From an uncultured Pseudomonadota bacterium (GTDB taxonomy: Bacteria; Pseudomonadota; Gammaproteobacteria; Steroidobacterales; Steroidobacteraceae): a stretch of DNA of 64,000 nt. The stretch spans positions 310,001 through 374,000 of the forward strand of contig CAIKMS010000008.1 of the NCBI GenBank assembly GCA_903828595.1, in the 5' to 3' direction. Positions within the stretch are counted from its first letter, which is position 1, and every line of letters begins with the position of its first letter. Shown here piece by piece: positions 1 through 64,000 of this stretch. The notes beneath the pieces are model-generated. The model had not been told where the DNA came from and ran no database searches. It saw only the letters and a list, made by a program, of their open reading frames with translations. The position numbers and the translations under genes were made by a program.

Positions 1-218
1 GCTGCATTGATCTGGATCTGTTGGTCTACGCTGAGCAGCTCTCGCAAACCGAGCAGCTAGTAGTGCCGCACCCTCGTCTGCACGAGCGGGCGTTCGTGTT
101 GTATCCTTTCAATGAAATCGCTCCAGACCTTTGGATTGCCGGGCACGGCCGGGTCCGGCGCTTAGCGCAAGCCGTGGATGGTGCGGGCGTGGTTCCTTTG
201 ATGGATGACAAGTCGTGA
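1..218 (+). CDS. folK: FolK, 6-hydroxymethyl-7,8-dihydropterin pyrophosphokinase (C-terminal part)
   Basis: The gene enters from the left edge, so only the last 71 or so residues are visible. It transfers pyrophosphate from ATP to 6-hydroxymethyl-dihydropterin in folate synthesis in the cytoplasm. The fragment opens with CIDLDLLVY, the family's acidic Mg-binding DLDLLLY segment, and continues with VPHPRLHERAFVLYPFNE, the conserved HPR...RxFVL.PL block. The frame is open to base 1 and ends at a TGA overlapping the GTG start of the next gene, so the two are probably co-translated. No disruption is seen. Confidence 0.93.
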   Translation, partial: CIDLDLLVYAEQLSQTEQLVVPHPRLHERAFVLYPFNEIAPDLWIAGHGRVRRLAQAVDGAGVVPLMDDKS

Positions 219-901
219 CCAGCTCTACGCCTAATCCCCCTGTCGCCAATCCCAGCACCCCGCTGCCCTACAATTACGTGGTGATTGAAGGGCCCATAGG
301 CGTGGGTAAGACCAGTTTGACTCGACGCTTGGCGGAAGCCTACAGCGGTGAGTTGGTCTTAGAGCAGGCCGAAGAAAACCCGTTTCTTGAGCGATTTTAT
401 CGTCAGCCTAAGACCGCAGCCCTGCCAGCACAGCTGTATTTTTTGTTTCAGCGTTCACGCCAGTTGCAGGCGTTACGGCAAAACAGTTTATTTAAACCGC
501 TGCGACTGGCCGATTACCTGCTGGAAAAGGATCGCTTGTTCGCACGCGTGACCTTGGATGATGAGGAGTACTCCTTATACGAACAGGTCTATGAGCGGCT
601 GGCCTTGGATGCGCCACGCCCGGATCTGGTGGTTTATTTACAGGCACCGGTGGATGTACTGCAGGAGCGCATCGCGCGGCGCGGTATCCGTTATGAGCAG
701 AGCATGGAGCGCGACTACCTGCAAAAGCTGGTGGACGCTTACGCGCAGTTCTTTCATCACTACGACAGCTCACCGCTTCTGATTGTGAATGTCGCCGAAA
801 TTGACTTTATCGATAACCCCGCACATTTTGAGCAGCTGCGAGCCGAGGTGGCGCGGCCGCGTCGCGGCCGTCACTACTTTAATCCCTACAAAGCCGATTA
901 A
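215..901 (+). CDS. Deoxynucleoside kinase family protein (deoxyadenosine/deoxyguanosine kinase-like)
   Basis: A 228-residue cytoplasmic kinase predicted to phosphorylate deoxynucleosides in nucleotide salvage. A P-loop IEGPIGVGKTSL lies near residues 24-35, followed by the family's LEQAEENPFLERFY segment and a DYLLEKDRLFA stretch resembling the (D/E)RS-type substrate site. The later RGIRYEQSMERDYLQKL segment resembles the lid arginine region. It starts with GTG inside the folK stop (GTGA). Deoxynucleoside kinases next to folK are common in gammaproteobacteria. Substrate preference, dA/dG versus other, cannot be read from sequence alone. Confidence 0.85.
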   Translation: MTSSTPNPPVANPSTPLPYNYVVIEGPIGVGKTSLTRRLAEAYSGELVLEQAEENPFLERFYRQPKTAALPAQLYFLFQRSRQLQALRQNSLFKPLRLADYLLEKDRLFARVTLDDEEYSLYEQVYERLALDAPRPDLVVYLQAPVDVLQERIARRGIRYEQSMERDYLQKLVDAYAQFFHHYDSSPLLIVNVAEIDFIDNPAHFEQLRAEVARPRRGRHYFNPYKAD

Positions 902-905
902 CCGG

Positions 906-926
906 CGCAGCGAGCCCCGAGCTGCG
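906..926. other. Hairpin between the kinase gene and panC
   Basis: CGCAGC at 906-911 and GCTGCG at 921-926 are perfect inverted repeats with a 9-base loop, just after the kinase stop. No T-run follows, so it is not a typical intrinsic terminator. It lies in the short gap where panB would be expected in the common folK-panB-panC order. Confidence 0.4.
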
Positions 927-991
927 GGCAGGCAAGTCCCTAAGCTAAGCCCCAGGTGCCTAGCGACCGGATATCGGCGATACTTAAGATT

Positions 992-1879
992 ATGTCTACT
1001 GTAAATCACCCACGAGTCGCCACGATTAGCCGCTTAGCGAAGGTGCAAGAGCAGTTGTCAGCCTGGAAAGAGGAGCAGTTGAGCCTCGCGCTGATTCAAT
1101 CGCACGGCGCTATCCATCGTGGCCACCAAGCGCTAATCAAGGCGGCCTTAAAAAAGGCCGATCGTGTGGTGGTCTGCATTTACGAAAACCCGCTGCGGTT
1201 TGGCTCACAAAAAGCGCCCGCGCATCTGGCGCGTTCGGCCGACAAAGACGCCGAAGCGATCGCCGAGGCCGGCGGGCACTTGGTGTTTTCACCGGCTGAC
1301 TTTGATTTGTTTCCCGGCGGGATTGAAGCCGGAACCCGTGTGGAGGTCGCCGAGTTATCGACTATTTTGTGCGGTCGACTGCATCCTGGGTATTTCAGCG
1401 CCGTGAGTACGGTATGGGTAAAGTTAATTCAGGCCTTGCGACCCGACGTTATCGTCGTTGGTGAAAAGGACTACCAGGAGTGGATCATCCTACGACGCGT
1501 GTTAGTCGATCTGCTCTCACCGGTTGGCCTGTTGGCAGTGCCCACACTGCGCGAGCACGACGGGTTAGCGTTGTCCAACACGAATCGGTTGCTGGCGCTG
1601 CGCGAGCGTAACGTGGCCTCGCGCTTGTATGAAACGTTGCAGCACTTGCGCAAGCGTTTGGAGAAGGGCGATCGGGATTATGCGGCTATTCAAGATACCG
1701 GCATGAAGATGCTCGAGCGTGCAGGCTTGGTGCCTGAGTACGTCTCGGTGCGTCAAGCCAGTGATTTGGCTCCGGCGCGGGCCCAAACCGCACACTTCGT
1801 TGTGCTGGCAGCAGCCACCCTAGGCGCTTGTCGATTAACCGACGGCGTTTTGTTTCGTGCCGAGGGCGCGTCAGGCTAG
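992..1879 (+). CDS. panC: Divergent pantothenate synthetase (PanC-like)
   Basis: PanC condenses pantoate with beta-alanine through a pantoyl-adenylate. This 295-residue protein has the fold's signatures: HRGH, GEKDYQ, HPGYFSAVSTVWVK and REHDGLALSNTN. Several usually fixed positions differ. The PTMGxLHxGH motif reads QSHGAIHRGH, NPxQF reads NPLRF with Arg for the pantoate-binding Gln, and SSRN reads SNTN, losing the Arg. The ATG at 992 is chosen because the family begins here; a GTG at 956 would add 12 residues. panB is not next to it. It could be a fast-evolving PanC or a paralogue using another acid. Confidence 0.75.
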   Translation: MSTVNHPRVATISRLAKVQEQLSAWKEEQLSLALIQSHGAIHRGHQALIKAALKKADRVVVCIYENPLRFGSQKAPAHLARSADKDAEAIAEAGGHLVFSPADFDLFPGGIEAGTRVEVAELSTILCGRLHPGYFSAVSTVWVKLIQALRPDVIVVGEKDYQEWIILRRVLVDLLSPVGLLAVPTLREHDGLALSNTNRLLALRERNVASRLYETLQHLRKRLEKGDRDYAAIQDTGMKMLERAGLVPEYVSVRQASDLAPARAQTAHFVVLAAATLGACRLTDGVLFRAEGASG

Positions 1880-1885
1880 ATTGGA

Positions 1886-2974
1886 TTAAAGGTTTCGCGC
1901 CTGATGCGAAGCGAGCGCCCATTGCGCGTGCTCGCGCACTAAGGCTGAGGCGCTATTAACGCCTAAGCTTAAGCTTTGCAGAACGTCAGGGGTGCTCGGT
2001 GCGTTACCCAGTGCCACGCTCAAGTTACGCTGCCAGCGTTCATAGCCTATGCGTCGGATGGGGCTGCCGGAAAAGCGTTCTAAGAACTCCTGTTCAGTCC
2101 AGGCAAACAGCGCACTGAGTTGCGCGCTATCCAGCCCGTGCCTGGGCTCAAATCCCTGTTCTTGACTGACTTTGGCAAATTTATTCCAGGGACACACCAG
2201 CTGGCAGTCGTCGCAACCGTAAATGCGATTGCCCATCGGTGCCCTAAATTCTTCCGGTATCGAGCCTTTCAGTTCGATGGTCAGATACGAGATGCAGCGT
2301 CTGGCGTCCAGCTCAAACGGTGCGGTGATCGCTTTTGTAGGACACGCCGGCAGGCACGCCGTACAGCTGCCGCAATGAGCGCTAGACGGGGTATCCACGG
2401 GCAACGCCAGGTTGATGTAGAGCTCGCCTAAGAAAAACCAGGACCCGTGTTGGCTATCGATCAGATTAGTGTGCTTGCCCTGCCAGCCTAACCCGGCGTT
2501 ACGGGCCAGCGGTTTTTCCATGACCGGAGCTGAGTCCACAAACGCCCTAAAACCCAGCGGACTGACTTGGTGTTGAATTTGCTCGGCCAACCGTTGCAAA
2601 CGGTTACGCATCAGGCGGTGATAGTCACGGCCTAACGCGTAACGAGATACGTAAGCTAACGCGGGCGCAGCCAATACCTCATCGGCAGGTTTTGCCCCTT
2701 TAGGCCAGTAATCCAGACGCACGCTGATTACCCGTACGGTGCCGGGTACCAGCGTAGCGGGCCGGGTGCGCTGCGTGCCGTGTCGGGCCATCCACTCCAT
2801 CTGACCGTGACGCCCTTGATCCAGCCAGGCCAGCAGTCTTTGCTCATCGTCCGCTAAATCAATGCCCGCAATGCCCACCGCACTAAAGCCTAAGGACAGT
2901 GCCATGGCTTTAATCTGTTGGGCCAGCGACTTAAGTTCGTCGGCGCTTAAACTCGGTGTGGCGGTATGCTCCAT
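1886..2974 (-). CDS. queG: QueG, epoxyqueuosine reductase
   Basis: QueG catalyses the last step of queuosine synthesis in tRNA, reducing epoxyqueuosine with a cobalamin and two [4Fe-4S] clusters in the cytoplasm. Two ferredoxin-like cysteine sets are present, CGSCTACLPACPTKA and CDDCQLVCPWNKF. The RRCISYLTIELKGSIPEEFR segment and the N-terminal GFSAVGIAG are typical. The C-terminal HEAT-like region is short but present. The start is taken at ATG 2974; an in-frame ATG at 3004 would add ten residues. It is divergent from nnr, an arrangement conserved in many gammaproteobacteria. Confidence 0.93.
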   Translation of the reverse strand: MEHTATPSLSADELKSLAQQIKAMALSLGFSAVGIAGIDLADDEQRLLAWLDQGRHGQMEWMARHGTQRTRPATLVPGTVRVISVRLDYWPKGAKPADEVLAAPALAYVSRYALGRDYHRLMRNRLQRLAEQIQHQVSPLGFRAFVDSAPVMEKPLARNAGLGWQGKHTNLIDSQHGSWFFLGELYINLALPVDTPSSAHCGSCTACLPACPTKAITAPFELDARRCISYLTIELKGSIPEEFRAPMGNRIYGCDDCQLVCPWNKFAKVSQEQGFEPRHGLDSAQLSALFAWTEQEFLERFSGSPIRRIGYERWQRNLSVALGNAPSTPDVLQSLSLGVNSASALVREHAQWALASHQARNL

Positions 2975-3017
2975 GTTGCGATCAGTATAAGGGCCGTGAG
3001 CCATTGAAGTGCGTGAT

Positions 3018-4544
3018 ATGAAATTCCCCTCTGAGCCGGTTTTTGATGTGGAAAGCTCGCGCTTGATCGAACAGGCGGCGGCGGCTTTTGAAAACGTGCC
3101 ACTGCACGCGCTGATGGAGCGCGCAGGCCAGGCGGCACTGAAAGATTTACTGGCCTGTTATCCGTTAATGAGCTCACTGACCATAGTCTGTGGCGTGGGC
3201 AATAACGGCGGTGATGGCTACGTGCTGGCACGCCTGGCGCTGGCGGCAGGCTTGTCGGTGACGGTCTGTGCCCCTGCGGGCTTACCGGCAAGCGCTGATG
3301 CGCAGCAGGCAGCCCAGGCCTTTTTGAAGGTTGGCGTGCTCACGCCGTTTGATGCCAGGCTAGCGTCTGCCTCGGATGTGCTGGTGGATGCCCTGTTTGG
3401 CAGCGGTGTGAATCGACCTTTGAGCTCCCCCTGGGTGGAGGTGGTGGCTGCTCTTAACGCCAGTGGCAGGCCAATCTATTCCTTAGACATACCCTCGGGC
3501 CTGCACGCCGATACCGGTGAGGTTTTAGGCGTGGCGGTTAATGCCACCAGGACCTTGGCGTTACTGACGCGTAAGCCCGGGTATTTTTTAGGCCAAGGGC
3601 CTGATTGCGTCGGTGTGCTTGGCTTTGATGATTTAGCCGTATCGCCGCGGGTATTGGCCGGCTTTAATCCGCAACTGTCTTGTCTGAGCGATGCGTGCCG
3701 TTACGAGGCACTGCCTAAACGGGCGCGCTTATCGCATAAAGGCGTGCACGGGCATGTGTTGGTGGTGGCCGGCGGGCCGGGCATGGCCGGCGCGGCTGCC
3801 TTAGCCGCGCAAGCCGCCTTACGCTGCGGCGCGGGCTTGGTCACGGTGGCCACGCATCCTAGCAACGTGGCTATCGTGGCCGCTGGGATGCCCGAGCTCA
3901 TGGTGATCGGCGTTACGGATCCGTCTGATCTGGCCACGGTGCTTTCGCGCGCCGATGTGATTGCCGCCGGCCCGGGTCTGGGGGCCAGTGCGTGGGCCAG
4001 CCGTTTATTAAGCGTGCTGATGGCTCAGGCGCGAGCATTGGTTCTGGATGCTGATGCGCTGAATTGGTTGGCAGCCCAACCGCTGGCCCCATGGGCACCC
4101 GCCGCCTTATGCCTGACTCCGCACCCGGGTGAGGCGGCGCGCCTGTTGCGTCGGCAGGGGATGACCAGTGCTGCGGTCCAGGCCAGCCGGCTGCCCACGG
4201 TCGAAGCCTTAGCGGCAAGCTATAACGCGGTAGTGGTTTTAAAGGGGGCGGCCAGCCTGATCGCAGTTCCCGGCCAGACCCCATCGGTCTGTGCGCACGG
4301 CAACCCGGGCATGGGCAGCGCCGGCATGGGCGATGTGCTGACCGGTATCATCAGCGGTATCGCTGCCCAGCAGCCAGACCGCGCCACGCAACCGGCCCTG
4401 GCTTTAAGCCGAGCCGCTAAAGCGGGTGTTTTAGTGCACGCGTTAGCTGCCGATCGTGCGGCTAACGCCGGCGAACGGGGTCTGATTGCATCGGATGTCG
4501 TGGCTAATTTGCGGGCTTTTATTAATCCTTCGGAGTGGTTGTGA
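3018..4544 (+). CDS. nnr: Bifunctional NAD(P)H-hydrate repair enzyme (epimerase NnrE + ADP-dependent dehydratase NnrD)
   Basis: Repairs hydrated NAD(P)H: the N-terminal epimerase domain (about residues 10-210) interconverts R and S hydrates, and the C-terminal domain (about 225-500) dehydrates the S form using ADP. Visible motifs are CGVGNNGGDGYVLARLA and IPSGLHADTGE in the first half, and GHVLVVAGGPGMAGAA, LTPHPGEAARLL and GNPGMGSAGMGDVLTGII in the second. The ATG at 3018 is preferred over the GTG at 3009. Its end overlaps tsaE, as in the classical yjeF-tsaE operon. Confidence 0.95.
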   Translation: MKFPSEPVFDVESSRLIEQAAAAFENVPLHALMERAGQAALKDLLACYPLMSSLTIVCGVGNNGGDGYVLARLALAAGLSVTVCAPAGLPASADAQQAAQAFLKVGVLTPFDARLASASDVLVDALFGSGVNRPLSSPWVEVVAALNASGRPIYSLDIPSGLHADTGEVLGVAVNATRTLALLTRKPGYFLGQGPDCVGVLGFDDLAVSPRVLAGFNPQLSCLSDACRYEALPKRARLSHKGVHGHVLVVAGGPGMAGAAALAAQAALRCGAGLVTVATHPSNVAIVAAGMPELMVIGVTDPSDLATVLSRADVIAAGPGLGASAWASRLLSVLMAQARALVLDADALNWLAAQPLAPWAPAALCLTPHPGEAARLLRRQGMTSAAVQASRLPTVEALAASYNAVVVLKGAASLIAVPGQTPSVCAHGNPGMGSAGMGDVLTGIISGIAAQQPDRATQPALALSRAAKAGVLVHALAADRAANAGERGLIASDVVANLRAFINPSEWL

Positions 4545-5038
4545 AGTCGTTGATCGTCGACGCTTATTTAGAGGATGAGAAGGCCAGCGAACGGGCGGGG
4601 GCGCTGCTTGGTCAGGCCTGGCTTGGCGCCCAGTCGCCCGCCTTATTGCTCACCTTAGCCGGTGATCTGGGGGCTGGAAAAACCTGCCTGATGCGCGGGT
4701 TGCTGCGCGGACTAGGACACCATGGCGCGGTGCGAAGTCCTACCTATACGCTGCTGGAAAGCTACCCGGTAGCCGGCAATGCTGCAGTTCATCATCTTGA
4801 TTTTTATAGAATTTCTGGCTGGGACGCTGCCGAGCAGCTGGGTTTTTCCGAGCTATTGGCGGCGCGCACGCTGGTGGCTGTGGAATGGCCTAGCCAGGTG
4901 GAGTCCCTGGAGCGTCGCGCGGACTGGGTGGTTCTGTTGGAGATACAAAACGTGGGACGCCGCCTGCGGCTGTGGGCGCAATCGGCGGTGGGTTTAGCGG
5001 CGGCCTCAGGCTTAGCTTTAGCTTTAAAATCGAAGTAA
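4541..5038 (+). CDS. tsaE: TsaE, tRNA threonylcarbamoyladenosine biosynthesis ATPase
   Basis: TsaE is the small ATPase that powers the TsaB-TsaD complex making t6A37 in ANN-decoding tRNAs. Walker A appears as GDLGAGKTCLMRGLLRGLG, followed by VRSPTYTLLESY, the HLDFYRI segment and VAVEWPSQVESL, all family hallmarks. The start is the GTG at 4541, which overlaps the nnr stop as GTGA and sits five bases after a GGAG ribosome site at 4532-4535; a GTG at 4535 is an alternative. Length of 165 residues is normal. Confidence 0.95.
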   Translation: MKSLIVDAYLEDEKASERAGALLGQAWLGAQSPALLLTLAGDLGAGKTCLMRGLLRGLGHHGAVRSPTYTLLESYPVAGNAAVHHLDFYRISGWDAAEQLGFSELLAARTLVAVEWPSQVESLERRADWVVLLEIQNVGRRLRLWAQSAVGLAAASGLALALKSK

Positions 5039-5108
5039 CGGCTTGAGATAGATAGGCTAGAGGACTATTTCTATTGAAAAAAAGCCTGAGCTGACATAAG
5101 ATTTAGCC

Positions 5109-6323
5109 ATGAATACTCGGCGTGGCTTTGCGACATTACTGACGCTGGTCTTGCTCGCCCTGTCTCCTGCGACGCGGGCGTCGTCTGGCGTGGTGACCGC
5201 GCTTAATCTGAACACTGTAGGTTCGTCTGCCGAGCTTACGGTGCAGGTGTCGGGTAGCAGCCAACCCCATTTGTTTACCCTAACCTCGCCGGATCGGGTC
5301 GTTTTAGATCTCACCGCCGCCCGTTTAGGACAATCCGTTGCCATTCCTCGCAGCAGGTCTTCGGGTATCAACGCGGTTCGCGCCGCACCGCACGACGCTA
5401 ATACGTTGCGTATTGTCTTAGAGCTTACTCAGCCTCAACCCGCCCAGTTAAGCACGCTCAAAGATGGCGCGGGTCAGGTGCGCTATACCGTTCATTTGGG
5501 ACAAGCCAAGCCGTCGGCTGCCGGGGCCGTGCCGGCGGTTGCCGCCGTTACGGCCAGGCCAGGCCCGTTGGAGCCGCGGGTCGTGCGAACCTTAGAAGGG
5601 GTGGGTCGACCGCTGATCATTGCGGTGGATGCCGGCCATGGCGGGGATGATCCGGGGGCCTCGGGTAAATCCGGCACTCACGAAAAGAACGTGACGCTGG
5701 CGGTAGCGCGCACCTTAGCCGCGAAGATTGACTCGCAGCCTGGCATGCGCGCCGTACTGACTCGCGACACGGATATGTTTGTGCCGCTGCGTACTCGCAT
5801 AGTCAAAGCAGCTCAAGCCCAGGCGGATATTTTTGTCTCGATACACGCGGATGCCATTGTCGATCGCGAGGTCAGCGGAGCGTCGGTCTACGTGCTCTCC
5901 GCGCACGGTGCCAGCAGTGAGGCGGCCAGGCGCTTAGCGGATCGTGAGAACGCGGCGGATCTGGTGGGTGGCGTGTCTTTGAAAGATAAAGACCCGCTGC
6001 TGGCATCCGTGCTGCTGGATCTGTCGCAGTCAGCGGCCATGAGTGCCAGTGAAGTGCTGGCCGAGGCGGTGCTCAAGGAACTCGATCAGGTTGGTGAGGT
6101 GCGTAAAAGCCAGGTGCAGCGTGCCGGATTTTTAGTGTTGAAGTCCCCGGATATTCCCTCGCTGTTGGTGGAGACCGCTTACATCACCAACCCTCAAGAG
6201 GAACGCGGGCTGACCGATCCGCAGCATCAGGCGCAAATTGCCAGCGCCATTTTAAACGGCATCCAAAACTACCTGCGTGCCCACCCGCCGGCCGGCGTGC
6301 GTTTGGCAGCTGTTACCCCGTAA
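5109..6323 (+). CDS. N-acetylmuramoyl-L-alanine amidase with AMIN domain (AmiB/AmiC type)
   Basis: A periplasmic zinc amidase that cuts the lactyl-peptide bond of septal peptidoglycan so daughter cells separate. The N-terminus has a signal peptide whose TRRGFA resembles a twin-arginine motif. An AMIN domain follows (about 30-130), then the Amidase_3 catalytic domain (about 170-395). Zinc and catalytic residues are visible in DAGHGGDDPG (His), THEKNVTL (Glu), VSIHADA (His) and LLVETAYITNPQEE (Glu). It sits between tsaE and mutL, as amiB does in Escherichia coli. The 404 residues leave no room for a LysM tail. Confidence 0.93.
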   Translation: MNTRRGFATLLTLVLLALSPATRASSGVVTALNLNTVGSSAELTVQVSGSSQPHLFTLTSPDRVVLDLTAARLGQSVAIPRSRSSGINAVRAAPHDANTLRIVLELTQPQPAQLSTLKDGAGQVRYTVHLGQAKPSAAGAVPAVAAVTARPGPLEPRVVRTLEGVGRPLIIAVDAGHGGDDPGASGKSGTHEKNVTLAVARTLAAKIDSQPGMRAVLTRDTDMFVPLRTRIVKAAQAQADIFVSIHADAIVDREVSGASVYVLSAHGASSEAARRLADRENAADLVGGVSLKDKDPLLASVLLDLSQSAAMSASEVLAEAVLKELDQVGEVRKSQVQRAGFLVLKSPDIPSLLVETAYITNPQEERGLTDPQHQAQIASAILNGIQNYLRAHPPAGVRLAAVTP

Positions 6324-6355
6324 GCGGCCTACAGCCGGTATCTGGAGCGTTATCC

Positions 6356-6769
6356 GTGCAATGGACCCAAGGTGATTTCATCTTAACGGACGATCGCAGC
6401 CGCCTTAATGTGGATCGGACCTTCGTCTTATTGCAGGGCACGTACTGGGGTGTGCGCCGACCGCGCGAGGTGGTGGCGCAAATGGTTGAGCACTCCTTGT
6501 GCTTTGCTTTGCTAAAAGCCGAACAGCAGGTGGGTTTTGTTCGGGCGGTTACCGATTTCACCGTTTTCACGTGGATCGCGGATCTGGTGGTTGAGGCGCC
6601 CTACCGGGGCTTGGGTCTGGGCACCTGGATGATGCACTGCTTAGCGTCTCATCCGGCGCTGTTGTCTACCCAGAAAGTCTTGCAGACCCGCGATGCGCAC
6701 GAGTTCTATGAAAAGTTCGGACTGGCCAGCCATCCGGCGCTGATGAGTACGCCGGTGCCGGGTTTGTAG
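6356..6769 (+). CDS. GNAT family N-acetyltransferase
   Basis: A 137-residue acetyltransferase of the small GNAT type found near housekeeping genes; substrate unknown. The acetyl-CoA-binding motif A is visible as DLVVEAPYRGLGLGTWMM, matching the R/Q-x-x-G-x-G/A signature, followed by LQTRDAHEFYEKFGL, a typical motif B ending. Initiation is at GTG 6356, about nine bases after a GGAG. It sits between the amidase gene and mutL, in the same direction, and is not part of the classical operon, so it looks like an accessory insertion. Confidence 0.85.
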   Translation: MQWTQGDFILTDDRSRLNVDRTFVLLQGTYWGVRRPREVVAQMVEHSLCFALLKAEQQVGFVRAVTDFTVFTWIADLVVEAPYRGLGLGTWMMHCLASHPALLSTQKVLQTRDAHEFYEKFGLASHPALMSTPVPGL

Positions 6770-6847
6770 GGGCTATCCACACCCCGTGATGACAAGACAG
6801 CGGCACCGGAGTGGGTGCCAAGCGGTGCTACACTCGCGCACGCCACC

Positions 6848-8704
6848 ATGACTATTCGCGTGCTTGATTCCCTATTGATTAACCAAATCGCTGCCGGCGA
6901 GGTGGTGGAGCGCCCTTCCTCGGTCATCAAAGAACTGGTGGAGAACGCGCTGGATGCTCACGCCACGCACATTGAGGTGGAGGTAGAGCAGGGCGGTATT
7001 GCGCTGATCCGCGTCAGCGATGATGGCGTAGGTATTGCGCCTGCTGAGATGGGTTTGGCGTTAACTCGCCATGCCACCAGCAAGATCGACAGCTTAGAGT
7101 CCTTAGAGCACGTTCAAACCCTGGGCTTTCGCGGTGAAGCGCTGCCATCCATCGCCGCCGTATCCAGACTGACGCTGACCTCTAAAGCGCGCAGTGCCAC
7201 GCAGGCTTGCAGCGTGCAGGTAGACGCAGCGCAGTTCGAGGGTCCTAAACCGGCGTCCCATCCCTTAGGCACTTTGGTTGAAGTGCGCGATCTTTTTTAC
7301 AACGTGCCGGCCCGTCGCAAGTTTTTACGCACAGCCAGCACCGAACTGGGGCATGTGGGCAGCGCGATGGTGCGATTGGCCCTATCGCGGCCGGATGCGG
7401 CTTTTCGTTTGAGCAGTCACGGCCGTCGTCTGTGGTCGGTGCAAGCCGCGACCGATCGCTTAAGCGCTGAAGAGCGTATCGCGAGTTTGTTGGACGCGGA
7501 ATTTTTAAGCAGCGCCCGCTACATCGAGCATCAGGCGGTGGGCTTAAAACTGTCGGGCTGGCTCGGTGCACCCACCCACAGTCGTGCCCAGGCCGATCGA
7601 CAGTACGCCTTCGTCAACGGACGGTGTGTCAAAGATCGCGTGTTGTCCAACGCCGTGCGTCAGGGCTACCGGGATGTCATGTTTCACGGTCGGCATCCGG
7701 CCTACGTTTTGTATTTGGAGATGGAGGCCTCAGCGGTTGATGTGAACGCCCATCCTTCGAAGCTGGAGGTACGTTTTCGTGACTCGCGCCTGGTGCACGA
7801 TTTTGTCAGTCGCACTTTAGAGCGGGCGCTGGCAGACACGCGGCCGGGCGATAAGGGCGCAAGCCCGGTGTCGCGCGCGGTGCAAGACGCCGCGTTTCAC
7901 TCCCCGCTGCAATCCTCGCTGCCCTCCCCGTTGCAATCCCCGTTGTCCCTGCCGGGGCAGGGTATAGCGGATCAGCGCTTGAGTGATGATTTAGCAACGC
8001 CTGGCAGTGCGTATCAGTCGCGGCATTTTTCATCGTCTGATGCGCCACGCATGGATTGGACCCAGCTTGCCGCCTGGGGTGCGGGCAGTCCGACGCCGCC
8101 GGCAGCAGCCTCTGGGGTGGTGCCCCCGTTAGGTTTTGCGGTGGGCCAGCTGCACGGCATTTATATCGTTACTCAGACCGTGGAGGGCATGGCGCTGGTG
8201 GATATGCACGCCGCGCACGAGCGGGTGCTCTACGAGCGTATGAAGGCGGATTTAGAGCGTGGCGGGATCGCTCGCCAAATGCTGTTGGTGCCAAAGCTTT
8301 TGGAGTGGGATGAGACCGACGTCGATGCCGCTGAACCGTGGCTGGTCGCGTTAGCGCAGTTGGGTGTGGTGTTGGATCGGGTCGGGCCTTCCACACTGGC
8401 CTTGCGTGAAGTGCCACTGGCCATCGGTGAGCGGGATCTGGAGGGGCTGGTGCGTGGCGCCTTAAATGAGTTGATTGAGCGCGGTGACAGTCAGCGTATC
8501 GCTGAAGGCACGGATCGATGGCTGGCCACTCTGGCCTGTCATGCCGCCGTGCGCGCCTCGCGTTTGCTATCGATTACTGAAATGAATGCGCTACTGCGCG
8601 ACATGGAGCGCACGGATCGGGCTGATCAGTGCAACCACGGCCGGCCCACCTGGGTGCGGCTGGGTTTAGAGGATCTGGATCGCCTGTTCTTGCGTGGCCG
8701 ATGA
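6848..8704 (+). CDS. mutL: MutL, DNA mismatch repair protein (endonuclease type)
   Basis: MutL couples MutS mismatch recognition to strand incision. The GHKL ATPase is intact: IAAGEVVERPSSVIKELVEN, DDGVGI, ATSKI and GFRGEALPSI. The C-terminal dimerisation domain has VDMHAAHERVLYERM, resembling the DQHAxxExxxxE metal motif, plus ACHAAVRAS and QCNHGRPTWV. This suggests a nicking MutL that does not need MutH, as in Pseudomonas. The ATG at 6848 matches the family start; an in-frame GTG at 6815 is upstream. The linker (about residues 345-400) is Ser/Pro/Leu-rich and repetitive. Its stop overlaps miaA as ATGA. Confidence 0.96.
   Translation: MTIRVLDSLLINQIAAGEVVERPSSVIKELVENALDAHATHIEVEVEQGGIALIRVSDDGVGIAPAEMGLALTRHATSKIDSLESLEHVQTLGFRGEALPSIAAVSRLTLTSKARSATQACSVQVDAAQFEGPKPASHPLGTLVEVRDLFYNVPARRKFLRTASTELGHVGSAMVRLALSRPDAAFRLSSHGRRLWSVQAATDRLSAEERIASLLDAEFLSSARYIEHQAVGLKLSGWLGAPTHSRAQADRQYAFVNGRCVKDRVLSNAVRQGYRDVMFHGRHPAYVLYLEMEASAVDVNAHPSKLEVRFRDSRLVHDFVSRTLERALADTRPGDKGASPVSRAVQDAAFHSPLQSSLPSPLQSPLSLPGQGIADQRLSDDLATPGSAYQSRHFSSSDAPRMDWTQLAAWGAGSPTPPAAASGVVPPLGFAVGQLHGIYIVTQTVEGMALVDMHAAHERVLYERMKADLERGGIARQMLLVPKLLEWDETDVDAAEPWLVALAQLGVVLDRVGPSTLALREVPLAIGERDLEGLVRGALNELIERGDSQRIAEGTDRWLATLACHAAVRASRLLSITEMNALLRDMERTDRADQCNHGRPTWVRLGLEDLDRLFLRGR
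7901..7948 (+). repeat. 24-bp imperfect tandem duplication in the mutL linker
   Basis: Two adjacent 24-base units, 7901-7924 and 7925-7948, share TCCCCG(C/T)TGCAATCC and then diverge slightly. They encode the repeated SPLQS segments of the disordered linker between the ATPase and dimerisation domains. Both copies are in frame, so gain or loss would keep the reading frame. Confidence 0.75.
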
Positions 8705-9645
8705 CGCTCCCGCCGGCTATTTTTTTGATGGGGCCCACGGCGGCGGGTAAGACACAAATCGCCGTGGAGCTGGTGGCGCGCCTGCCGCTGGAGATCATCA
8801 GCGTTGACTCGGCTATGGTGTACAAGGGCCTGGATATTGGTACCGCCAAGCCCGATAAAGAACTCCTTAAGCTGGCGCCGCATCATCTGATTGATCTACG
8901 CGAACCCACACAGCCGTATTCGGTGGGTGAGTTTTTAGACGACGCCCGTGAGGTGGTGGCGAAGATTCAAGCCAGAGGTAACGTGCCGCTTTTTACCGGT
9001 GGCACCATGCTGTATTTTCGCGCCCTGCAGTCTGGACTGGCCGCCATGCCGGCGCGCGATGTCGCCCTGCGAGCGCAACTAGACGCGCAGGCCGCCCGTG
9101 AGGGCTGGCCTGCCTTACACCGGCAGCTGGCAGCGGTCGATGCGCTGTCTTCACAGCGCATCAGTCCCAATGACGGTCAGCGCATTCAACGGGCGTTAGA
9201 GGTTTTTATGCTCAGCGGCCAACCCCTATCGGTATGGCAGCAGCAGAACTTGCGCGAGTCCAGCGCTCAGGCGTTAAAGCTCATCCTGGCACCGTCTGAT
9301 CGGGCCGTGTTGCACCAACGCATAGAGATGCGCTTAGCGCAGATGATGCAAGCCGGATTTTTAGAAGAAGTGCAGGGTCTGTACGCCAGAGGTGATCTTA
9401 AGGCCAGCGATTCGGCCATGAGGGCGGTGGGCTACCGGCAGCTGTGGAGTCTGTGCGCGGGAGAACTTTCCTACCCTCAAGCGATGCAGGCAGCTTTAGT
9501 GGCTACCCGGCAACTGGCTAAACGTCAGCTCACCTGGCTGCGCGCCGAACCCGAGGCTACTTGGTTTGATAGCCAGGACGGCTCGGTGCCGGCTGCGGTT
9601 CAAAGGTGCGTGCAGGCCTGGTTGTCAGCGAGCCCGCGGCCTTAA
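8701..9645 (+). CDS. miaA: MiaA, tRNA dimethylallyltransferase
   Basis: Transfers a dimethylallyl group to A37 of tRNAs reading UNN codons, before MiaB or MiaE act. The P-loop LMGPTAAGKTQIAVELV opens the protein, followed by the DSAMVYKGLDIGTAKP substrate loop, LIDLREPTQPYSVGEFLDDA, FTGGTMLYFRAL and the NDGQRIQRALEV segment. The ATG at 8701 overlaps the mutL stop, implying coupling, and gives 314 residues, the usual length. An upstream in-frame start at 8629 lies inside mutL and is not used here. Confidence 0.96.
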   Translation: MTLPPAIFLMGPTAAGKTQIAVELVARLPLEIISVDSAMVYKGLDIGTAKPDKELLKLAPHHLIDLREPTQPYSVGEFLDDAREVVAKIQARGNVPLFTGGTMLYFRALQSGLAAMPARDVALRAQLDAQAAREGWPALHRQLAAVDALSSQRISPNDGQRIQRALEVFMLSGQPLSVWQQQNLRESSAQALKLILAPSDRAVLHQRIEMRLAQMMQAGFLEEVQGLYARGDLKASDSAMRAVGYRQLWSLCAGELSYPQAMQAALVATRQLAKRQLTWLRAEPEATWFDSQDGSVPAAVQRCVQAWLSASPRP

Positions 9646-9746
9646 ATGGCGTTTGTGTTACGCTTAAACACTGTGAGTGGAGCACCGCAGGCTCTAATAA
9701 TGACCCTGCAAGTGATCCAACCCTGCTTAAATATTTTAATAAAATC

Positions 9747-9752
9747 AAGGAG
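9747..9752 (+). promoter_or_regulatory. hfq ribosome-binding site
   Basis: AAGGAG at 9747-9752 lies ten bases before the ATG at 9763, inside an AT-rich leader that stands out from the GC-rich neighbours. It settles the hfq start over the upstream in-frame ATG at 9646. The AT-rich leader may also carry an hfq promoter, but I see no convincing -35/-10 pair. Confidence 0.75.
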
Positions 9753-9762
9753 TAATAATAAC

Positions 9763-10026
9763 ATGGGCAGAGGACAATCATTGCAGGATCCGTTCCTAAA
9801 CGCATTGCGTAAAGAGCGCGTACCCGTGTCTATCTATCTGGTGAATGGCATCAAGCTACAGGGCCAGATCGATTCCTTTGACCAGTTTGTGGTGTTGTTG
9901 AAAAACAGCGTCAGCCAAATGGTCTATAAGCATGCGATTTCCACGATCGTTCCATCGCGCAACGTGCGCGTGACTAGCGTGGAGGGCTCCGACTCCGGCG
10001 AAGTCGAGGAACTGACTGTCGAATGA
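9763..10026 (+). CDS. hfq: Hfq, RNA chaperone
   Basis: Hexameric Sm-like protein that pairs small RNAs with target mRNAs. The Sm1 region reads [30 protein letters not shown] and contains the proximal-face QDPFLN residues; Sm2 reads [13 protein letters not shown], with the KHA motif contacting uridines. At 87 residues it has only a short acidic C-terminal tail, [13 protein letters not shown], shorter than the enterobacterial one. The miaA-hfq-hflX order is the classical one. Confidence 0.97.
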
Positions 10027-10068
10027 CGCTGATCGTTATCTACCCGTCGCAGGGACGGTCCTACCGCC

Positions 10069-11439
10069 GTGTTTGATCGTCCCAAGGTGGGTGAGCGCGC
10101 GTTGTTGGTGCGCGTCGCCCTCGGTGAAGCGGTAGCCGATGAAGAGCTGGAAGAATTTAAGGCGCTGGCAGTCTCAGCCGGCGCTATTCCTTTGGAGTTC
10201 ATCACCGGCTCGCGCGATCGTCCCGATCCTAAGTTTTTTATCGGTTCAGGCAAGGCCGAGGAAGTGCGCGAACGCGCGCAGGCCACCGGTGCCGAGCTAA
10301 TTCTGGTTGACCATGCCTTAAAGCCCAGCCAGGAACGAAATCTAGAAAAACTCACCGGACGTCGGGTGTTAGATCGCAGCGGTTTGATTCTGGATATCTT
10401 TGCCCAGCGGGCCCGCAGTCACGAAGGCAAGCTGCAGGTTGAAGTTGCGCAGCTCAAGCATTTATCGACTCGACTGGTGCGCGGCTGGACTCACTTGGAA
10501 CGCCAGAAGGGCGGTATCGGCCTGCGTGGCCCGGGTGAGACGCAGCTGGAGACCGACCGTCGTTTGCTGGATGACCGGCTGCGGACCTTAAACAGGCGTT
10601 TGGAAACCCTAGCCAAGCAGCGCGATACGGGTCGGCAGATCCGCCTGGAAGTGCCCGTACCCGGTGTGGCTTTGGTGGGCTATACCAATGCCGGTAAATC
10701 GACTTTGTTTAATACCTTAACCGGCGCCAGCGCGTATGCCGCTGATCAGTTGTTTGCGACCTTAGATCCCACCGTGCGTCGGTTAAAAATAGCGCACTGC
10801 CCGGAAATCGTCCTTGCCGATACCGTGGGCTTTGTGCGCGAGTTGCCGCACGAGTTGGTCGCTGCCTTTCGCTCCACGCTGCTGGAAGCTCGCGAGGCAC
10901 ACCTGCATTTACACGTGATTGATGCGGCCGATCCCCAGCGCAGCGAACGCATCGCGCAGGTCAATGAAGTGTTACTCGGTATCGGTGCCGGCGAGGTGCC
11001 GACCATTGAAATTTACAACAAGTGCGATCGGCTGGATGTCGCGCCGCACGTTGAACACGATGAGCAAGGCCGCGTCCGCCGGGTGTGGTTGTCCGCACAA
11101 ACCGGCGCTGGCCTTGAATTATTACTTGAGGCCTTGCGGGAGCGTTTTGCCAGCACGCTGCTTAACACCACGGTGACCTTAGGGGCCCATCAGGGGCGGG
11201 CGCGGGCCGAGCTGTACCGGTTAAAAGCGGTGCGTGGTGAGAGCGTGACCCTTGAGGGCGGTTGGCAGATTTCGGTCGAACTGGCGCACAGTGAGCTTGT
11301 GGCGTGGTGCGAGCGTGAGCAGATGCCGCTGCCTCAGGGATTGGCTCCTTGTGTCGGAGTGGGTGGCTTCCTACAATCGCCCAGCCCGGCGGTCCCTGCG
11401 TCGGCCTCATCCAGCGGAATCTCTCATGTCAGTGAATGA
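10069..11439 (+). CDS. hflX: HflX, ribosome-associated GTPase
   Basis: HflX splits stalled 70S ribosomes under stress. The N-terminal HflX domain carries FFIGSGKAEEV and LSTRLVRGWTHLERQKGG...GPGETQLE. The G domain has G1 GYTNAGKSTLFN, G3 DTVGFVREL and a G4 NKCD. The start is GTG at 10069, giving the family's typical MFDRPKVGERALLV. The 456-residue protein overlaps hflK by 14 bases. Confidence 0.96.
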   Translation: MFDRPKVGERALLVRVALGEAVADEELEEFKALAVSAGAIPLEFITGSRDRPDPKFFIGSGKAEEVRERAQATGAELILVDHALKPSQERNLEKLTGRRVLDRSGLILDIFAQRARSHEGKLQVEVAQLKHLSTRLVRGWTHLERQKGGIGLRGPGETQLETDRRLLDDRLRTLNRRLETLAKQRDTGRQIRLEVPVPGVALVGYTNAGKSTLFNTLTGASAYAADQLFATLDPTVRRLKIAHCPEIVLADTVGFVRELPHELVAAFRSTLLEAREAHLHLHVIDAADPQRSERIAQVNEVLLGIGAGEVPTIEIYNKCDRLDVAPHVEHDEQGRVRRVWLSAQTGAGLELLLEALRERFASTLLNTTVTLGAHQGRARAELYRLKAVRGESVTLEGGWQISVELAHSELVAWCEREQMPLPQGLAPCVGVGGFLQSPSPAVPASASSSGISHVSE

Positions 11440-12598
11440 ACCGGGTAGTACTCGCCCAGGCGGCCCACGTAATCCCTGGGATCGCAAACCACCCGCGGGG
11501 CCACCGGATCTGGATGCCGTCATCCGGCGTGTCGTCAAGCAGATTAAGGACTGGTGGAATCACAGCGCCGGTGCGGCGGGCGGTCCCGGTGAGGGCGGCG
11601 CTGGATCCTCGGCGGGGCCTAAGTTTTCGATCAACTGGATGGCACTGGCTATTACCTTGCTCAGCCTGTGGGGTTCGACCGGCTTTTATCAGGTGGGTGC
11701 CGCCGAGCGGGTGATCATCACGCGTTTTGGTCGCTTTTTGTCGGTGTCTCAGCCCGGTGGCGTGCAATGGCACTGGCCTTGGCCTATAGAAGCCAAACAG
11801 GTAATCAACACCCAAGAGTTGCTCAGCCATCCCGAGCACACCACGATGCTGACCCGCGACGAGGCGCTGGTTGATATCAATGTGGCCGTGCAGTACCGGC
11901 GCAGCGATCCTTACGCCTTTGTTTTTAAGGTCGTTGATCCTGAGCAGGCGCTTTACTACGCCTCCGAAAGCGCCATTCGCGAGATCATCGGTCAAAGCGA
12001 TCTGGAATACGTGCTCGAGCGTGGCCGTCAGGACATTGCTATACGCACCAAGCAGCTGATTCAGCGCACGCTGGACTCTTATTCCACCGGCCTTGAGGTC
12101 ATGTCCGTCAATTTGCAGGACGTAGGAGTACCCGAGCAGGTAGCGCCGTCGCAAAAGGATGCGATTAAAGCGCGTGAGGATAAGGATCGGGCGCGGGTCG
12201 AAGCCCAGACTTATGCCAACGACATTCTCCCCAAAGCCCGCGGCACGGCCAGTCAAGAATTGCTGAATGCAGAAGCTTACAAAACCCAGTCGGTGGCTAA
12301 GGCCGAAGGCGAGAGCTCACGCTTTACCGCCTTGCTGTCCGCCTACCAGCGAGCGCCGCAGGTGACTCGCGAGCGGCTGTATCTAGAAACCGTGGAAAGC
12401 GTTTTTAAGCGCTCCTCTAAGGTGATCGTCGATGCCAAGAGCAATGGCAACATGCTGTACCTGCCGCTGGATAAGCTGATGGAAAATAAAGCGGCACCGG
12501 TCGCTACGAAGGCACCGGCCCCCGCGCCATTGCCAGAGATCACCGTGACCGCACCGCCAGAGCCCGTCGCTGACGGTCGAGCAAGGGCTACGCGCTAA
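11426..12598 (+). CDS. hflK: HflK, membrane SPFH protein, FtsH modulator subunit
   Basis: HflK and HflC form the large SPFH cage that surrounds FtsH in the inner membrane and limits its proteolysis. The Gly/Pro-rich cytoplasmic N-terminus (RNPWDRKPPAGPPDLD) is typical; a single membrane helix lies near residues 70-90, then the SPFH domain (ERVIITRFGRF...PGGVQWHWPWP) and a long coiled-coil region rich in Ala, Glu and Lys. The start at ATG 11426 lies inside the end of hflX. Its TAA overlaps the hflC ATG by one base. Confidence 0.95.
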   Translation: MSVNEPGSTRPGGPRNPWDRKPPAGPPDLDAVIRRVVKQIKDWWNHSAGAAGGPGEGGAGSSAGPKFSINWMALAITLLSLWGSTGFYQVGAAERVIITRFGRFLSVSQPGGVQWHWPWPIEAKQVINTQELLSHPEHTTMLTRDEALVDINVAVQYRRSDPYAFVFKVVDPEQALYYASESAIREIIGQSDLEYVLERGRQDIAIRTKQLIQRTLDSYSTGLEVMSVNLQDVGVPEQVAPSQKDAIKAREDKDRARVEAQTYANDILPKARGTASQELLNAEAYKTQSVAKAEGESSRFTALLSAYQRAPQVTRERLYLETVESVFKRSSKVIVDAKSNGNMLYLPLDKLMENKAAPVATKAPAPAPLPEITVTAPPEPVADGRARATR

Positions 12599-13470
12599 TG
12601 AATAAACAACTTTATTTGACGGTGGCGTTGGCGGTGGTCGGCTTAGGCGTGCTGTCGCAGAGCCTGTACGTGGTCAACGAAACCGACTACGCGGTCACTT
12701 TTGCCTTTCGCGATATTGTCGGTGTCACTTCGGAGGCCGGGCTGCACTGGCGCATACCGTTTATTGAGAGCACCCAGCGCTATGAAAAGCGCATCATGAC
12801 GCGCAATTATCCGTCCGAGCAGTTTCTGACTTCGGAGGGAAAAATCCTCAACGTTGATTTCTATGTGAAGTGGCGAATCACCGATGTGGCTCAGTACTAC
12901 CGGGCAACGGGCGGTGTGGATGAAACCGGCTCGACTCGTCTGGCGGAAATCGTCAAGGACGGGTTGAAGGGCACCATCGCTAAACGCACCATTCAGCAGG
13001 TGGTTGCGGCCGAGCGCGCTGAATTTATCTCCGACGTGCTGGCCTTTGCCGGTGAGTCGGTAAAAGAATTAGGCGTCACGCTGGTCGATGTGCGGGTCAA
13101 ACGCATTGATCTGCCTGATGACGTGAGTGAGTCGGTTTATAATCGCATGCGCTCGGATTTTGCCCGTCAAGCCGCTCAGTTACGTGCTGAAGGTGAGGAG
13201 GAGGCGATTAAAATTCGCGCGGAAGCCGATCGGCAGCGTACCGAGATTTTGTCGGCCGCGGCGCGTGATGCGGAAAAAACCCGTGGTGAGGGCGATGAGT
13301 TGGCGGCTGATGCCTACGCGCATGCCTACCAAAAAAACCCGGAGTTTTACGCATTCCATCGCAGCCTGCAGGCCTACCGGGAATCGCTGGGGCGTGAGTC
13401 GGATGTGATGGTGGTCTCGCCGGACAGCGATTTTTTCAAATACTTAAAAACACCGGCCGGCGGTCACTAG
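12598..13470 (+). CDS. hflC: HflC, membrane SPFH protein, FtsH modulator subunit
   Basis: Partner of HflK in the periplasm-facing SPFH complex that regulates FtsH. An N-terminal signal-anchor (about residues 5-25) is followed by the SPFH core: ETDYAVTFAFRDIVGV, GLHWRIPFIESTQRYEKRI and RIDLPDDVSESVYNRMRSD. A charged coiled coil follows (RAEGEEEAIKIRAEADRQRTEIL). The one-base TAATG overlap with hflK implies coupled translation. 290 residues is normal. Confidence 0.95.
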   Translation: MNKQLYLTVALAVVGLGVLSQSLYVVNETDYAVTFAFRDIVGVTSEAGLHWRIPFIESTQRYEKRIMTRNYPSEQFLTSEGKILNVDFYVKWRITDVAQYYRATGGVDETGSTRLAEIVKDGLKGTIAKRTIQQVVAAERAEFISDVLAFAGESVKELGVTLVDVRVKRIDLPDDVSESVYNRMRSDFARQAAQLRAEGEEEAIKIRAEADRQRTEILSAAARDAEKTRGEGDELAADAYAHAYQKNPEFYAFHRSLQAYRESLGRESDVMVVSPDSDFFKYLKTPAGGH

Positions 13471-13475
13471 AGGTC

Positions 13476-13682
13476 ATGGATTTCATGCATATTGACTGGC
13501 GCGATCTGGGCGCGGGCTTTGCTTTGTATCTGGTCCTGGAGGGAATTTTCCCTTTCCTGCGGCCGGAGGCGATGAAAATGACCTTCGCACAATTGATTAA
13601 GCTACCCGACAGCACGCTGCGCGTCTTTGGTTTATCCAGCATGATTGCAGGCTGTGTTTTACTTTATTTCATCCGTTCCTGA
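13476..13682 (+). CDS. Small inner-membrane protein, DUF2065 family (YjeT-like)
   Basis: A 68-residue protein with two hydrophobic segments, about residues 10-25 and 47-65, separated by a charged loop. DUF2065 proteins of this size follow hflC in many proteobacteria, and LVLEGIFPFLRPEAMKM...LRVFGLSSMIAGCVLLYF fits the family. Function unknown. A second ATG at 13485 would remove three residues. It lies five bases after hflC and ten before purA. Confidence 0.88.
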   Translation: MDFMHIDWRDLGAGFALYLVLEGIFPFLRPEAMKMTFAQLIKLPDSTLRVFGLSSMIAGCVLLYFIRS

Positions 13683-14987
<1,305 letters not shown>

Positions 14988-15227
14988 GCGCGAGCGATGC
15001 GCGATGGGTGCGCCGAGGAACCCTGAAAGCACGCAAGCGCTTAGGGTAAGGCGTTTGACGCCGGTTGTGCTGCGGCAGGAAGTATTTATCCGAGCCGCAG
15101 CATCGGCGGATTGAAGATAGAGGCTGGTTGGCAGGCGTTGGATTTGCCAACGCAAGGCAGTCGTCCTCCCACTCGCCCTAAACACGCCGGTCGGCTACCG
15201 ACTCAAAAGGACATTCCTGCGGTGCTG
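14988..15227. other. Non-coding interval with five consecutive hairpins
   Basis: No credible reading frame lies here. Five inverted repeats follow one another: ACCCT/AGGGT (15020-15047), GGCGT-TTG-ACGCC (15050-15062), TGCTGCGGC/GCCGCAGCA (15068-15102), GCGTTGG/CCAACGC (15135-15153) and GTCGG-CTA-CCGAC (15190-15202). None has a good T-run. One could serve as a purA terminator; the rest are unexplained and may belong to the AbiE insert. Confidence 0.6.
15068..15102. repeat. Strong 9-bp hairpin after purA
   Basis: TGCTGCGGC at 15068-15076 pairs perfectly with GCCGCAGCA at 15094-15102. Inside the loop, GGA (15078-15080) can pair with TCC (15089-15091), leaving an AT-rich apical loop. It is the most stable-looking element of the interval. 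No U-tract follows on either strand, so it does not look like a standard rho-independent terminator. Confidence 0.55.
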
Positions 15228-16169
15228 TCACTGGGATCCTAAGTTCGCCGTTGACGGAAACAGTACCCTCTCCAGCGCATCGGCGAGTTCACGCCGTCTA
15301 TCGACGGTGAGACGGTCTAAGTTTCGTTGTTTCCACAAAATTGCGGGCAAGCGCCGGGCATCCGCTATCCCGAGAAGTTCCCAGTCCGGCATCCTGCGTT
15401 TGAAGCCGATCAAGAAATCCCGATGCGCTTCTGGCATGTCGGTAACCATCGCCGCGATGATTTCATCACGTGCCGCTTCAAGATCGGCAAGGGCAACAGG
15501 TTCTCGCGTCATACCCAGAAACCCCCGTGCAAATTCATCCGCCAGCGGCTTGCGGGTCGGTGCCAGAACCTCGGCCATCGGGCGGTTGTGACTGATGAGA
15601 TAGACAAGGAATGCTCGCCGCAATTCGTTAGTGATGCCTTCGTGCGCCAACAGGTCGCGCACGTCGAAAAGATCGCGCGGATGCTGGCGATCGAGCGCCG
15701 CCACGATCTTGCCCGCATAGAGGTCGGCGAAGGACACGACCTGCATTTCAGCAAAGCCGAATTCGTCCTCCACGGTCGGCATCACTGACATCACCACAGG
15801 CTCGTAAACTGCGCTGCGAAGGACTGGCGATATCTCGATTTTGATTTGCACGTCACCACTCCGCACGATCAACTTGGTGACAACTTTCTCGTCTGCCGAG
15901 CGAGACGCATTGGCCTTAGCGCCAGGGATTTCAGCCACGACCCGTTCTGCGATCCGCAGCATGGCTGCATTGATCGCGGCAAACGATGTGATGCGATCCT
16001 CGACCGGCAGATATGTCAGGTCGATATCCACAGACAGGCGCGGCATATCGCGTACAAACAGGTTGATGGCCGTGCCGCCCTTGAGCGCAAATGTTGTTTC
16101 CTTCGCCACCAAAGGAATGGTGCGAATGAGAAGCGCGACCTGCTGCCGGTAGATGTTGAGAAAAGCCAT
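15228..16169 (-). CDS. abiEii: AbiEii-family nucleotidyltransferase toxin
   Basis: The toxin half of a type IV (AbiE) toxin-antitoxin and abortive phage-infection system. AbiEii proteins are nucleotidyltransferases of the DNA polymerase beta fold; some modify tRNA or bind GTP. The signature KGGTAINLFVRD followed by RLSVDIDLTYL (GG...S/T plus DxD) is near residues 30-52, and DLYAGKIVAALDRQHPRDLFDVRDLL near 165-190 is the family's second block. Its codon use, with few TTA leucines, differs from the flanking genes, which suggests transfer. It follows abiEi with a gap of four bases. Confidence 0.88.
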   Translation of the reverse strand: MAFLNIYRQQVALLIRTIPLVAKETTFALKGGTAINLFVRDMPRLSVDIDLTYLPVEDRITSFAAINAAMLRIAERVVAEIPGAKANASRSADEKVVTKLIVRSGDVQIKIEISPVLRSAVYEPVVMSVMPTVEDEFGFAEMQVVSFADLYAGKIVAALDRQHPRDLFDVRDLLAHEGITNELRRAFLVYLISHNRPMAEVLAPTRKPLADEFARGFLGMTREPVALADLEAARDEIIAAMVTDMPEAHRDFLIGFKRRMPDWELLGIADARRLPAILWKQRNLDRLTVDRRRELADALERVLFPSTANLGSQ

Positions 16170-16173
16170 GAAT

Positions 16174-16962
16174 TCACGGCACTCTTAGATCGAACGGTAC
16201 GGTTATGTGGTACGTCGGGTCTAGCTTGCCGCCTTTAGCGAGCACGCGCTTGCCGGATCCCAGATCTAAGCGGGACACGTCTAGCCTGGACCGCCAGGCA
16301 TGCCGGTGGCGGTCGGCAAAGAACAAGAACAGACGCTTAACCTTCACGCTGCTGCACGCTTCCAACAGGGTTTGCGCGCGACGGGGACTGAGGTCGCTCA
16401 GACCCTCGATCAGGGCGTCAACCTGATGGAAACTCTCACGATCAGGCAGCTCGTCTAGCAGCTCTAGCACGGCGCGTTCCTTACTCGAATATCCGATCGG
16501 CAAGTGCGTCCCTGCGGTGCTGACCCTAACGCCGTTCGGCTCTGGCAGTGCATCAGCATCGCCGGGAAACAGGCGCAGGCTGTTATGCCAGTGGAAGCTC
16601 ACGTTGAGCGGCAGATTGTTCAGCCATGTGGGTACCCGCGTCGGCCCGTAGAGATGGACCTCCTGCATCTGCGCCGAGAGGTAATGTGCATAACCCAGTT
16701 GTTCGAGCGCGGTGCGTCCACCAACGACCAGGGGCAAGTCCAGCAGGGTCTGCAAAGATACGACCACCTGCTGCCATGTCAGCGGTGTGCGCGAACGGCG
16801 ATAGACACGCCGCGCCGGGCTATCGAGCCACCCCGCACGAACATACTGGCTGCGCAGTGCAGATGAATACCCGTGAGCTTCCAGCCAGCCGGCATCAGCT
16901 AGGAGACTCTCGGGTAGTTCCTGCTGGAGTTTGTTTAGTTTTCCGTAAGAACGCGTAGCCAT
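16174..16962 (-). CDS. abiEi: AbiEi-family antitoxin / transcriptional repressor
   Basis: The antitoxin half of the AbiE pair. AbiEi proteins have an N-terminal winged helix that binds inverted repeats in their own promoter and a C-terminal domain that antagonises the toxin. Here the N-terminus (SYGKLNKLQQELPESLLADAGWLEAHGYSSALRSQYVRAGWL) is a plausible winged helix, and GGRTALEQLGYAHYLSAQMQEVHLYG matches the AbiEi_3-type core. The ATG at 16962 is preferred; one at 16971 adds three residues. AT-rich DNA with inverted repeats lies just upstream. Confidence 0.85.
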   Translation of the reverse strand: MATRSYGKLNKLQQELPESLLADAGWLEAHGYSSALRSQYVRAGWLDSPARRVYRRSRTPLTWQQVVVSLQTLLDLPLVVGGRTALEQLGYAHYLSAQMQEVHLYGPTRVPTWLNNLPLNVSFHWHNSLRLFPGDADALPEPNGVRVSTAGTHLPIGYSSKERAVLELLDELPDRESFHQVDALIEGLSDLSPRRAQTLLEACSSVKVKRLFLFFADRHRHAWRSRLDVSRLDLGSGKRVLAKGGKLDPTYHITVPFDLRVP

Positions 16963-16980
16963 GCTTAGCATTTTGTCACA

Positions 16981-17055
16981 TTTTCAAACTAATGCACAGT
17001 TTAAAATAGTGTGATTTCACAAATTAGGACTTAGTGTTTATATATTATTATAAAC
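16981..17055 (-). promoter_or_regulatory. Probable abiE promoter/operator region
   Basis: This AT-rich stretch upstream of abiEi contains three inverted repeats: TTTTCAAACT/AGTTTAAAA (16981-17006, 7-base spacer, one mismatch), TGTGA-TT-TCACA (17010-17021, perfect) and GTTTATA/TATAAAC (17036-17055, perfect, 6-base spacer). The last contains a minus-strand TATAAT at 17052-17047 that could be a -10 box. AbiEi proteins repress their own promoters by binding inverted repeats, so these are candidate operators. No binding has been shown. Confidence 0.5.
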
Positions 17056-17198
17056 TTTCAGCAGGCGATTTTAAGCCCCTATCACAGCCAACTGCGCATT
17101 CCCTAAGTTCAAACCGCAGGGTGCTTATGCGGCTACTCGCGGCCGGGTCGCGCGATTTGACGCCCCAGCTGGGCCCACACCGTGATAGCGTCTTAGAG

Positions 17199-17294
17199 CC
17201 AAGCACTTTTACTTGGTTTAAGTACACGTACTCGGAAGAAGCACAGTCGAATCTCGTAAACGTCTAGCCAAGAACCGGCGAGGGCGGTTTTTTT
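17199..17294 (+). ncRNA. Possible small RNA ending at an intrinsic terminator (candidate)
   Basis: CCAAG/CTTGG (17199-17216) and AGTACACGTACT (17221-17232) are successive small inverted repeats, followed by a terminator at 17273-17294. No protein gene upstream on this strand needs the terminator. A short structured RNA is the simplest reading, but the 5' end and promoter are not visible, so the left boundary is arbitrary. Confidence 0.3.
17273..17294 (+). terminator. Intrinsic terminator
   Basis: AACCG (17273-17277) pairs with CGGTT (17285-17289) around a 7-base loop, and the second arm runs into seven T residues (17288-17294). The stem is short but the form is classical. It points in the plus direction and has no obvious upstream gene. 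Confidence 0.55.
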
Positions 17295-17449
17295 GGGGCA
17301 TGGGGCCATCGAGTTTTTCTCGGGGGCATATCGCCCCAACAGTGGCACCGAATGGCGTGTTATCGCGTGGCAGATTACTGATGACTAAAGCCGGGGTGGG
17401 GGATTTCCGCTGGCTTGTCGATCCTTGCGGGATAAGCTGTCAGAGAAAA

Positions 17450-17534
<85 letters not shown>

Positions 17535-17575
17535 AAGGGGAGGGATGCCGGCAGGCCCGGCTCTCGAAGCGGCGA

Positions 17576-17604
17576 AATCTACGCACCGCTCCCATTCTTG
17601 TCAA
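17576..17604 (-). promoter_or_regulatory. Promoter of tRNA-Leu
   Basis: On the minus strand, a perfect -35 TTGACA (17604-17599) is separated by exactly 17 bases from a -10 TAGATT (17581-17576). The following discriminator is GC-rich (TCGCCGC), as in stringently controlled stable-RNA promoters. The mature tRNA begins about 40 bases downstream, leaving a short 5' leader for RNase P. Confidence 0.75.
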
Positions 17605-17724
17605 TCAAGAAAACGTCTTTTACTGGCCTCACCCCCACCCAGCCTTAGCCTGTTTGCTCCCAAAGTCTGCGCAAAGTCTTCACAATGTCTTTCCAACCTA
17701 GTACCGAAGTGACCGTAAAAACCC

Positions 17725-19974
17725 ATGAAAAAACCCGTTAGCCACTGGAGCGATTTGGATACCAAGCACGCCGAGGAGGCGAGCCGTTATGCCAAACCCA
17801 TCCCGAGTCGAGAATTCTTGCTGCAGACCTTACAGGCTGCCGGCGAGCCGCTAACGGCTGACGAGTTAGCGCGGCGTTTGAAGCTCAAAGACAAGGCCTT
17901 GAAGGGTGCTTTGGAGGCGCGTTTAGGGGCTATGGTTCGTGACGGGCAACTGGTGCGCAATCGCCGCGAACAATATCTGCTGACGGATCGCACCGTGATT
18001 TTACCCGGCACCGTGATCGGCCATCGCGATGGCTTTGGCTTTTTACGCCCGGACGACGGTTCTGAAGATCTTTACTTGTCGCCGGTGCAGATGCGCGAGT
18101 GCATGCACGGTGATCGGATAGCGGTGCGCCCGGGTCCTACCGATTATCGGGGTAAGCGCGAGGGGATTTTGGTTGAAGTCCTGCAGCGGCGCACCGTGCA
18201 GGTTGCCGGGCGCTTTAGGGTTGAGCACGGCATTGGCTTTGTCTCGCCGGATAATCGCCGTAACGCGCACCGGGTAGTGGTGTCCGCACGCGATCGCGGT
18301 ACTGCCAAGGACGGAGATTTGGTGGTCGCGTCTTTGATTCAGGCGCCTAGCCGCCACGCACAAGCGGTGGGAAAAATTGTTCGTGTGCTGCCCGAAGGCA
18401 ATCTGGCCGATACGGCAGTGGATTTAGCGGTGGCCTCCCATCAGTTGCCTAACGAGTTCTCCAGCGCGGCGCTACGCCAAGCCAAGCGCTTTGGCAAAAG
18501 CGTGCCCAGCGCGCTTTATGAGGATCGTTTGGATCTGCGCGAGGTGCCGTTAGTTACTATCGACGGCGAGGATGCCAAGGATTTTGATGATGCGGTGTTC
18601 GCTACGGCGACTCGCGGCGGCTGGCGGTTACTGGTGGCCATTGCCGATGTGTCCACGTATGTCACACCGGATAGCGCACTGGATACTGAGGCGCGCGAGC
18701 GCGCAACGTCGGTGTATTTCCCGCATCGGGTGATACCGATGCTGCCTGAGGCCTTATCCAATGGCCTGTGCTCCTTGATGCCTAATGTCGATCGGCTTTG
18801 CATGGTCTGCGACATGACGCTAAACCGCGAGGGCAAGATTACCGCAGCCACCTTCCACAAAGCGGTGATGAAAAGTCATGCACGACTGACCTATAACCGG
18901 GTGGCAGCTGCTTTAGTAACCCGCGATCCTGGCACGCGAGCTGAGTTGTCTGAGATCCTGGATTGCCTAGAAACGCTGTATGACGTTTATCGCGTGCTGC
19001 GTCGCCGCCGTGAGGCGCGTGGGGCGCTGGACTTTGAGGCCGGTGAAGTAAAGGTCATTGTTGATGATCAGGGGCATGTATCGGACTTACGCGTGACTTC
19101 ACGAAACGACGCGCATCGCATGATCGAAGAATGCATGATTGCAGCTAACGTGGAGGCCGCACGCTTTTTGAAGAAGCACAAAATGCCGGCGCTGTATCGC
19201 GTGCATGCCAAGCCCGATGAAGACCGCGTGCAGGATTTAAAGCGCTTTTTAAGCACGCGTGGCGTGCATTTAGAAACCACGCCTGAACTGGATCCTTTAA
19301 AGCTCGCGCAGACCTTGCGTTCGGTGCAGGGTCGTCCGGACACGGCCATGCTGGAGCAAATGATTATTCGCTCCTTAGCCCAAGCGGTGTACCAGCCTGA
19401 GAACATCGGGCACTTTGGCCTGGCCTTAAGTGAGTACGCGCATTTTACTTCACCGATTCGTCGCTACCCTGACTTGTTGGTACATCGTGCGATTGGCCAT
19501 GCGCTGTCGCGCGGTACGCTCGATGACTTTGCGCACACGCGCAAAGACTTTGACGTATTTGGCCAGGAGTGTTCGCAACGCGAGCGACGCGCCGATGAAG
19601 CCTCGCGTGATGTGGTGGCCTACCTAAAGTGCGAGTTCATGGCCGATAAGATTGACGAAGAATTTGCCGCGATTGTCACTGGGGTCACGGATTTTGGTTT
19701 GTTTGTGCAGTTGCAGAGTCTGCCGGTGGACGGCCTGGTGCATATCGCAGCCCTGGGAGCCGATTATTTTCGTTATGAGGAAGATCGCAAAACGTTAGTC
19801 GGTGAGCGAACCGGGACACGCTTTACGCTGGGCGATAAACTGACCGTCAGGTTAGTGCGAGTTGATCCTTCGGAGCGAAAAATGGACTTTGAGTTGGTTG
19901 CGCAAAAAGAGGCGGCGTTTCATCCACGCCGATCCCGAACGGTCTCCGCTAAAAAGGCTCGCCATGGCCGCTGA
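17725..19974 (+). CDS. rnr: RNase R, 3'-5' exoribonuclease
   Basis: Processive exoribonuclease that degrades structured RNA and helps in rRNA quality control. The N-terminal winged-helix domain (about residues 20-85) is followed by cold-shock domains, the RNB catalytic core and a C-terminal S1 domain. The RNB acidic site is visible as TIDGEDAKDFDDAVFA, and the core also has HFTSPIRRYPDLLVHR. S1 reads FAAIVTGVTDFGLFVQL near residue 645. 749 residues is normal for the family, with only a short basic tail. No strong ribosome site precedes the ATG. Confidence 0.95.
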   Translation: MKKPVSHWSDLDTKHAEEASRYAKPIPSREFLLQTLQAAGEPLTADELARRLKLKDKALKGALEARLGAMVRDGQLVRNRREQYLLTDRTVILPGTVIGHRDGFGFLRPDDGSEDLYLSPVQMRECMHGDRIAVRPGPTDYRGKREGILVEVLQRRTVQVAGRFRVEHGIGFVSPDNRRNAHRVVVSARDRGTAKDGDLVVASLIQAPSRHAQAVGKIVRVLPEGNLADTAVDLAVASHQLPNEFSSAALRQAKRFGKSVPSALYEDRLDLREVPLVTIDGEDAKDFDDAVFATATRGGWRLLVAIADVSTYVTPDSALDTEARERATSVYFPHRVIPMLPEALSNGLCSLMPNVDRLCMVCDMTLNREGKITAATFHKAVMKSHARLTYNRVAAALVTRDPGTRAELSEILDCLETLYDVYRVLRRRREARGALDFEAGEVKVIVDDQGHVSDLRVTSRNDAHRMIEECMIAANVEAARFLKKHKMPALYRVHAKPDEDRVQDLKRFLSTRGVHLETTPELDPLKLAQTLRSVQGRPDTAMLEQMIIRSLAQAVYQPENIGHFGLALSEYAHFTSPIRRYPDLLVHRAIGHALSRGTLDDFAHTRKDFDVFGQECSQRERRADEASRDVVAYLKCEFMADKIDEEFAAIVTGVTDFGLFVQLQSLPVDGLVHIAALGADYFRYEEDRKTLVGERTGTRFTLGDKLTVRLVRVDPSERKMDFELVAQKEAAFHPRRSRTVSAKKARHGR

Positions 19975-20713
19975 ACGTATTTATGGGCTGCACGCGGTAC
20001 GCGCGATCTTGACCAAGCGTCCGGCCGCTGTGGTTCGACTGACCGTACAGGCCGGGCGTGAGGATCAACGGCTCAAGGACATCCTGCTGCTCGCCAAACA
20101 GGCGGGCCTGGCCGTTGAAGTCAAACCGGCAGCCAGCCTGTCGGATTTAACCGGCGGAGCCCCGCACCAGGGCGTGATCGCGGAAGTCACACCGGCGCTG
20201 GCGCTGGATGAGGACGCGCTGATGGAAGGCGTGGGCGCACGCCTGGAGGCCGGCCAAGCCCCGTTCGTGTTGGTGCTGGATGGCGTGCAAGATCCGCACA
20301 ACTTAGGTGCCTGTTTGCGCACGGCCGATGCCGCGGGCGTGGATTTTGTGATTGCGCCGCGCGATCGCGCCACCGGCTTAACCCCCGTCGTGCGCAAGGT
20401 CGCGGCCGGGGCGGCGGAGTCCACACCCTTTGTGCAGGTAACCAATCTGGCCCGCACGTTAAGAGAAATCAAAGACTTAGGGGTTTGGCTGGTCGGCACC
20501 AGCGACAACGCCCAAAAAAGCTTCTACCAAGCGGATATGAAGGGTGCCTTAGGCATCGTGATGGGCGCCGAAGGCACGGGCTTGCGTCGTTTGACCCGCG
20601 AGCTGAGTGACACCGAGGTGGTCTTGCCGATGTTAGGGGCGGTGGAGAGCCTGAACGTATCGGTGGCTACGGGTATTGTCCTGTACGAAGCGCTACGCCA
20701 ACGCGCCTCTTGA
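19964..20713 (+). CDS. rlmB: RlmB, 23S rRNA 2'-O-methyltransferase (G2251)
   Basis: SpoU/TrmH-family knotted methyltransferase that modifies Gm2251 in the peptidyl-transferase loop. The N-terminal substrate-binding domain is followed by the SPOUT motifs: LDGVQDPHNLGACLRTADAAG (motif 1), GIVMGAEGTGLRRLT (motif 2) and LPMLGAVESLNVSVATGIVLYEALRQR (motif 3). The ATG at 19964 lies within the end of rnr, an 11-base overlap. An upstream in-frame start at 19862 is inside rnr. The rnr-rlmB pairing is conserved. Confidence 0.95.
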   Translation: MAAERIYGLHAVRAILTKRPAAVVRLTVQAGREDQRLKDILLLAKQAGLAVEVKPAASLSDLTGGAPHQGVIAEVTPALALDEDALMEGVGARLEAGQAPFVLVLDGVQDPHNLGACLRTADAAGVDFVIAPRDRATGLTPVVRKVAAGAAESTPFVQVTNLARTLREIKDLGVWLVGTSDNAQKSFYQADMKGALGIVMGAEGTGLRRLTRELSDTEVVLPMLGAVESLNVSVATGIVLYEALRQRAS

Positions 20714-20783
20714 GTTAAATCCTTAAAAAACATAAAGTACGCGGCTGCGTGGTATCCGCTGCGCAGTGATCTTCACCTTGCTA

Positions 20784-20805
20784 CACCGATCAGGTCCATC
20801 GGGTG
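20784..20805 (+). promoter_or_regulatory. Candidate ribosomal-protein leader hairpin upstream of rpsF
   Basis: CACCGAT at 20784-20790 pairs with ATCGGGTG at 20798-20805, with one bulged G and a 7-base loop, about 25 bases before the rpsF start. S6:S18 complexes autoregulate rpsF-rpsR in many bacteria by binding a leader hairpin containing a CCG. This element contains CCG, but I cannot confirm the full consensus. Confidence 0.35.
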
Positions 20806-20828
20806 GCTTTAACCACAAGGAACAGACC

Positions 20829-21266
20829 ATGCGTCATTACGAAATTATTTTTCTGGTGCACCCGGACCAGAGCGAACAAGTCCCGGCGATGATCGAGCGC
20901 TACAAGGGCATGATTGCTGCCGGTGGCGGTGCTGTGCATCGCCTGGAAGACTGGGGCCGCCGCCAGCTGGCGTATCCGATCAACAAGGTCGCCAAAGCCC
21001 ACTACGTTTTAATGAACATCGAGTCGGACGCCAGCGTGCTGGCGGAGTTAACCGGCGCTTTTGGTTTCTCGGATGCCGTTCTGCGCCACATGGTGGTTCG
21101 TATGGATGCGGCAGTGACCGAGCCTAGCCCGATGGTTCGTCCGCCGGACGAGCGTGATGCCGAGGGTCGTGATCACGACCGTGATGATCGAGATGATCGC
21201 GATGACCGCGATGATCGTGGCAGCCGGGGTGGTCGTCGTGACCGCCGCGACATGAACGATCTCTAA
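20829..21266 (+). CDS. rpsF: Ribosomal protein bS6
   Basis: Small-subunit protein that binds 16S rRNA together with bS18. [25 protein letters not shown] and [24 protein letters not shown] are standard S6 sequence. The ATG at 20829 follows an AAGGA and matches the family start. The 145-residue protein carries a long hydrophilic tail from about residue 110, rich in alternating Asp and Arg (RDDRDDRDD repeats, then [10 protein letters not shown]), encoded by GAT/CGN-like tandem repeats. Confidence 0.96.
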
Positions 21267-21302
21267 CCGCACCGCACTCTTTCAAGCATTAAGGATTTCA
21301 TC

Positions 21303-21527
21303 ATGGCCCGTTATTTTCGTCGCAAGAAGTTTTGCAAGTTCACCGCTGATGAAGCGGAAAGCATCGATTACAAAGATGTCGCAATGCTAAAGAACTACAT
21401 CACCGAGACCGGCAAGATTGTGCCGAGTCGTATCACCGGCACGCGTTCGTTCTATCAGCGCAAGCTGTCTGAAGCCGTGAAGCGCGCACGCTTCATCGCG
21501 TTGCTGCCTTATACCGATCAGCATTGA
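21303..21527 (+). CDS. rpsR: Ribosomal protein bS18
   Basis: A 74-residue small-subunit protein, partner of bS6 on 16S r[46 protein letters not shown] and the C-terminal [15 protein letters not shown] are diagnostic. It has no zinc-binding CXXC pair. The rpsF-rpsR-(membrane protein)-rplI order is normal for gammaproteobacteria that lack priB. Confidence 0.97.
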
Positions 21528-21571
21528 TATTGGGGCTGGGCTTGAGTCAATTAAGCCCAGCTGACCGACTT

Positions 21572-22525
21572 ATGAAGCGTTCGTTTGCCGAATGGGTTAC
21601 GGACTCGGGATGGAAGGCGGCAGCCTGCGTCTTTCTGTCGGCTTGGCTTGCTTTGATTCTGCCGTTCGCGCTGTGGCTGCCTGGCGCGATGGTAGTGCTC
21701 GTAGCGCTAGTGGCGTCGCCGGTGTCTTCGGGCTATGCCCTGGCTTTGGCTGGGGCGGCGCTTTTGGGATTGCTGATGCCAGCCACCGGGCTTTGGACGG
21801 CGGTTTTGTTGGCAACCGCGCTGTTGGTGCCGCAGTACCTGATTGGCAGGATGCTGGCCCGCGGTGCGTCAATGACAGTGTGTTTCCAGTTCGCCGCCTT
21901 AGCGGCGCTCGGGATGTTGGTCGTGGTTTATGGCGTCATTGCCGATCCCCCCGGGGTTTGGCGACCGATGCTAGAGCAGTTGGCACAGTCGCTGGATCGC
22001 TTTGCGGCCACCATGTCCAACGCCAGCAGCGGCCATCGGCTCGACGAGCAGCAGATTGTCGATGCGTCAGCGGCGCATCTGTGGGGCGCGGTGGGTTGGC
22101 TTTTGCTGCTCAACACGATGGTCAGCGCGATGGCTGGTCAGTATTGGGCGCAACGTAAGGGTTTTAAGCCGATCGAGGGTTCCTCGTTTGGTGAGTTGTC
22201 TGCCGGTCGCACACTAACGCTAGTGTGCGTAGGGTGTGCCGGGTTTGCCGCGTGGTTTACCGCGGGCTTAGGCGCTGACGGGTTGATGGTTTTAGGTGGC
22301 GTGTTTGTGCTGCAGGGTTTGTCGGTGTTGCACGCGGCTTTATTAGCGTGGGGTTTTCGCGGCGCGCCGATGGGTTTTGGCTACGCGGCGGCGTTTTTAG
22401 CTCTGCTGTTAGTCAGTTGGGCGGTGCCCGCGGTGGCTTTGGCCGTGGAAGTCCTGCTGTTTCTGACCGGGTTTTTGGATAATTGGTGGCCACTGCGAAC
22501 GCGTTTTGCCAAGCAGGCTGTCTGA
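21572..22525 (+). CDS. Multi-spanning inner-membrane protein between rpsR and rplI (DUF2232/YybS-like)
   Basis: A 317-residue very hydrophobic protein with about eight predicted membrane helices: near residues 16-60 (two or three), 70-110, 115-140, 175-195, 225-250 and 260-305. Membrane proteins of this kind occupy the rpsR-rplI gap in several gammaproteobacteria and resemble the DUF2232 group; its function is not known. The ATG at 21572 is preferred; a TTG at 21524 overlapping the rpsR stop is the longer alternative. Confidence 0.7.
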   Translation: MKRSFAEWVTDSGWKAAACVFLSAWLALILPFALWLPGAMVVLVALVASPVSSGYALALAGAALLGLLMPATGLWTAVLLATALLVPQYLIGRMLARGASMTVCFQFAALAALGMLVVVYGVIADPPGVWRPMLEQLAQSLDRFAATMSNASSGHRLDEQQIVDASAAHLWGAVGWLLLLNTMVSAMAGQYWAQRKGFKPIEGSSFGELSAGRTLTLVCVGCAGFAAWFTAGLGADGLMVLGGVFVLQGLSVLHAALLAWGFRGAPMGFGYAAAFLALLLVSWAVPAVALAVEVLLFLTGFLDNWWPLRTRFAKQAV

Positions 22526-22540
22526 TGATTGAACGGTGTT

Positions 22541-22569
22541 AGCCGAGTCCCCTTTGGGGTTCATCGGCT
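22541..22569 (+). promoter_or_regulatory. Two-tier hairpin in the rplI leader
   Basis: AGCCGA (22541-22546) pairs with TCGGCT (22564-22569), and inside it CCCC (22549-22552) pairs with GGGG (22556-22559) over a TTT loop. It lies between the membrane-protein stop and rplI. A T-rich stretch begins only about 20 bases later, so it is more likely a leader structure or processing site than an efficient terminator. Confidence 0.45.
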
Positions 22570-22628
22570 GTGGCGTTCGGGTAGTTTGGTTTTTAAAGTT
22601 TTTAGTCATTTAGCGTATAGGTGCTCTC

Positions 22629-23078
22629 ATGGAACTCATCCTCCTGCAAAAGGTAGCGAACCTCGGCAATATCGGCGATCGCGTGAAAGTGAAGTCGGGC
22701 TACGGTCGCAACTTCCTCATGCCTACGGGCCGCGCCACGGTGGCGACCACCAAGAACATTGCCCGGTTTGAGGCCATTCGTGCCGATCTCGAGGCTAAGG
22801 CTGCCGCCGAGTTGGCGCAGGCTGAGAGCCGTGCGAGCGGCCTTAAGGAGTATCGCTTGACGTTGTCGGCGAAGGCCGGCGCCGAAGGCAAGCTGTTTGG
22901 TTCGATCGGTACCAGCGATGTCGCCGAGGCGCTAACGGCGGCAGGCCATCCGGTAGAGCGCGCTGAGGTGCGTATGCCTGAAGGTCCGATCCGCACGGTT
23001 GGTGAGACGGTGCTGGCTGTGCATTTGCACACCGACGTGACCGTCGACATCACCGTAGTGGTTAACGCCGAAGCCTAA
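22629..23078 (+). CDS. rplI: Ribosomal protein bL9
   Basis: Large-subunit protein with an N-terminal globular domain, a long connecting helix and a C-terminal domain. [36 protein letters not shown] is the highly conserved N-domain; the middle Ala/Glu-rich segment is the helix and [14 protein letters not shown] begins the C-domain. 149 residues is standard. Two hairpins follow before dnaB. Confidence 0.97.
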
Positions 23079-23090
23079 GCTTTTAGGCGG

Positions 23091-23125
23091 TCAGGGCGCT
23101 AAAGGGGCATCCCTTTGGCGCCTGA
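23091..23125 (+). terminator. Long imperfect hairpin after rplI
   Basis: The segment is a near-perfect palindrome: TCAGG, CGC and AAAGGG on the left arm pair with CCCTTT, GCG and CCTGA on the right around a short GCAT-type loop. It sits 13 bases after the rplI stop. It lacks a T-run, so it may stabilise the 3' end of the rpsF operon mRNA and not terminate by itself. Confidence 0.5.
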
Positions 23126-23134
23126 CGCGGTTAG

Positions 23135-23156
23135 ACTGGGCTTTAGTTTTCCCAGT
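23135..23156 (+). promoter_or_regulatory. Hairpin just upstream of the dnaB ribosome site
   Basis: ACTGGG (23135-23140) and CCCAGT (23151-23156) are perfect inverted repeats around CTTTAGTTTT. The AAGGA ribosome site of dnaB follows three bases later, so the hairpin could affect dnaB translation or be a weak transcription barrier. Confidence 0.4.
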
Positions 23157-23168
23157 TGAAGGATTCTC

Positions 23169-24563
23169 ATGTCGCAATCCGGCGCACCTCGTGGATCCTC
23201 TTCAGGTCTCGATGAAGCGAGGCTACCGCCGCATTCGATAGAAGCCGAGCAATCCGTGCTGGGCTCCCTCCTTATTGATTCCCAAGCCTGGGACACCGTC
23301 GGCGACATGGTTTCGCCCAAAGACTTTTATCGGCGTGATCATCAGCTGATCTTCGAGGCCATTGCGGCGATTGTGGAGTCGCAAGGTCCGGTGGACGCAG
23401 TGACCGTTGCCGAGAGTTTAGAGCGTCGCGGGGTTCTTGCCGACGCGGGTGGTCTGGGTTATCTGGCGACCCTATCACGTGACACGCCCAGCGCGGCGAA
23501 CGTTAAAGCTTACGCGGAGATCGTGCGTGAGCGAGCGCTGCTAAGGGCACTGGTGTCGGCCGGCGGGGAAATCGCTTCCTCGGGCCTGTCGCCTGAAGGC
23601 CGTACCGCGTCAGATCTGGTGGATCAGGCCGAGCGAATGGTCTTTGAGATTGCTGAGCGCGGCACTTCCAGTCGTGAAGGCTTTCAGGCGGTTAAAAAGA
23701 TCTTGCCGGCAACGATCGATCGAATCGACGCTTTGCATCAAAATCCGGGTGCCTTCAGCGGCGTGGCTACCGGTTATACCGATCTAGACCGCATGACTAA
23801 CGGTCTGCAAAAAGGCGATCTGATTATTATCGCGGGACGGCCCTCGATGGGTAAAACCACGCTAGCCGTTAACATCGCTGAAAACGCGGCGATCTCCGGC
23901 AAGGTGCCGTCTGCCATATTTTCCATGGAAATGTCCTCTGAGCAGGTGACCCTGCGCATGATCTCTTCTTTAGGACGCGTCAATCAGTCGCGCCTGCGCA
24001 CCGGGGAATTATCACCAGAGGATTGGCCACGCATTACCTCGGCCACCGAAGTGCTGTCGCAAGCACCGCTGTACATCGATGAGTCACCTTCCTTATCGCC
24101 AACCGAAGTTCGGGCTCGTGCGCGGCGATTAAAGCGTGAGCACGGATTAGGGTTGATCGTTATCGACTACCTGCAGCTGATGCAGGTGTCGGGCAACACG
24201 GAAAATCGTGCGACGGAAATTTCAGAAATATCCCGCGGACTAAAAGCCCTGGCTAAAGAATTGGACCTGCCGGTCATTGCGCTGTCTCAGCTGAATCGTA
24301 GCGTGGAGCAACGCACCGAGAAAAAGCCGGTCATGAGCGATCTGCGTGAATCAGGCGCTATCGAACAAGACGCCGACCTGATCTTGTTGATTTATCGTGA
24401 AGAGGTCTACGAGCCGAACACGACCCGCAAAGGTATCGCTGACATCATTATCGCCAAGCAGCGTAACGGCCCTATTGGTGATGTGCAGTTGACCTTCTTG
24501 GGTGAGTACACGCGCTTTGAAAATCTCGTGGCCGAGTCCTATGGGCAGGGTCCGTACCGCTAG
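23169..24563 (+). CDS. dnaB: DnaB, replicative DNA helicase
   Basis: Hexameric 5'-3' helicase of the replication fork. The N-terminal domain (about residues 18-120, LPPHSIEAEQSVLGSLLID) is followed by the RecA-like motor: Walker A GRPSMGKTTLAVNIAEN near residue 222, Walker B IVIDYLQLMQ, and the ALSQLNRSVEQR...SDLRESGAIEQDAD segment with the arginine finger region. 464 residues is normal, with no intein. It is followed by rluF and not by the more usual alr. Confidence 0.97.
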   Translation: MSQSGAPRGSSSGLDEARLPPHSIEAEQSVLGSLLIDSQAWDTVGDMVSPKDFYRRDHQLIFEAIAAIVESQGPVDAVTVAESLERRGVLADAGGLGYLATLSRDTPSAANVKAYAEIVRERALLRALVSAGGEIASSGLSPEGRTASDLVDQAERMVFEIAERGTSSREGFQAVKKILPATIDRIDALHQNPGAFSGVATGYTDLDRMTNGLQKGDLIIIAGRPSMGKTTLAVNIAENAAISGKVPSAIFSMEMSSEQVTLRMISSLGRVNQSRLRTGELSPEDWPRITSATEVLSQAPLYIDESPSLSPTEVRARARRLKREHGLGLIVIDYLQLMQVSGNTENRATEISEISRGLKALAKELDLPVIALSQLNRSVEQRTEKKPVMSDLRESGAIEQDADLILLIYREEVYEPNTTRKGIADIIIAKQRNGPIGDVQLTFLGEYTRFENLVAESYGQGPYR

Positions 24564-24590
24564 TACGGGCCGCTAAGGCTGGAGTCTTAC

Positions 24591-25451
24591 GTGGATAGTA
24601 CCCGTCGACCTTCAAGGATTCGTCGTCCCCGACCCGGGGCTGCTCCGCGTCCGGCGCAATACCCGGGCCCGACGTTAAATCTAGGTCCCTTGCCCGCACG
24701 ACCACCGGCGGTGCCGCCGGCCATAGCCCCGCATGCACAGCATGGCGAGCAAACCCAACGGCTAAACAAGTACCTCTCAGAGCGAGGCTTGTGTTCCCGT
24801 CGTCAGGCCGATGATTGGATTGCTGCCGGACGCATTACGGTCAACGGCTTGGTGGCCACCTTAGGCACACCGATCGGCCCTGATGATGTGGTGCGAGTCG
24901 ACGGACGTGCGGTAGGGGCTGAAGCAAGGCACGTGTACTTAGCGCTGCATAAGCCACCGGGTATCGAATGCACCACGGATCGACGCGTTGAAGACAACAT
25001 CATTGATTTTATCGCCCATCGCGAACGAATCTTTCCGATCGGCAGGCTCGATAAGTTTTCGGAAGGGTTGATCCTTCTGACCAACAACGGCGATATCGTG
25101 AATTCTTTGCTGCGCGCGGAGAACGGGCACGAAAAAGAATACGTGGTCACGGTGGATCAGCCCGTCACGGATGAATTTCTACAGGTCATGGCGCGCGGCA
25201 TGCTGATACTTGGGCAGATGACGCGCCCGGCTCGCACGTGGCGAGTCGCAAAGAACGTCTTTGCGATCGTGCTCACCCAAGGATTAAACCGGCAGATCCG
25301 TCGCATGTGCGAGGAATGCGGTTACGTGGTGCGACGCCTGGTGCGCGTGCGCATCGTCAATGTGCATTTAGACGGATTAGCCCGTGGTCAGTGGCGCAAC
25401 CTCACGCGCCCGGAATTAGAGCGGCTCTTGCCGGGCCGAACCGACTGGTAG
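24591..25451 (+). CDS. rluF: 23S rRNA pseudouridine synthase, RluF/RsuA family
   Basis: Predicted to make pseudouridine at 23S rRNA 2604. After a Pro/Arg-rich N-terminal extension (about residues 1-55), an S4 RNA-binding domain (RLNKYLSERGLCSRRQADDWI) is followed by the catalytic GRLDKFSEGLILLTNNGD, whose Asp is the nucleophile. The segments EKEYVVTVDQPVTDEF and VLTQGLNRQIRRMCEECGY favour RluF over RsuA or RluB. It starts at GTG 24591, six bases after a GGAG. Confidence 0.85.
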   Translation: MDSTRRPSRIRRPRPGAAPRPAQYPGPTLNLGPLPARPPAVPPAIAPHAQHGEQTQRLNKYLSERGLCSRRQADDWIAAGRITVNGLVATLGTPIGPDDVVRVDGRAVGAEARHVYLALHKPPGIECTTDRRVEDNIIDFIAHRERIFPIGRLDKFSEGLILLTNNGDIVNSLLRAENGHEKEYVVTVDQPVTDEFLQVMARGMLILGQMTRPARTWRVAKNVFAIVLTQGLNRQIRRMCEECGYVVRRLVRVRIVNVHLDGLARGQWRNLTRPELERLLPGRTDW

Positions 25452-25512
25452 TGACTGCTTAAAGGTCCTGAAAACCAGCAAGAAAACGCGGTTAGCGCTA
25501 TGCTAGCGGGCT

Positions 25513-25540
25513 GCCTGCCGCGTTTGGCGGGCCTTTTCTT
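25513..25540 (+). terminator. Terminator-like hairpin immediately upstream of rhlE
   Basis: GCCTGCC (25513-25519) pairs with GGCGGGC (25526-25532) with one T-G wobble and a 6-base loop, followed by CTTTTCTTT. It has the form of an intrinsic terminator for rluF, but ends about 12 bases before the apparent rhlE start, so it may equally act as an attenuator in the rhlE leader. Confidence 0.5.
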
Positions 25541-25551
25541 TGGAATTTAAC

Positions 25552-27021
25552 TTGTCCGTGACGACTTCAACACCTGCCGATTCCTCCGCTGCTGGCACTT
25601 TCGCGGCACTGGGTCTTGATCCTGCTCTACTGAAGGCTGTAACCGAGTTGGGCTTTGTAAAGCCCACGGTGATTCAGGCCGACGCCATCCCACCCGCGCT
25701 GGCTGGCCGTGATGTGCTGGCGGCCGCTGCCACCGGCAGCGGTAAAACCGCAGCTTTCTTGCTGCCCATTCTTCATCAGTTAATCGATAAACCCAAAGGC
25801 GTGACGCGCGCGCTGATACTGGCACCCACGCGAGAGTTAGCCGCTCAGATCACCTCAGACCTCAACGAACTGGCCGTGCACACTAAAGTCAGTGGTGCTG
25901 CCATCTTTGGCGGTGTGAGCATGGGTCCGCAGGAGCATGCGCTACGCACCGGCGTGGATGTCATTGTCGCCACACCGGGTCGACTGTTGGACCATTTCCG
26001 TCAGCCTTATGCCAAGCTCAACGGGTTAGAGTTTTTAGTACTCGATGAAGCCGATCGCATGTTAGACATGGGATTTTTGCCGGACATTCGTCGAGTGCTG
26101 CGCCAGGTGCCTGCGGTACGACAGACGCTGTTTTTTAGCGCCACGCTGCCACAACCGATCATGCAATTGACGCGCGAACTGCTGCGCGATCCGGTGCGTA
26201 TCAATATTGAACGCCAATCAACACCGGCTACCGGCATCACTCAGGCTATTTATCCGGTACCCAGCGAATTGAAGTCGGCGTTGTTTTTAAAACTACTCGA
26301 CGGTCAGATGAAAGAAGCGCTGGTATTTACCCGCACCAAACATCGCGCCAATCGACTGGCTGAATACTTAGTCCGCCACGGTATCTCAGCAGAACGCATT
26401 CATGGCAATCGCTCGCAAAATCAGCGTACTCAGGCTCTGGAGGGCTTTAAGTCCGGGCATTACCGGGTTTTAGTAGCCACCGATATTGCTGCCCGAGGCA
26501 TTGATGTTGCTGAGTTGGGGCACGTGGTGAATTTTGATGTGCCGGTAGTGCCTGAGGATTACATCCATCGTATCGGCCGTACGGGTCGTGCTGAAGCTAC
26601 CGGTGAGGCGTATACCTTTGTGTCCTCTGAAGAAGAGGGCGATCTGAAAGTCATTGAGCGAGTCTTAGGTAAGCGGCTGCCACGCGTGACCCTGCCTGAT
26701 TTTGACTACGCGCAAAAGCCGTCCGCGGCGTTGGAAGTGCCGTTGGGTGAGCGCATTGCGCAGATTCGTGCACGTAAGGCTGATGATCGGGCTCGTAGTC
26801 ACGCCAAGACCGGCGGTGGCCGCCCGGGAACTGCTCGTCCGGCGTCCTCGTCACGCGCGTCAGCACCGGCGGGTCGAGCTCCCGGCAGTGGCGGCGGTGG
26901 AGGTGGCGGTGGTCGCGCGCCGAGTCGACCGGGCTCGTCAGGTGGGCGGCCTGGGCCGAGTCGCGGCGGTTCCTTCGGGCCTGGTCGTTCCGGTGGCGGC
27001 GGCGGTCGCGGGCCACGTTGA
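25552..27021 (+). CDS. rhlE: DEAD-box RNA helicase, RhlE-like
   Basis: ATP-dependent RNA helicase acting in ribosome assembly and RNA decay. Motifs in order: Q-motif (FAALGLDPALLKAVTELGFVKPTVIQ), AAATGSGKT, PTRELAAQ, GGVS, TPGR, VLDEADRMLD, SAT, RGIDV and HRIGRTGRA. From about residue 430 the tail is a low-complexity Gly/Arg/Pro/Ser segment, typical of RhlE and thought to bind RNA. There is no ATG; TTG at 25552 (giving MSVTTST) is chosen, with TTG 25540 and GTG 25558 as alternatives. Confidence 0.92.
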   Translation: MSVTTSTPADSSAAGTFAALGLDPALLKAVTELGFVKPTVIQADAIPPALAGRDVLAAAATGSGKTAAFLLPILHQLIDKPKGVTRALILAPTRELAAQITSDLNELAVHTKVSGAAIFGGVSMGPQEHALRTGVDVIVATPGRLLDHFRQPYAKLNGLEFLVLDEADRMLDMGFLPDIRRVLRQVPAVRQTLFFSATLPQPIMQLTRELLRDPVRINIERQSTPATGITQAIYPVPSELKSALFLKLLDGQMKEALVFTRTKHRANRLAEYLVRHGISAERIHGNRSQNQRTQALEGFKSGHYRVLVATDIAARGIDVAELGHVVNFDVPVVPEDYIHRIGRTGRAEATGEAYTFVSSEEEGDLKVIERVLGKRLPRVTLPDFDYAQKPSAALEVPLGERIAQIRARKADDRARSHAKTGGGRPGTARPASSSRASAPAGRAPGSGGGGGGGGRAPSRPGSSGGRPGPSRGGSFGPGRSGGGGGRGPR

Positions 27022-27037
27022 ACACGCGCTTAAGTGC

Positions 27038-27105
27038 AATAAAAACGGGCCCTAGACTTTTCGACAGATTAAGCGAAAGGCTTGTTCTGGTTGCCCGTTT
27101 TTATT
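27038..27105. terminator. 68-base perfect-end inverted repeat, possible bidirectional terminator
   Basis: AATAAAAACGGGC (27038-27050) and GCCCGTTTTTATT (27093-27105) are perfect 13-base inverted repeats. The 42-base interior can fold further: CTTTTCG pairs with CGAAAGG with one wobble. A-rich and T-rich outer ends give each strand a GC stem followed by a U-tract, suiting the convergent rhlE and FHA genes. The wide spacing is unusual for a terminator, so a small mobile element is the other reading. Confidence 0.55.
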
Positions 27106-27114
27106 CAGCTCTAT

Positions 27115-27134
27115 GGCCCCATCATTGTGGGGCC
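27115..27134. repeat. Hairpin between the convergent rhlE and FHA genes
   Basis: GGCCCCA (27115-27121) and TGGGGCC (27128-27134) are perfect inverted repeats with a 6-base loop, ten bases from the larger inverted repeat. It has no U-tract. It probably adds to transcription termination for the minus-strand FHA operon or stabilises its 3' end. Confidence 0.5.
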
Positions 27135-27165
27135 CTCATTAGGTTCATCGTCAACGCTGAGTTAT

Positions 27166-27891
27166 TTATTCACCGACAAAGAAACTCATTTTGACGTCTG
27201 CAATACACAGCACGTCATTGTCGTGCAGCCTTTGGGCGCGTGCGCCAATGGTGACATCGTTGATCGATGGATAACGGTTGGTAGGCCCGCCTTCCACATG
27301 AACTAAATAAAAGCCGTCGGCTCGGCGTGTGATGGCAGCGACCTGCACGCCGGGCCTGCCTAGCGTGGTCAGCGTCTTGGTCAGGGCCATCTCTCGGCCG
27401 GTTAGACCGCCCGACAGCACCTGCAACTTACCCTGTGGAAGGCTACCGGCAGCGCCTCGTGGATTAAAGGCCGGACGCGTGGCGTCAATGCTGGGTTTGG
27501 CTACGTCGGCAATAGGGCGCGTGGCCTGCCAGGCTTTGTTGAGCGTGGGGGTTGAGGTGATCACCATGGTTTTTTCAAATTCGTCGGCTGAGTTTTCTAC
27601 CGCCTCAACGTCTTCAAAACGCAGTTGATGATGGCCGGTGGTGATGATGTCGCCGTGTTGCAGCGCATGCTTTTTGATCAGCTTGCCGTTGACGTACGTG
27701 CCGTTGGTGCTGTTGAGATCTTCTAAAAAAGAGTCGTTGAGGATGTTAATCAACAGGGCGTGGTGACCGCTGACCGCCGCATTGTCGATGCGCACGTCGT
27801 TATCCGGTAAGCGACCGATGGTGTATCGCTCTTTGCCCATGTTGTATTCGGCCAGTATCTGGCTGTCTAAGCTGAGAATGAGTCTGCCCAT
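27166..27891 (-). CDS. FHA-domain protein
   Basis: A 241-residue cytoplasmic protein. The first 100 residues are a clear forkhead-associated domain that reads phosphothreonine: YTIGRLPDNDVRIDN, VSGHHALL, LEDLNSTNGTYVNG and HGDIITTGHHQLRFED. The C-terminal part (about 150-240, GKLQVLSGGLTGREMAL...TLGRPGVQVAAITRR) looks like a second, degenerate FHA domain. It is third in a kinase-phosphatase-FHA operon and is the likely substrate or effector of the neighbouring kinase. Confidence 0.9.
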   Translation of the reverse strand: MGRLILSLDSQILAEYNMGKERYTIGRLPDNDVRIDNAAVSGHHALLINILNDSFLEDLNSTNGTYVNGKLIKKHALQHGDIITTGHHQLRFEDVEAVENSADEFEKTMVITSTPTLNKAWQATRPIADVAKPSIDATRPAFNPRGAAGSLPQGKLQVLSGGLTGREMALTKTLTTLGRPGVQVAAITRRADGFYLVHVEGGPTNRYPSINDVTIGARAQRLHDNDVLCIADVKMSFFVGE

Positions 27892-27953
27892 TTATCGGTC
27901 CATCCTTGTCAGCATCACTTGGCTTTACTCGCGTGGCTACCCTGACCGGGTAC

Positions 27954-28760
27954 TTAGCCAAACCATCCTAGAATCTTATCGAGAATTTTTTGTCGAGCCG
28001 GGAAGGGCTCCACAACTTTGGTAACAAGCACCGAAATATTGTCGCGTCCGCCGTGTTCATTCGACAGTTGGATAAGCTGTTTGCCAACCGTTTCTAGGTT
28101 ATCGTGAAAAGTACTCAAGGTGAGGTGAATGTCCTCATCTTCGACCATGTCCGAGAGCCCATCGGAGCAAAAGACGTAAAAATCACCGCGCTCTACCGGA
28201 TGCTCAGCCAGATCCACCTCAACGGTGGGCTCCACGCCCAAAGCTCGTGTCACGTAGTTTTTATTGCTGGAGCGGGCCGCTTCTTCTTGAGAATAAAACC
28301 CTCTTTCAACCAGTTCCTGGAGCAGCGAGTGGTCTAACGTTAACTGCTCAAAACGGTCATCACGCAGGCGGTACAGCCTGGAGTCACCCACGTGGGCAAC
28401 ACACACCCGATTGTCGTAGAAAACCGCCGCGACAATGGTGGTGCCCATGCCGGCACATTGCGGTTGGCTCTTCGAGGTCTGGTAGATGATTTTGTTGGCG
28501 CGAAGGATGGCGTCGCGCAGGATAATGCTCGGCCGGATCATGCCGGTTTCCCGATCGGTGGCCGATAAGTCTTGGGCTGCGAAGGCCTCTCGGACCAGAT
28601 GGGCAATCGTTTTTACGGCGATACTGCTGGCGACTTCACCGGCGTTATAGCCACCCATGCCATCGGCCAATACAAACAGACCAATTTCTGCATCGTGGGC
28701 AATCGCGTCTTCGTTGTGTTCGCGCACCCGGCCTGTGTCGGTAAGCGCGATGCTGGCCAT
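27954..28760 (-). CDS. PP2C-family serine/threonine phosphatase
   Basis: A 268-residue metal-dependent phosphatase that removes phosphate from Ser/Thr. Metal-binding aspartates are visible in REHNEDAIAH, LADGMGGYNAGE, FCSDGLSDMVEDEDIH and HGGRDNISVLV, and VCVAHVGDSRLYRLRDD is the conserved central strand pair. The ATG at 28760 is chosen; a TTG at 28772 is four codons upstream. It follows the kinase gene by about 20 bases and is its natural antagonist. Confidence 0.93.
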   Translation of the reverse strand: MASIALTDTGRVREHNEDAIAHDAEIGLFVLADGMGGYNAGEVASSIAVKTIAHLVREAFAAQDLSATDRETGMIRPSIILRDAILRANKIIYQTSKSQPQCAGMGTTIVAAVFYDNRVCVAHVGDSRLYRLRDDRFEQLTLDHSLLQELVERGFYSQEEAARSSNKNYVTRALGVEPTVEVDLAEHPVERGDFYVFCSDGLSDMVEDEDIHLTLSTFHDNLETVGKQLIQLSNEHGGRDNISVLVTKVVEPFPARQKILDKILGWFG

Positions 28761-28781
28761 CTTGTTACGCAAATCGGGTTC

Positions 28782-31184
28782 TCAAATAGGTAAAGAGGTC
28801 GCGCACTGGCGCAATGCCTGGGCCATCACCTTCGCGTCGGCAAATCGTGCCTCAGGCTCCTTAGCCAGAGCTTGATCGATCAGCGTGCCAAGGCGTTCGT
28901 GCAGGTCCGGACGCAGTGAGGATAGCGTTGGATGGGGTCGATTCACAATCTGATCCATCAGCTGAGGCATTGAATCACCCCGAAACGGCAACTCGCCGGT
29001 CAGTAACTGAAACAAGGTCACACCTAAAGCGAAAAGATCCGACTGACCCGTGACCGGGTGGCCCTCCAACTGCTCGGGCGCCATGAACGACGGCGTTCCC
29101 AGAATCAGGCCTGCTCGAGTCTGCGCTTGGTCGGCAATTTTGGCGATTCCAAAGTCCGTAATTTTAGCCGTCAAGCGCGATGGATCCATCAACACGTTGG
29201 CTGGCTTGATGTCGCGATGGATGATTCCCGCGGCATGCGCGTGATCCAGTGCCTCGGCGATCTGGGCACCAATCAGCAGGACATCCCGGGCGGGCAACAG
29301 GTTGGCACTTAACGTGTAAAAAGACAGCGCTCTGCCCCTGATGTAGTCACTGACTAAATAGCCGATCTCGCCTTGTTCGCCGTAGCCGCGGATGCCGACG
29401 ATGCCCGGGTGGTTTAAGTGGCTGGCGGTTTGCGCTTCCCGAAAAAAGCGCGCACGCATTTCGCGCTGCTGCTCGTTCTCGTCTGAAAGATTAATGGCCT
29501 TAAGGGCTACTTGAGCCTGGGTTTTGCGGCAGCGGGCCAGATAAACCACGCTGGCCGCGCCGTGACCGATTTCTTGTAAAATGGAGTACTCACCGATCTG
29601 CGGTGCGGCCCGGGTGCGCTTGCTGCCCGATAGCAACAAAGATGCCACATCGCCTTCATCGGCCATGTCCGAGGCCGCTAAAGCCTGACTCACCTCAAGG
29701 AGGTTTTGCGGCTTTTGCGGCGCCTGTACCGGCAGCGGCAGGCCGGCGGTGGCGTTTTGTTTAGGCGTGGGTGATCGTCGATCGCTTAACGATTCGTACG
29801 GGTTGGTCTGTGCTGCGATGACGCGGCTGGCCGCGGTGGGGGTCACCGCTGCCCGGTAGGGAATGATGGTGACACTTTCGCGCCCGGCCTTTGCCAGGCG
29901 TGGGGCGGGGTTGATGGGTGCGGGCACTACGTGGGGTGCCGGATGTGATGCAAGGTTGTGTGCCGGTGTGGTCGGTTCGTGAGTAATTAAGGTGAACGCC
30001 TGCAGGCGTTGTCGACCTTGGTAGCGGGTTAGGGATTCTGCTAACCCTGCACCTAACAGCGTGACTGTGCCGACCAAGGAGGCCCAAGCCAGCGGCACGT
30101 AGAGGTTAGCCTGGGTGAGTAACCACACCTCAGCCAATAAGCCTCCCCCCACCATAGCGCCTGCTACGGCTAAGCCCGCCAGCCCGCCGTAACGGCGCAG
30201 CAGCCGGGGTGCTAACACCAGACCAAAAAGCACGTAAAGCGCTGACAGCGCATAACGGATCCCGGTGGCGTTGCTGGCGCGCACGGCATACGCGCCTAGG
30301 CTTAACGCATCGATGCGTCCGGCCAGGGCTTCAGTGCCGTTGCGTGGACCCAGTGCGGTCATCACATCGGGCGCATGACCCATCACCAGCCAGACGCTGT
30401 GCAGGGAGCTTAGATCAAACTCAGGCAGGGTTAACTCCGACAGCGTCAGACGGTGCAGTCCGTTGAGCTGGGTCGAGCCTGGCGCATAAAAAGGAATGTA
30501 CTGGCCGTCCGGGCTGACCTTAAGTGCGCGCGCCTTAAAGCTCCAGCCACCGTTGCTGGTAAAGCGCCAATCCGAGGTTACGCCGCCCCAGCGTTGACTT
30601 AAGGCCGCTAACGTCGCACTGGCATGCGCGGCCTCAGGCGGTCCGGCCAGCAGCGCGTACTCACGCACCACCCCATCGGCGCTGGGTAGGTTTAATGGCT
30701 CGACCGCCCATGAGTCAGGTTCGGCCACCTCGGTGCTGGCATCGGGCAGCGGTGCAGCGCCCACCAGGCGCGGTGTGAAGGGTAGGTGGGCCACGCTGGG
30801 GGCTTGCCGTGGCGAATGGCTTGCGTCTAGAGCGGTCACCCGTATCGGTGGTTTTTGACCCAGCGGTTTTAATAGCGCGGCCATCGGCGGCGACACTAAG
30901 GCGCTGGCAGGTTGATCAATGATCAGCCCGGCGATCTTTGCGCCGGCCAGCCGTCGCAGGGCAAAAGCCAGCGTTGCCGGGTCGGGCTTGTCACCGGTAT
31001 CGATCCAGACAATGTCATCGGCGCTGGCCCGATCCAGTGAGCCTAGAGCCCATTGCAATGGCAGGCCTTCAAAGCTCGCCAGCCGGGCGGGTCCGGCAGC
31101 GATGACGGCCAGCCACAGGCCTACCAACGGCAGTAGCGTAAGAATGAGGCGACGGCGCTGCGAAGTGGTGGAAGTGGCTGTCAT
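28782..31184 (-). CDS. Membrane Ser/Thr protein kinase with CHASE2-like sensor
   Basis: An 800-residue Hanks-type kinase. An N-terminal membrane helix (about 12-32) leads to a periplasmic CHASE2-like domain (about 35-300), then about three membrane helices (307-390), a Pro/Ala-rich linker, and a cytoplasmic kinase domain (about 528-795). Kinase motifs: GHGAASVVYLA, VALKAIN, IIHRDIKPANVLMD, ITDFGIAK and GTPSFMAPEQLEGH, so it should be active. CHASE2 domains sense external signals, so it probably relays an envelope cue to the FHA protein. Confidence 0.92.
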   Translation of the reverse strand: MTATSTTSQRRRLILTLLPLVGLWLAVIAAGPARLASFEGLPLQWALGSLDRASADDIVWIDTGDKPDPATLAFALRRLAGAKIAGLIIDQPASALVSPPMAALLKPLGQKPPIRVTALDASHSPRQAPSVAHLPFTPRLVGAAPLPDASTEVAEPDSWAVEPLNLPSADGVVREYALLAGPPEAAHASATLAALSQRWGGVTSDWRFTSNGGWSFKARALKVSPDGQYIPFYAPGSTQLNGLHRLTLSELTLPEFDLSSLHSVWLVMGHAPDVMTALGPRNGTEALAGRIDALSLGAYAVRASNATGIRYALSALYVLFGLVLAPRLLRRYGGLAGLAVAGAMVGGGLLAEVWLLTQANLYVPLAWASLVGTVTLLGAGLAESLTRYQGRQRLQAFTLITHEPTTPAHNLASHPAPHVVPAPINPAPRLAKAGRESVTIIPYRAAVTPTAASRVIAAQTNPYESLSDRRSPTPKQNATAGLPLPVQAPQKPQNLLEVSQALAASDMADEGDVASLLLSGSKRTRAAPQIGEYSILQEIGHGAASVVYLARCRKTQAQVALKAINLSDENEQQREMRARFFREAQTASHLNHPGIVGIRGYGEQGEIGYLVSDYIRGRALSFYTLSANLLPARDVLLIGAQIAEALDHAHAAGIIHRDIKPANVLMDPSRLTAKITDFGIAKIADQAQTRAGLILGTPSFMAPEQLEGHPVTGQSDLFALGVTLFQLLTGELPFRGDSMPQLMDQIVNRPHPTLSSLRPDLHERLGTLIDQALAKEPEARFADAKVMAQALRQCATSLPI

Positions 31185-31266
31185 GATGCAGCGCGAAGTA
31201 TGCCGCAGTTGAGGCTGATAATAATGCGAGGCATCTCTCTGTTAGCATCGTTAGACGAGGGACCTT

Positions 31267-32655
31267 ATGTCGAAAAATCGAACCGTTTACGTGTGCCAAC
31301 AATGCGGCGATGCCACCCCTAAGTGGCAGGGGCAGTGCCCGGCCTGCGGGGCGTGGAACACGCTCAGCCAGCATTCGGCACCCGCCGTTAGCGCTAAACG
31401 CACCCCTCTGGCCGGCGAGGCCAGTGCCGTGAGCTCGTTGCTAACCCTGTCCACTGAAGAACCGTCGCGGCGCTCAACGGGTATGGAAGAGTTTGATCGG
31501 GTACTCGGTGGCGGTCTGGTAGACGGCAGCGTCACGCTGATCGGTGGTGATCCGGGCATCGGTAAATCCACGCTCTTGCTGCAATCTGCCGCCGCCATGG
31601 CGCTGCAGGGTCCGGTGCTCTATGCCACGGGTGAAGAAAGTCTCACCCAGGTCAGTTTGCGGGCCCGTCGCTTAGGCCTGGGCCAGGCGCCGCTGGCGTT
31701 GCTGGCGGAAACATCGGTTGAAACCGTCATTGAGGCGGCCAAAGCCGCCGGCAGCCGGGTACTGGTGGTGGACTCCATCCAAACCATGGCTACCGAAGAG
31801 TCGACCTCAGCGCCGGGTAGCGTGTCGCAGTTACGTGAGTCTGCCGCTCGCCTGGTGAGCTATGCCAAGCGTAGCGCTACGGCGGTACTTTTGATTGGCC
31901 ATGTGACCAAGGAAGGGGCGATTGCCGGGCCCCGCGTGCTCGAGCATCTGGTGGATACCGTGTTGTATTTTGAAAGTGATTTAGGCTCGCGGTATCGAAT
32001 GATCCGTGCGGTTAAAAATCGCTTTGGTGCAGCCAATGAAATCGGCGTATTCATGATGGCCGAGCAGGGGCTTAAGGAAGTCCGTAATCCCTCGGCCATT
32101 TTTTTGTCGCGCCACGAACAGCCGGTATCGGGCAGCGTGGTGCTGGTCACTCGGGAGGGCACCCGTCCGCTGCTAATTGAAGTTCAAGCGTTGGTTGATG
32201 AGTCGCGCGCGCAGATACCCAGACGGGTAGCGGTGGGCTTTGAAAATAATCGCTTAGCGTTACTGCTGGCGGTATTAAATCGCCACGGTGGTGTCGCGCT
32301 GGGCAGTCATGATGTGTTCGTGAACGTCGTGGGTGGCGTTAGCATCAGTGAGACGGCGGCGGATCTGTCGGTGTTGCTGGCCGCTGTTTCATCCGTGTCG
32401 AGCATGGCCTTAGCCAATGATCTGGTGGCCTTCGGTGAGCTGGGCTTAAGCGGTGAAATTCGGCCGGTTCCGTTCGGTGAGGAGCGTTTGCGTGAGGCGG
32501 CTAAGCACGGTTTTCGCCGCGCTATTGTGCCTAAGGCTAATGCACCTAAAAAACCGATTCCGGATTTGACGGTTATCGGCGTGACTCAGTTATCCCAAGC
32601 CTTAGAGGCGGCCTTTGGTACGCAGGGCCCGTCACGCGGTCCCGGTCAGTCATGA
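31267..32655 (+). CDS. radA: RadA, DNA repair ATPase/branch-migration protein
   Basis: RecA-like protein that drives branch migration in recombination. A C4 zinc finger, CQQCGDATPKWQGQCPACGAW, opens the protein; Walker A is GGDPGIGKSTLLLQS, the diagnostic KNRFGAANEIGVF motif follows, and the C-terminal Lon-like domain has VNVVGGVSISETAADLSVLLAAVSS. 462 residues is normal. It is divergent from the kinase operon. Its stop overlaps the next gene as ATGA. Confidence 0.96.
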   Translation: MSKNRTVYVCQQCGDATPKWQGQCPACGAWNTLSQHSAPAVSAKRTPLAGEASAVSSLLTLSTEEPSRRSTGMEEFDRVLGGGLVDGSVTLIGGDPGIGKSTLLLQSAAAMALQGPVLYATGEESLTQVSLRARRLGLGQAPLALLAETSVETVIEAAKAAGSRVLVVDSIQTMATEESTSAPGSVSQLRESAARLVSYAKRSATAVLLIGHVTKEGAIAGPRVLEHLVDTVLYFESDLGSRYRMIRAVKNRFGAANEIGVFMMAEQGLKEVRNPSAIFLSRHEQPVSGSVVLVTREGTRPLLIEVQALVDESRAQIPRRVAVGFENNRLALLLAVLNRHGGVALGSHDVFVNVVGGVSISETAADLSVLLAAVSSVSSMALANDLVAFGELGLSGEIRPVPFGEERLREAAKHGFRRAIVPKANAPKKPIPDLTVIGVTQLSQALEAAFGTQGPSRGPGQS

Positions 32656-33383
32656 GGCTTGCCACCTGCCGCCGGTCTTTAATCGTTAAGATCATCGCGC
32701 TGTGTCTGGCGTTGGCCGTTGCCTTCGGTGAACCGGCGTTCGCGCAACCTGTAGCGCACAGCGCGCCGGCCAGCATGCAGGCGCAGATAGCGCACGCCTT
32801 GTGGCTGCGCGCCTTGCGCTGCCGGGGTATGGCTCATCCTAAGCTGTATGCGGGTGTGTTGTCGTGGAGTCTGGATTACGCGGTTATCGGCTGGGACTTT
32901 GAGCAGCAGTTGTGGCGATTGAGTATTAACTCCGAGGGTGCCCTGCGCATAACCTCGGTGGATGCCAACGGTGTGCCTTTAACGGTTAAGCAACGCCAGT
33001 TAAGCCGGCCTGAGGTTGACCAACTGGCAAGGCTGATCGATGAACAAGACCTGCTGTGTTTAAGTGCGGTGCCGGCGATGTCGACCCGCTCGGCAGGCAA
33101 CTACCGGCAAGTGATTCAGATGACGACTCCAAACTACCGGCGCCTGTTATCAGTCGACGCCTGTTATGAGGTCAATGATCGCCTAGCCTGGGAGGCTGTT
33201 ACGGATCGACTTTTTGCCTGGCTTAAGGCAGATCTGGGGCCGGTGACACCAGAAACTAAAAAGTCAGATGCCTTGCGGCCGACGCTTAAGGTGGTCTGCA
33301 CCGATGAGGAGTTAGCAACTGTCATGCGGCTGGATCAGCGTCAACAGTTGTTGGGTATTTGGGTGGGAAAGACCGATCGCTAG
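32652..33383 (+). CDS. Exported protein of unknown function
   Basis: A 243-residue protein I do not recognise. The N-terminus (residues 1-31) is a good Sec signal peptide with a hydrophobic core LIVKIIALCLALAVAFG and a likely cut after AFA. The rest is mixed and soluble, with two cysteines (in ALRCRGM and QDLLCLS) and two more later (DACYEV, VVCTDEE), which could form disulfides in the periplasm. Its ATG overlaps the radA stop, so it is translated from the radA message. No catalytic motif is seen. Confidence 0.7.
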   Translation: MRLATCRRSLIVKIIALCLALAVAFGEPAFAQPVAHSAPASMQAQIAHALWLRALRCRGMAHPKLYAGVLSWSLDYAVIGWDFEQQLWRLSINSEGALRITSVDANGVPLTVKQRQLSRPEVDQLARLIDEQDLLCLSAVPAMSTRSAGNYRQVIQMTTPNYRRLLSVDACYEVNDRLAWEAVTDRLFAWLKADLGPVTPETKKSDALRPTLKVVCTDEELATVMRLDQRQQLLGIWVGKTDR

Positions 33384-33443
33384 CAACGCCTGGCGCGTGA
33401 CTTGAACGTTTGCGGCCTACGCTACGTAAGAAGGAGTGCTTTG

Positions 33444-34148
33444 GTGCCAAAGTTTGACCGATCTTTAGTTGCTCGCGCGGCGCTGGCAGCGCTGCTGCTG
33501 TTTAGCCTGACACCGGTTCAGGCCAGCTCATGGGGCGCTGATGTCACGGGCGGAACGCTAGGATTAGGGGCAGATTTGGCCGTGGGCATTAACCCCAGTG
33601 TAGGTCTGCGCGTGGGCATGAACGGCTTTCACTACAGCGGTGCGGTCAACGCCACGGACGTGGCTTACCACGGGCAAATTAAGGTCAGTGAGCCGTTGGC
33701 CCGACTGGATTGGTTTGTTTGGGAAGATCCTTTTCATTTGACGGTGGGGCTGGGCTTTAACGGTCCGAAAATTGATGCCACAGGCCAGCCCACGGCCACG
33801 GGTAGCTATACGCTGAACGGTCACACCTACTCACTGGCCGATGTCACCGACCTGTCGGCTCACTTTGCTCAAGGCCATGCGGTCGCACCCTATCTAGGCC
33901 TAGGCTATGGTGCACCGGCCTTAAGTGCTGACCGACTCAGCGTGATCATCGATGCGGGTGTGCTTTACGGCGGACGCCCTGCGGTTGCGGTGAACGGCCA
34001 ATGCGCGCCCAGCGCGCCACCGGAGGTTTGTGCGCAATTAGCGACCGATTTAGCTTTTGAGAAGCAACGGCTAGTGGGCCAATTCTCCAAGCTGTCCTAC
34101 CTGCGCTGGTATCCGGTCATCAGTATAGGACTGGCCTATCGGTTTTAG
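33444..34148 (+). CDS. Probable outer-membrane beta-barrel protein
   Basis: A 234-residue protein with a clear signal peptide (cut near VQA-SS), many alternating amphipathic strands and a C-terminal phenylalanine (GLAYRF), the recognition signal for BAM-assembled barrels. Repeated Gly/aromatic strands such as VGLRVGMNGFHYSG and LTVGLGFNGPKID support an 8-10 strand barrel. The start is GTG 33444, seven bases after AAGGAG at 33431-33436. It follows the unknown exported protein and may work with it. Specific role unknown. Confidence 0.72.
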   Translation: MPKFDRSLVARAALAALLLFSLTPVQASSWGADVTGGTLGLGADLAVGINPSVGLRVGMNGFHYSGAVNATDVAYHGQIKVSEPLARLDWFVWEDPFHLTVGLGFNGPKIDATGQPTATGSYTLNGHTYSLADVTDLSAHFAQGHAVAPYLGLGYGAPALSADRLSVIIDAGVLYGGRPAVAVNGQCAPSAPPEVCAQLATDLAFEKQRLVGQFSKLSYLRWYPVISIGLAYRF

Positions 34149-34223
34149 CTTTGGCGCACTCGCTGTTAACTTAGCGTGACTTCATCGTGGCTAAAGCAGC
34201 TCGTGGCTTTGGCAGCGCGTAGT

Positions 34224-35507
34224 TTAGGCAGGGCCTGCCGGTGATGAGAGGTTGTGAATACGCACGGTCTTAATGGCGTTGTCGTGAATTTGCAGAACCT
34301 CCATGGACAGGCCGTGCAGTTTCAGCGAAGTGCCCGGTTCGGGAATAGTCTCTAAATATTCCAGAATCAGTCCGTTCAGGGTCTTAGGCCCGTTGGTCGG
34401 CAAGTCCCATTGCAAGGTGCGATTTAACGAGCGAATGGTGGCCGTGCCTGAAATCAACAGGCTGCCATCGTCATCTTTATAAACATCCTTGTGCAAGATG
34501 GACGGCTGGGTGGTGAACTCACCGACGATCTCCTCCAGGATATCTTCTAAAGTCACCAAGCCTTGCACGTCGCCGTACTCATCAACCACATACGCATGAC
34601 GACGTCGGTGGCGCTGGAAGCTCACCAGCTGCTGATTGAGCGTGGTGCCTTCGGGTACATAAAAAGGTTCTTGCCGTTCGGCCAGAGCAATAAGCTGCGC
34701 GCGGTCTAACTCGCCACGCATCAACTCACGCACCGCGCGCTTCATGTGCAACACACCAACGATGTGGTCCAGGTCTGCCCGGTAGACGGGAATGCGCGTG
34801 TGTTGCGCTTCGCGCAGGGCGTTTTCAATTTCGTCCCAATCGTCATCCAGATCAATGCCGCCAATTTCGTTGCGAGGCACCATGATGTCATCCACCGTGA
34901 TGCGCTCCAGATCCAGAATGCTCATCAGCATGCTTTGGTGACGTTGCGGAATCAGAGCACCTGCTTCGGCGACTACCGTGCGAAGTTCATCGGCGGACAA
35001 GGAGTGAGTGGCGTGCACATCGGTGGATGCGCCCAACAGTCGCAGCAAGCCATTCGCAAACAGGTTAATCAGCCAGATGATCGGGTAAGTGATCCACAGC
35101 AACGGTCGGTAGATAAAAGCCGAGGGCAGCGCCAGCGTCTCCGGATGCAGGGCGCCAAAGGTTTTTGGACCGACCTCCGCAAACAGCAACAAGACAACGG
35201 TAAGCACGCCGTTAGCGGCCGCCAGCCATTGCTCGCCCCAAATCTGCAAGGTCATTAAGGTGACGATACTGCCGGCGGTAACGTTGGCTAAGGTGTTGCC
35301 CAAAAGGATCAGGGCGATTAACCGATCGGGTCGTTGTAGCAGTCGCTCGGTGAGTCGCGCGGCCGGTTCGTTTCGACTGACACGATGTCGCAGTCGATAG
35401 CGATTCAAGCTCATCAGCGCCGTTTCGGTGCCAGAGAAAAACGCCGATAGCACGATGCACAGGCCTATGCCCAAAAGAGCACTGTGCACCGACAAAGCGT
35501 TAGTCAT
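34224..35507 (-). CDS. CNNM/CBS/CorC-domain transporter-associated protein (CorB/YfjD-like)
   Basis: A 427-residue inner-membrane protein. The N-terminal CNNM (DUF21) domain holds three or four membrane helices (about 8-180), followed by a CBS pair (about 205-325; IMVPRNEIGGIDLDDD, HTRIPVYRADLDHIVGVLHMK and YVVDEYGDVQGLVTLEDILEEIVGEF) and a C-terminal CorC/HlyC domain. Members bind ATP/Mg and take part in magnesium export or transport. It sits next to ypjD and ffh, as yfjD does in E. coli. Confidence 0.9.
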   Translation of the reverse strand: MTNALSVHSALLGIGLCIVLSAFFSGTETALMSLNRYRLRHRVSRNEPAARLTERLLQRPDRLIALILLGNTLANVTAGSIVTLMTLQIWGEQWLAAANGVLTVVLLLFAEVGPKTFGALHPETLALPSAFIYRPLLWITYPIIWLINLFANGLLRLLGASTDVHATHSLSADELRTVVAEAGALIPQRHQSMLMSILDLERITVDDIMVPRNEIGGIDLDDDWDEIENALREAQHTRIPVYRADLDHIVGVLHMKRAVRELMRGELDRAQLIALAERQEPFYVPEGTTLNQQLVSFQRHRRRHAYVVDEYGDVQGLVTLEDILEEIVGEFTTQPSILHKDVYKDDDGSLLISGTATIRSLNRTLQWDLPTNGPKTLNGLILEYLETIPEPGTSLKLHGLSMEVLQIHDNAIKTVRIHNLSSPAGPA

Positions 35508-35569
35508 GGGTGTTATCGCGATCGCCGATGACGCGATTAATCAAAGTCGCAGGCTCAGCGGTGTTCATG

Positions 35570-36418
35570 TCAGCCCCAGTGCCGATGCAGCAGGACTTCA
35601 AGCACAAATTTTGAGCCCAGATAAGCCAGCGCTAAAATCAAAAAGCCGGCGACGCTAAAACGTGCCGCGGTGCGGCCGCGCCAGCCGTAACGTAAGCGTC
35701 CGACGATCAGCGCGCCAAACAAGGCCCAGGCCAACAACGATAAGCCGACCTTGTGGGTCAGGTGTTGGGCACGCAGGTCGTACACAAAAACCAAACCCGT
35801 GAATAAGGCCGTGGTCAGTGCGATAAAGCCACCGGTCAGGGCGGTGAATAAACTTTTTTCCAACAGGTCCATGGGCGGGAGCACCCGTACCCAACCGTTA
35901 TGCTGGCGGGCTTTAAGGCGATTGCCCTGCATGACCAACAGCACCGCACAAATCGCCGCCATGGACAGCCAGCCGGTGGCGAGCATCGATAAGATCACGT
36001 GAGCGGTAAAAGCCACGCCGGCGGCGAACGACTCATGATACCCGCGCGGCAGAGCCGCGAAGGAGGCGGCCAAAGCGACCAGCGCATAATGCACGGCGGG
36101 CAAGCCGCGTAACGGCTGTTTGACTGCGGCGATAAAGGCGGTGACGGCGATCACCCAGCCCCAAATCGACAGGACATCGCCGATGTTCAGCGCATAGTCA
36201 GCCTGGTTGCGCAAAATGGCTGACAGATCCCAGCCATGCAGCACGATGGCAGCCGCCGCGATCGTCACGGGCGTTTTTAAGTCGCAAGCCGGGTCGCGCA
36301 ACAGCGCACGCCATGCGCTAACGGCGGCCAGCAAATACAACAGAGAAGCAAGCAGAGTAAACAAAGGAACCAGTCGTCGATGCGCCGTTACGCCGGCGAA
36401 GACTTTAGATGATTGCAC
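35570..36418 (-). CDS. ypjD: YpjD-like membrane protein of the cytochrome c assembly (CcsA) family
   Basis: A 282-residue protein with eight predicted membrane helices. Family features include SIWGWVIAVTAFIAA, LRGLPAVHYALVALAAS, FTAHVILSMLATGWLSMAAICAVLL and LTHKVGLSLLAWALFGALIVGRLRYGWRGR, which carry conserved histidines in CcsA proteins. YpjD genes precede ffh in opposite orientation in many gammaproteobacteria. The exact role is uncertain; a haem-related or envelope function is usually assumed. It is co-directional with the corB-like gene. Confidence 0.85.
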   Translation of the reverse strand: MQSSKVFAGVTAHRRLVPLFTLLASLLYLLAAVSAWRALLRDPACDLKTPVTIAAAAIVLHGWDLSAILRNQADYALNIGDVLSIWGWVIAVTAFIAAVKQPLRGLPAVHYALVALAASFAALPRGYHESFAAGVAFTAHVILSMLATGWLSMAAICAVLLVMQGNRLKARQHNGWVRVLPPMDLLEKSLFTALTGGFIALTTALFTGLVFVYDLRAQHLTHKVGLSLLAWALFGALIVGRLRYGWRGRTAARFSVAGFLILALAYLGSKFVLEVLLHRHWG

Positions 36419-36522
36419 AGCTGCGAAAGATCGGGAAGCATGCCGCCCCCGTGATGGTCTTATAATGGTGAAGCCACAGGGTGCCGTCTAACGTTTGGCG
36501 AGCACCAAGCCCAGGAGTTGCG

Positions 36523-37884
36523 ATGTTTGACAAGCTGACCAGTCGTTTAGCAGGCGCCGTTGAAGCGCTGCGCGGTCGTGGGCGCCTGACCGAGGACAAC
36601 ATCAATGACACGCTGCGCCAGGTGCGCATGGCGTTGTTAGAAGCCGACGTGGCGTTGCCGGTCGTCAAGAGTTTCATCACGGCGGTCAAAGAGCGTGCCC
36701 TGGGCTCAGCCGTACAGGCCAGTCTCACACCGGGTCAGGTGTTCATCAAGATCCTGCACGATGAGCTGGTGCGCGCGATGGGTGAGCCGGGTGCCGGGCT
36801 TAACCTGCGGGCGCAGCCACCGGTGGTGGTGTTGCTGGCGGGCCTGCAGGGTGCGGGTAAGACCACAACGGCAGCCAAGCTCGCGCGCTTGTTGATGGAA
36901 ACCCAGAAAAAGCGGGTGCTGCTCGTCTCTTGCGACGTCTACCGGCCGGCGGCGATTACCCAGTTAGAGCGGCTGGCCACGCAGATTGGGGCCGGATTTG
37001 TGGCCTCCGACAATACCCAGCGACCGGTTGATATTGCGGTAAGGGCCGTGCAGGAAGCCAAGCTGGGTTCTTACGACGTGCTTTTGGTGGATACGGCCGG
37101 CCGTTTACATGTCGATGACTCGATGATGGCCGAAGTTGCGGCCATTGATCAGGCCGTACAGGCACACGAGCGGTTGTTCATTGTGGACAGCATGGCCGGT
37201 CAGGATGCGGTGAATTCAGCGCGTGCATTCAACGAGGCGCTGGATTTGACTGGCGTGATTTTGACCAAAGCCGACGGTGATGCGCGCGGTGGTGCGGCGT
37301 TATCGGTGCGCGAAGTCACCGGCAAACCGATTTTGTTTTTAGGCGTCGGCGAGAAGGTGGAGGCCCTGGAGGTCTTTCACCCTGAGCGGGTGGCCTCGCG
37401 CATCTTGGGTATGGGCGACGTGTTGTCTTTGGTCGAGCAAGTCCAGGCCCAGGTGGACCAGGAAAAAGCGGCCAAGCTGGCGGACAAGCTCTCCAAGGGT
37501 AAGGGCTTTGATTTCAATGACCTACGTGAGCAGCTGCAGCAAATGCAGGCCATGGGTGGCTTAAGTGCTTTGATGGATAAGCTGCCCACCAAGCTCGCCA
37601 GTGCGGCGCAGGGCATGCCCACTCAGTTCGGTGACCGCGAGGCTAAGCGCAAAATTGCGATGATCAACTCGATGACGCCTAAAGAGCGGCGTAAGCCGGA
37701 TTTGATCGACGGATCCCGTAAGCGGCGTATTGCTGTGGGATCCGGCGTGCAGGTGCAGGACGTGAATCGATTGCTTAAAGAGTTTTTGCAGATGCAAAAA
37801 GTCATGAAACAGTTTTCCAAAGGTGGCATGAAAGGCCTGCTGCGCCAACTCGGCGGGCGGCTCCCCCCGGGCTTGGGGCGCTGA
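36523..37884 (+). CDS. ffh: Ffh, signal recognition particle GTPase
   Basis: Protein subunit of the SRP that, with 4.5S RNA, targets nascent membrane proteins. The N domain (MFDKLTSRLAGAVEALRGRGRLTEDNIND) and G domain (GLQGAGKTTTAAKLAR, DTAGR, TKADGDARGG) are intact. The M domain is Met-rich and has ERRKPDLIDGSRKRRIAVGSG for RNA binding. The ATG at 36523 follows AGGAG at 36512-36516. 453 residues is normal. It starts the ffh-rpsP-rimM-trmD-rplS cluster. Confidence 0.97.
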   Translation: MFDKLTSRLAGAVEALRGRGRLTEDNINDTLRQVRMALLEADVALPVVKSFITAVKERALGSAVQASLTPGQVFIKILHDELVRAMGEPGAGLNLRAQPPVVVLLAGLQGAGKTTTAAKLARLLMETQKKRVLLVSCDVYRPAAITQLERLATQIGAGFVASDNTQRPVDIAVRAVQEAKLGSYDVLLVDTAGRLHVDDSMMAEVAAIDQAVQAHERLFIVDSMAGQDAVNSARAFNEALDLTGVILTKADGDARGGAALSVREVTGKPILFLGVGEKVEALEVFHPERVASRILGMGDVLSLVEQVQAQVDQEKAAKLADKLSKGKGFDFNDLREQLQQMQAMGGLSALMDKLPTKLASAAQGMPTQFGDREAKRKIAMINSMTPKERRKPDLIDGSRKRRIAVGSGVQVQDVNRLLKEFLQMQKVMKQFSKGGMKGLLRQLGGRLPPGLGR

Positions 37885-38022
37885 CGGGGGTCTGGGCTCC
37901 TGCCGTTTCTTTGAATTCAGGGGCTTGCGAGGTTTCATTCCTGGCACGACTTGGGGTAGTATTGTCGGCTCTTTAGTGAGGGTGCGCGTTGCACCTTCAC
38001 GCGAAACAGGACTGTGTAAGCG

Positions 38023-38280
38023 ATGGTAACGATTCGACTGACTCGGCGTGGCGGCAAAAAAGCACCGTTTTATCACGTGGTAGCGACGGACAACCGTAAG
38101 CGCCAGGGTGGACGTACGCTCGAGCAATTAGGGCTGTTCAACCCGATTGCGCGTGGTAAGGAAATCCGCCTGCGTTTGGATGTGGCGCGCATTGATCATT
38201 GGCTGAGCACCGGTGCTAAGCCGTCGGAACGGGTAGCCGCGCTGGTCGCGGAATACCGCAAGCAGCAGGTTGCTGCCTGA
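38023..38280 (+). CDS. rpsP: Ribosomal protein bS16
   Basis: An 85-residue small-subunit protein. MVTIRLTRRGGKKAPFYHVVATDNRKRQGGR and LDVARIDHWLSTGAKPSERVAALV are diagnostic. A small GGTGC/GCACC hairpin lies in the leader. Its stop codon overlaps the proposed CTG start of rimM (CTGA). Confidence 0.97.
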   Translation: MVTIRLTRRGGKKAPFYHVVATDNRKRQGGRTLEQLGLFNPIARGKEIRLRLDVARIDHWLSTGAKPSERVAALVAEYRKQQVAA

Positions 38281-38864
38281 ACGAGCCTTCCTCCGGAGTC
38301 GCCGGCAACGGCGCTCCATCCGGGAATGACAGACAGGTACAGCTAGGCCGCATCGGTGCGCCTTGGGGCGTCCACGGTTGGCTGAAGGTCGAGTCGTTCA
38401 CGGAGCCTGCGACCGCCTTGTTGGATTACCCCGTTTGGCAATTAGCGGCGGTCGGTACCCTCAATGAGTCGGCCAGGGGCCAAGTGCCTACAGGGCCTTC
38501 GGTGCGGGTTTTGTCGGGTCGGGCTCAGGGTAACAAGCGGAGTCTGTTGGTGCGACTGGAGGGCGTGGATAGCCCGGAGGTTGCTCGGCAGTACACGACG
38601 CTAGAGATTTGGGTGCCTCGTTCGGCCATGCCGAGCGTGGCTCCGGGTGAGTATTACTGGGTAGATCTGATTGGTCTGCCGGTTGTCACGCTGGAGGGAC
38701 AGGCCTTAGGGCAGGTCAGCCATTTTGTCGATCTGCCGGCTAATCCGGTGGTGGTGGTCAAACAAGGAGCCAAGGAACACTGGATTCCGATGGCGCCTGA
38801 TCACGTGAAGCGAGTGGACGTGGCGGCCGGTTTGATTGAGGTCGACTGGGAGCCGTTGGTTTGA
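38277..38864 (+). CDS. rimM: RimM, 16S rRNA-processing/30S maturation factor (probable CTG start)
   Basis: RimM binds bS19 and matures the 30S head. The N-terminal RimM core, VQLGRIGAPWGVHGWLKVESF, is encoded well upstream of any ATG, GTG or TTG in this frame; the first standard start, TTG 38418, would delete it. The frame opens after a TAA at 38217. The best candidate is CTG at 38277, overlapping the rpsP TGA, with a weak AGG seven bases before, giving 195 residues. A base missing near 38326 in this sequence is the other explanation. The C-terminal PRC-barrel (YYWVDLIGLPVVTL) is normal. Confidence 0.85.
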   Translation: MNEPSSGVAGNGAPSGNDRQVQLGRIGAPWGVHGWLKVESFTEPATALLDYPVWQLAAVGTLNESARGQVPTGPSVRVLSGRAQGNKRSLLVRLEGVDSPEVARQYTTLEIWVPRSAMPSVAPGEYYWVDLIGLPVVTLEGQALGQVSHFVDLPANPVVVVKQGAKEHWIPMAPDHVKRVDVAAGLIEVDWEPLV

Positions 38865-39640
38865 TGGTAGGGACGCGTAGCGCGCCGCTGGCCATTGAAG
38901 TGGTCACGCTGTTTGATGAGCTTGTGCGCAGTAACCTGCGTTTCGGGGTGCTGGGTCGGGCGGTGGATCAGCGTTTATTGAGCGTGGGTACGACCGATCC
39001 CAGGGATTGGGCGACCGACGTGCACCGCACCGTGGACGACCGGCCTTATGGCGGTGGTCCGGGGATGGTGTTGGCTGTTGAGCCTTTGGCAACGGCGATT
39101 CGACAGGCGAAGGCTAAATTACCGGTCGACAGTCCGGTCATTTACCTCTCGGCGCAGGGCAAGCCGTTTGTGCAGGCCGATGCCGAGCGATTGGCGGCAT
39201 TGCCAGGGTTTGTGCTGCTGGCCGGTCGCTATGAGGGTGTGGACGAGCGAGTCCTTGAGGCTTGCGTGGATGAAGAGCTTTCCATCGGCGACTACGTGTT
39301 GTCGGGTGGTGAGCTGGCGGCTTGTGTGGTGATTGATGCCTGTGCGAGGTTGCTCCCCGGAGCGCTGTCGAACGAGCATTCCGCGCAAGAAGAGTCCTTC
39401 GCGCAGGGCTTGTTGGATTGGCCGCATTACACGCGGCCGGATGAGTGGCAGGGGCGGCGTGTGCCAGAGGTGCTTAAGAGCGGTAACCACGCTCAAATCG
39501 CACGCTTCAGGCGCAGCCAGGCGCTAGGTCGGACGGCTGAGAGGCGGCCGGACTTGTGGGCCCGAGTGGTGTTGAATGATTTAGACGCACGGCTCTTAGA
39601 GGAGTATCGTGCCGATCGCCAAAGCGGCGATAAGAAATAG
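38864..39640 (+). CDS. trmD: TrmD, tRNA (guanine-N1)-methyltransferase (m1G37)
   Basis: Knotted SPOUT methyltransferase making m1G37, needed for frame maintenance. VVTLFDELV begins the fold; RPYGGGPGMVL, LLAGRYEGVDERV and SIGDYVLSGGELAACVVIDA are the SAM-binding knot motifs. The catalytic Asp region (DWPHYTRPDEW) is present. The start is ATG 38864, overlapping the rimM stop; a TTG lies one codon upstream. 258 residues is normal. Confidence 0.96.
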   Translation: MVGTRSAPLAIEVVTLFDELVRSNLRFGVLGRAVDQRLLSVGTTDPRDWATDVHRTVDDRPYGGGPGMVLAVEPLATAIRQAKAKLPVDSPVIYLSAQGKPFVQADAERLAALPGFVLLAGRYEGVDERVLEACVDEELSIGDYVLSGGELAACVVIDACARLLPGALSNEHSAQEESFAQGLLDWPHYTRPDEWQGRRVPEVLKSGNHAQIARFRRSQALGRTAERRPDLWARVVLNDLDARLLEEYRADRQSGDKK

Positions 39641-39730
39641 CGTGATGTCGAGCATAGGCACGATGTCGCAGACGAGCGTAGGGGCTTCACAGCGAAGCTC
39701 AGTGAATGATGCGGAGACGGAAAGACAGCC

Positions 39731-40084
39731 ATGACAGTAACTAACAGATTCACCCAGGCGATTGAAAGTCGGCAAATGACCCGGCAGATCCCTGACTTCG
39801 GCCCGGGCGACACGGTTGTCGTTGAGGTTAAGGTTAAGGAAGGCGATCGTGAGCGCGTTCAGGCTTACGAGGGCGTGGTCATCGCGCGTCGCAATCGCGG
39901 CATGAACTCTTCTTTCACCGTGCGCAAGATCAGCCACGGCGAGGGCGTTGAGCGCGTGTTCCAAAGCTACAGCCCGTCGATCGGTGAAATCACCGTCAAG
40001 CGCCGCGGTAGTGTTCGCCGCGCGAAGCTTTACTACCTGCGTAGCCGTTCAGGTAAGTCGGCGCGTATCGAAGAGAAGGTCTAA
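39731..40084 (+). CDS. rplS: Ribosomal protein bL19
   Basis: A 117-residue large-subunit protein at the 30S-50S interface. [50 protein letters not shown] and [16 protein letters not shown] are the standard motifs. A GCTTC-ACAGC-GAAGC hairpin lies in its leader (about 39684-39698). An intrinsic terminator follows at 40112. Confidence 0.97.
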
Positions 40085-40111
40085 GACCTTCCTTAGACTT
40101 GCAGGTACAAT

Positions 40112-40142
40112 GGTCCCGGTGTGAGTAACATCGGGACCTTTT
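40112..40142 (+). terminator. Intrinsic terminator of the trmD-rplS operon
   Basis: GGTCCCG (40112-40118) pairs with CGGGACC (40132-40138); an inner TGT/ACA pair extends the stem around a short loop, and four T residues follow. It ends four bases before the sppA ATG at 40146, so the sppA initiation region lies against the terminator's 3' side. Confidence 0.75.
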
Positions 40143-40145
40143 ACT

Positions 40146-41990
40146 ATGGCGTTTATCTTGCGTTTGTTGGGTCGCTTTTGGCGCGGGCTGGATGGCTTGC
40201 GCAAATTCCTGCACCTGCTTGTTTTGCTCACCCTGTTTGCCGTGCTGCTCGTTGCATTGCACCCGGCATCACCGAAAATGCCGGCAAAAGCCGCGCTGTG
40301 GGTGCGCCCCAGCGGCGTACTGGTTGAGCAACTCTCCGGTGATCCTTTCAATCAGGCGGTTAATCAGGCGACGGGTCAACCTAACCCGGAGACGCGGGTG
40401 CGTGACCTCACCGATGCCATTCGTGCGGCGGCTAAAGACAGTCGCATCAAGGTCTTAGTCCTTGATACTCGCGATCTGACCGGGGGCGGGGTCACTAAGC
40501 TTGCCCAAGTCGCCTTTGCACTGGATGAGTTTCGCGCCTCGGGCAAGAAAGTGTTGAGTCACGGCGGCTATGTCAGCCAGACCCAGTATTACCTGATGGC
40601 TCACGCGGACGAGATTTGGCTGGAACCCACCGGGCTTGTGGCCCTGGAAGGCTTTGCCAGTTACCGCACGTATTTTCATGATCTGCTCGATAAGATCGGC
40701 GTCACGGTGAACGTGTTTAAAGTCGGGACGTACAAATCGGCCGTTGAAGAATATACGGTTTCTAAAATGTCACCGGCTGATCGCGAGCAGACCGAAGCGT
40801 ACGTCAAGCCTTTGTGGGCCGCGTACGAAGCCGCTGTTACTAAGGCCCGTCACTTGCCGGATGGGGCTATCACGGCTTACATCAATAATTCGGTGACCGC
40901 GCTGCATGAGCTCAAGGGCGATGCGGCGTTAATGGCCGAGCAGCAACACCTCATCACCGGCCGTAAAAATCGCATCGAGTTTGAAGCAATGGTGAGCGCC
41001 ATCACCGGCGAGGATGAATCCACACACCGATTCAATGCCGTTGATACTGCGCAATACTTAGCCTCAAACCTCGTCGGTGATAGCGATGAGTCAGGGCCTG
41101 CTGAGGCTAAAGTCGCTGTGTTTTCCGCGGTGGGTGTCATCAAAGACGGTGAGCAAGAGCCAGGTACGGTGGGCGGCGATACCTTAGCTGAGCTGTTACA
41201 CGATGCGCGCTTTGATAAATCGGTTAAAGCGGTGGTGCTGCGCGTCGACAGTCCCGGCGGCAGCGTGCAGGCCTCGGAGCGTATCCGTCAGGAAGTCGAG
41301 GCACTCAAAACAGCCGGCAAACCGGTGGTAGCCTCCTTTGGCAGCGTCGCGGCATCGGGTGGTTATTACATCTCCATGCAGGCCGATGAAATCTATGCCG
41401 AGCCCACCACGATCACCGGGTCGATTGGCGTCTTTGCCATCGTGCCTACTTTTGAACACGTGCTGGATAAAGTCGGAATCACCACCGACGGGGTAGCCAC
41501 CTCGGCCATTGCCGATGCGATGAACTTAAGCCGACCGCTATCGGCGCAAACCAAAGAGCTCACCCAATCCGGCGTGGAATTTATTTATAACGACTTTATC
41601 CAGCACGTCGCCCAAGGCCGGCATAAGACGCCCGAGCAGATTGATGCGATCGCTCAAGGGCGTGTGTGGTTAGCCACCGATGCCTTGGATCGTGGTCTGG
41701 TGGATCATTTAGGAACTCTTAAAGAGGCGATTGCTGCTGCAGGCAAGCGTGCCGGTTTAGCGCCAGGCAAGTACGGCATCAGCTATCGCGAGAAGCACCT
41801 AGGCTGGCAGGAATCCCTGCTGCGCAGCCTGCGCGCCAGCGCCAGAGTGGGCATGGCTAACCTGGGACTGGCACAAAGCTCGCACCCGGCTTTGGATCAT
41901 GTGGTCGGCCGTCTGGATCAGGCCTCGCGCCAGCTGGCGAACTTCAAGGATCCTCGCGGGCTGTATCTTTACTGTAACTGCGCGCCGTAA
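40146..41990 (+). CDS. sppA: SppA, signal peptide peptidase (protease IV)
   Basis: Inner-membrane serine protease that digests cleaved signal peptides. A single N-terminal membrane helix (about residues 20-40) precedes two S49 domains. The catalytic Lys lies in VGTYKSAVEEYT near residue 197 and the catalytic Ser in GSVAASGGYYIS near 402, so the Ser/Lys dyad is intact. 614 residues matches the 67-kDa form. No Shine-Dalgarno is visible because the terminator abuts the start. It is the first frame after the trmD operon. Confidence 0.93.
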   Translation: MAFILRLLGRFWRGLDGLRKFLHLLVLLTLFAVLLVALHPASPKMPAKAALWVRPSGVLVEQLSGDPFNQAVNQATGQPNPETRVRDLTDAIRAAAKDSRIKVLVLDTRDLTGGGVTKLAQVAFALDEFRASGKKVLSHGGYVSQTQYYLMAHADEIWLEPTGLVALEGFASYRTYFHDLLDKIGVTVNVFKVGTYKSAVEEYTVSKMSPADREQTEAYVKPLWAAYEAAVTKARHLPDGAITAYINNSVTALHELKGDAALMAEQQHLITGRKNRIEFEAMVSAITGEDESTHRFNAVDTAQYLASNLVGDSDESGPAEAKVAVFSAVGVIKDGEQEPGTVGGDTLAELLHDARFDKSVKAVVLRVDSPGGSVQASERIRQEVEALKTAGKPVVASFGSVAASGGYYISMQADEIYAEPTTITGSIGVFAIVPTFEHVLDKVGITTDGVATSAIADAMNLSRPLSAQTKELTQSGVEFIYNDFIQHVAQGRHKTPEQIDAIAQGRVWLATDALDRGLVDHLGTLKEAIAAAGKRAGLAPGKYGISYREKHLGWQESLLRSLRASARVGMANLGLAQSSHPALDHVVGRLDQASRQLANFKDPRGLYLYCNCAP

Positions 41991-41998
41991 GCGGCGCG
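41981..41998 (+). terminator. Hairpin enclosing the sppA stop codon
   Basis: CGCGCCG (41981-41987) and CGGCGCG (41992-41998) are perfect inverted repeats; the 4-base loop TAAG holds the sppA stop. No U-tract follows. It may stabilise the mRNA end. Confidence 0.4.
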
Positions 41999-42015
41999 TC
42001 GTCACGGTCAGTGTG

Positions 42016-42042
42016 CGTCAGGCGCCTGTTAGGCGCCTGACG
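42016..42042 (-). terminator. 12-bp perfect hairpin over the response-regulator stop codon
   Basis: CGTCAGGCGCCT (42016-42027) and AGGCGCCTGACG (42031-42042) are perfect inverted repeats with a GTT loop. The minus-strand regulator's TAA stop lies at the loop. This very stable element separates the convergent sppA and regulator genes and likely blocks read-through both ways, although there is no clear T-run. Confidence 0.55.
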
Positions 42043-42685
42043 ATGACTTCGCGGTGTGCGCCAGCGCCAGCGCAAATTGGCGCAGGTCGCTGGGGTTTTC
42101 TACCCCCAGCTTTTGGCGGATCTTAAAACGGTAAACGTCTATCGTTTGGGCGGAGACGCCCAGCTGCGTGGCAATCTCTTTGCTGCTCTCCCCGCGGCCT
42201 ACACCCTCGAGTACCAGACGCTCCCGCGCCGTGAGGCTGTCCACGGGCGAGGTCCGAGGACCGGGGGCGACCGCAATCGCCGGTTGAGCGGCGCGCGAGC
42301 TTAAAACAATCTCACCGTTCAGCACGGCGCGCGAGGCGCGCAGAATCTCGCTGGCGCCAGCACCTTTGCGAATAAAGCCACGGGCACCCAGGCCGACGAG
42401 GTGGCTGCCTAGAGCGGCATCATCGTGCATGGAAAGAATCAGGACTCGTGGGGCCGGGATGTAGTGGGCAAGTTGCTGCAGTAAGACGGCGCCATCTTCC
42501 TGACCCAGGGTGAGATCTAAAAGAATTAAATCCAACGGCTGGGTCTGCAAGGCTTGGTTGGCTTGTGCGAGTGAGTCAGCTTCGGCGACCACGCGTAAAT
42601 CCAGGGTCTCGTTGATTAATTCACGAAGCGCCATTCGCACGATTTCGTGATCTTCGACTAACAGGACTCGGGCTGGATTTTTCAT
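42029..42685 (-). CDS. NarL/FixJ-family response regulator (orphan)
   Basis: A 218-residue two-component regulator. The receiver domain (about residues 5-120) has the acidic pocket LLVEDHEIVR, the phospho-acceptor Asp in LILLDLTLG, and the Lys in FIRKGAG. The C-terminal LuxR-type helix-turn-helix reads LTARERLVLEGVGRGESSKEIATQLGVSAQTIDVYRFKIRQKLG. The ATG at 42685 is preferred; a further ATG lies at 42712. No histidine kinase is adjacent, so its partner is unknown. It is followed by sppA convergently and preceded by tdh. Confidence 0.92.
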   Translation of the reverse strand: MKNPARVLLVEDHEIVRMALRELINETLDLRVVAEADSLAQANQALQTQPLDLILLDLTLGQEDGAVLLQQLAHYIPAPRVLILSMHDDAALGSHLVGLGARGFIRKGAGASEILRASRAVLNGEIVLSSRAAQPAIAVAPGPRTSPVDSLTARERLVLEGVGRGESSKEIATQLGVSAQTIDVYRFKIRQKLGVENPSDLRQFALALAHTAKSSSGA

Positions 42686-42746
42686 GGGCGGGTGCACCCG
42701 GCACGGATGCACGCCTGACTAGGACCCAAAGTCAGAAGGTGCCTCA

Positions 42747-43781
42747 TCAATTGAGTGTGGTCCAGTCTAAGATGACTTTGCCCGAATGACCGGAGGCCAT
42801 GATTTCAAAACCCTCCTGATAGGACTCCACCGACATCCGATGAGTAATGATCGGGGAGATGTCCAGACCCGACTGCAGCACCGACGACATTTTGTACCAG
42901 GTTTCGAACATCTCGCGTCCGTAAACGCCTTTCATCATCAGACCCTTGAAAATAACCTGATCCCAGTCGATGCCCGTGTCCTTGGGCATGATGCCTAACA
43001 TAGCCACGCGACCGCCGTGGTTCATGGTGTCGAGCATGGAGCGAAAGGCTTGCGGGTTACCTGACATCTCCAGGCCCACATCAAAACCCTCCGTCATGCC
43101 CAGTTCCTTCATAGCATCAGACAAGGATTGTTCGGTGACGTTCAACGCGCGGGTGGCTCCCATTTTTTGGGCTAAGCCGAGGCGGTAAGGGTTGATATCG
43201 GTAATCACCACGTGGCGTGCACCGGCATGTTTAGCCAGCGCTACGGCCATAATGCCGATAGGACCCGCACCGGTGATTAGTACATCCTCACCGACTAAAT
43301 CAAAGGACAACGCCGTGTGAGTGGCATTGCCCAACGGATCCAAAATAGAAGCCACTTCATCACTGATAGCATCAGGGAGTTTGAACACGTTGTCGGCGGG
43401 TAGGGCCATGTACTCGGCAAACGCGCCGTTGCGATTCACGCCTATGCCTTGGGTATTGCGGCACAGGTGACGCCGCCCGGCGCGGCAGTTACGGCAGTAA
43501 CCGCAGGTGATGTGGCCTTCGCCGGAGACACGATCGCCAATGGCCAGTCCACGCACTTCGCTACCCATCTCAACGATTTCGCCGCAGTACTCATGACCAA
43601 AGGTCATCGGTACGGGAATGGTTCGTTGCGCCCACTCATCCCAGTGGTAGATGTGCATGTCGGTACCGCAAATGGCGGTGTGCTTCATGCGAATGAGTAC
43701 GTCGTTGTGACCGACCCGGGGGCGTTCAACTTCCGCCATCCAGACGCCGCGTTCCGCTTTGGCTTTTACCAGTGCTTTCAT
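42747..43781 (-). CDS. tdh: Tdh, L-threonine 3-dehydrogenase
   Basis: Zinc-dependent dehydrogenase oxidising threonine to 2-amino-3-oxobutanoate with NAD+. The catalytic zinc site is in [15 protein letters not shown] and [13 protein letters not shown]; the structural zinc site has four cysteines in [15 protein letters not shown]; the Rossmann loop is [20 protein letters not shown]. 344 residues is normal. It lies downstream of kbl, whose enzyme cleaves the product with CoA. Confidence 0.96.
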
Positions 43782-43836
43782 GGGAGGTTAACCTAGGGTG
43801 ATAAGACAGTTAGTAGACCGTTATTTCGTCATTCAA

Positions 43837-45024
43837 TTAGATGATGCCCAGCTCACGACCGGCCTGCGTAAAGGCCATGACCGCCGTTTCTAAATCCGCT
43901 CGCGTGTGCGCTGCGGACATTTGCGTTCGAATGCGGGCCTGTCCGTGGGCGACGACCGGGTAGGAAAAGCCGATGACATACACGCCCAGTTCCAGCAATC
44001 GATTGGCCATACGCGTCGCCAATGCCCCTTCACCAATCATGACCGGAATAATGGGGTGCTGACCGGGTTTTAATTTAAATCCCGCGTCGGTCATCGCCTG
44101 ACGAAAGTAGGCGGCATTGTCGGCCAGATGCGTACGCAGGTCGTCATGCGCCTGAATCAAATCCAAGGCGGCTAAGGCGCCACCGGCAACGACCGGAGGA
44201 ATGGAATTTGAAAAAAGATACGGGCGACTGCGTTGACGCAGCCACTCGATAACCTCGAAGCGTCCGCTCACGTAACCGCCCGAGGCACCGCCCAGCGCCT
44301 TGCCCAGGGTGCCGGTCAGAATATCCACCTGATCACTAACCCCCGCCAGAGCCGGCGTGCCGCGGCCACCGGGGCCAATAAAGCCCGTGGCATGAGAATC
44401 ATCCACCACCACGATGGCCTGATACTCTTTGGCTAACTGGCAAATATCCGCCAGTGGCGCGATGGTGCCGTCCATCGAAAACACACCGTCGGTGACGATC
44501 AGGCGCGTGCGCGCTTGGGTCGATTCCGACAGCGCTTTTCTAAGATCGGTCATGTCACAGTTGGCATAGCGTAAACGCTTGGCTTTGCACAAACGGATAC
44601 CGTCAATGATCGAAGCATGATTTAAGGCATCGGAAATAACCGCGTCGTTCTCATCCAGCAGTGTTTCAAACAACCCGCCGTTCGCATCAAAACACGAGGA
44701 ATACATGATCGTGTCTTGTACCCCTAAAAAGGCGGACAGACGCGCTTCCAGTTGGCGGTGTATGTGGTGGGTGCCGCAGATGAATCGCACCGAAGCCATA
44801 CCGTAGCCGTCTTGATCTAGCGTTGCGTGCGCGGCTTTAATCAAGTTGGGATGGTTGGCCAGTCCCAGATAGTTATTGGCACACAGATTAATGACGGTCG
44901 CGCCGTTAGCCACCTGGATGTGAGCATTTTGTGGCGTGCTCAGGTGGCGCTCGGACTTGTATAAGCCGTCGGTGCGCAACTGAGCAATTTGTGCGGTAAG
45001 CCGTTGGTAAAAAGCGTCATCCAT
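43837..45024 (-). CDS. kbl: Kbl, 2-amino-3-ketobutyrate CoA ligase (glycine C-acetyltransferase)
   Basis: PLP enzyme that splits 2-amino-3-oxobutanoate with CoA to glycine and acetyl-CoA, completing threonine breakdown with Tdh. [49 protein letters not shown] and [16 protein letters not shown] (with the PLP lysine) are diagnostic. The ATG at 45024 gives 395 residues, the family length. The frame is open further upstream but that part is not conserved. kbl-tdh form an operon. Confidence 0.95.
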
Positions 45025-45100
45025 GGCGTCTGACCTTTGAAGTGTTGTTAGGGTGAGGCCGCGGTGTCTTAAAAGCCTGAACCGAGGTGTCTGGCGTTTA

Positions 45101-45106
45101 ATTATA
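45101..45106 (-). promoter_or_regulatory. Possible -10 box of the kbl-tdh operon
   Basis: On the minus strand this is a perfect TATAAT about 75 bases upstream of kbl, in an AT-rich patch between the divergent kbl and hslR genes. No good -35 is seen at 16-18 bases, so the assignment is weak. Confidence 0.3.
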
Positions 45107-45169
45107 GGTGGATAATACGAAACGTGCCGCGCCAGTCGTGGCCTGGCTGAGGATATAAAAGGACCGACG

Positions 45170-45607
45170 ATGAAGCCTGAACCTGAACAGGACGATTCCG
45201 GCAGTACTGGACTGCGCCTTGATCGCTGGTTGTGGTACGCGCGGTTTTTTAAAAGCCGCGCTTTAGCGACCGGTGCGATCAGCGCCGGCCACGTGCGTGT
45301 GAACGGCACACGGGTCAAAGCCTCACGCGCGGTGCGTGTGGGCGATGAGGTGGCCCTGGCGCTGGCGGGGCGTGATTTTGAGTGCGTGGTGCGCGCCTTA
45401 CCGGTGCGCCGCGGCCCGGCACCCGAGGCGCGTCAGGCTTATGAGGAAACGCCGCCCAGCGTGCAGCGAGGCATCACCTACGCACAGAACCAACGTTTAG
45501 GTGCTTTAGCCGCGCCGCGCCCTGACGGACGTCCCGATAAGAAGGAACGCCGCCAGTTGATGGCCTTAGAGCGAGCCCAATCCGGTCACGGGTCGGACGC
45601 GAAGTAG
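45170..45607 (+). CDS. hslR: HslR, heat-shock protein 15 (S4-domain RNA-binding)
   Basis: Hsp15 binds stalled 50S subunits carrying peptidyl-tRNA and helps recycle them. The S4 domain reads [49 protein letters not shown] (about residues 15-62). The C-terminal tail is basic. 145 residues matches the family. An AAGGA lies ten bases before the ATG. It is divergent from kbl and convergent with the dipeptidase gene. Confidence 0.92.
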
Positions 45608-45617
45608 GGCTTTGGCG

Positions 45618-46943
45618 CTAAGGGCTGCTTGGGGTTGATGGCGCTGGTTGAAATACCGCCGCCGAGGCGGGTCGTTCTTTTTGCAGTTTGGCGGCGGTTT
45701 TTTCCACGGCCGCCATCACGCGCAGCACGTTGTCGCCGGCGAGCTTGGCAATATCGCTATCGCCCCAGCCACGGCGCATCAGCTCGCTGAGTAAGGCCGG
45801 ATAGCAGTCAACGCCCTCCAGGCCAATGGGAGTCTCGTCGATACCATCAAAGTCCGAGCCTAAGCCCACGTGATCATGGCCGGCGATTTGTGCAATGTGC
45901 TCCACGTGATCGGCGACTTCTTTAAGCGTGGCGTGTGGCGCCGGGTGGGTTTTTTTCCAGGCCGCTAAGGCCTCGGCGGCTTTTTCAGGTTGGCCTATGT
46001 ACAAACCGACATAGGGTGGGCTGTTGTAGCGGGTTTTTTCGGCGGCTTCATCGGCATCCCAAAGACGGCGCGCCTCGGAGACGTAACCGGGTGCGAAGTT
46101 CACCATAACGACGCCGCCGTTGGCGGCCACCGCCCGCAGGATATCGTCGGGTACATTACGCGGGTGATCGGCTAACGCGCGGGCCGAGGAGTGTGAGTAC
46201 ATCACCGGCGCCTGACTGACCGCCAGCGCCTTTTGCATGGTTTGTGGGGACACGTGGCTTAGGTCGACTAGCATGCCTAATCGATTCATCTCAGCGACGA
46301 GCTGCTCGCCAAACGGCGTGAGGCCCTGATGTACCGGGCTATCGGTCGCCGAGTCGGCCCAGTCGGTATTGCTGGTGTGAGTCAGCGTCATGTAACGCGC
46401 CCCTAAGTCGTACATCTGACGCAGTACGCTTAAGGAGTTATTGATCTGATGACCGCCCTCAATACCAATAAGGCTGGCAATCTTGTGAGCCTGATGGATA
46501 CGGCGGATGTCAGCAGCTGTGTAAGCCATCTCCATGTCCGCGGCGTAGCGTTGGGTCATGCGCTTGGTGAGGTCGATCTGCTCGGCGGTCATTTGCACAG
46601 CCAAAGGACCGGTCACGCTCGTTGGAATCCACACCGACCAAAACTGACCACCGACCTCGCCCTTACGCAACCTGGGCAGATCCGTCATCAGCGCAGCACC
46701 GTTCTTAGGAAACGGCAGGGTCCGCGTGTCCTGATGCAAATCCACCGCGCTTAAATCGTTTTTAAAGCGATCGCGAATCTCCCACGGCAGATCGTTATGG
46801 CCGTCGATCAGGGGTGTTTGGTTGAGCACGCGATGGACCCGAGCCGCGTAGTCCTCCCCAGCTGAAGCCGGTGCGGCAAAAACAAGGCAGGCTAACAGAC
46901 CAGGTACCGCTAGCCCTTTACAGGCGGACTCAATGAGATTCAT
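45618..46943 (-). CDS. Exported membrane dipeptidase (M19, renal dipeptidase family)
   Basis: A 441-residue zinc dipeptidase with a Sec signal peptide (cut near ASA-GE). Zinc ligands are in LIDGHNDLPWEIR (HxD), SLIGIEGGHQI (bridging Glu) and DLSHVS and YSHSSARALADHPRN (histidines), with VGLGSDFDGID near the C-terminus supplying the Asp. Members cleave dipeptides, sometimes with a D-residue at the second position, in the periplasm. It is co-directional with and downstream of the MarC gene. Confidence 0.93.
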   Translation of the reverse strand: MNLIESACKGLAVPGLLACLVFAAPASAGEDYAARVHRVLNQTPLIDGHNDLPWEIRDRFKNDLSAVDLHQDTRTLPFPKNGAALMTDLPRLRKGEVGGQFWSVWIPTSVTGPLAVQMTAEQIDLTKRMTQRYAADMEMAYTAADIRRIHQAHKIASLIGIEGGHQINNSLSVLRQMYDLGARYMTLTHTSNTDWADSATDSPVHQGLTPFGEQLVAEMNRLGMLVDLSHVSPQTMQKALAVSQAPVMYSHSSARALADHPRNVPDDILRAVAANGGVVMVNFAPGYVSEARRLWDADEAAEKTRYNSPPYVGLYIGQPEKAAEALAAWKKTHPAPHATLKEVADHVEHIAQIAGHDHVGLGSDFDGIDETPIGLEGVDCYPALLSELMRRGWGDSDIAKLAGDNVLRVMAAVEKTAAKLQKERPASAAVFQPAPSTPSSP

Positions 46944-46984
46944 GGCATAGCTCCGTTACGGTGAATGGACGAGTCAATGAGGTG

Positions 46985-47644
46985 TCAGCCCGGCGCGATC
47001 ACCGATCTGAGCAATTCCGCAGCGCCATTCCAAAAAACTTGAATGCCGATGCAAAACAGCAAGAACGCCGATAAGCGCACGATGATCGTGGTCCCGGTAA
47101 CGCCAATCCAGGTGGCCAGACGTGCCGAGTTTTTATAAAACCAATAGATCAGCAGGGACAGTAAAGCCACAGCCGCTAGGGTTTCTAACGAAAATTCCAG
47201 TAGCTGCGCATTAAAGCCGCTGGGTCGGCTCGCACCTAACGAGATAGCGACCGATATGGTTCCAGGGCCTGTGGTTAACGGCATGGTCAAAGGATAAAAG
47301 GCCAGCCGACTCGGCGGTACACCTAAAGCCGTTGACTCCGGCGTTTCATGCCGACGCTGTTCGGTGGCATCCGGTTCGGTGAGCATGCGCCAGCCCGACA
47401 TGGAAATCACAATGCCACCGGCGACGCGCAAGACGGGGATGGAGATACCGAAGAAGCTTAAGACATAGGCGCCGATGTACAGCGAAAAGGTGACGATGCA
47501 AAACGAATAAATCGCGACCCAGCGCGAGACCTGTTTACGTATCCGCGGCTCCAAGTCCCGAGTAGCGCCAAAAAAGATAAAGGCGCCAGACAGCGGATTA
47601 ACGATGGAGAACAGCGCACCAAAAGCCAGTAGCAGTGCAGTCAT
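46985..47644 (-). CDS. MarC/UPF0056-family inner-membrane protein
   Basis: A 219-residue protein with six predicted membrane helices in the two-by-three MarC pattern. AFGALFSIVNPLSGAFIFFGAT, GGIVISMSGWRML and AFYPLTMPLTTGPGTISVAISLG are typical of the family. Function is unknown; the name comes from a marRAB neighbour and it does not confer drug resistance. It lies upstream of the dipeptidase gene on the same strand. Confidence 0.92.
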   Translation of the reverse strand: MTALLLAFGALFSIVNPLSGAFIFFGATRDLEPRIRKQVSRWVAIYSFCIVTFSLYIGAYVLSFFGISIPVLRVAGGIVISMSGWRMLTEPDATEQRRHETPESTALGVPPSRLAFYPLTMPLTTGPGTISVAISLGASRPSGFNAQLLEFSLETLAAVALLSLLIYWFYKNSARLATWIGVTGTTIIVRLSAFLLFCIGIQVFWNGAAELLRSVIAPG

Positions 47645-48115
47645 CGTGGACTCCTAATCGATCGCAGGCAGGCCTCACCCCGAAAACACCATCGCCGGCT
47701 GCGCGGCCAGGCGCAATGATCGCCGGTAAGACGTTGCCGATATCATCGCACGGCCCACCCTTAAGTGCTCACCGACAAACAAGGCGCTAGCTCTTCAATA
47801 TCTTAAGGCTAAATAACGCGCGGCCAAAAACCCACGGCCAAAAACCCACCGTATGAGTCTAATGGCAAAGCTCTCCGGGTGTGTCTGGCTTTAGCGTCAA
47901 CCAAGGGGTTAGTCAGGGTGTGCTAGCGGTTAAGTCTTAAAATGCGGGATGGGTTGAGTTTACAATGAGTTTTGGATGACTAGCAGTTTTGAAAAGCCCT
48001 GAGTATAACTTCGTAAGCTTAAAGTAAGCCTGGCAAGGTTTGGCTAATCGATGGCGAGTCGGGCTCTGGTGCTGCTTGGGGGGTTCACACCAGCGCGGTG
48101 AAGCCTTAAGGTTAC
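47645..48115. other. 470-base intergenic region with a 14-bp tandem repeat
   Basis: The stretch between the divergent marC and methyltransferase genes has no plausible protein gene. It contains an exact tandem duplication at 47822-47849 and AT-rich segments around 47990-48030 (including GAGTATAACTTC, a possible -10). Promoters for both flanking genes presumably lie here, but no convincing -35/-10 pair was found. Confidence 0.5.
47822..47849. repeat. Exact 14-bp tandem duplication
   Basis: GGCCAAAAACCCAC occurs twice in succession, 47822-47835 and 47836-47849. It may be an old replication slippage or a pair of binding sites; nothing else is attached to it. Confidence 0.8.
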
Positions 48116-48961
48116 GTGTCTAAAGATGAGTCCGTTCTCATGTTACCCACCTTAACCGCCGATGTAGCTGACTCGCTGTGTCGTGCGCGCGATTCAGGCT
48201 TGACTGAATACTCCTGCTCGTTGGATTTAGGCCGCAGCCTAGTGACGGTTCGGCTGGGCCCAGACGACTGGTCGGTAGGCGAGGCGGCCTATCCGTACCC
48301 ACGACCCAAAAGCTTGAAGGATCGCTCGGTCTACTATTGGAGCGGTACGGGTTTTGAGGTGATCTCGCGCTACCACCAGGCGCTGATTAAATTAGTGCCC
48401 ACCCGTTGGGGCCCACCGACCTTCGAAATTGATGGCATTAAGATGCTGCCCACTCAGCAGGTCTGTCCGTATGCCGATGCACAACGCAAGGTCGGGTTGA
48501 TAGAACCGCAGGGCAAGCGCGTGCTGGATACCTGCGGTGGCTTAGGGTATTTCGCTGCCTGGTGCTTGGCGCTTTCGTGCACGCGTGTGGTGTCTTACGA
48601 GAAAAACGAAACGGTGCTCTGGCTACGCACGTTAAACCCGTGGTCACCGCCTTTAGGTGGGGCGCTGGAGTTAGTGCATGGCGATATCGCTCTGGCTGTG
48701 GCGGGTATGGCTGAGGCTTCTTTTGATGCGATCCTTCACGATCCGCCGCGCTTTGGTATTGCCGGTGAACTGTATTCGCGGGTCTTTTACGACGAACTGG
48801 CCCGTGTTTTGCGTCGTCGCGGGCAGTTATTTCACTACACCGGCAGTCCTAATCGACTGACCTCCGGACGCGATGTGCCCCAAGAGGTATCCGTGCGTTT
48901 GCAAAAGGCGGGTTTTTCCACGCGTTTAGAAGGTGACGGCATACTGGCCGTTCGACGCTAG
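48116..48961 (+). CDS. SAM-dependent methyltransferase-like protein
   Basis: A 281-residue protein with a class I Rossmann methyltransferase core in its second half. Motif I is KRVLDTCGGLGYFAAWCLAL near residue 133, the acidic strand-2 end is VVSYEKNE, and SFDAILHDPPRFGIAGELYSRVFYDELARVLRRRGQLFHYTG is motif IV to V with DPPRF. The N-terminal ~110 residues have no recognised domain. Spermidine-synthase-like proteins share this core. Substrate unknown. It starts at GTG 48116; ATG 48140 is an alternative. Confidence 0.78.
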   Translation: MSKDESVLMLPTLTADVADSLCRARDSGLTEYSCSLDLGRSLVTVRLGPDDWSVGEAAYPYPRPKSLKDRSVYYWSGTGFEVISRYHQALIKLVPTRWGPPTFEIDGIKMLPTQQVCPYADAQRKVGLIEPQGKRVLDTCGGLGYFAAWCLALSCTRVVSYEKNETVLWLRTLNPWSPPLGGALELVHGDIALAVAGMAEASFDAILHDPPRFGIAGELYSRVFYDELARVLRRRGQLFHYTGSPNRLTSGRDVPQEVSVRLQKAGFSTRLEGDGILAVRR

Positions 48962-49294
48962 CCTGCGAAGTATCCCGATACGCTGATGTTATGCCCGGTG
49001 CGTGCCCAGTGCGTTTTCATGCGCCGTCTAAGTAAACGCCTGAAATGATGATGGGGCGCTCAAGAAAGGGCGGTCATTGACCGATAAGGCTTGGGAGCGG
49101 CAATGTCGTACATACGATGTGAATGACAGCGTTGTTTTCTAGCGTTGACTATTCGGTGGGGCATGGATGCCCCACCGATTTTTTTGCCTGCGTTTAACCA
49201 AAAATTTTCATTAAAAAGCCGCAGGAATTGCGAAAACTTATTTTACAATGAGCCCTTACGCCTAATCACGGGCCGTTTTTAAAAGGGTGATGTT
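48962..49294. other. Non-coding interval with an orphan terminator
   Basis: No protein gene is apparent. A strong intrinsic terminator stands at 49153-49185, nearly 200 bases after the methyltransferase stop, too far to be its obvious terminator. A short transcript ending there, between about 48990 and 49185, is possible. Downstream AT-rich DNA (49190-49260) could hold the promoter of the outer-membrane protein gene. Confidence 0.5.
49153..49185 (+). terminator. Strong intrinsic terminator
   Basis: TCGGTGGGGCAT (49153-49164) and ATGCCCCACCGA (49167-49178) form a perfect 12-base stem around GG, followed by TTTTTTT (49179-49185). It is the best terminator in the window. It may end a long methyltransferase 3' UTR or an unannotated small RNA. 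Confidence 0.9.
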
Positions 49295-50041
49295 GTGAGA
49301 AGTCAGATTATTTGCGCGGCGATCGCGGTCGCAGCCTTAGGGTTAAGCGCCGCTGCGCAGGCGGCCGATGCGGTACCCGCACCGCCACCGGTGATGGATC
49401 AGTGGACCGGCAAGGGTGCCTTAGGCGCTGTGTTTGCTCGTGGTAACTCGGATGCAACCACGATCAGTGCGGCTTTAGATGCTCAAGAGCTAACCGGCAA
49501 CTGGAAATACCAAGCCGGATTTTCGGCCTTAAAGGCCGATACTTCGCGCGTGAACTCGGCCGATCGATACGAGTTCCACGGCCAGGCTAACTACAGCTTC
49601 ACACCACAATCCTATGCGTTTGGTTCGGGTCGTTATGATAACGATCGCTTCTCGGCGTACGACTCGCAGATTTCAGCCACCGGCGGTTACGGTCGTCAGT
49701 GGATTAGCGATCCGGCCTTAAAGTTCAGCACTGAATTAGGTTTGGGTATACGCCGTTCGAAACTGCGCGTGGATGGCTCCACTGAGTCGGACGCGATCAT
49801 TCGTGGCGCAGCGGCTTACGAGCAGGCGTTGTCGGATACCACCAAGTTGTCCGACAAGTTTTTGATGGAAGCCGGTCGTAACGATGTGTTCATGACCAAC
49901 GACTTGGGCCTGGCGGTTAAAATGACCACCGCGCTGGCGATCAGTCTGGACTATCAAATCCGCAATCACAGCAAAACGCCGGGTCCAGACGTTAAGCACT
50001 TAGATCAGCTTTTCACGGCCAACATCGTGTTCGCGTTTTGA
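49295..50041 (+). CDS. DUF481-family outer-membrane protein (YdiY-like)
   Basis: A 248-residue protein with a signal peptide (cut near AQA-AD) and a beta-barrel C-terminus ending in phenylalanine (NIVFAF). WTGKGALGAVFARGNSDATTISAALDAQ and LTGNWKYQAGFSALKAD are the DUF481 salt-induced outer-membrane protein signature. The role is unknown; members are often salt- or acid-induced. It starts at GTG 49295. Confidence 0.88.
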   Translation: MRSQIICAAIAVAALGLSAAAQAADAVPAPPPVMDQWTGKGALGAVFARGNSDATTISAALDAQELTGNWKYQAGFSALKADTSRVNSADRYEFHGQANYSFTPQSYAFGSGRYDNDRFSAYDSQISATGGYGRQWISDPALKFSTELGLGIRRSKLRVDGSTESDAIIRGAAAYEQALSDTTKLSDKFLMEAGRNDVFMTNDLGLAVKMTTALAISLDYQIRNHSKTPGPDVKHLDQLFTANIVFAF

Positions 50042-50055
50042 GTCACGACGCCTAA

Positions 50056-50478
50056 ATGGTGCGTCCTACCACCCCGGCCGTCGCGGTGGATGTGGTGATC
50101 GAGTTGCTTGATCACCCAGGACGACCCATCGTGTTGATCGAGCGCAAATACCCCCCGTACGGCTGGGCGCTGCCGGGGGGCTTTGTTGATATCGGTGAAA
50201 CGGTTGAGGCGGCGGCGGTGCGGGAAATGGCCGAAGAGACCGGCCTTAACGTTACGCTGACTGGATTGCTGGGCGTGTATTCAGACCCGGCTCGAGATCC
50301 CCGCGGCCATACCGTGGGGATTGTTTATACCGGCCAAGCTCACGGCTCACCTACGGCTTTAGATGATGCGGCGGCGGTGGGTGTGGTCTGCCACGAACAC
50401 CTGCCCGCACTGGCCTTTGATCACGCTGCGATCTTAGAAGACTACCGGCGTGCCCGCGCGGCACGCCGCGACTTTTAG
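50056..50478 (+). CDS. Nudix hydrolase (ADP-ribose pyrophosphatase-like)
   Basis: A 140-residue pyrophosphohydrolase. The Nudix box [23 protein letters not shown] is complete, with the REMAEETG metal-binding glutamates. The upstream [10 protein letters not shown] and downstream [19 protein letters not shown] resemble bacterial ADP-ribose or NADH pyrophosphatases. Substrate not known. It follows the DUF481 gene by 14 bases. Confidence 0.9.
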
Positions 50479-50505
50479 GTGAGTCTCGTCGGTGACTGAA
50501 GAGAC

Positions 50506-51210
50506 TTAGCGCGCCCGACGGCGTCCAGCCAGGCCCAATAAAACTAAGCCACCGGCGGCTAAGGACAGGCTGCCGGGTAGCGGCACGGCCGATGTCTGTA
50601 GCGTTAAGGCGCCACCGTAGGTGCCGCCGGCCGAGCCATTGGCGGTACCGGCGATGTCGAGAAAGTACGTGCCCGGTGCAATGTTCGAAAAGCTACTGCT
50701 GCTGGCGGCAGTCCATAAAAGAATCGACGTGGCTGTACCAGGAACCTCACCCACGGTCGCTGCGGCCGTGGGTGAGGCGGCTTCATACAAACGAAACTGC
50801 AAATTAGAGACGTTCAGTAGTCCGGCATCGTTGATGGCGGCGGTCACGGTGCTGCCGTCGGCTGGCTTGGCAATGGTGAATTTGTAGCTGTCTTGAAAGC
50901 TGTAGCTGCCCAGTCCGGACGTACCGGTCAGCGAAAAGGTCTGTGGCGCTGCGAAGGCATCCGAGAAGCTGTACGTGCCCGGTACCAACAGTGCGTCGAT
51001 AGCGCTGGTACCGCCGGGTCCCGTCACGTTTCCTGTAGGCGAGCCTAAGAACTGGGTATTGATCGCTAAGGTTCCTGAGCCCGACAAATCAATGGTGGCC
51101 ACGCTAGCCGAAGCGTCCGGCGAATCAATCATCAGAAAAGCCAGTGAAATCAACGCAAAAAGCGATGATGGGTGCTCGGTCATTGAGCGAACGGTCTTGG
51201 TGAGCTTCAT
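50506..51210 (-). CDS. Exported VPLPA/PEP-CTERM-type surface protein
   Basis: A 234-residue exported protein. It has an N-terminal signal peptide (FALISLAFLMIDSPDASA), a low-complexity Ser/Gly/Thr-rich beta region and a C-terminal sorting tail: VPLPGS, a hydrophobic helix and GRRRAR. This matches the PEP-CTERM class in its VPLPA variant, processed by an exosortase and often linked to exopolysaccharide. No exosortase is in the window. The ATG at 51210 follows an AGGGG; longer frames upstream are not supported. It is otherwise unrecognised. Confidence 0.82.
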   Translation of the reverse strand: MKLTKTVRSMTEHPSSLFALISLAFLMIDSPDASASVATIDLSGSGTLAINTQFLGSPTGNVTGPGGTSAIDALLVPGTYSFSDAFAAPQTFSLTGTSGLGSYSFQDSYKFTIAKPADGSTVTAAINDAGLLNVSNLQFRLYEAASPTAAATVGEVPGTATSILLWTAASSSSFSNIAPGTYFLDIAGTANGSAGGTYGGALTLQTSAVPLPGSLSLAAGGLVLLGLAGRRRAR

Positions 51211-51312
51211 GCTTTTACCCCTGCGCCAACGGATCTTTAGCCGGCTGTTTTGTCTGTAAGCACCTTGTGTACTAAAGGTGTTTAATTTGTCATACATTCA
51301 GACTACACAGAG

Positions 51313-51318
51313 ATTATA
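51313..51318 (-). promoter_or_regulatory. Possible -10 box of the VPLPA-CTERM gene
   Basis: On the minus strand this is TATAAT, about 100 bases upstream of the start. It lies inside an AGATT/AATCT inverted repeat (51311-51327). The transcribed leader would contain the CACCTT/AAGGTG inverted repeat at 51261-51280. No good -35 is present, which is common for activated promoters. Confidence 0.4.
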
Positions 51319-51470
51319 ACTGAATCTTTTAAGTAAAATGACGGTGATGCAGGCCCTCGCGTTTGTAAGACGCCAAATAAGCGCGTTGAGGCCGGCCGTA
51401 AGGGCGCGCTTGATCAGCGCTGCCCGATGCCCGCTAAGCAAGCCGGGCGGTCTTAACCAGGGGAAGGACT

Positions 51471-52025
51471 TTAGCGATTGACGGGGGTGCGCTCGCGGAC
51501 TGCTGGCGGGCTGCTGATGCGGGTGAAATCCACGCCGGATTCGTGGGTAGCCAGTAGCTGCCAGCCGGTTGGGGTTATTACCCAGACGTCGGTGAACCGA
51601 CGCCGGCGCTGTTCGTTGCGGGCAAGATAGTGCAGCTTTTCCTCGTTGATGCCCGTGACCACGCCGGCCTCCCCGGCCAGCGTCAGGCGCAGCTCGGACA
51701 GATTGGATTCGGTGCTCTCCAACTCAACGTCATGGCGTTTGGCGACCGAGAGCACGTCATCGCGCGTGTGCACCTGCCCGCGGCTGTCGGTGAGCGTGTA
51801 CTCGGGACTTAACCACGTGTCCATCACCTCGGTTTTTCCGCTGGCCCAGCCGTCATGCAGGGCTCGAGTCGCCAGCAGCAGGCTGGAGCGCCGCTCGGCG
51901 TTTAAGTCCGCCGCATAGGCTTTGGGCACAAGCAAAACCGGGCTAAGCCACAGGCTTATAGCCAGTGCCGTGATCATCAGCCTTAACGTGGCGCTCAAAG
52001 GCTGGCGAATAAAAGATCTGCTCAT
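51471..52025 (-). CDS. Exported DUF4440/SnoaL-like protein
   Basis: A 184-residue protein with an N-terminal signal sequence (ITALAISLWLSPVLLVPKAYA) and an NTF2-like (DUF4440) fold: LLLATRALHDGWASGKTEVMDTWLSPEYTLTDSRGQVHTRDDVLSV...VWVITPTGWQLLATHESGVDF. Such domains often bind small molecules; no catalytic residues can be assigned. Its ATG overlaps the sixA stop (ATGA), making it the last gene of the suf operon. Function unknown. Confidence 0.75.
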   Translation of the reverse strand: MSRSFIRQPLSATLRLMITALAISLWLSPVLLVPKAYAADLNAERRSSLLLATRALHDGWASGKTEVMDTWLSPEYTLTDSRGQVHTRDDVLSVAKRHDVELESTESNLSELRLTLAGEAGVVTGINEEKLHYLARNEQRRRRFTDVWVITPTGWQLLATHESGVDFTRISSPPAVRERTPVNR

Positions 52026-52537
52026 GACTGAACGCTAAGGCTGGCAGGCGTGAGGGATAACACGCAGCGTCCCTGTCTAAAGGCAAGCTCGGACCAGTTC
52101 GCCAGAGAAAACTGCAGCGCGCAGACTCCGGCGGTGGGCAGCTCGTCCCGGTCTGTTTGGGCATCCAGGCGACTGGCCAGTACGGACAGTCCGGGGTTAT
52201 GGCCTACCAGTGCGACGTGATGGATGGCATCCGGCGTACGCTGTAACGCGTGAAGTAGGGTCTGGGCGTCGGCCAGATAGAGCTCCTCGTGCGCACTGAC
52301 TTGGCCTGCCGTTAGCCCTAAAGTCAGGGCGAGGACTTGCGCGGTCTGACTCGTACGTTGCGCTGAGCTGTGCAGCAGATGAAAAGGGGCTAGCCCTTGA
52401 TCACGCAGGTGCACCGCCATGAGTTGGATCTCAGCCAGGCCGTGAGCATCCAGCGTACGACTAAAGTCGGATTGATCTTCAAGGGCGCGATGGGCTTGGG
52501 CATGCCGAATCAGCGTCACCTGTCGCATCACGCTCAT
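52022..52537 (-). CDS. sixA: SixA-like phosphohistidine phosphatase
   Basis: A 171-residue histidine phosphatase. The phospho-acceptor motif LIRHAQAH is near the start, followed by SSAQRTSQTAQVLAL and the second-histidine motif LVGHNPGLSVLASRL, as in SixA, which dephosphorylates phosphohistidine domains. The ATG at 52537 overlaps the Rieske gene's stop (ATGA). It is embedded in the suf operon, an unusual place for SixA. Confidence 0.82.
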   Translation of the reverse strand: MSVMRQVTLIRHAQAHRALEDQSDFSRTLDAHGLAEIQLMAVHLRDQGLAPFHLLHSSAQRTSQTAQVLALTLGLTAGQVSAHEELYLADAQTLLHALQRTPDAIHHVALVGHNPGLSVLASRLDAQTDRDELPTAGVCALQFSLANWSELAFRQGRCVLSLTPASLSVQS

Positions 52538-52851
52538 CGGTTCAGATCCACCCACAACTGATCCTGTTCACGCTTAATAGGGTACACCGTGATGGGCGCA
52601 TAGGCCGGTGCCTTGGTGGCCGCACCCGTACGCAGGCAAAAGCGTGCTCCGTGGCGAGGACACACCACCTGATCACCGATCGTGTGACCACCCTCTAAGG
52701 ATCCACCGTCGTGGCTGCAGCGGTCTTCCACCGCGTAGAAGCTGTCATCCACGCGATAGATAGCGATGAACTCACCTTCGGCTTCAACGACCAGCCCTGA
52801 CTGGGCATGAACCTCTTGGACTTGGGCAACGGCTACCCAGCGTGGGCTCAT
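52534..52851 (-). CDS. Rieske [2Fe-2S] ferredoxin
   Basis: A 105-residue Rieske-type ferredoxin. The two cluster motifs are CSHDGG (Cys-X-His) and CPRHGARF (Cys-X2-His), spaced as in small Rieske ferredoxins of ring-hydroxylating oxygenases and NirD-like proteins. It lies two bases after sufT in the suf operon and overlaps sixA. It may act as an electron carrier for Fe-S assembly; the partner is unknown. Confidence 0.9.
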   Translation of the reverse strand: MSPRWVAVAQVQEVHAQSGLVVEAEGEFIAIYRVDDSFYAVEDRCSHDGGSLEGGHTIGDQVVCPRHGARFCLRTGAATKAPAYAPITVYPIKREQDQLWVDLNR

Positions 52852-52853
52852 GG

Positions 52854-53405
52854 CTAGAACATCCCTGTCTGCAGTCGCGCTGCTTCAGACATGTTGTCGC
52901 GACTCCACGGTGGATCAAACACCAGATCCACCTCTGCCTGAGTGACAGTCGGTACCATCAAAACTTTCTCGCGAACATCCGCGACCAAGGTTTCGCCCAT
53001 GCCACAGCCCGGTGCCGTTAGTGTCATGGTGATCGCCACGTGACGCGTGTCATCCGCCTGCTTATTAATCTCGCACCGATAGATCAGACCCAGTTCAACG
53101 ATGTTGATGGGGATCTCCGGATCGTAGGTGGTCTTCATCTGATCCCAAACCATTTGCTCGACGTCAGCGTCAGTGGCGTTGGGTGGCAACACCAGCTTGG
53201 CAGGTGCTTCTTGTCCAATGGCATCGGCATCTTCGCCGGCAATACGAAATAAGTTGCCTTCGACATAGACCGTAAAGCTGCCGCCGAGGGCTTGCGTGAC
53301 ATAGCCTACGCTTCCCGTGCGCAGCTTAACTTCAATACCCGCCGGGACCAGCACGGCGCGCACATCGCGGGTAACGACCAAAGGTTGGTTTTGTGAGTGA
53401 TACAT
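52854..53405 (-). CDS. sufT: SufT, Fe-S cluster assembly accessory protein
   Basis: A 183-residue protein with a C-terminal DUF59 (MIP18-like) domain: VWDQMKTTYDPEIPINIVELGLIYRCE, then VAITMTLTAPGCGMGETLVADVREKV with a conserved Cys. The N-terminal part matches the SufT-specific extension. SufT aids maturation of some Fe-S proteins. Placement after sufU is typical. Confidence 0.9.
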   Translation of the reverse strand: MYHSQNQPLVVTRDVRAVLVPAGIEVKLRTGSVGYVTQALGGSFTVYVEGNLFRIAGEDADAIGQEAPAKLVLPPNATDADVEQMVWDQMKTTYDPEIPINIVELGLIYRCEINKQADDTRHVAITMTLTAPGCGMGETLVADVREKVLMVPTVTQAEVDLVFDPPWSRDNMSEAARLQTGMF

Positions 53406-53414
53406 AAGCCTTAA

Positions 53415-53861
53415 CTATTCCGTTGAAACCGCTATAGGAGCCGGTGCTGCGAGCGCTGAATTCAGGGTGTGCCAACACAAGCTGGCGCATTTTACGCGCG
53501 CCGGGAATTCACGCACACCCGACAAGGCGGCGAGCTTGCCGAGAAACTCCGGTGTCGGTGCAGCCTGATCCGTCAGCAAATGATGTATGGCCTCAAACAA
53601 CTGTTGAGCCTGTGCCAGCGTCTTACCCTTAACCGCTTCGGTCATTAACGAGGCCGAGGCCACCGAGATGGCACAGCCGGCGCCCTCAAAGCGCAGGTCT
53701 TCGATGCGATCGTCTTGTAACTGCACGTACACCTCAAGCCGGTCACCGCACAGCGGATTGTGGCCGGTGGCATGGCGAGCCGGTGGAGCTAAGGCGCCGA
53801 AGTTACGTGGCTTCTTGTTATGGTCAAGAATCACGTCACGATAAAGTTCTTTCAGATCCAT
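53415..53861 (-). CDS. sufU: SufU, sulfur-transfer/scaffold protein
   Basis: A 148-residue IscU-like protein that takes sulfur from SufS as a zinc-dependent transferase. The Cys residues lie in HNPLCGDRL, EGAGCAISVASASLM and VKCASLCWHTL, and the N-terminus is MDLKELYRDVILDHNKKPRNFG, typical of SufU. The ATG at 53861 is chosen over the adjacent GTG. It replaces SufE in this operon, as in Xanthomonads and Gram-positives. Confidence 0.93.
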   Translation of the reverse strand: MDLKELYRDVILDHNKKPRNFGALAPPARHATGHNPLCGDRLEVYVQLQDDRIEDLRFEGAGCAISVASASLMTEAVKGKTLAQAQQLFEAIHHLLTDQAAPTPEFLGKLAALSGVREFPARVKCASLCWHTLNSALAAPAPIAVSTE

Positions 53862-53865
53862 CACA

Positions 53866-55152
53866 TCACCTAAACAGCGCCGCAGCGCCTGAAACTGAAC
53901 TGACCAGAGCGTCGATTTCAGCCTTCGTATTATAAAAGGCGAAGGATGCGCGTGCGGTGGCGCTTAGCCCGAAAAATTCCATCACCGGCATCGCACAATG
54001 GTGGCCCGTGCGTATGGCAATGCCGTCTTGATCCAAAATCGTTCCCAGATCGTGCGCGTGCACACCGTCCACCACAAACGACACTAAGCTCGCCTTGTGC
54101 TTGGCAGTGCCAATAATTCGTAGCCCGTCGATTTGACTGAGTTTTTCGGTCGCATAGGACAGTAGCTGACTCTCCCAAGCCCCGATGCGATCCAGCCCTA
54201 TGGCATTAACGTACGATATCGCAGCGGCTAGACCGACCGCGCCCTCGATGTTCGGCGTGCCCGCTTCAAACCTGTAAGGCAGCTCGTTATACGTGGTGCC
54301 GGTGAAGCTCACGCTTAAGATCATATCGCCGCCACCCTGCCAGGGCGGCATGGCCTGAAGCAGTGATTCACGACCGTAGAGCACGCCGATGCCGCTGGGG
54401 CCAAAAAGCTTATGCCCCGAAAACACATAAAAATCGCAGTCCAGTGCCTGTACGTCTACCGCTGTGTGCGGTACGGCCTGAGCTCCGTCAATCAGCACCG
54501 GTACCCCGTGCTGATGGGCCAGAGTGATGCATTCGCGAATAGGAAATACCGAACCTAAAGCATTGGATACATGAGTCAGCGCCAGGATCCGCGTGCGTTG
54601 CGTAAATAGCGCGGCTAGAGCATCCATTTGCAGTTCGCCCTGCTCATTGATGGGTGCGACTTTCACTTGTGCACCGGTTTGCTGAGCAAGCATCTGCCAC
54701 GGCACGATGTTGGCGTGGTGCTCTAGGTGCGAGACGATAATCTCGTCACCCGGCTGCAGGCGGGGGCGACCGTAGGACTGGGCGACTAGATTGATGGCCT
54801 CGGTCGTGCCGCGCACAAAAACGATCTCTTTGCAGCTTTTCGCGTTAAGAAACTGCCGAACCGTTTCTCGCGCACCCTCAAAGGCATCGGTGGCTTTTTG
54901 CGACAGGTAATGAACCCCGCGATGAACGTTAGCGTGGGTATGCCGGGCATAGTCACTCAACGCATCAATGACCGCGGTAGGCCGCTGGGATGACGCCCCG
55001 TTGTCTAAATAGACCAGCGGCTTGCCGTGCACCGAAGTGCTTAAAATCGGGAAGTCCGCGCGGATGCGATCCAGCTGCGTCTCTAAGGGCTGTGCGACAG
55101 ACGGTGCGACGGGGGAGGCGGTGAGTGATGATAAGGTTATGGCGTTACTCAT
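53866..55152 (-). CDS. sufS: SufS, cysteine desulfurase
   Basis: PLP enzyme that releases sulfane sulfur from cysteine. The PLP lysine is in FYVFSGHKLFGPSGIGVLYG, the active-site Cys in RTGHHCAMPVMEFFG, and VYLDNGASSQRPTAVIDAL, VHRGVHYLSQKATDAFEGAR and EHHANIVPWQ are typical of the SufS branch. The 428-residue protein has a ~28-residue N-terminal extension. Its ATG overlaps the sufD stop. Confidence 0.96.
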   Translation of the reverse strand: MSNAITLSSLTASPVAPSVAQPLETQLDRIRADFPILSTSVHGKPLVYLDNGASSQRPTAVIDALSDYARHTHANVHRGVHYLSQKATDAFEGARETVRQFLNAKSCKEIVFVRGTTEAINLVAQSYGRPRLQPGDEIIVSHLEHHANIVPWQMLAQQTGAQVKVAPINEQGELQMDALAALFTQRTRILALTHVSNALGSVFPIRECITLAHQHGVPVLIDGAQAVPHTAVDVQALDCDFYVFSGHKLFGPSGIGVLYGRESLLQAMPPWQGGGDMILSVSFTGTTYNELPYRFEAGTPNIEGAVGLAAAISYVNAIGLDRIGAWESQLLSYATEKLSQIDGLRIIGTAKHKASLVSFVVDGVHAHDLGTILDQDGIAIRTGHHCAMPVMEFFGLSATARASFAFYNTKAEIDALVSSVSGAAALFR

Positions 55153-56474
55153 CCAAGGAACTCTCGTAGTAGGGCGGCATCAGGCAGCAGGCCAACTACC
55201 CGCTGACCTAAGCGTGACTGTATGGCGCTTAAGGGAACTTTGCGCACCACATCGGCAGCAAACGCATAGGTGAGTAAGCCCCTGGCGGTGGCTTGATCCA
55301 GGCCTCGTGATAACAGATAGAACAACATGTTTTCATCCAGCGTACCGGTGGTCGCACCGTGACTGCACTGCACATCATCGGTGTAAATCTCCAGCTGCGG
55401 TCTGGTATCAATCTCGGCATCTTTAGTCAGCAACAAGTTGCGGCTGGATTGCTTGGAGGAGGAGCGCAAAGCCCCGTGCTCAACGATCACTTTGCCGTCG
55501 TAGCTGCCGCGTCCGCGGTGTGAAGCCACGCCACGATAGGTTTGTTCGGATTGGGTATCCACGGCGGCATGGGTGACCTGGGTGCGCAGGTGTAATCCCC
55601 GGTTGTTGTCTGCCATGAACAACCCATAAAGCTGAGTCTGTGCGTGTGCGCCGCCCAAGCGTACGCCCAGATCCAGTCTGTGCAGGCCGGCGCCAAAGCT
55701 GTGCGCGTGATGTTGGTAAACGCCTCGCTCAGCCACGTTAACGCGGACCTCTTCAAGCAGCGTTGAGCTTGCGTCTAAGTCCTGTAATCGGATGTGGGTC
55801 AGTTGGGCTGCGTGATCCACCGCAATATCCGTCACGGCGAGCGTGAAGGTTTCTGATTTCGGGGCGCTGCGATATTCCTCCACCAGGGTGAGCTGCGCGT
55901 GAGTCTCCAGATGAACGCGCAGTCGGGGATAATGACCACCGGCGCTGGCCAGATAAATAACGTGTAAGGGGCGGTCTAGCGCACGATGTGCCTGCACGCG
56001 TAAGACCAGACCGTCTTCGACTAAGCAGTCAGCCATCAGGCGCAGACGATCATCCGGCTTGTCGGTGGGTGCTGCCCAGTCGGCAGTGGATGGCAAAACC
56101 TCAGGCAGGGTCGCTTTAAGGCTTTGCAGGCTTAAGCCCTGAGCCGCTAGGGCCTGGCTGTCGTGGGCTTGAATCTGCCCGTTGACCACGTAAATGCAAA
56201 GCGCAGAGTCTAATTTTAAGACGCCTTGGGCTTGTGTGTCTTTAATCCAGGCCTCGTGCTGCGTGTCGTGCTCTTGCGAGGACTTACGCAGATCACGGCG
56301 TTCCAGCACGCGTAAATTGGGGTACTTGTACCCATCGTCACGAGGCGTGGGCAGACCTAAGGTCAGCAGGCGTTGGTAGGCGGCGTCGCGATAACTGTTC
56401 CAGTTAGCTCCACCACTTAATGGATTCAGCTGCGGATTGACCGACGCTAGGCCTTTGGCAACCACGGCGCTCAT
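55149..56474 (-). CDS. sufD: SufD, Fe-S cluster assembly scaffold subunit
   Basis: Partner of SufB in the SufBC2D scaffold. The C-terminal half has GLFMADNNRGLHLRTQVTH, YRGVASHRGRGSYDGKV and DDVQCSHGATTGTLDENMLFYLLSRGLDQATARGLLTYAF, the conserved parallel beta-helix end. The start at ATG 56474 overlaps the sufC stop. 441 residues is normal. Confidence 0.95.
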   Translation of the reverse strand: MSAVVAKGLASVNPQLNPLSGGANWNSYRDAAYQRLLTLGLPTPRDDGYKYPNLRVLERRDLRKSSQEHDTQHEAWIKDTQAQGVLKLDSALCIYVVNGQIQAHDSQALAAQGLSLQSLKATLPEVLPSTADWAAPTDKPDDRLRLMADCLVEDGLVLRVQAHRALDRPLHVIYLASAGGHYPRLRVHLETHAQLTLVEEYRSAPKSETFTLAVTDIAVDHAAQLTHIRLQDLDASSTLLEEVRVNVAERGVYQHHAHSFGAGLHRLDLGVRLGGAHAQTQLYGLFMADNNRGLHLRTQVTHAAVDTQSEQTYRGVASHRGRGSYDGKVIVEHGALRSSSKQSSRNLLLTKDAEIDTRPQLEIYTDDVQCSHGATTGTLDENMLFYLLSRGLDQATARGLLTYAFAADVVRKVPLSAIQSRLGQRVVGLLPDAALLREFLG

Positions 56475-57259
56475 GCTGGCGTTACCTGCTCGGTGAGCCA
56501 ATCATAACCACGGCTTTCCAGTTCTAAGGCAAGGCTGCGATCGCCGGATTTGATGATCCGACCACCGGCCAGCACATGCACAAAATCCGGCACGATGTAG
56601 CTCAGCAAACGCTGGTAATGGGTGACCAGCACGATAGAGCGATTGGCTCCACGCAAGGTATTCACGCCTTCAGAGACGATTTTTAAGGCATCGATATCCA
56701 GGCCCGAATCGGTTTCATCCAGAAGAGCCAGGGTGGGCTCTAAAACGAGCATCTGCAGAATCTCGTTGCGTTTTTTCTCGCCGCCGGAGAAGCCTTCGTT
56801 TACCGCGCGACTTAAAAAGCTCTCGTCCATTTTCATGACGCGCATTTTTTCACGCACAAGATTTAAAAAATCAAAGGCGTCAACTTCATCCAGCCCCTTG
56901 GCCTTGCGAATCGCATTGAGCGCGGCCTTGAGTAAGTACACGTTGTTTACGCCCGGGATTTCAACCGGGTATTGAAAGCCTAAAAACAAACCCGCGCGAG
57001 CCCGTTCTTCAGGTGCCAAGGCCAGCAGATCCTGACCTTCGTAGAGCACCTGCCCACCGATGACCTCGTAATCGGCGCGTCCGGCCAAGATTTGGCTGAG
57101 CGTGCTTTTGCCCGAACCGTTGGGACCCATGATCGCGTGGACTTCGCCACGTCCAATGGTCAGGTTCAGGCCGTTTAATACCTGGCGTCCGTGGATGCGG
57201 GCCGTTAAGTCTATGACCTGCAGCAAGGGTGCGGCGTGGGTGGAATCGTGTGTCGTCAT
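56471..57259 (-). CDS. sufC: SufC, ABC-type ATPase of the SUF machinery
   Basis: The ATPase that drives cluster assembly on SufB-SufD. Walker A GPNGSGKSTLSQILAG, ABC signature FSGGEKKRNEILQM and Walker B LALLDETDSGLDIDAL are intact. 262 residues is normal. It lies 18 bases after sufB. Confidence 0.97.
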   Translation of the reverse strand: MTTHDSTHAAPLLQVIDLTARIHGRQVLNGLNLTIGRGEVHAIMGPNGSGKSTLSQILAGRADYEVIGGQVLYEGQDLLALAPEERARAGLFLGFQYPVEIPGVNNVYLLKAALNAIRKAKGLDEVDAFDFLNLVREKMRVMKMDESFLSRAVNEGFSGGEKKRNEILQMLVLEPTLALLDETDSGLDIDALKIVSEGVNTLRGANRSIVLVTHYQRLLSYIVPDFVHVLAGGRIIKSGDRSLALELESRGYDWLTEQVTPA

Positions 57260-57277
57260 GAATATTTTCGGTGGCGC

Positions 57278-58726
57278 TTAGCCGACCGCTCCTTCTAAGC
57301 TGACGGCCAGCAGGTTTTGCGCTTCAACGGCAAATTCCATGGGCAGTTCTTTAAAAACGGCTTTGCAAAAACCACTGACAATCATGTTGACGGCGTCTTC
57401 CTGGGAAATCCCGCGGGCGCGCAGATAGAACAGTTGATCCTCACCGATGCGCGAGGTAGTGGCCTCGTGCTCAACAATCGCCGACGGCTCACGGACTTCA
57501 ACATACGGAAACGTATGCGCGCCGCAGTCGGCACCCATGAGCAGAGAATCACACTGTGTAAAGTTACGCGCGCCCTCGGCGCTGGGCAGTATGGACACCA
57601 GCCCCCGATACGATGACTGGGCTTTGCCGGCCGATATGCCCTTAGCGACGATAGAGCTCTTGGTGTGTTTGCCCACGTGAATCATCTTCGTGCCGGTATC
57701 GGCCTGTTGGTAATGATTGGCGACAGCGACCGAGTAGAACTCACCGACCGAGTGGTCACCGGTCAGGATGCAGCTGGGGTATTTCCAGGTGATGGCCGAG
57801 CCGGTCTCTACCTGAGTCCAGGAAATATGCGAATGATGACCGCGGCAGTCACCGCGCTTGGTCACAAAGTTATAGATGCCGCCCACGCCTTTCTCATCAC
57901 CGGGATACCAGTTTTGAACGGTGGAGTATTTGATATGCGCGTTATCCATGGCGATCAGTTCAACCACGGCAGCATGCAGCTGGTTTTCATCGCGTTGCGG
58001 CGCGGTGCAACCCTCCAGGTAGGATACGTGCGAGCCTTCATCCGCAATGATCAGCGTGCGCTCAAACTGCCCGGTGTTCGCGGCGTTGATACGAAAATAC
58101 GTGGATAACTCCATAGGGCAGCGCACGCCCTTAGGAATATAAACGAAGGATCCGTCGGTGAAGACGGCGGAGTTTAACGCGGCATAGTAGTTATCCGTGG
58201 TGGGAATCACGGTGCCTAAATGCTGCTCAATCAGTTCGGGATGGCTTTGTACGGCATCGGAGAACGAGCAGAAAATCACGCCGGCTTTGGATAAGCGATC
58301 CTTAAACGTCGTAGCCACCGACACCGAATCAAAAACAGCGTCCACGGCCACACCCGCCAGCCGTGCGCGCTCGTGTAACGGGATGCCGAGTTTGTCGTAA
58401 GTTGCCAGCAGCTTAGGGTCGACTTCATCCAGACTCTTAGGCGCATTGGCATTGACCTTAGGCGCTGAGTAGTAAGAGATCGCCTGATAGTCGATCGGCG
58501 GGTAGTTCACGTGAGCCCAGTGCGGCTCTTTCATGGTCTGCCAGTGCGCAAACGCCGCCAGACGCCAGTCCAGTAAAAATTGCGGCTCGCGCTTTTTACG
58601 CGAAATAAAGGTGATTACGTCCTCGTTGAGACCGGGCTCAACCGTATCGGACTCAATATCCGTGACAAAGCCATGGCGGTACTTCTGGGCAACCAGTGCC
58701 TCTAAATCGGGTGCTTTAATGGACAT
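57278..58726 (-). CDS. sufB: SufB, Fe-S cluster assembly scaffold
   Basis: Main scaffold subunit on which the nascent cluster is built. [40 protein letters not shown] (with a sulfur-acceptor-type Cys), [23 protein letters not shown] and [17 protein letters not shown] are highly conserved. 482 residues is normal. Confidence 0.97.
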
Positions 58727-58739
58727 GATGAACTTCCTT

Positions 58740-59213
58740 CTAGACGCGGGCGCGCCAGAAAACGGGGATACCGTCGCGGCTAGTCACCGCTGACGACGGC
58801 TGCGCGGATGGTTGACCACCCGTGAGTTGATGAAGAGTGACTTCGGCTAGGACCGCACGAATCGCCAGACTGACGCGTTGCCAGCTGGCACCCACCCGGC
58901 AGGACGACTCCAGATCGCACTGATGATGGGAAGAGGCGCACTCGGTCAATGCGACCGGCCCTTCCACCGCGTCAATGATGTCGGCTGCTGTGATCGTGTT
59001 AGCGGCGCGGGCCAGGCAGTAGCCGCCATGAACGCCACGGCTGGAGGTTACCAGCCCGGCGCGATGCAGTTCTTTGAGCACCTTGCTCACGGTAGGGGGG
59101 GCGACGCGGGCCAGCGCGGCGACTTCCGTGGCCGTGCGTTTACCGCTGCCGGCTTCAGGCAGGTGAGCCAAGATCAGCGTCGCGTAATCGGTCAGTTTGC
59201 TAATTCGCAGCAT
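58740..59213 (-). CDS. Rrf2-family SUF regulator (IscR/SufR-like)
   Basis: A 157-residue Fe-S-sensing transcription factor. The winged helix is [18 protein letters not shown] plus [41 protein letters not shown]. Three cysteines, [18 protein letters not shown], could ligate a [2Fe-2S] cluster. It heads the suf operon and has an IscR-like box upstream, so autoregulation is likely. Confidence 0.92.
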
Positions 59214-59243
59214 GGTTACGTCTTGTCTTAAAGGGGCTGTCCA

Positions 59244-59268
59244 ATACAGTACTATTTTAGTCCGATTT
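59244..59268 (-). promoter_or_regulatory. Candidate IscR type-1 operator upstream of the suf operon
   Basis: Read on the minus strand, the 25 bases match about 19 of 25 positions of the published type-1 IscR consensus (ATASYYGACTRWWWYAGTCRRSTAT), including the central GACTAAAATAGT core. It lies about 30 bases upstream of the Rrf2 regulator start, where a repressor could block the promoter. This is a by-eye match. Confidence 0.6.
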
Positions 59269-59372
59269 GGCTCTCACGCCAAGTGAAATTGCCGGCGGCG
59301 TGGCATGGCGTGGGCGTTAGGTGCCACCGGTTGGGCTACAAATCCAGCGCGGTGACCCGCAACGCCTTAAGT

Positions 59373-59378
59373 TATACT
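59373..59378 (+). promoter_or_regulatory. Possible -10 box of the mla operon
   Basis: TATACT at 59373-59378 is a reasonable -10 box on the plus strand, with GTGACC about 16 bases upstream as a poor -35. The transcript would carry about 115 bases of leader before mlaF. Low certainty. Confidence 0.35.
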
Positions 59379-59392
59379 GCGCGCCTTGCAAA

Positions 59393-59450
59393 GCCTGGCC
59401 CGGAACTTCCACCCCGTTCGGCGGTCGATAAAGCGGTGCGATGGCCAGGC
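59393..59450 (+). promoter_or_regulatory. Long-range hairpin in the mlaF leader
   Basis: GCCTGGCC (59393-59400) and GGCCAGGC (59443-59450) are perfect 8-base inverted repeats enclosing 42 bases. A second small hairpin CCCCG/CGGGG follows before the GAGGAG ribosome site at 59483-59488. The mlaF leader is therefore strongly structured; its purpose is unknown. Confidence 0.45.
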
Positions 59451-59497
59451 CCCCCGGTGTTTCGGGGAGGGCGTGCTGCATTGAGGAGCCGGGATAC

Positions 59498-60352
59498 TTG
59501 GATAACGCGATCAACACGTCTTTGCGCAACCTAGCGACGGCTCGTTCGCCGGCGGATCTCGTGATGCGTCTTGAGGATGTCAGTTATAGCGTGGGCAATC
59601 GCGCCATTTTAAAGGGCTTGTCCTTATCCATCCCGCGCGGCTCGGTGACCGGGGTTATGGGCCCGTCGGGAACCGGAAAAACAACGCTGTTACGGCTGAT
59701 GACCGGTCAGATTAACGCCGATAGCGGGCGCGTCATCGTGGCCGGGGAAGACCTAGGCCTGTTGAGTCGCAGCCAGCTGTATACGCTGCGTAAGCGCATG
59801 GGCATGTTGTTTCAAAACGGGGCGCTGCTGACTGACCTGTCGGTCTATGAAAACGTGGCTTACCCGCTGCGCGAGCATACCGATCTGCCCGAGGCATTGA
59901 TTGCCCGGGTGGTGCTCACCAAATTGCAGGCCGTAGGGCTACGCGGTGCGGCAGATCTGATGCCGTCGGAGTTGTCGGGTGGCATGGCCCGTCGGGTGGC
60001 TTTAGCCCGGGCGATCGTCATGGACCCGGAGTTTTTAATTTACGACGAGCCGTTTGCCGGGCTGGACCCCATCGCGATGGGCATGGTGATGCGCCTGATT
60101 CGACGGCTCAACGACACCTTAGGCTTAACCAGCATTATCGTGTCTCACGATGTCGCGGAGATGGCACTGTTAGCCGATTACGCCTACGTGCTAAACGCCG
60201 GTGCGATTGCCGCGCAGGGCACGCCTGTTGAGTTAGCCGGTGATCCTACGCCGGCGGTACGCCAGTTCATGGCCGGACTCGAGGAGGGCCCGGTGGCTTT
60301 CCACTATCCCGCGCCGGACTATGCCCAGCAGCTGCTAGGGTTGGTGCGCTAA
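59498..60352 (+). CDS. mlaF: MlaF, ATPase of the phospholipid transport ABC system
   Basis: Cytoplasmic ATPase of the MlaFEDB complex that maintains outer-membrane lipid asymmetry. Walker A GPSGTGKTTLLRLMTGQ, signature LSGGMARRVALARAIVMDPE and Walker B LIYDEPFAGLDPIAMGMVMRLI are clear. The start is TTG 59498, nine bases after GAGGAG; ATG 59564 is the other option and would match the shorter family start. Its stop overlaps the mlaE ATG. Confidence 0.92.
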   Translation: MDNAINTSLRNLATARSPADLVMRLEDVSYSVGNRAILKGLSLSIPRGSVTGVMGPSGTGKTTLLRLMTGQINADSGRVIVAGEDLGLLSRSQLYTLRKRMGMLFQNGALLTDLSVYENVAYPLREHTDLPEALIARVVLTKLQAVGLRGAADLMPSELSGGMARRVALARAIVMDPEFLIYDEPFAGLDPIAMGMVMRLIRRLNDTLGLTSIIVSHDVAEMALLADYAYVLNAGAIAAQGTPVELAGDPTPAVRQFMAGLEEGPVAFHYPAPDYAQQLLGLVR

Positions 60353-61122
60353 TGAGTGGAGTGATAGCGCAGCTACGTGAGAAGGCGTTGGAGCTCACGC
60401 TAAAAACCGGTGATTTCACGCTGTTTTTCGGTCGCATGCTGGTGGCCGTGCCGGCCACCATCGCCAGACCCTCCCTGGTGGTGGCACAGATCTACAACGC
60501 TGGTGCTTTGTCGCTGGTCATTATCATGCTCGCCGGTTTGTTTGTCGGCATGGTGTTAGGACTCACCGGCTACGATATTTTGCAGCGTTACGGATCTGAA
60601 GAAGCCTTAGGCTCGGTCAGCGCGATTGCGCTGGTTAAAGAACTCGGGCCGGTCGTCACGGCCTTGTTGTTTGCCGGTCGTGCCGGTACGGCGGTGACCT
60701 CTGAAATCGGTTTGATGAAGGCGACCGATCAACTCGCGGCATTAGAAATGATGGCGGTTGATCCGGTCAGACGGGTCTGCGTACCGCGCTTTTTAGGCGG
60801 TGTGGTGTCCATGCCGTTGCTGGCTGGCATTTTTTCTATGATCGGTATTTTCGGTGCGCAATTAGTGGGCGTGTACCTGATGCGCGTAGATGCCGGGCAG
60901 TTCTGGTCAGAACTGCAAGCGGCCATGGAGCCGCGCTACATCAGCGAAGGACTGATTAAGAGCTGCGCGTTTGGCGTGGCCTGTAGCGCGATTGCCGTGC
61001 ACGAAGGTTTTCGCTGTTTGCCCACCGCGGAAGGGGTGAGTCGTGCCACGACTCGCACGGTGGTTAATTCCTCGGTGGCGGTGTTGATTATTGATTACCT
61101 GTTGACGGCGGTGATGCTGTGA
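60352..61122 (+). CDS. mlaE: MlaE, permease of the phospholipid transport system
   Basis: Inner-membrane permease with about five hydrophobic helices. The conserved KELGPVVTALLFAGRAGTAVTSEIGLMKATDQLAALEMMAVDPVRRV block binds MlaF. 256 residues is normal. It is translationally coupled to mlaF (TAATG). Confidence 0.95.
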   Translation: MSGVIAQLREKALELTLKTGDFTLFFGRMLVAVPATIARPSLVVAQIYNAGALSLVIIMLAGLFVGMVLGLTGYDILQRYGSEEALGSVSAIALVKELGPVVTALLFAGRAGTAVTSEIGLMKATDQLAALEMMAVDPVRRVCVPRFLGGVVSMPLLAGIFSMIGIFGAQLVGVYLMRVDAGQFWSELQAAMEPRYISEGLIKSCAFGVACSAIAVHEGFRCLPTAEGVSRATTRTVVNSSVAVLIIDYLLTAVML

Positions 61123-61152
61123 TTTTGATGGCGAACTGCAAGGAGAGTTTTG

Positions 61153-61710
61153 ATGAGTAAGAACAGAGCGACGGAACTGGGTACAGGTCTGTTCGTCATG
61201 CTGGGCTTTGCAGCGCTGTTTTTTTTGGTGATCCAGCTGACCAACCGGGATATTTCCTTTGGTGATCCGGGTTATCACTTAAGCGCCAAGTTCGAAAACA
61301 TTGGTGGCTTAAAAGTCGGCGCCAAGGTAGCGATGGCCGGTGTCACCATAGGCCGCATTGACGCGATCGACTTTGACTCCACCGACTATAAGGCCGTTGT
61401 TCGCCTGCGGATCTTCCCGAAATTTCGCCGCATTCCCGATGACAGCGATGCGGCTATTTTTACCGCCGGTTTGTTGGGTGGTCAGTACGTCGGTATCACC
61501 CCGGGTGGCTCGGACGCCTTCTATAAGGACGGCAACACGATCGCTTTCACCCAGTCAGCCATTGTGCTGGAAAATCTGATCAGTAAGTTCTTGTTCAAAC
61601 AAGCCAGTGATGAGGCTTCTAAGAAGCTCGATTCCCCAGGCGCGGCTGCCCCGGCGCCGGCCGGTGACTCGCACTCAGCAGCGGCGCCAACAACAGGTAA
61701 AAAACCATGA
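61153..61710 (+). CDS. mlaD: MlaD, MCE-domain lipid-binding protein
   Basis: Inner-membrane-anchored MCE protein that forms a hexameric ring gating lipid transfer. One N-terminal helix (about residues 8-30) precedes the MCE domain: FENIGGLKVGAKVAMAGVTIGRID and AAIFTAGLLGGQYVGITPGG. The ATG at 61153 follows AGGAG at 61141-61145. The tail is Ala/Pro-rich. Its stop overlaps mlaC. Confidence 0.94.
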   Translation: MSKNRATELGTGLFVMLGFAALFFLVIQLTNRDISFGDPGYHLSAKFENIGGLKVGAKVAMAGVTIGRIDAIDFDSTDYKAVVRLRIFPKFRRIPDDSDAAIFTAGLLGGQYVGITPGGSDAFYKDGNTIAFTQSAIVLENLISKFLFKQASDEASKKLDSPGAAAPAPAGDSHSAAAPTTGKKP

Positions 61711-62384
61711 TGCATTCTTTTCATCCGTTAAGCCGGCTGCTGCGTAAAGCTTTGATGGCGGTTGCTTTGATGGGCGCGGCCAGCGTGAGTTTCATCGTAA
61801 GTAACCCGGTGCTGGCCGCCGATGAAGCCGCCGCCGGCCCGCAGGAAGTGATGACCAAGGTCGCTAACGAACTGTTAGCAGCGCTGGATGCCCATCGCTC
61901 GGAGTTTCGTCGCGATCCGGGCGCGGTAACGCCTATCGTGGATAAGATTTTGCTGCCGCGTTTTGATATCGACTACACCGCTCGGGTGGTGTTAGGAAAA
62001 AATGCGCGTGGTGCGACGCCTGAGCAGGTTAAGCGCTTTGTGGCCACCTTTTATACCGCGCTGTTGAAGACCTATAGCGGCGCACTGGCTGACTTTACGG
62101 CGGACCGGTTGCAGATTCTTCCTTTTCGCGGTGATGCAGGCGCAGACACTGCCACCGTAAGCACCACCGTGCGACGCGATAACGGACAGGTTGTTCGCGT
62201 GGATTACTCGTTGCGTAAAACGCCCACCGGCTGGAAGGCCTGGGACGTGGTGATCGAAGGGGTCTCCTACGTACGAAACTACCGCAATGACCTAGGCACA
62301 GAGATCGAGCAGAAAGGTCTGGAGAGTGTGATCACCCGTTTGGAAAAAGAAGGTCTGAACACGCGTCGTGCGACGGGCTTTTAA
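61707..62384 (+). CDS. mlaC: MlaC, periplasmic phospholipid shuttle
   Basis: Exported carrier that moves phospholipid between MlaA and MlaD. A signal peptide (cut near VLA-AD) is followed by the MlaC/Ttg2D fold: VTPIVDKILLPRFDIDYTARVVLGKNAR, FVATFYTALLKTYSGALADF and GWKAWDVVIEGVSYVRNYRNDL. 225 residues is normal. Its ATG overlaps the mlaD stop. Confidence 0.95.
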   Translation: MMHSFHPLSRLLRKALMAVALMGAASVSFIVSNPVLAADEAAAGPQEVMTKVANELLAALDAHRSEFRRDPGAVTPIVDKILLPRFDIDYTARVVLGKNARGATPEQVKRFVATFYTALLKTYSGALADFTADRLQILPFRGDAGADTATVSTTVRRDNGQVVRVDYSLRKTPTGWKAWDVVIEGVSYVRNYRNDLGTEIEQKGLESVITRLEKEGLNTRRATGF

Positions 62385-62385
62385 G

Positions 62386-62724
62386 ATGCCAACGCCTGCC
62401 AGTAACAGCCAACCGCCGTTATTCGCCTCCCCGGATGCGATAGCCGGGCATTTTTGCCTAACCGGGGTGGTGGGGTTTGCCACGGCGCGGCAGTTACTGG
62501 CCGACGGTGAACAGCTGTTTGCCGGTATGAAGGACGTGCAGGTTGATATGAGCCAAGTCACCGCCTCTGACAGTGCGGGCTTAGCTTTGTTGTTGGCGTG
62601 GTTAGCTTACGCATCAAAGCACGGTAGCTGCTTAACCTTCGTGAATATCCCCGAGCAGATGCGCGCTATGGCCCGTATCAGCGACGTCGAGGACCTACTG
62701 GGCGCGACGCCTGGCACTCTCTAA
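62386..62724 (+). CDS. mlaB: MlaB, STAS-domain subunit of the Mla complex
   Basis: A 112-residue cytoplasmic STAS protein that regulates MlaF. DVQVDMSQVTASDSAGLALLLAWLAYASKHGSCLTFVNIPEQMRAMARI is the STAS core, with the conserved Asp-Ser of SpoIIAA-like proteins. The ATG at 62386 lies one base after the mlaC stop. Confidence 0.88.
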   Translation: MPTPASNSQPPLFASPDAIAGHFCLTGVVGFATARQLLADGEQLFAGMKDVQVDMSQVTASDSAGLALLLAWLAYASKHGSCLTFVNIPEQMRAMARISDVEDLLGATPGTL

Positions 62725-62770
62725 CACGCTTTCCCCTTTGCTGGGGCTGAGGCTAGGGCTGGGCCTAGGC

Positions 62771-63574
62771 CTAGGGCTTAGGCGTAGCGGTAGCATCAGC
62801 CGATGGGGCAGGGTCATCACCGCTGTCGGGCACTAAGTCATCAGCCCCCTGATCGGCCGGCACATTGCCGTCATGAATCAAATACACCCGATGTTTGACG
62901 TAGGCATCGCGCAAGAAGGCGTACGGATCGTAGGCCGAGCGGATCGCCTCATCGGCACCCACCAGTTCAGCACGCGATACAAAGCCGTAAGCACCGCGCG
63001 CCAGGCGATCGTTACGCACCCGACTGGGGCTTTTAGAGTAGCGGGTGAGTTCGCTATACGTATCCACGTACTTGGATGGCGCATCGCGAAAGTCCGAAGG
63101 ACCAAACAACGGCAACATGACATACGGCCCCGGTGGCACGCCCCACACGCCTAAGGTCTGCCCAAAGTCCTCATCGTGGGCCGCAAACCCCAGGTGGGTC
63201 GCCGGATCAAAAAAACCCACCACACCCAGGGTGGAGTTCAAGGCAAATCGGGTGGCATCGGACAGACCCAAGCGGGGCTTGCCTTGCAGGAACTGATTCA
63301 CCACGGTGGTCGGGTAATACAGGTTTGACATGAAGTTGGAGAACGCACTGCGCACCGGGCGCGGTGCGACGCGTTTATAGCCACGCGCCAGCGGACCAAT
63401 CAGGGCCCTATCCAGCGCGTCGTTGAAGGCGTAGGTGGCCCGGTTGAGCTTTTCTAGCGGGTCGTGGACCTCATCGGCGGCTAAGCTGATTTTGCTGAAC
63501 GCCAGGCACGAGCAGACAACGATTAAGCCTGCCACGGTGCGACTGCCACGCGATGGGGAACGGGGATGGGCCAC
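62771..63574 (-). CDS. mlaA: MlaA/VacJ, outer-membrane phospholipid channel
   Basis: Outer-membrane component that extracts mislocalised phospholipids. VHDPLEKLNRATYAFNDALDRALIGPLARGYKRVAP, SNFMSNLYYPTTVVNQFLQGK and LGVWGVPPGPYVMLPLFGPSDFRDAPS are diagnostic. The N-terminus is a signal sequence (IVVCSCLAFSKISLA); the cysteines do not form a clear lipobox, so SPI cleavage at SLA-AD is also possible. The GTG at 63574 is nine bases after AGAGG; GTG 63583 is three codons upstream. The C-terminus is Asp/Pro/Ala-rich. Confidence 0.93.
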   Translation of the reverse strand: MAHPRSPSRGSRTVAGLIVVCSCLAFSKISLAADEVHDPLEKLNRATYAFNDALDRALIGPLARGYKRVAPRPVRSAFSNFMSNLYYPTTVVNQFLQGKPRLGLSDATRFALNSTLGVVGFFDPATHLGFAAHDEDFGQTLGVWGVPPGPYVMLPLFGPSDFRDAPSKYVDTYSELTRYSKSPSRVRNDRLARGAYGFVSRAELVGADEAIRSAYDPYAFLRDAYVKHRVYLIHDGNVPADQGADDLVPDSGDDPAPSADATATPKP

Positions 63575-63620
63575 GCTGTACACCTCTTATTAACCGCCCC
63601 ATGGTAACAAGTTGCGCGAC

Positions 63621-64000
63621 TTAATACCTAGTTTGGCCGGAGCCTCGAGGTTCGGGGATCGGGTCTCCGCGTTCGATCGCGGCCTGCGCACGAGCCGGCA
63701 GATACTCTTTTAACTCATCAATGCGAGCCTTAAAGCGGCTGCGCTGCATAGGCGTAATGTCCGGGGTGGTTATCGCAATTCGCAGGGTATTAATGGCCAG
63801 CAGCAGGTCGCCGTTTTGCGCATCGGACTCTGCCATGTAGTAATACGCCTCAGCGGTTTCACCGGCGGCGTTAGCCGCCAGAGCGATGAGCCGGATCTGT
63901 GACTGGGTGGGGTTGGTGACGTTAAACAGGTCTAAAAGCACCGAATGGGCCAGTTTGGGGTTGCCGGCCTGCATGAGGGTTTCGGCGTAACGTACCGTGA
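63621..64000 (-). CDS. C-terminal part of a BepA-like M48 metalloprotease (TPR region)
   Basis: Only the end of this gene is in the window; it is open past the right edge. The visible ~126 residues are helical, TPR-like: RYAETLMQAGNPKLAHSVLLDL, RLIALAANAAGETAEAYYYMAESDAQNGDLLLAINTLRIA and YLPARAQAAIERGDP. This resembles the tail of BepA/YfgC, periplasmic proteases with an N-terminal M48 domain and C-terminal TPRs. The catalytic domain cannot be seen, so the call is moderate. It is upstream of mlaA on the same strand. Confidence 0.7.
   Translation of the reverse strand, partial: TVRYAETLMQAGNPKLAHSVLLDLFNVTNPTQSQIRLIALAANAAGETAEAYYYMAESDAQNGDLLLAINTLRIAITTPDITPMQRSRFKARIDELKEYLPARAQAAIERGDPIPEPRGSGQTRY

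Follow-up and report, generated by a model that had tools for sequence, protein, structure and literature searches.

The window (the whole stretch of 64,000 nucleotides analyzed, from an uncultured member of the Steroidobacteraceae) contains the gene order rpsP-rimM-trmD and raises the question of where translation of rimM begins, as its reading frame offers no ordinary start codon ahead of the conserved part of the protein. The genome is a 3.09-Mb draft in 34 contigs. Gene rimM lies directly 3' of rpsP and directly 5' of trmD, with all three on the forward strand. The rpsP gene (38023 to 38280), encoding ribosomal protein S16 of 85 amino acids and recognized by tblastn to the rpsP genes of relatives (52% to 87% identity), ends with GCC (38275 to 38277) and TGA (38278 to 38280). 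The RimM profile TIGR02273 matches positions 38337 to 38855 with a score of 135.4 bits (curated cutoff, 66.2 bits), covering profile positions 2 to 164 of 166. The last stop upstream in the rimM frame is the TAA at 38217 to 38219, after which no stop interrupts the frame between 38220 and the TGA at 38862 to 38864; that TGA is overlapped, as TGATG, by the ATG of the next gene in the operon, trmD (38864 to 39640). According to a preliminary description of this DNA, the rimM frame has no ATG, GTG, or TTG between the TAA at 38217 and the TTG at 38418, and the sequence bears this out. Initiation at TTG 38418 would remove the conserved N terminus, because the profile match begins at 38337. The same description proposed a start at a CTG overlapping the rpsP stop, in the manner of ATGA overlaps elsewhere in the window. 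That CTG (38277 to 38279) is indeed in frame and forms CTGA, its last two bases being the first two of the rpsP TGA, and it is the sole in-frame NTG codon from TAA 38217 up to the conserved RimM N terminus. The only other near-cognate codons upstream of it are ATA 38253 and ACG 38229, and no NTG or ATN codon occurs in frame between CTG 38277 and the conserved motif. The ATGA overlaps are also real: a mechanical scan of the window, requiring open frames of no fewer than 75 codons on the upstream side and 100 codons on the downstream side, found seven of them and a single CTGA overlap, that at 38277. Read from the CTG, rimM (38277 to 38864) encodes 195 amino acids. Farther into the gene, at 38457 to 38477, the predicted RimM carries about seven extra residues (TLNESAR) that are missing in 12 aligned relatives. 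CUG is generally treated as a non-start codon in bacteria, and gene finders limited to ATG, GTG, and TTG are common; such programs would return rimM with a truncated N terminus, as CTG is not accepted.

The rimM gene is very probably translated from CUG 38277, overlapping the rpsP UGA, and the most likely mechanism is termination-reinitiation, which would yield RimM as a small fraction of S16. The argument for this start is comparative, namely, that the CUG appears to be the only start at hand, recurs in relatives, and is peculiar to rimM among the genes checked. Comparison of the rpsP-rimM junction in relatives, which the preliminary description had suggested, was carried out with 150 genomes of the family, mostly drafts of tens to hundreds of contigs. 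A rimM match was found in 143, and 142 junctions, including that of the window, were analyzed after exclusion of one fragment (G102). A junction was classed as start-less if no canonical start occurred in the interval that opens 45 nt ahead of the rpsP stop and closes 4 codons ahead of the Arg in the LGRIG motif. In total, 124 of the 142 junctions have a canonical start and 18 are start-less. All 18 have CTGA in the rimM frame, compared with 55 of 142 over the whole family set, so that start-less junctions are always in the frame that uses the overlap. When the search was instead limited to 20, 25, 30, or 40 codons before the Arg, 25, 20, 18, and 13 junctions, respectively, were start-less, of which 18, 18, 18, and 13 had CTGA; the 30-codon rule picks the same 18 junctions as the main rule. 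CTG at the overlap is common in that frame regardless (55 of 64), because rpsP ends with GCC TGA. By rough arithmetic that assumes start loss to be blind to the overlap, the probability that all eight CTG-only clades of the family have CTGA by chance is about 0.39^8, or 5 in 10,000. Three genomes initially taken as start-less (L013, L014, and L017) were dropped, as all proved to carry a GTG once starts were listed up to a fixed anchor, and L040 is not among the 18, its sole canonical start being a TTG 35 nt before the rpsP stop.

The start-less junctions include three genera in which the spacer from the rpsP stop to the conserved anchor is so short that another start could hardly fit. All seven genomes examined of one genus are CTG only, with a spacer of 32 nt in each and tails like (M)TDTTHWVEIGRIGAPWG. 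Five CTG-only genomes of another genus all have a spacer of 23 nt and tails like (M)SRYFVLGRI, and two of a third genus have a spacer of 26 nt, e.g., (M)NSDWVELGRLG. At the same overlap position, GTGA is present in L036, a congener of the CTG-only L035, and TTGA is present in three genomes of one genus (L079, L100, and L135); such variants are what would be expected of an initiation site. Coding-type substitutions were not found in the tail between the CTG and the conserved core in the seven-genome genus, where 42, 34, and 39 changes fall at codon positions 1, 2, and 3, respectively. This pattern counts against the CTG start.

Among the genes checked, the lack of a canonical start is peculiar to rimM. 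A canonical start was missing in 0 of 140 rpsP genes and 0 of the 45 trmD genes covered in the same genomes, which indicates that assembly errors do not yield start-less genes at the rate seen for rimM. The use of CTG by other genes was surveyed in 600 gene calls from five genomes; the window's contig contributed 374 kb, and four other CTG-only genomes contributed a single contig each. The gene caller was crude: it picked up three of the five rimM junctions and missed those of the window and G023. In-frame overlaps with an upstream TGA comprised 41 ATGA, 23 GTGA, 21 CTGA, and 8 TTGA. Three of the 21 CTGA overlaps are those of rimM, and the other 18 all have a canonical start within 42 nt, 17 of them having ATG, GTG, or TTG within 30 nt, often as CTGATG. 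The remaining candidate for a CTG-dependent gene (G023:C18 at 36639) was rejected, because an ATG lies 42 nt upstream of it and the supposed gene in front looks spurious. Thus, no gene other than rimM in these 600 calls depended on the CTG of a CTGA overlap, which suggests that CTG is not a general start in the stretches examined. Among the 251 genes called on the window's contig, rimM ranks second of 10 in which coding signal precedes the first canonical start. A separate case, elsewhere on this contig (G000:C8, 73092 to 73281, minus strand), is an ATPase-like frame with coding signal for 63 codons before its first canonical start, which is perhaps truncated or broken.

CTGA-only junctions also occur beyond the family. 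In a sample from other families of the order, 75 of 77 junctions tried were analyzed; the sample was nonrandom, being chosen for best-scoring matches, long open frames, and spread over families. Two genomes of one genus in another family (L205 and L206) are CTGA only, and L170 and L224, from other families, are start-less without being CTGA. The 30-codon rule adds L187 to L193 to the start-less set of this sample, their ATG being 31 codons off. These seven belong to a group of eight genomes (L187 to L194) of one genus in another family, in which an in-frame rimM ATG lies 38 nt inside rpsP, forming a long overlap; the seven have no nearer canonical start, and L194 has a further ATG at -29. Analysis of 79 of 80 loci from named genome contigs, which partly repeat the family sample, added L230 and L259 (Burkholderiales MAG) as new CTGA-only junctions, with a TTG inside rpsP in L230 and a GTG and an ATG three and two codons before the Arg in L259. 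The start-less CTGA junctions in 18 of the 142 family genomes and in these four from outside that sample lend support to the originally proposed CTG start. Since L227 is the genome of L124 and L228 is the genome of L103, the 24 CTGA-only loci represent 22 genomes. A further locus, L233 (CAMAQZ010000003.1), comes from a MAG titled Klebsiella pneumoniae, and its rimM is close to that of the family Steroidobacteraceae; the record title looks wrong. In-frame CTG codons away from the stop were noted in three rimM genes that have no good canonical start, L170 (-14), L040 (+10), and L224 (+77; all offsets counted from the rpsP stop), and in L170 and L040 the CTG is preceded by AAGG at 5 to 6 nt. A phylogenetic tree constructed with FastTree from RimM alone contained 282 sequences, of which 22 were CTGA only and 251 canonical. 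The CTGA-only sequences fell into 11 clades, with 11 changes between the CTGA-only and canonical states compared with 20 to 22 in 20 shuffles of the labels. The CTGA-only state thus appears to be clustered by descent and yet to occur in several separate places, on a tree that gives no direction of gain or loss.

Termination-reinitiation is indicated by the combination of a weak Shine-Dalgarno sequence, a CUG codon, and an exact overlap. In the window, the sequence CAGCAGG inside rpsP (38263 to 38269), with its AGG 7 nt before the CTG, is only weakly Shine-Dalgarno-like, and its computed duplex with the anti-Shine-Dalgarno sequence (-4.1 kcal/mol) is no better than that of background junctions. 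Strong pairing at the CTG was not found in the 18 start-less junctions, which have a median of -3.1 kcal/mol compared with -4.3 kcal/mol at rpsP starts. The median at the same place in junctions of the other frames, where no start is expected, is -4.15 kcal/mol, and pairing is weakest (-0.8 to -1.7 kcal/mol) in the genus in which the CTG is fixed. Ordinary initiation at the CTG is less likely because of this weak pairing. In the proposed mechanism, ribosomes or 30S subunits finishing S16 at GCC-UGA would remain on the mRNA, shift by two bases, and reinitiate with fMet-tRNA at the overlapping CUG, and the weakness of this start would hold RimM low relative to S16. The CTG may be what remained where the spacer had lost canonical starts or never had them. 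In Escherichia coli, RimM is made far below S16. A weak start would be tolerable, and perhaps useful, for a maturation factor, which the cell requires in much smaller amounts than a ribosomal protein.

The rival that survives best accepts the CTG as the start and regards it as a neutral leftover, used by ordinary 30S initiation, free of coupling to S16 termination and of selection for weak initiation. In 123 of 142 junctions, rpsP has GCC as its final sense codon, whatever the frame of rimM (19 of 21, 49 of 57, and 55 of 64), which indicates that rpsP dictates this C and that it is not kept for rimM. A special mRNA fold around the CTG was not found in the seven junctions for which folding energies were calculated (z scores of -1.64 to +0.26), a result that also favors a neutral leftover. 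However, the weak Shine-Dalgarno pairing, weakest where the CTG is fixed, fits poorly with independent initiation. In addition, a single synonymous change in the last rpsP codon would give a canonical start (GCC to GCA yields ATGA, and GCC to GCG yields GTGA), yet ATGA is present at the overlap in 0 of 142 family junctions. The absence of ATGA may reflect either a constraint on the end of the S16 protein or selection that keeps the rimM start weak. The penultimate rpsP codon is most often GCG (60 of 142, with GCC in 26), so that the preference for C before the stop is strong. A neutral leftover is considered an unlikely account overall, though one that keeps appreciable weight. A more specific form of the termination-reinitiation reading, in which coupling gated at initiation has been selected, is doubtful and is offered tentatively. 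The CUG would then be open only to ribosomes coming straight from S16 termination, to the extent that IF3 and the initiator tRNA admit such a codon, and RimM would be held at a fixed small ratio to S16 that would rise when the stringency of initiation falls.

It is quite improbable that rimM uses some other start codon, such as a TTG within rpsP, a TTG or GTG within the conserved motif, or a non-NTG codon. Five of the 18 start-less junctions have a TTG inside rpsP, 31 to 40 codons upstream of the conserved Arg, and four (L092, L111, L113, and L123) have, at a distance of two codons from the Arg and thus within the conserved motif, a TTG or GTG that was not counted as a start. Deep overlaps are possible in principle, as the ATG inside rpsP in the eight genomes of another family illustrates. 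However, in 13 of the 18, the window among them, a 40-codon search ending 4 codons before the Arg finds no canonical start. A census of near-cognate codons in the 18 found the overlapping CTG in all, ACG in 9 (as the codon next to the CTG in all 9), ATC in 3, ATA in 1, and ATT in 0, so each codon other than CTG is missing or present in only part of the set. The window itself offers nothing in this class beyond the ATA and ACG upstream of the CTG.

Synthesis of RimM as an S16-RimM fusion, which would arise by -1 frameshifting toward the end of rpsP and would need no rimM start codon, is very improbable. All 18 start-less junctions are in the -1 frame, whose open stretch ahead of the rpsP stop spans 9 to 283 codons. 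Nevertheless, this stretch is just 9, 19, and 22 codons in three cases, and a slippery heptamer of the form X XXY YYZ occurs in 0 of the 18 within the open stretch, up to the last 30 rpsP codons. Related junctions with GTGA or TTGA at this position behave as a start codon would, and relatives in which a canonical start follows the rpsP stop would presumably make RimM as a separate protein.

The preliminary description had named a missing base as the main alternative, with the true start at ATG 38326. The ATG (38326 to 38328) does lie one frame away; it is followed by a TAG after six codons and is absent from both congeners with which the window was compared. From the end of rpsP through the tail (38277 to 38345) into rimM, the window aligns in frame with both congeners, with a single difference of 9 bases. 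The tail gave a protein score of 29 against the congeners in the rimM frame and 6 to 12 in the other two frames, and shuffled sequences reach 29 in 3% to 4% of cases, so this frame-specific likeness may be taken as modest support. Both congeners have the CTG plus a GTG at +14, where the codon of the window is TCC. A sequencing or assembly error is the least probable explanation, conceivable for a draft in 34 contigs with an ATG one frame away, since loss of a base near 38326 would break the register with the congeners, which match the window in the rimM frame from the CTG with a length difference that is a multiple of three and resemble it upstream of 38326 in that frame alone, and since 17 further genomes of the family have the same start-less junction, each time in the one frame.

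A CUG start with its proposed coupling to rpsP termination can be compared with several known systems. The infC gene is autoregulated. Like infC, rimM is a translation-related gene with a start disfavored by initiation discrimination; infC has a strong Shine-Dalgarno sequence and an ATN codon, whereas rimM has a weak Shine-Dalgarno sequence, a CTG codon, and an overlap with a stop codon. In the infC gene of the window genome (L323, G000:C23 near 94605), none of the first seven codons past the upstream stop is ATG, GTG, or TTG; translation probably begins at an ATC located eight bases beyond GGAGG, the alternative being a GTG six codons farther on. Such a noncanonical infC start would fit start codon discrimination that is at work in this organism. 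In E. coli, rimM has an ATG start after a spacer. The window resembles the E. coli trmD operon in having rpsP, rimM, and trmD in the same order. In its statement on the rpsP-rimM-trmD-rplS (trmD) operon, a review reports no information on regulation (PMC10931766), and an N-terminomics study lists E. coli rimM among the genes with three N-terminal proteoforms (PMC13245402). No earlier report of a CTG start for rimM was found among the matches listed in the open-access literature.

Termination-reinitiation is established at gene pairs overlapping by 4 nt (Huber et al. 2019, PMC6728339; PMC10666635). According to the passages of these papers on such pairs, the last 15 nt of the upstream gene are enough for coupling, and the contribution of the Shine-Dalgarno sequence depends on the gene (PMC6728339, PMC10666635). 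In E. coli and Haloferax, termination-reinitiation is described as falling steeply with distance and as associated with short overlaps (PMC10666635). The rpsP-rimM pair is like these in its -4 NTGA geometry and in consisting of codirectional operon neighbors. Where a canonical start (ATGA, GTGA, or TTGA) would be expected in such a pair, the overlapping codon of rimM is CTG in the window and in all 18 start-less junctions of the family, and its coupling is proposed here; the term CTG does not occur in the main texts of PMC6728339 and PMC10666635. CUG starts are rare, with 2 of 61,358 reconstructed AUG starts having switched to CUG in the figures given by PMC5622118, and in E. coli, CUG complexes are described as less stable than AUG, GUG, and UUG complexes (PMC11497404). 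Unlike the rare CUG starts of PMC5622118, the rimM CUG recurs at one junction in 22 genomes and 11 clades and is fixed in the seven genomes of one genus. Comparison by itself points to a CUG start that is recurrent and specific to one gene, in an operon on whose regulation the review reports no information (PMC10931766). The junction may offer a natural setting in which to ask whether ribosomes that are terminating tolerate poorer start codons than free 30S subunits do and whether the proportion of a ribosomal protein to its assembly factor can be fixed by a start codon. If true, gated coupling would make rimM an instance of recurrent, gene-specific use of a bacterial CUG start to set a rate; the literature searched yielded no earlier case. 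A recurrent CUG start at a stop-start overlap would be unusual and would still fall within the four-base overlapping gene pairs, rather than represent a new kind of system.
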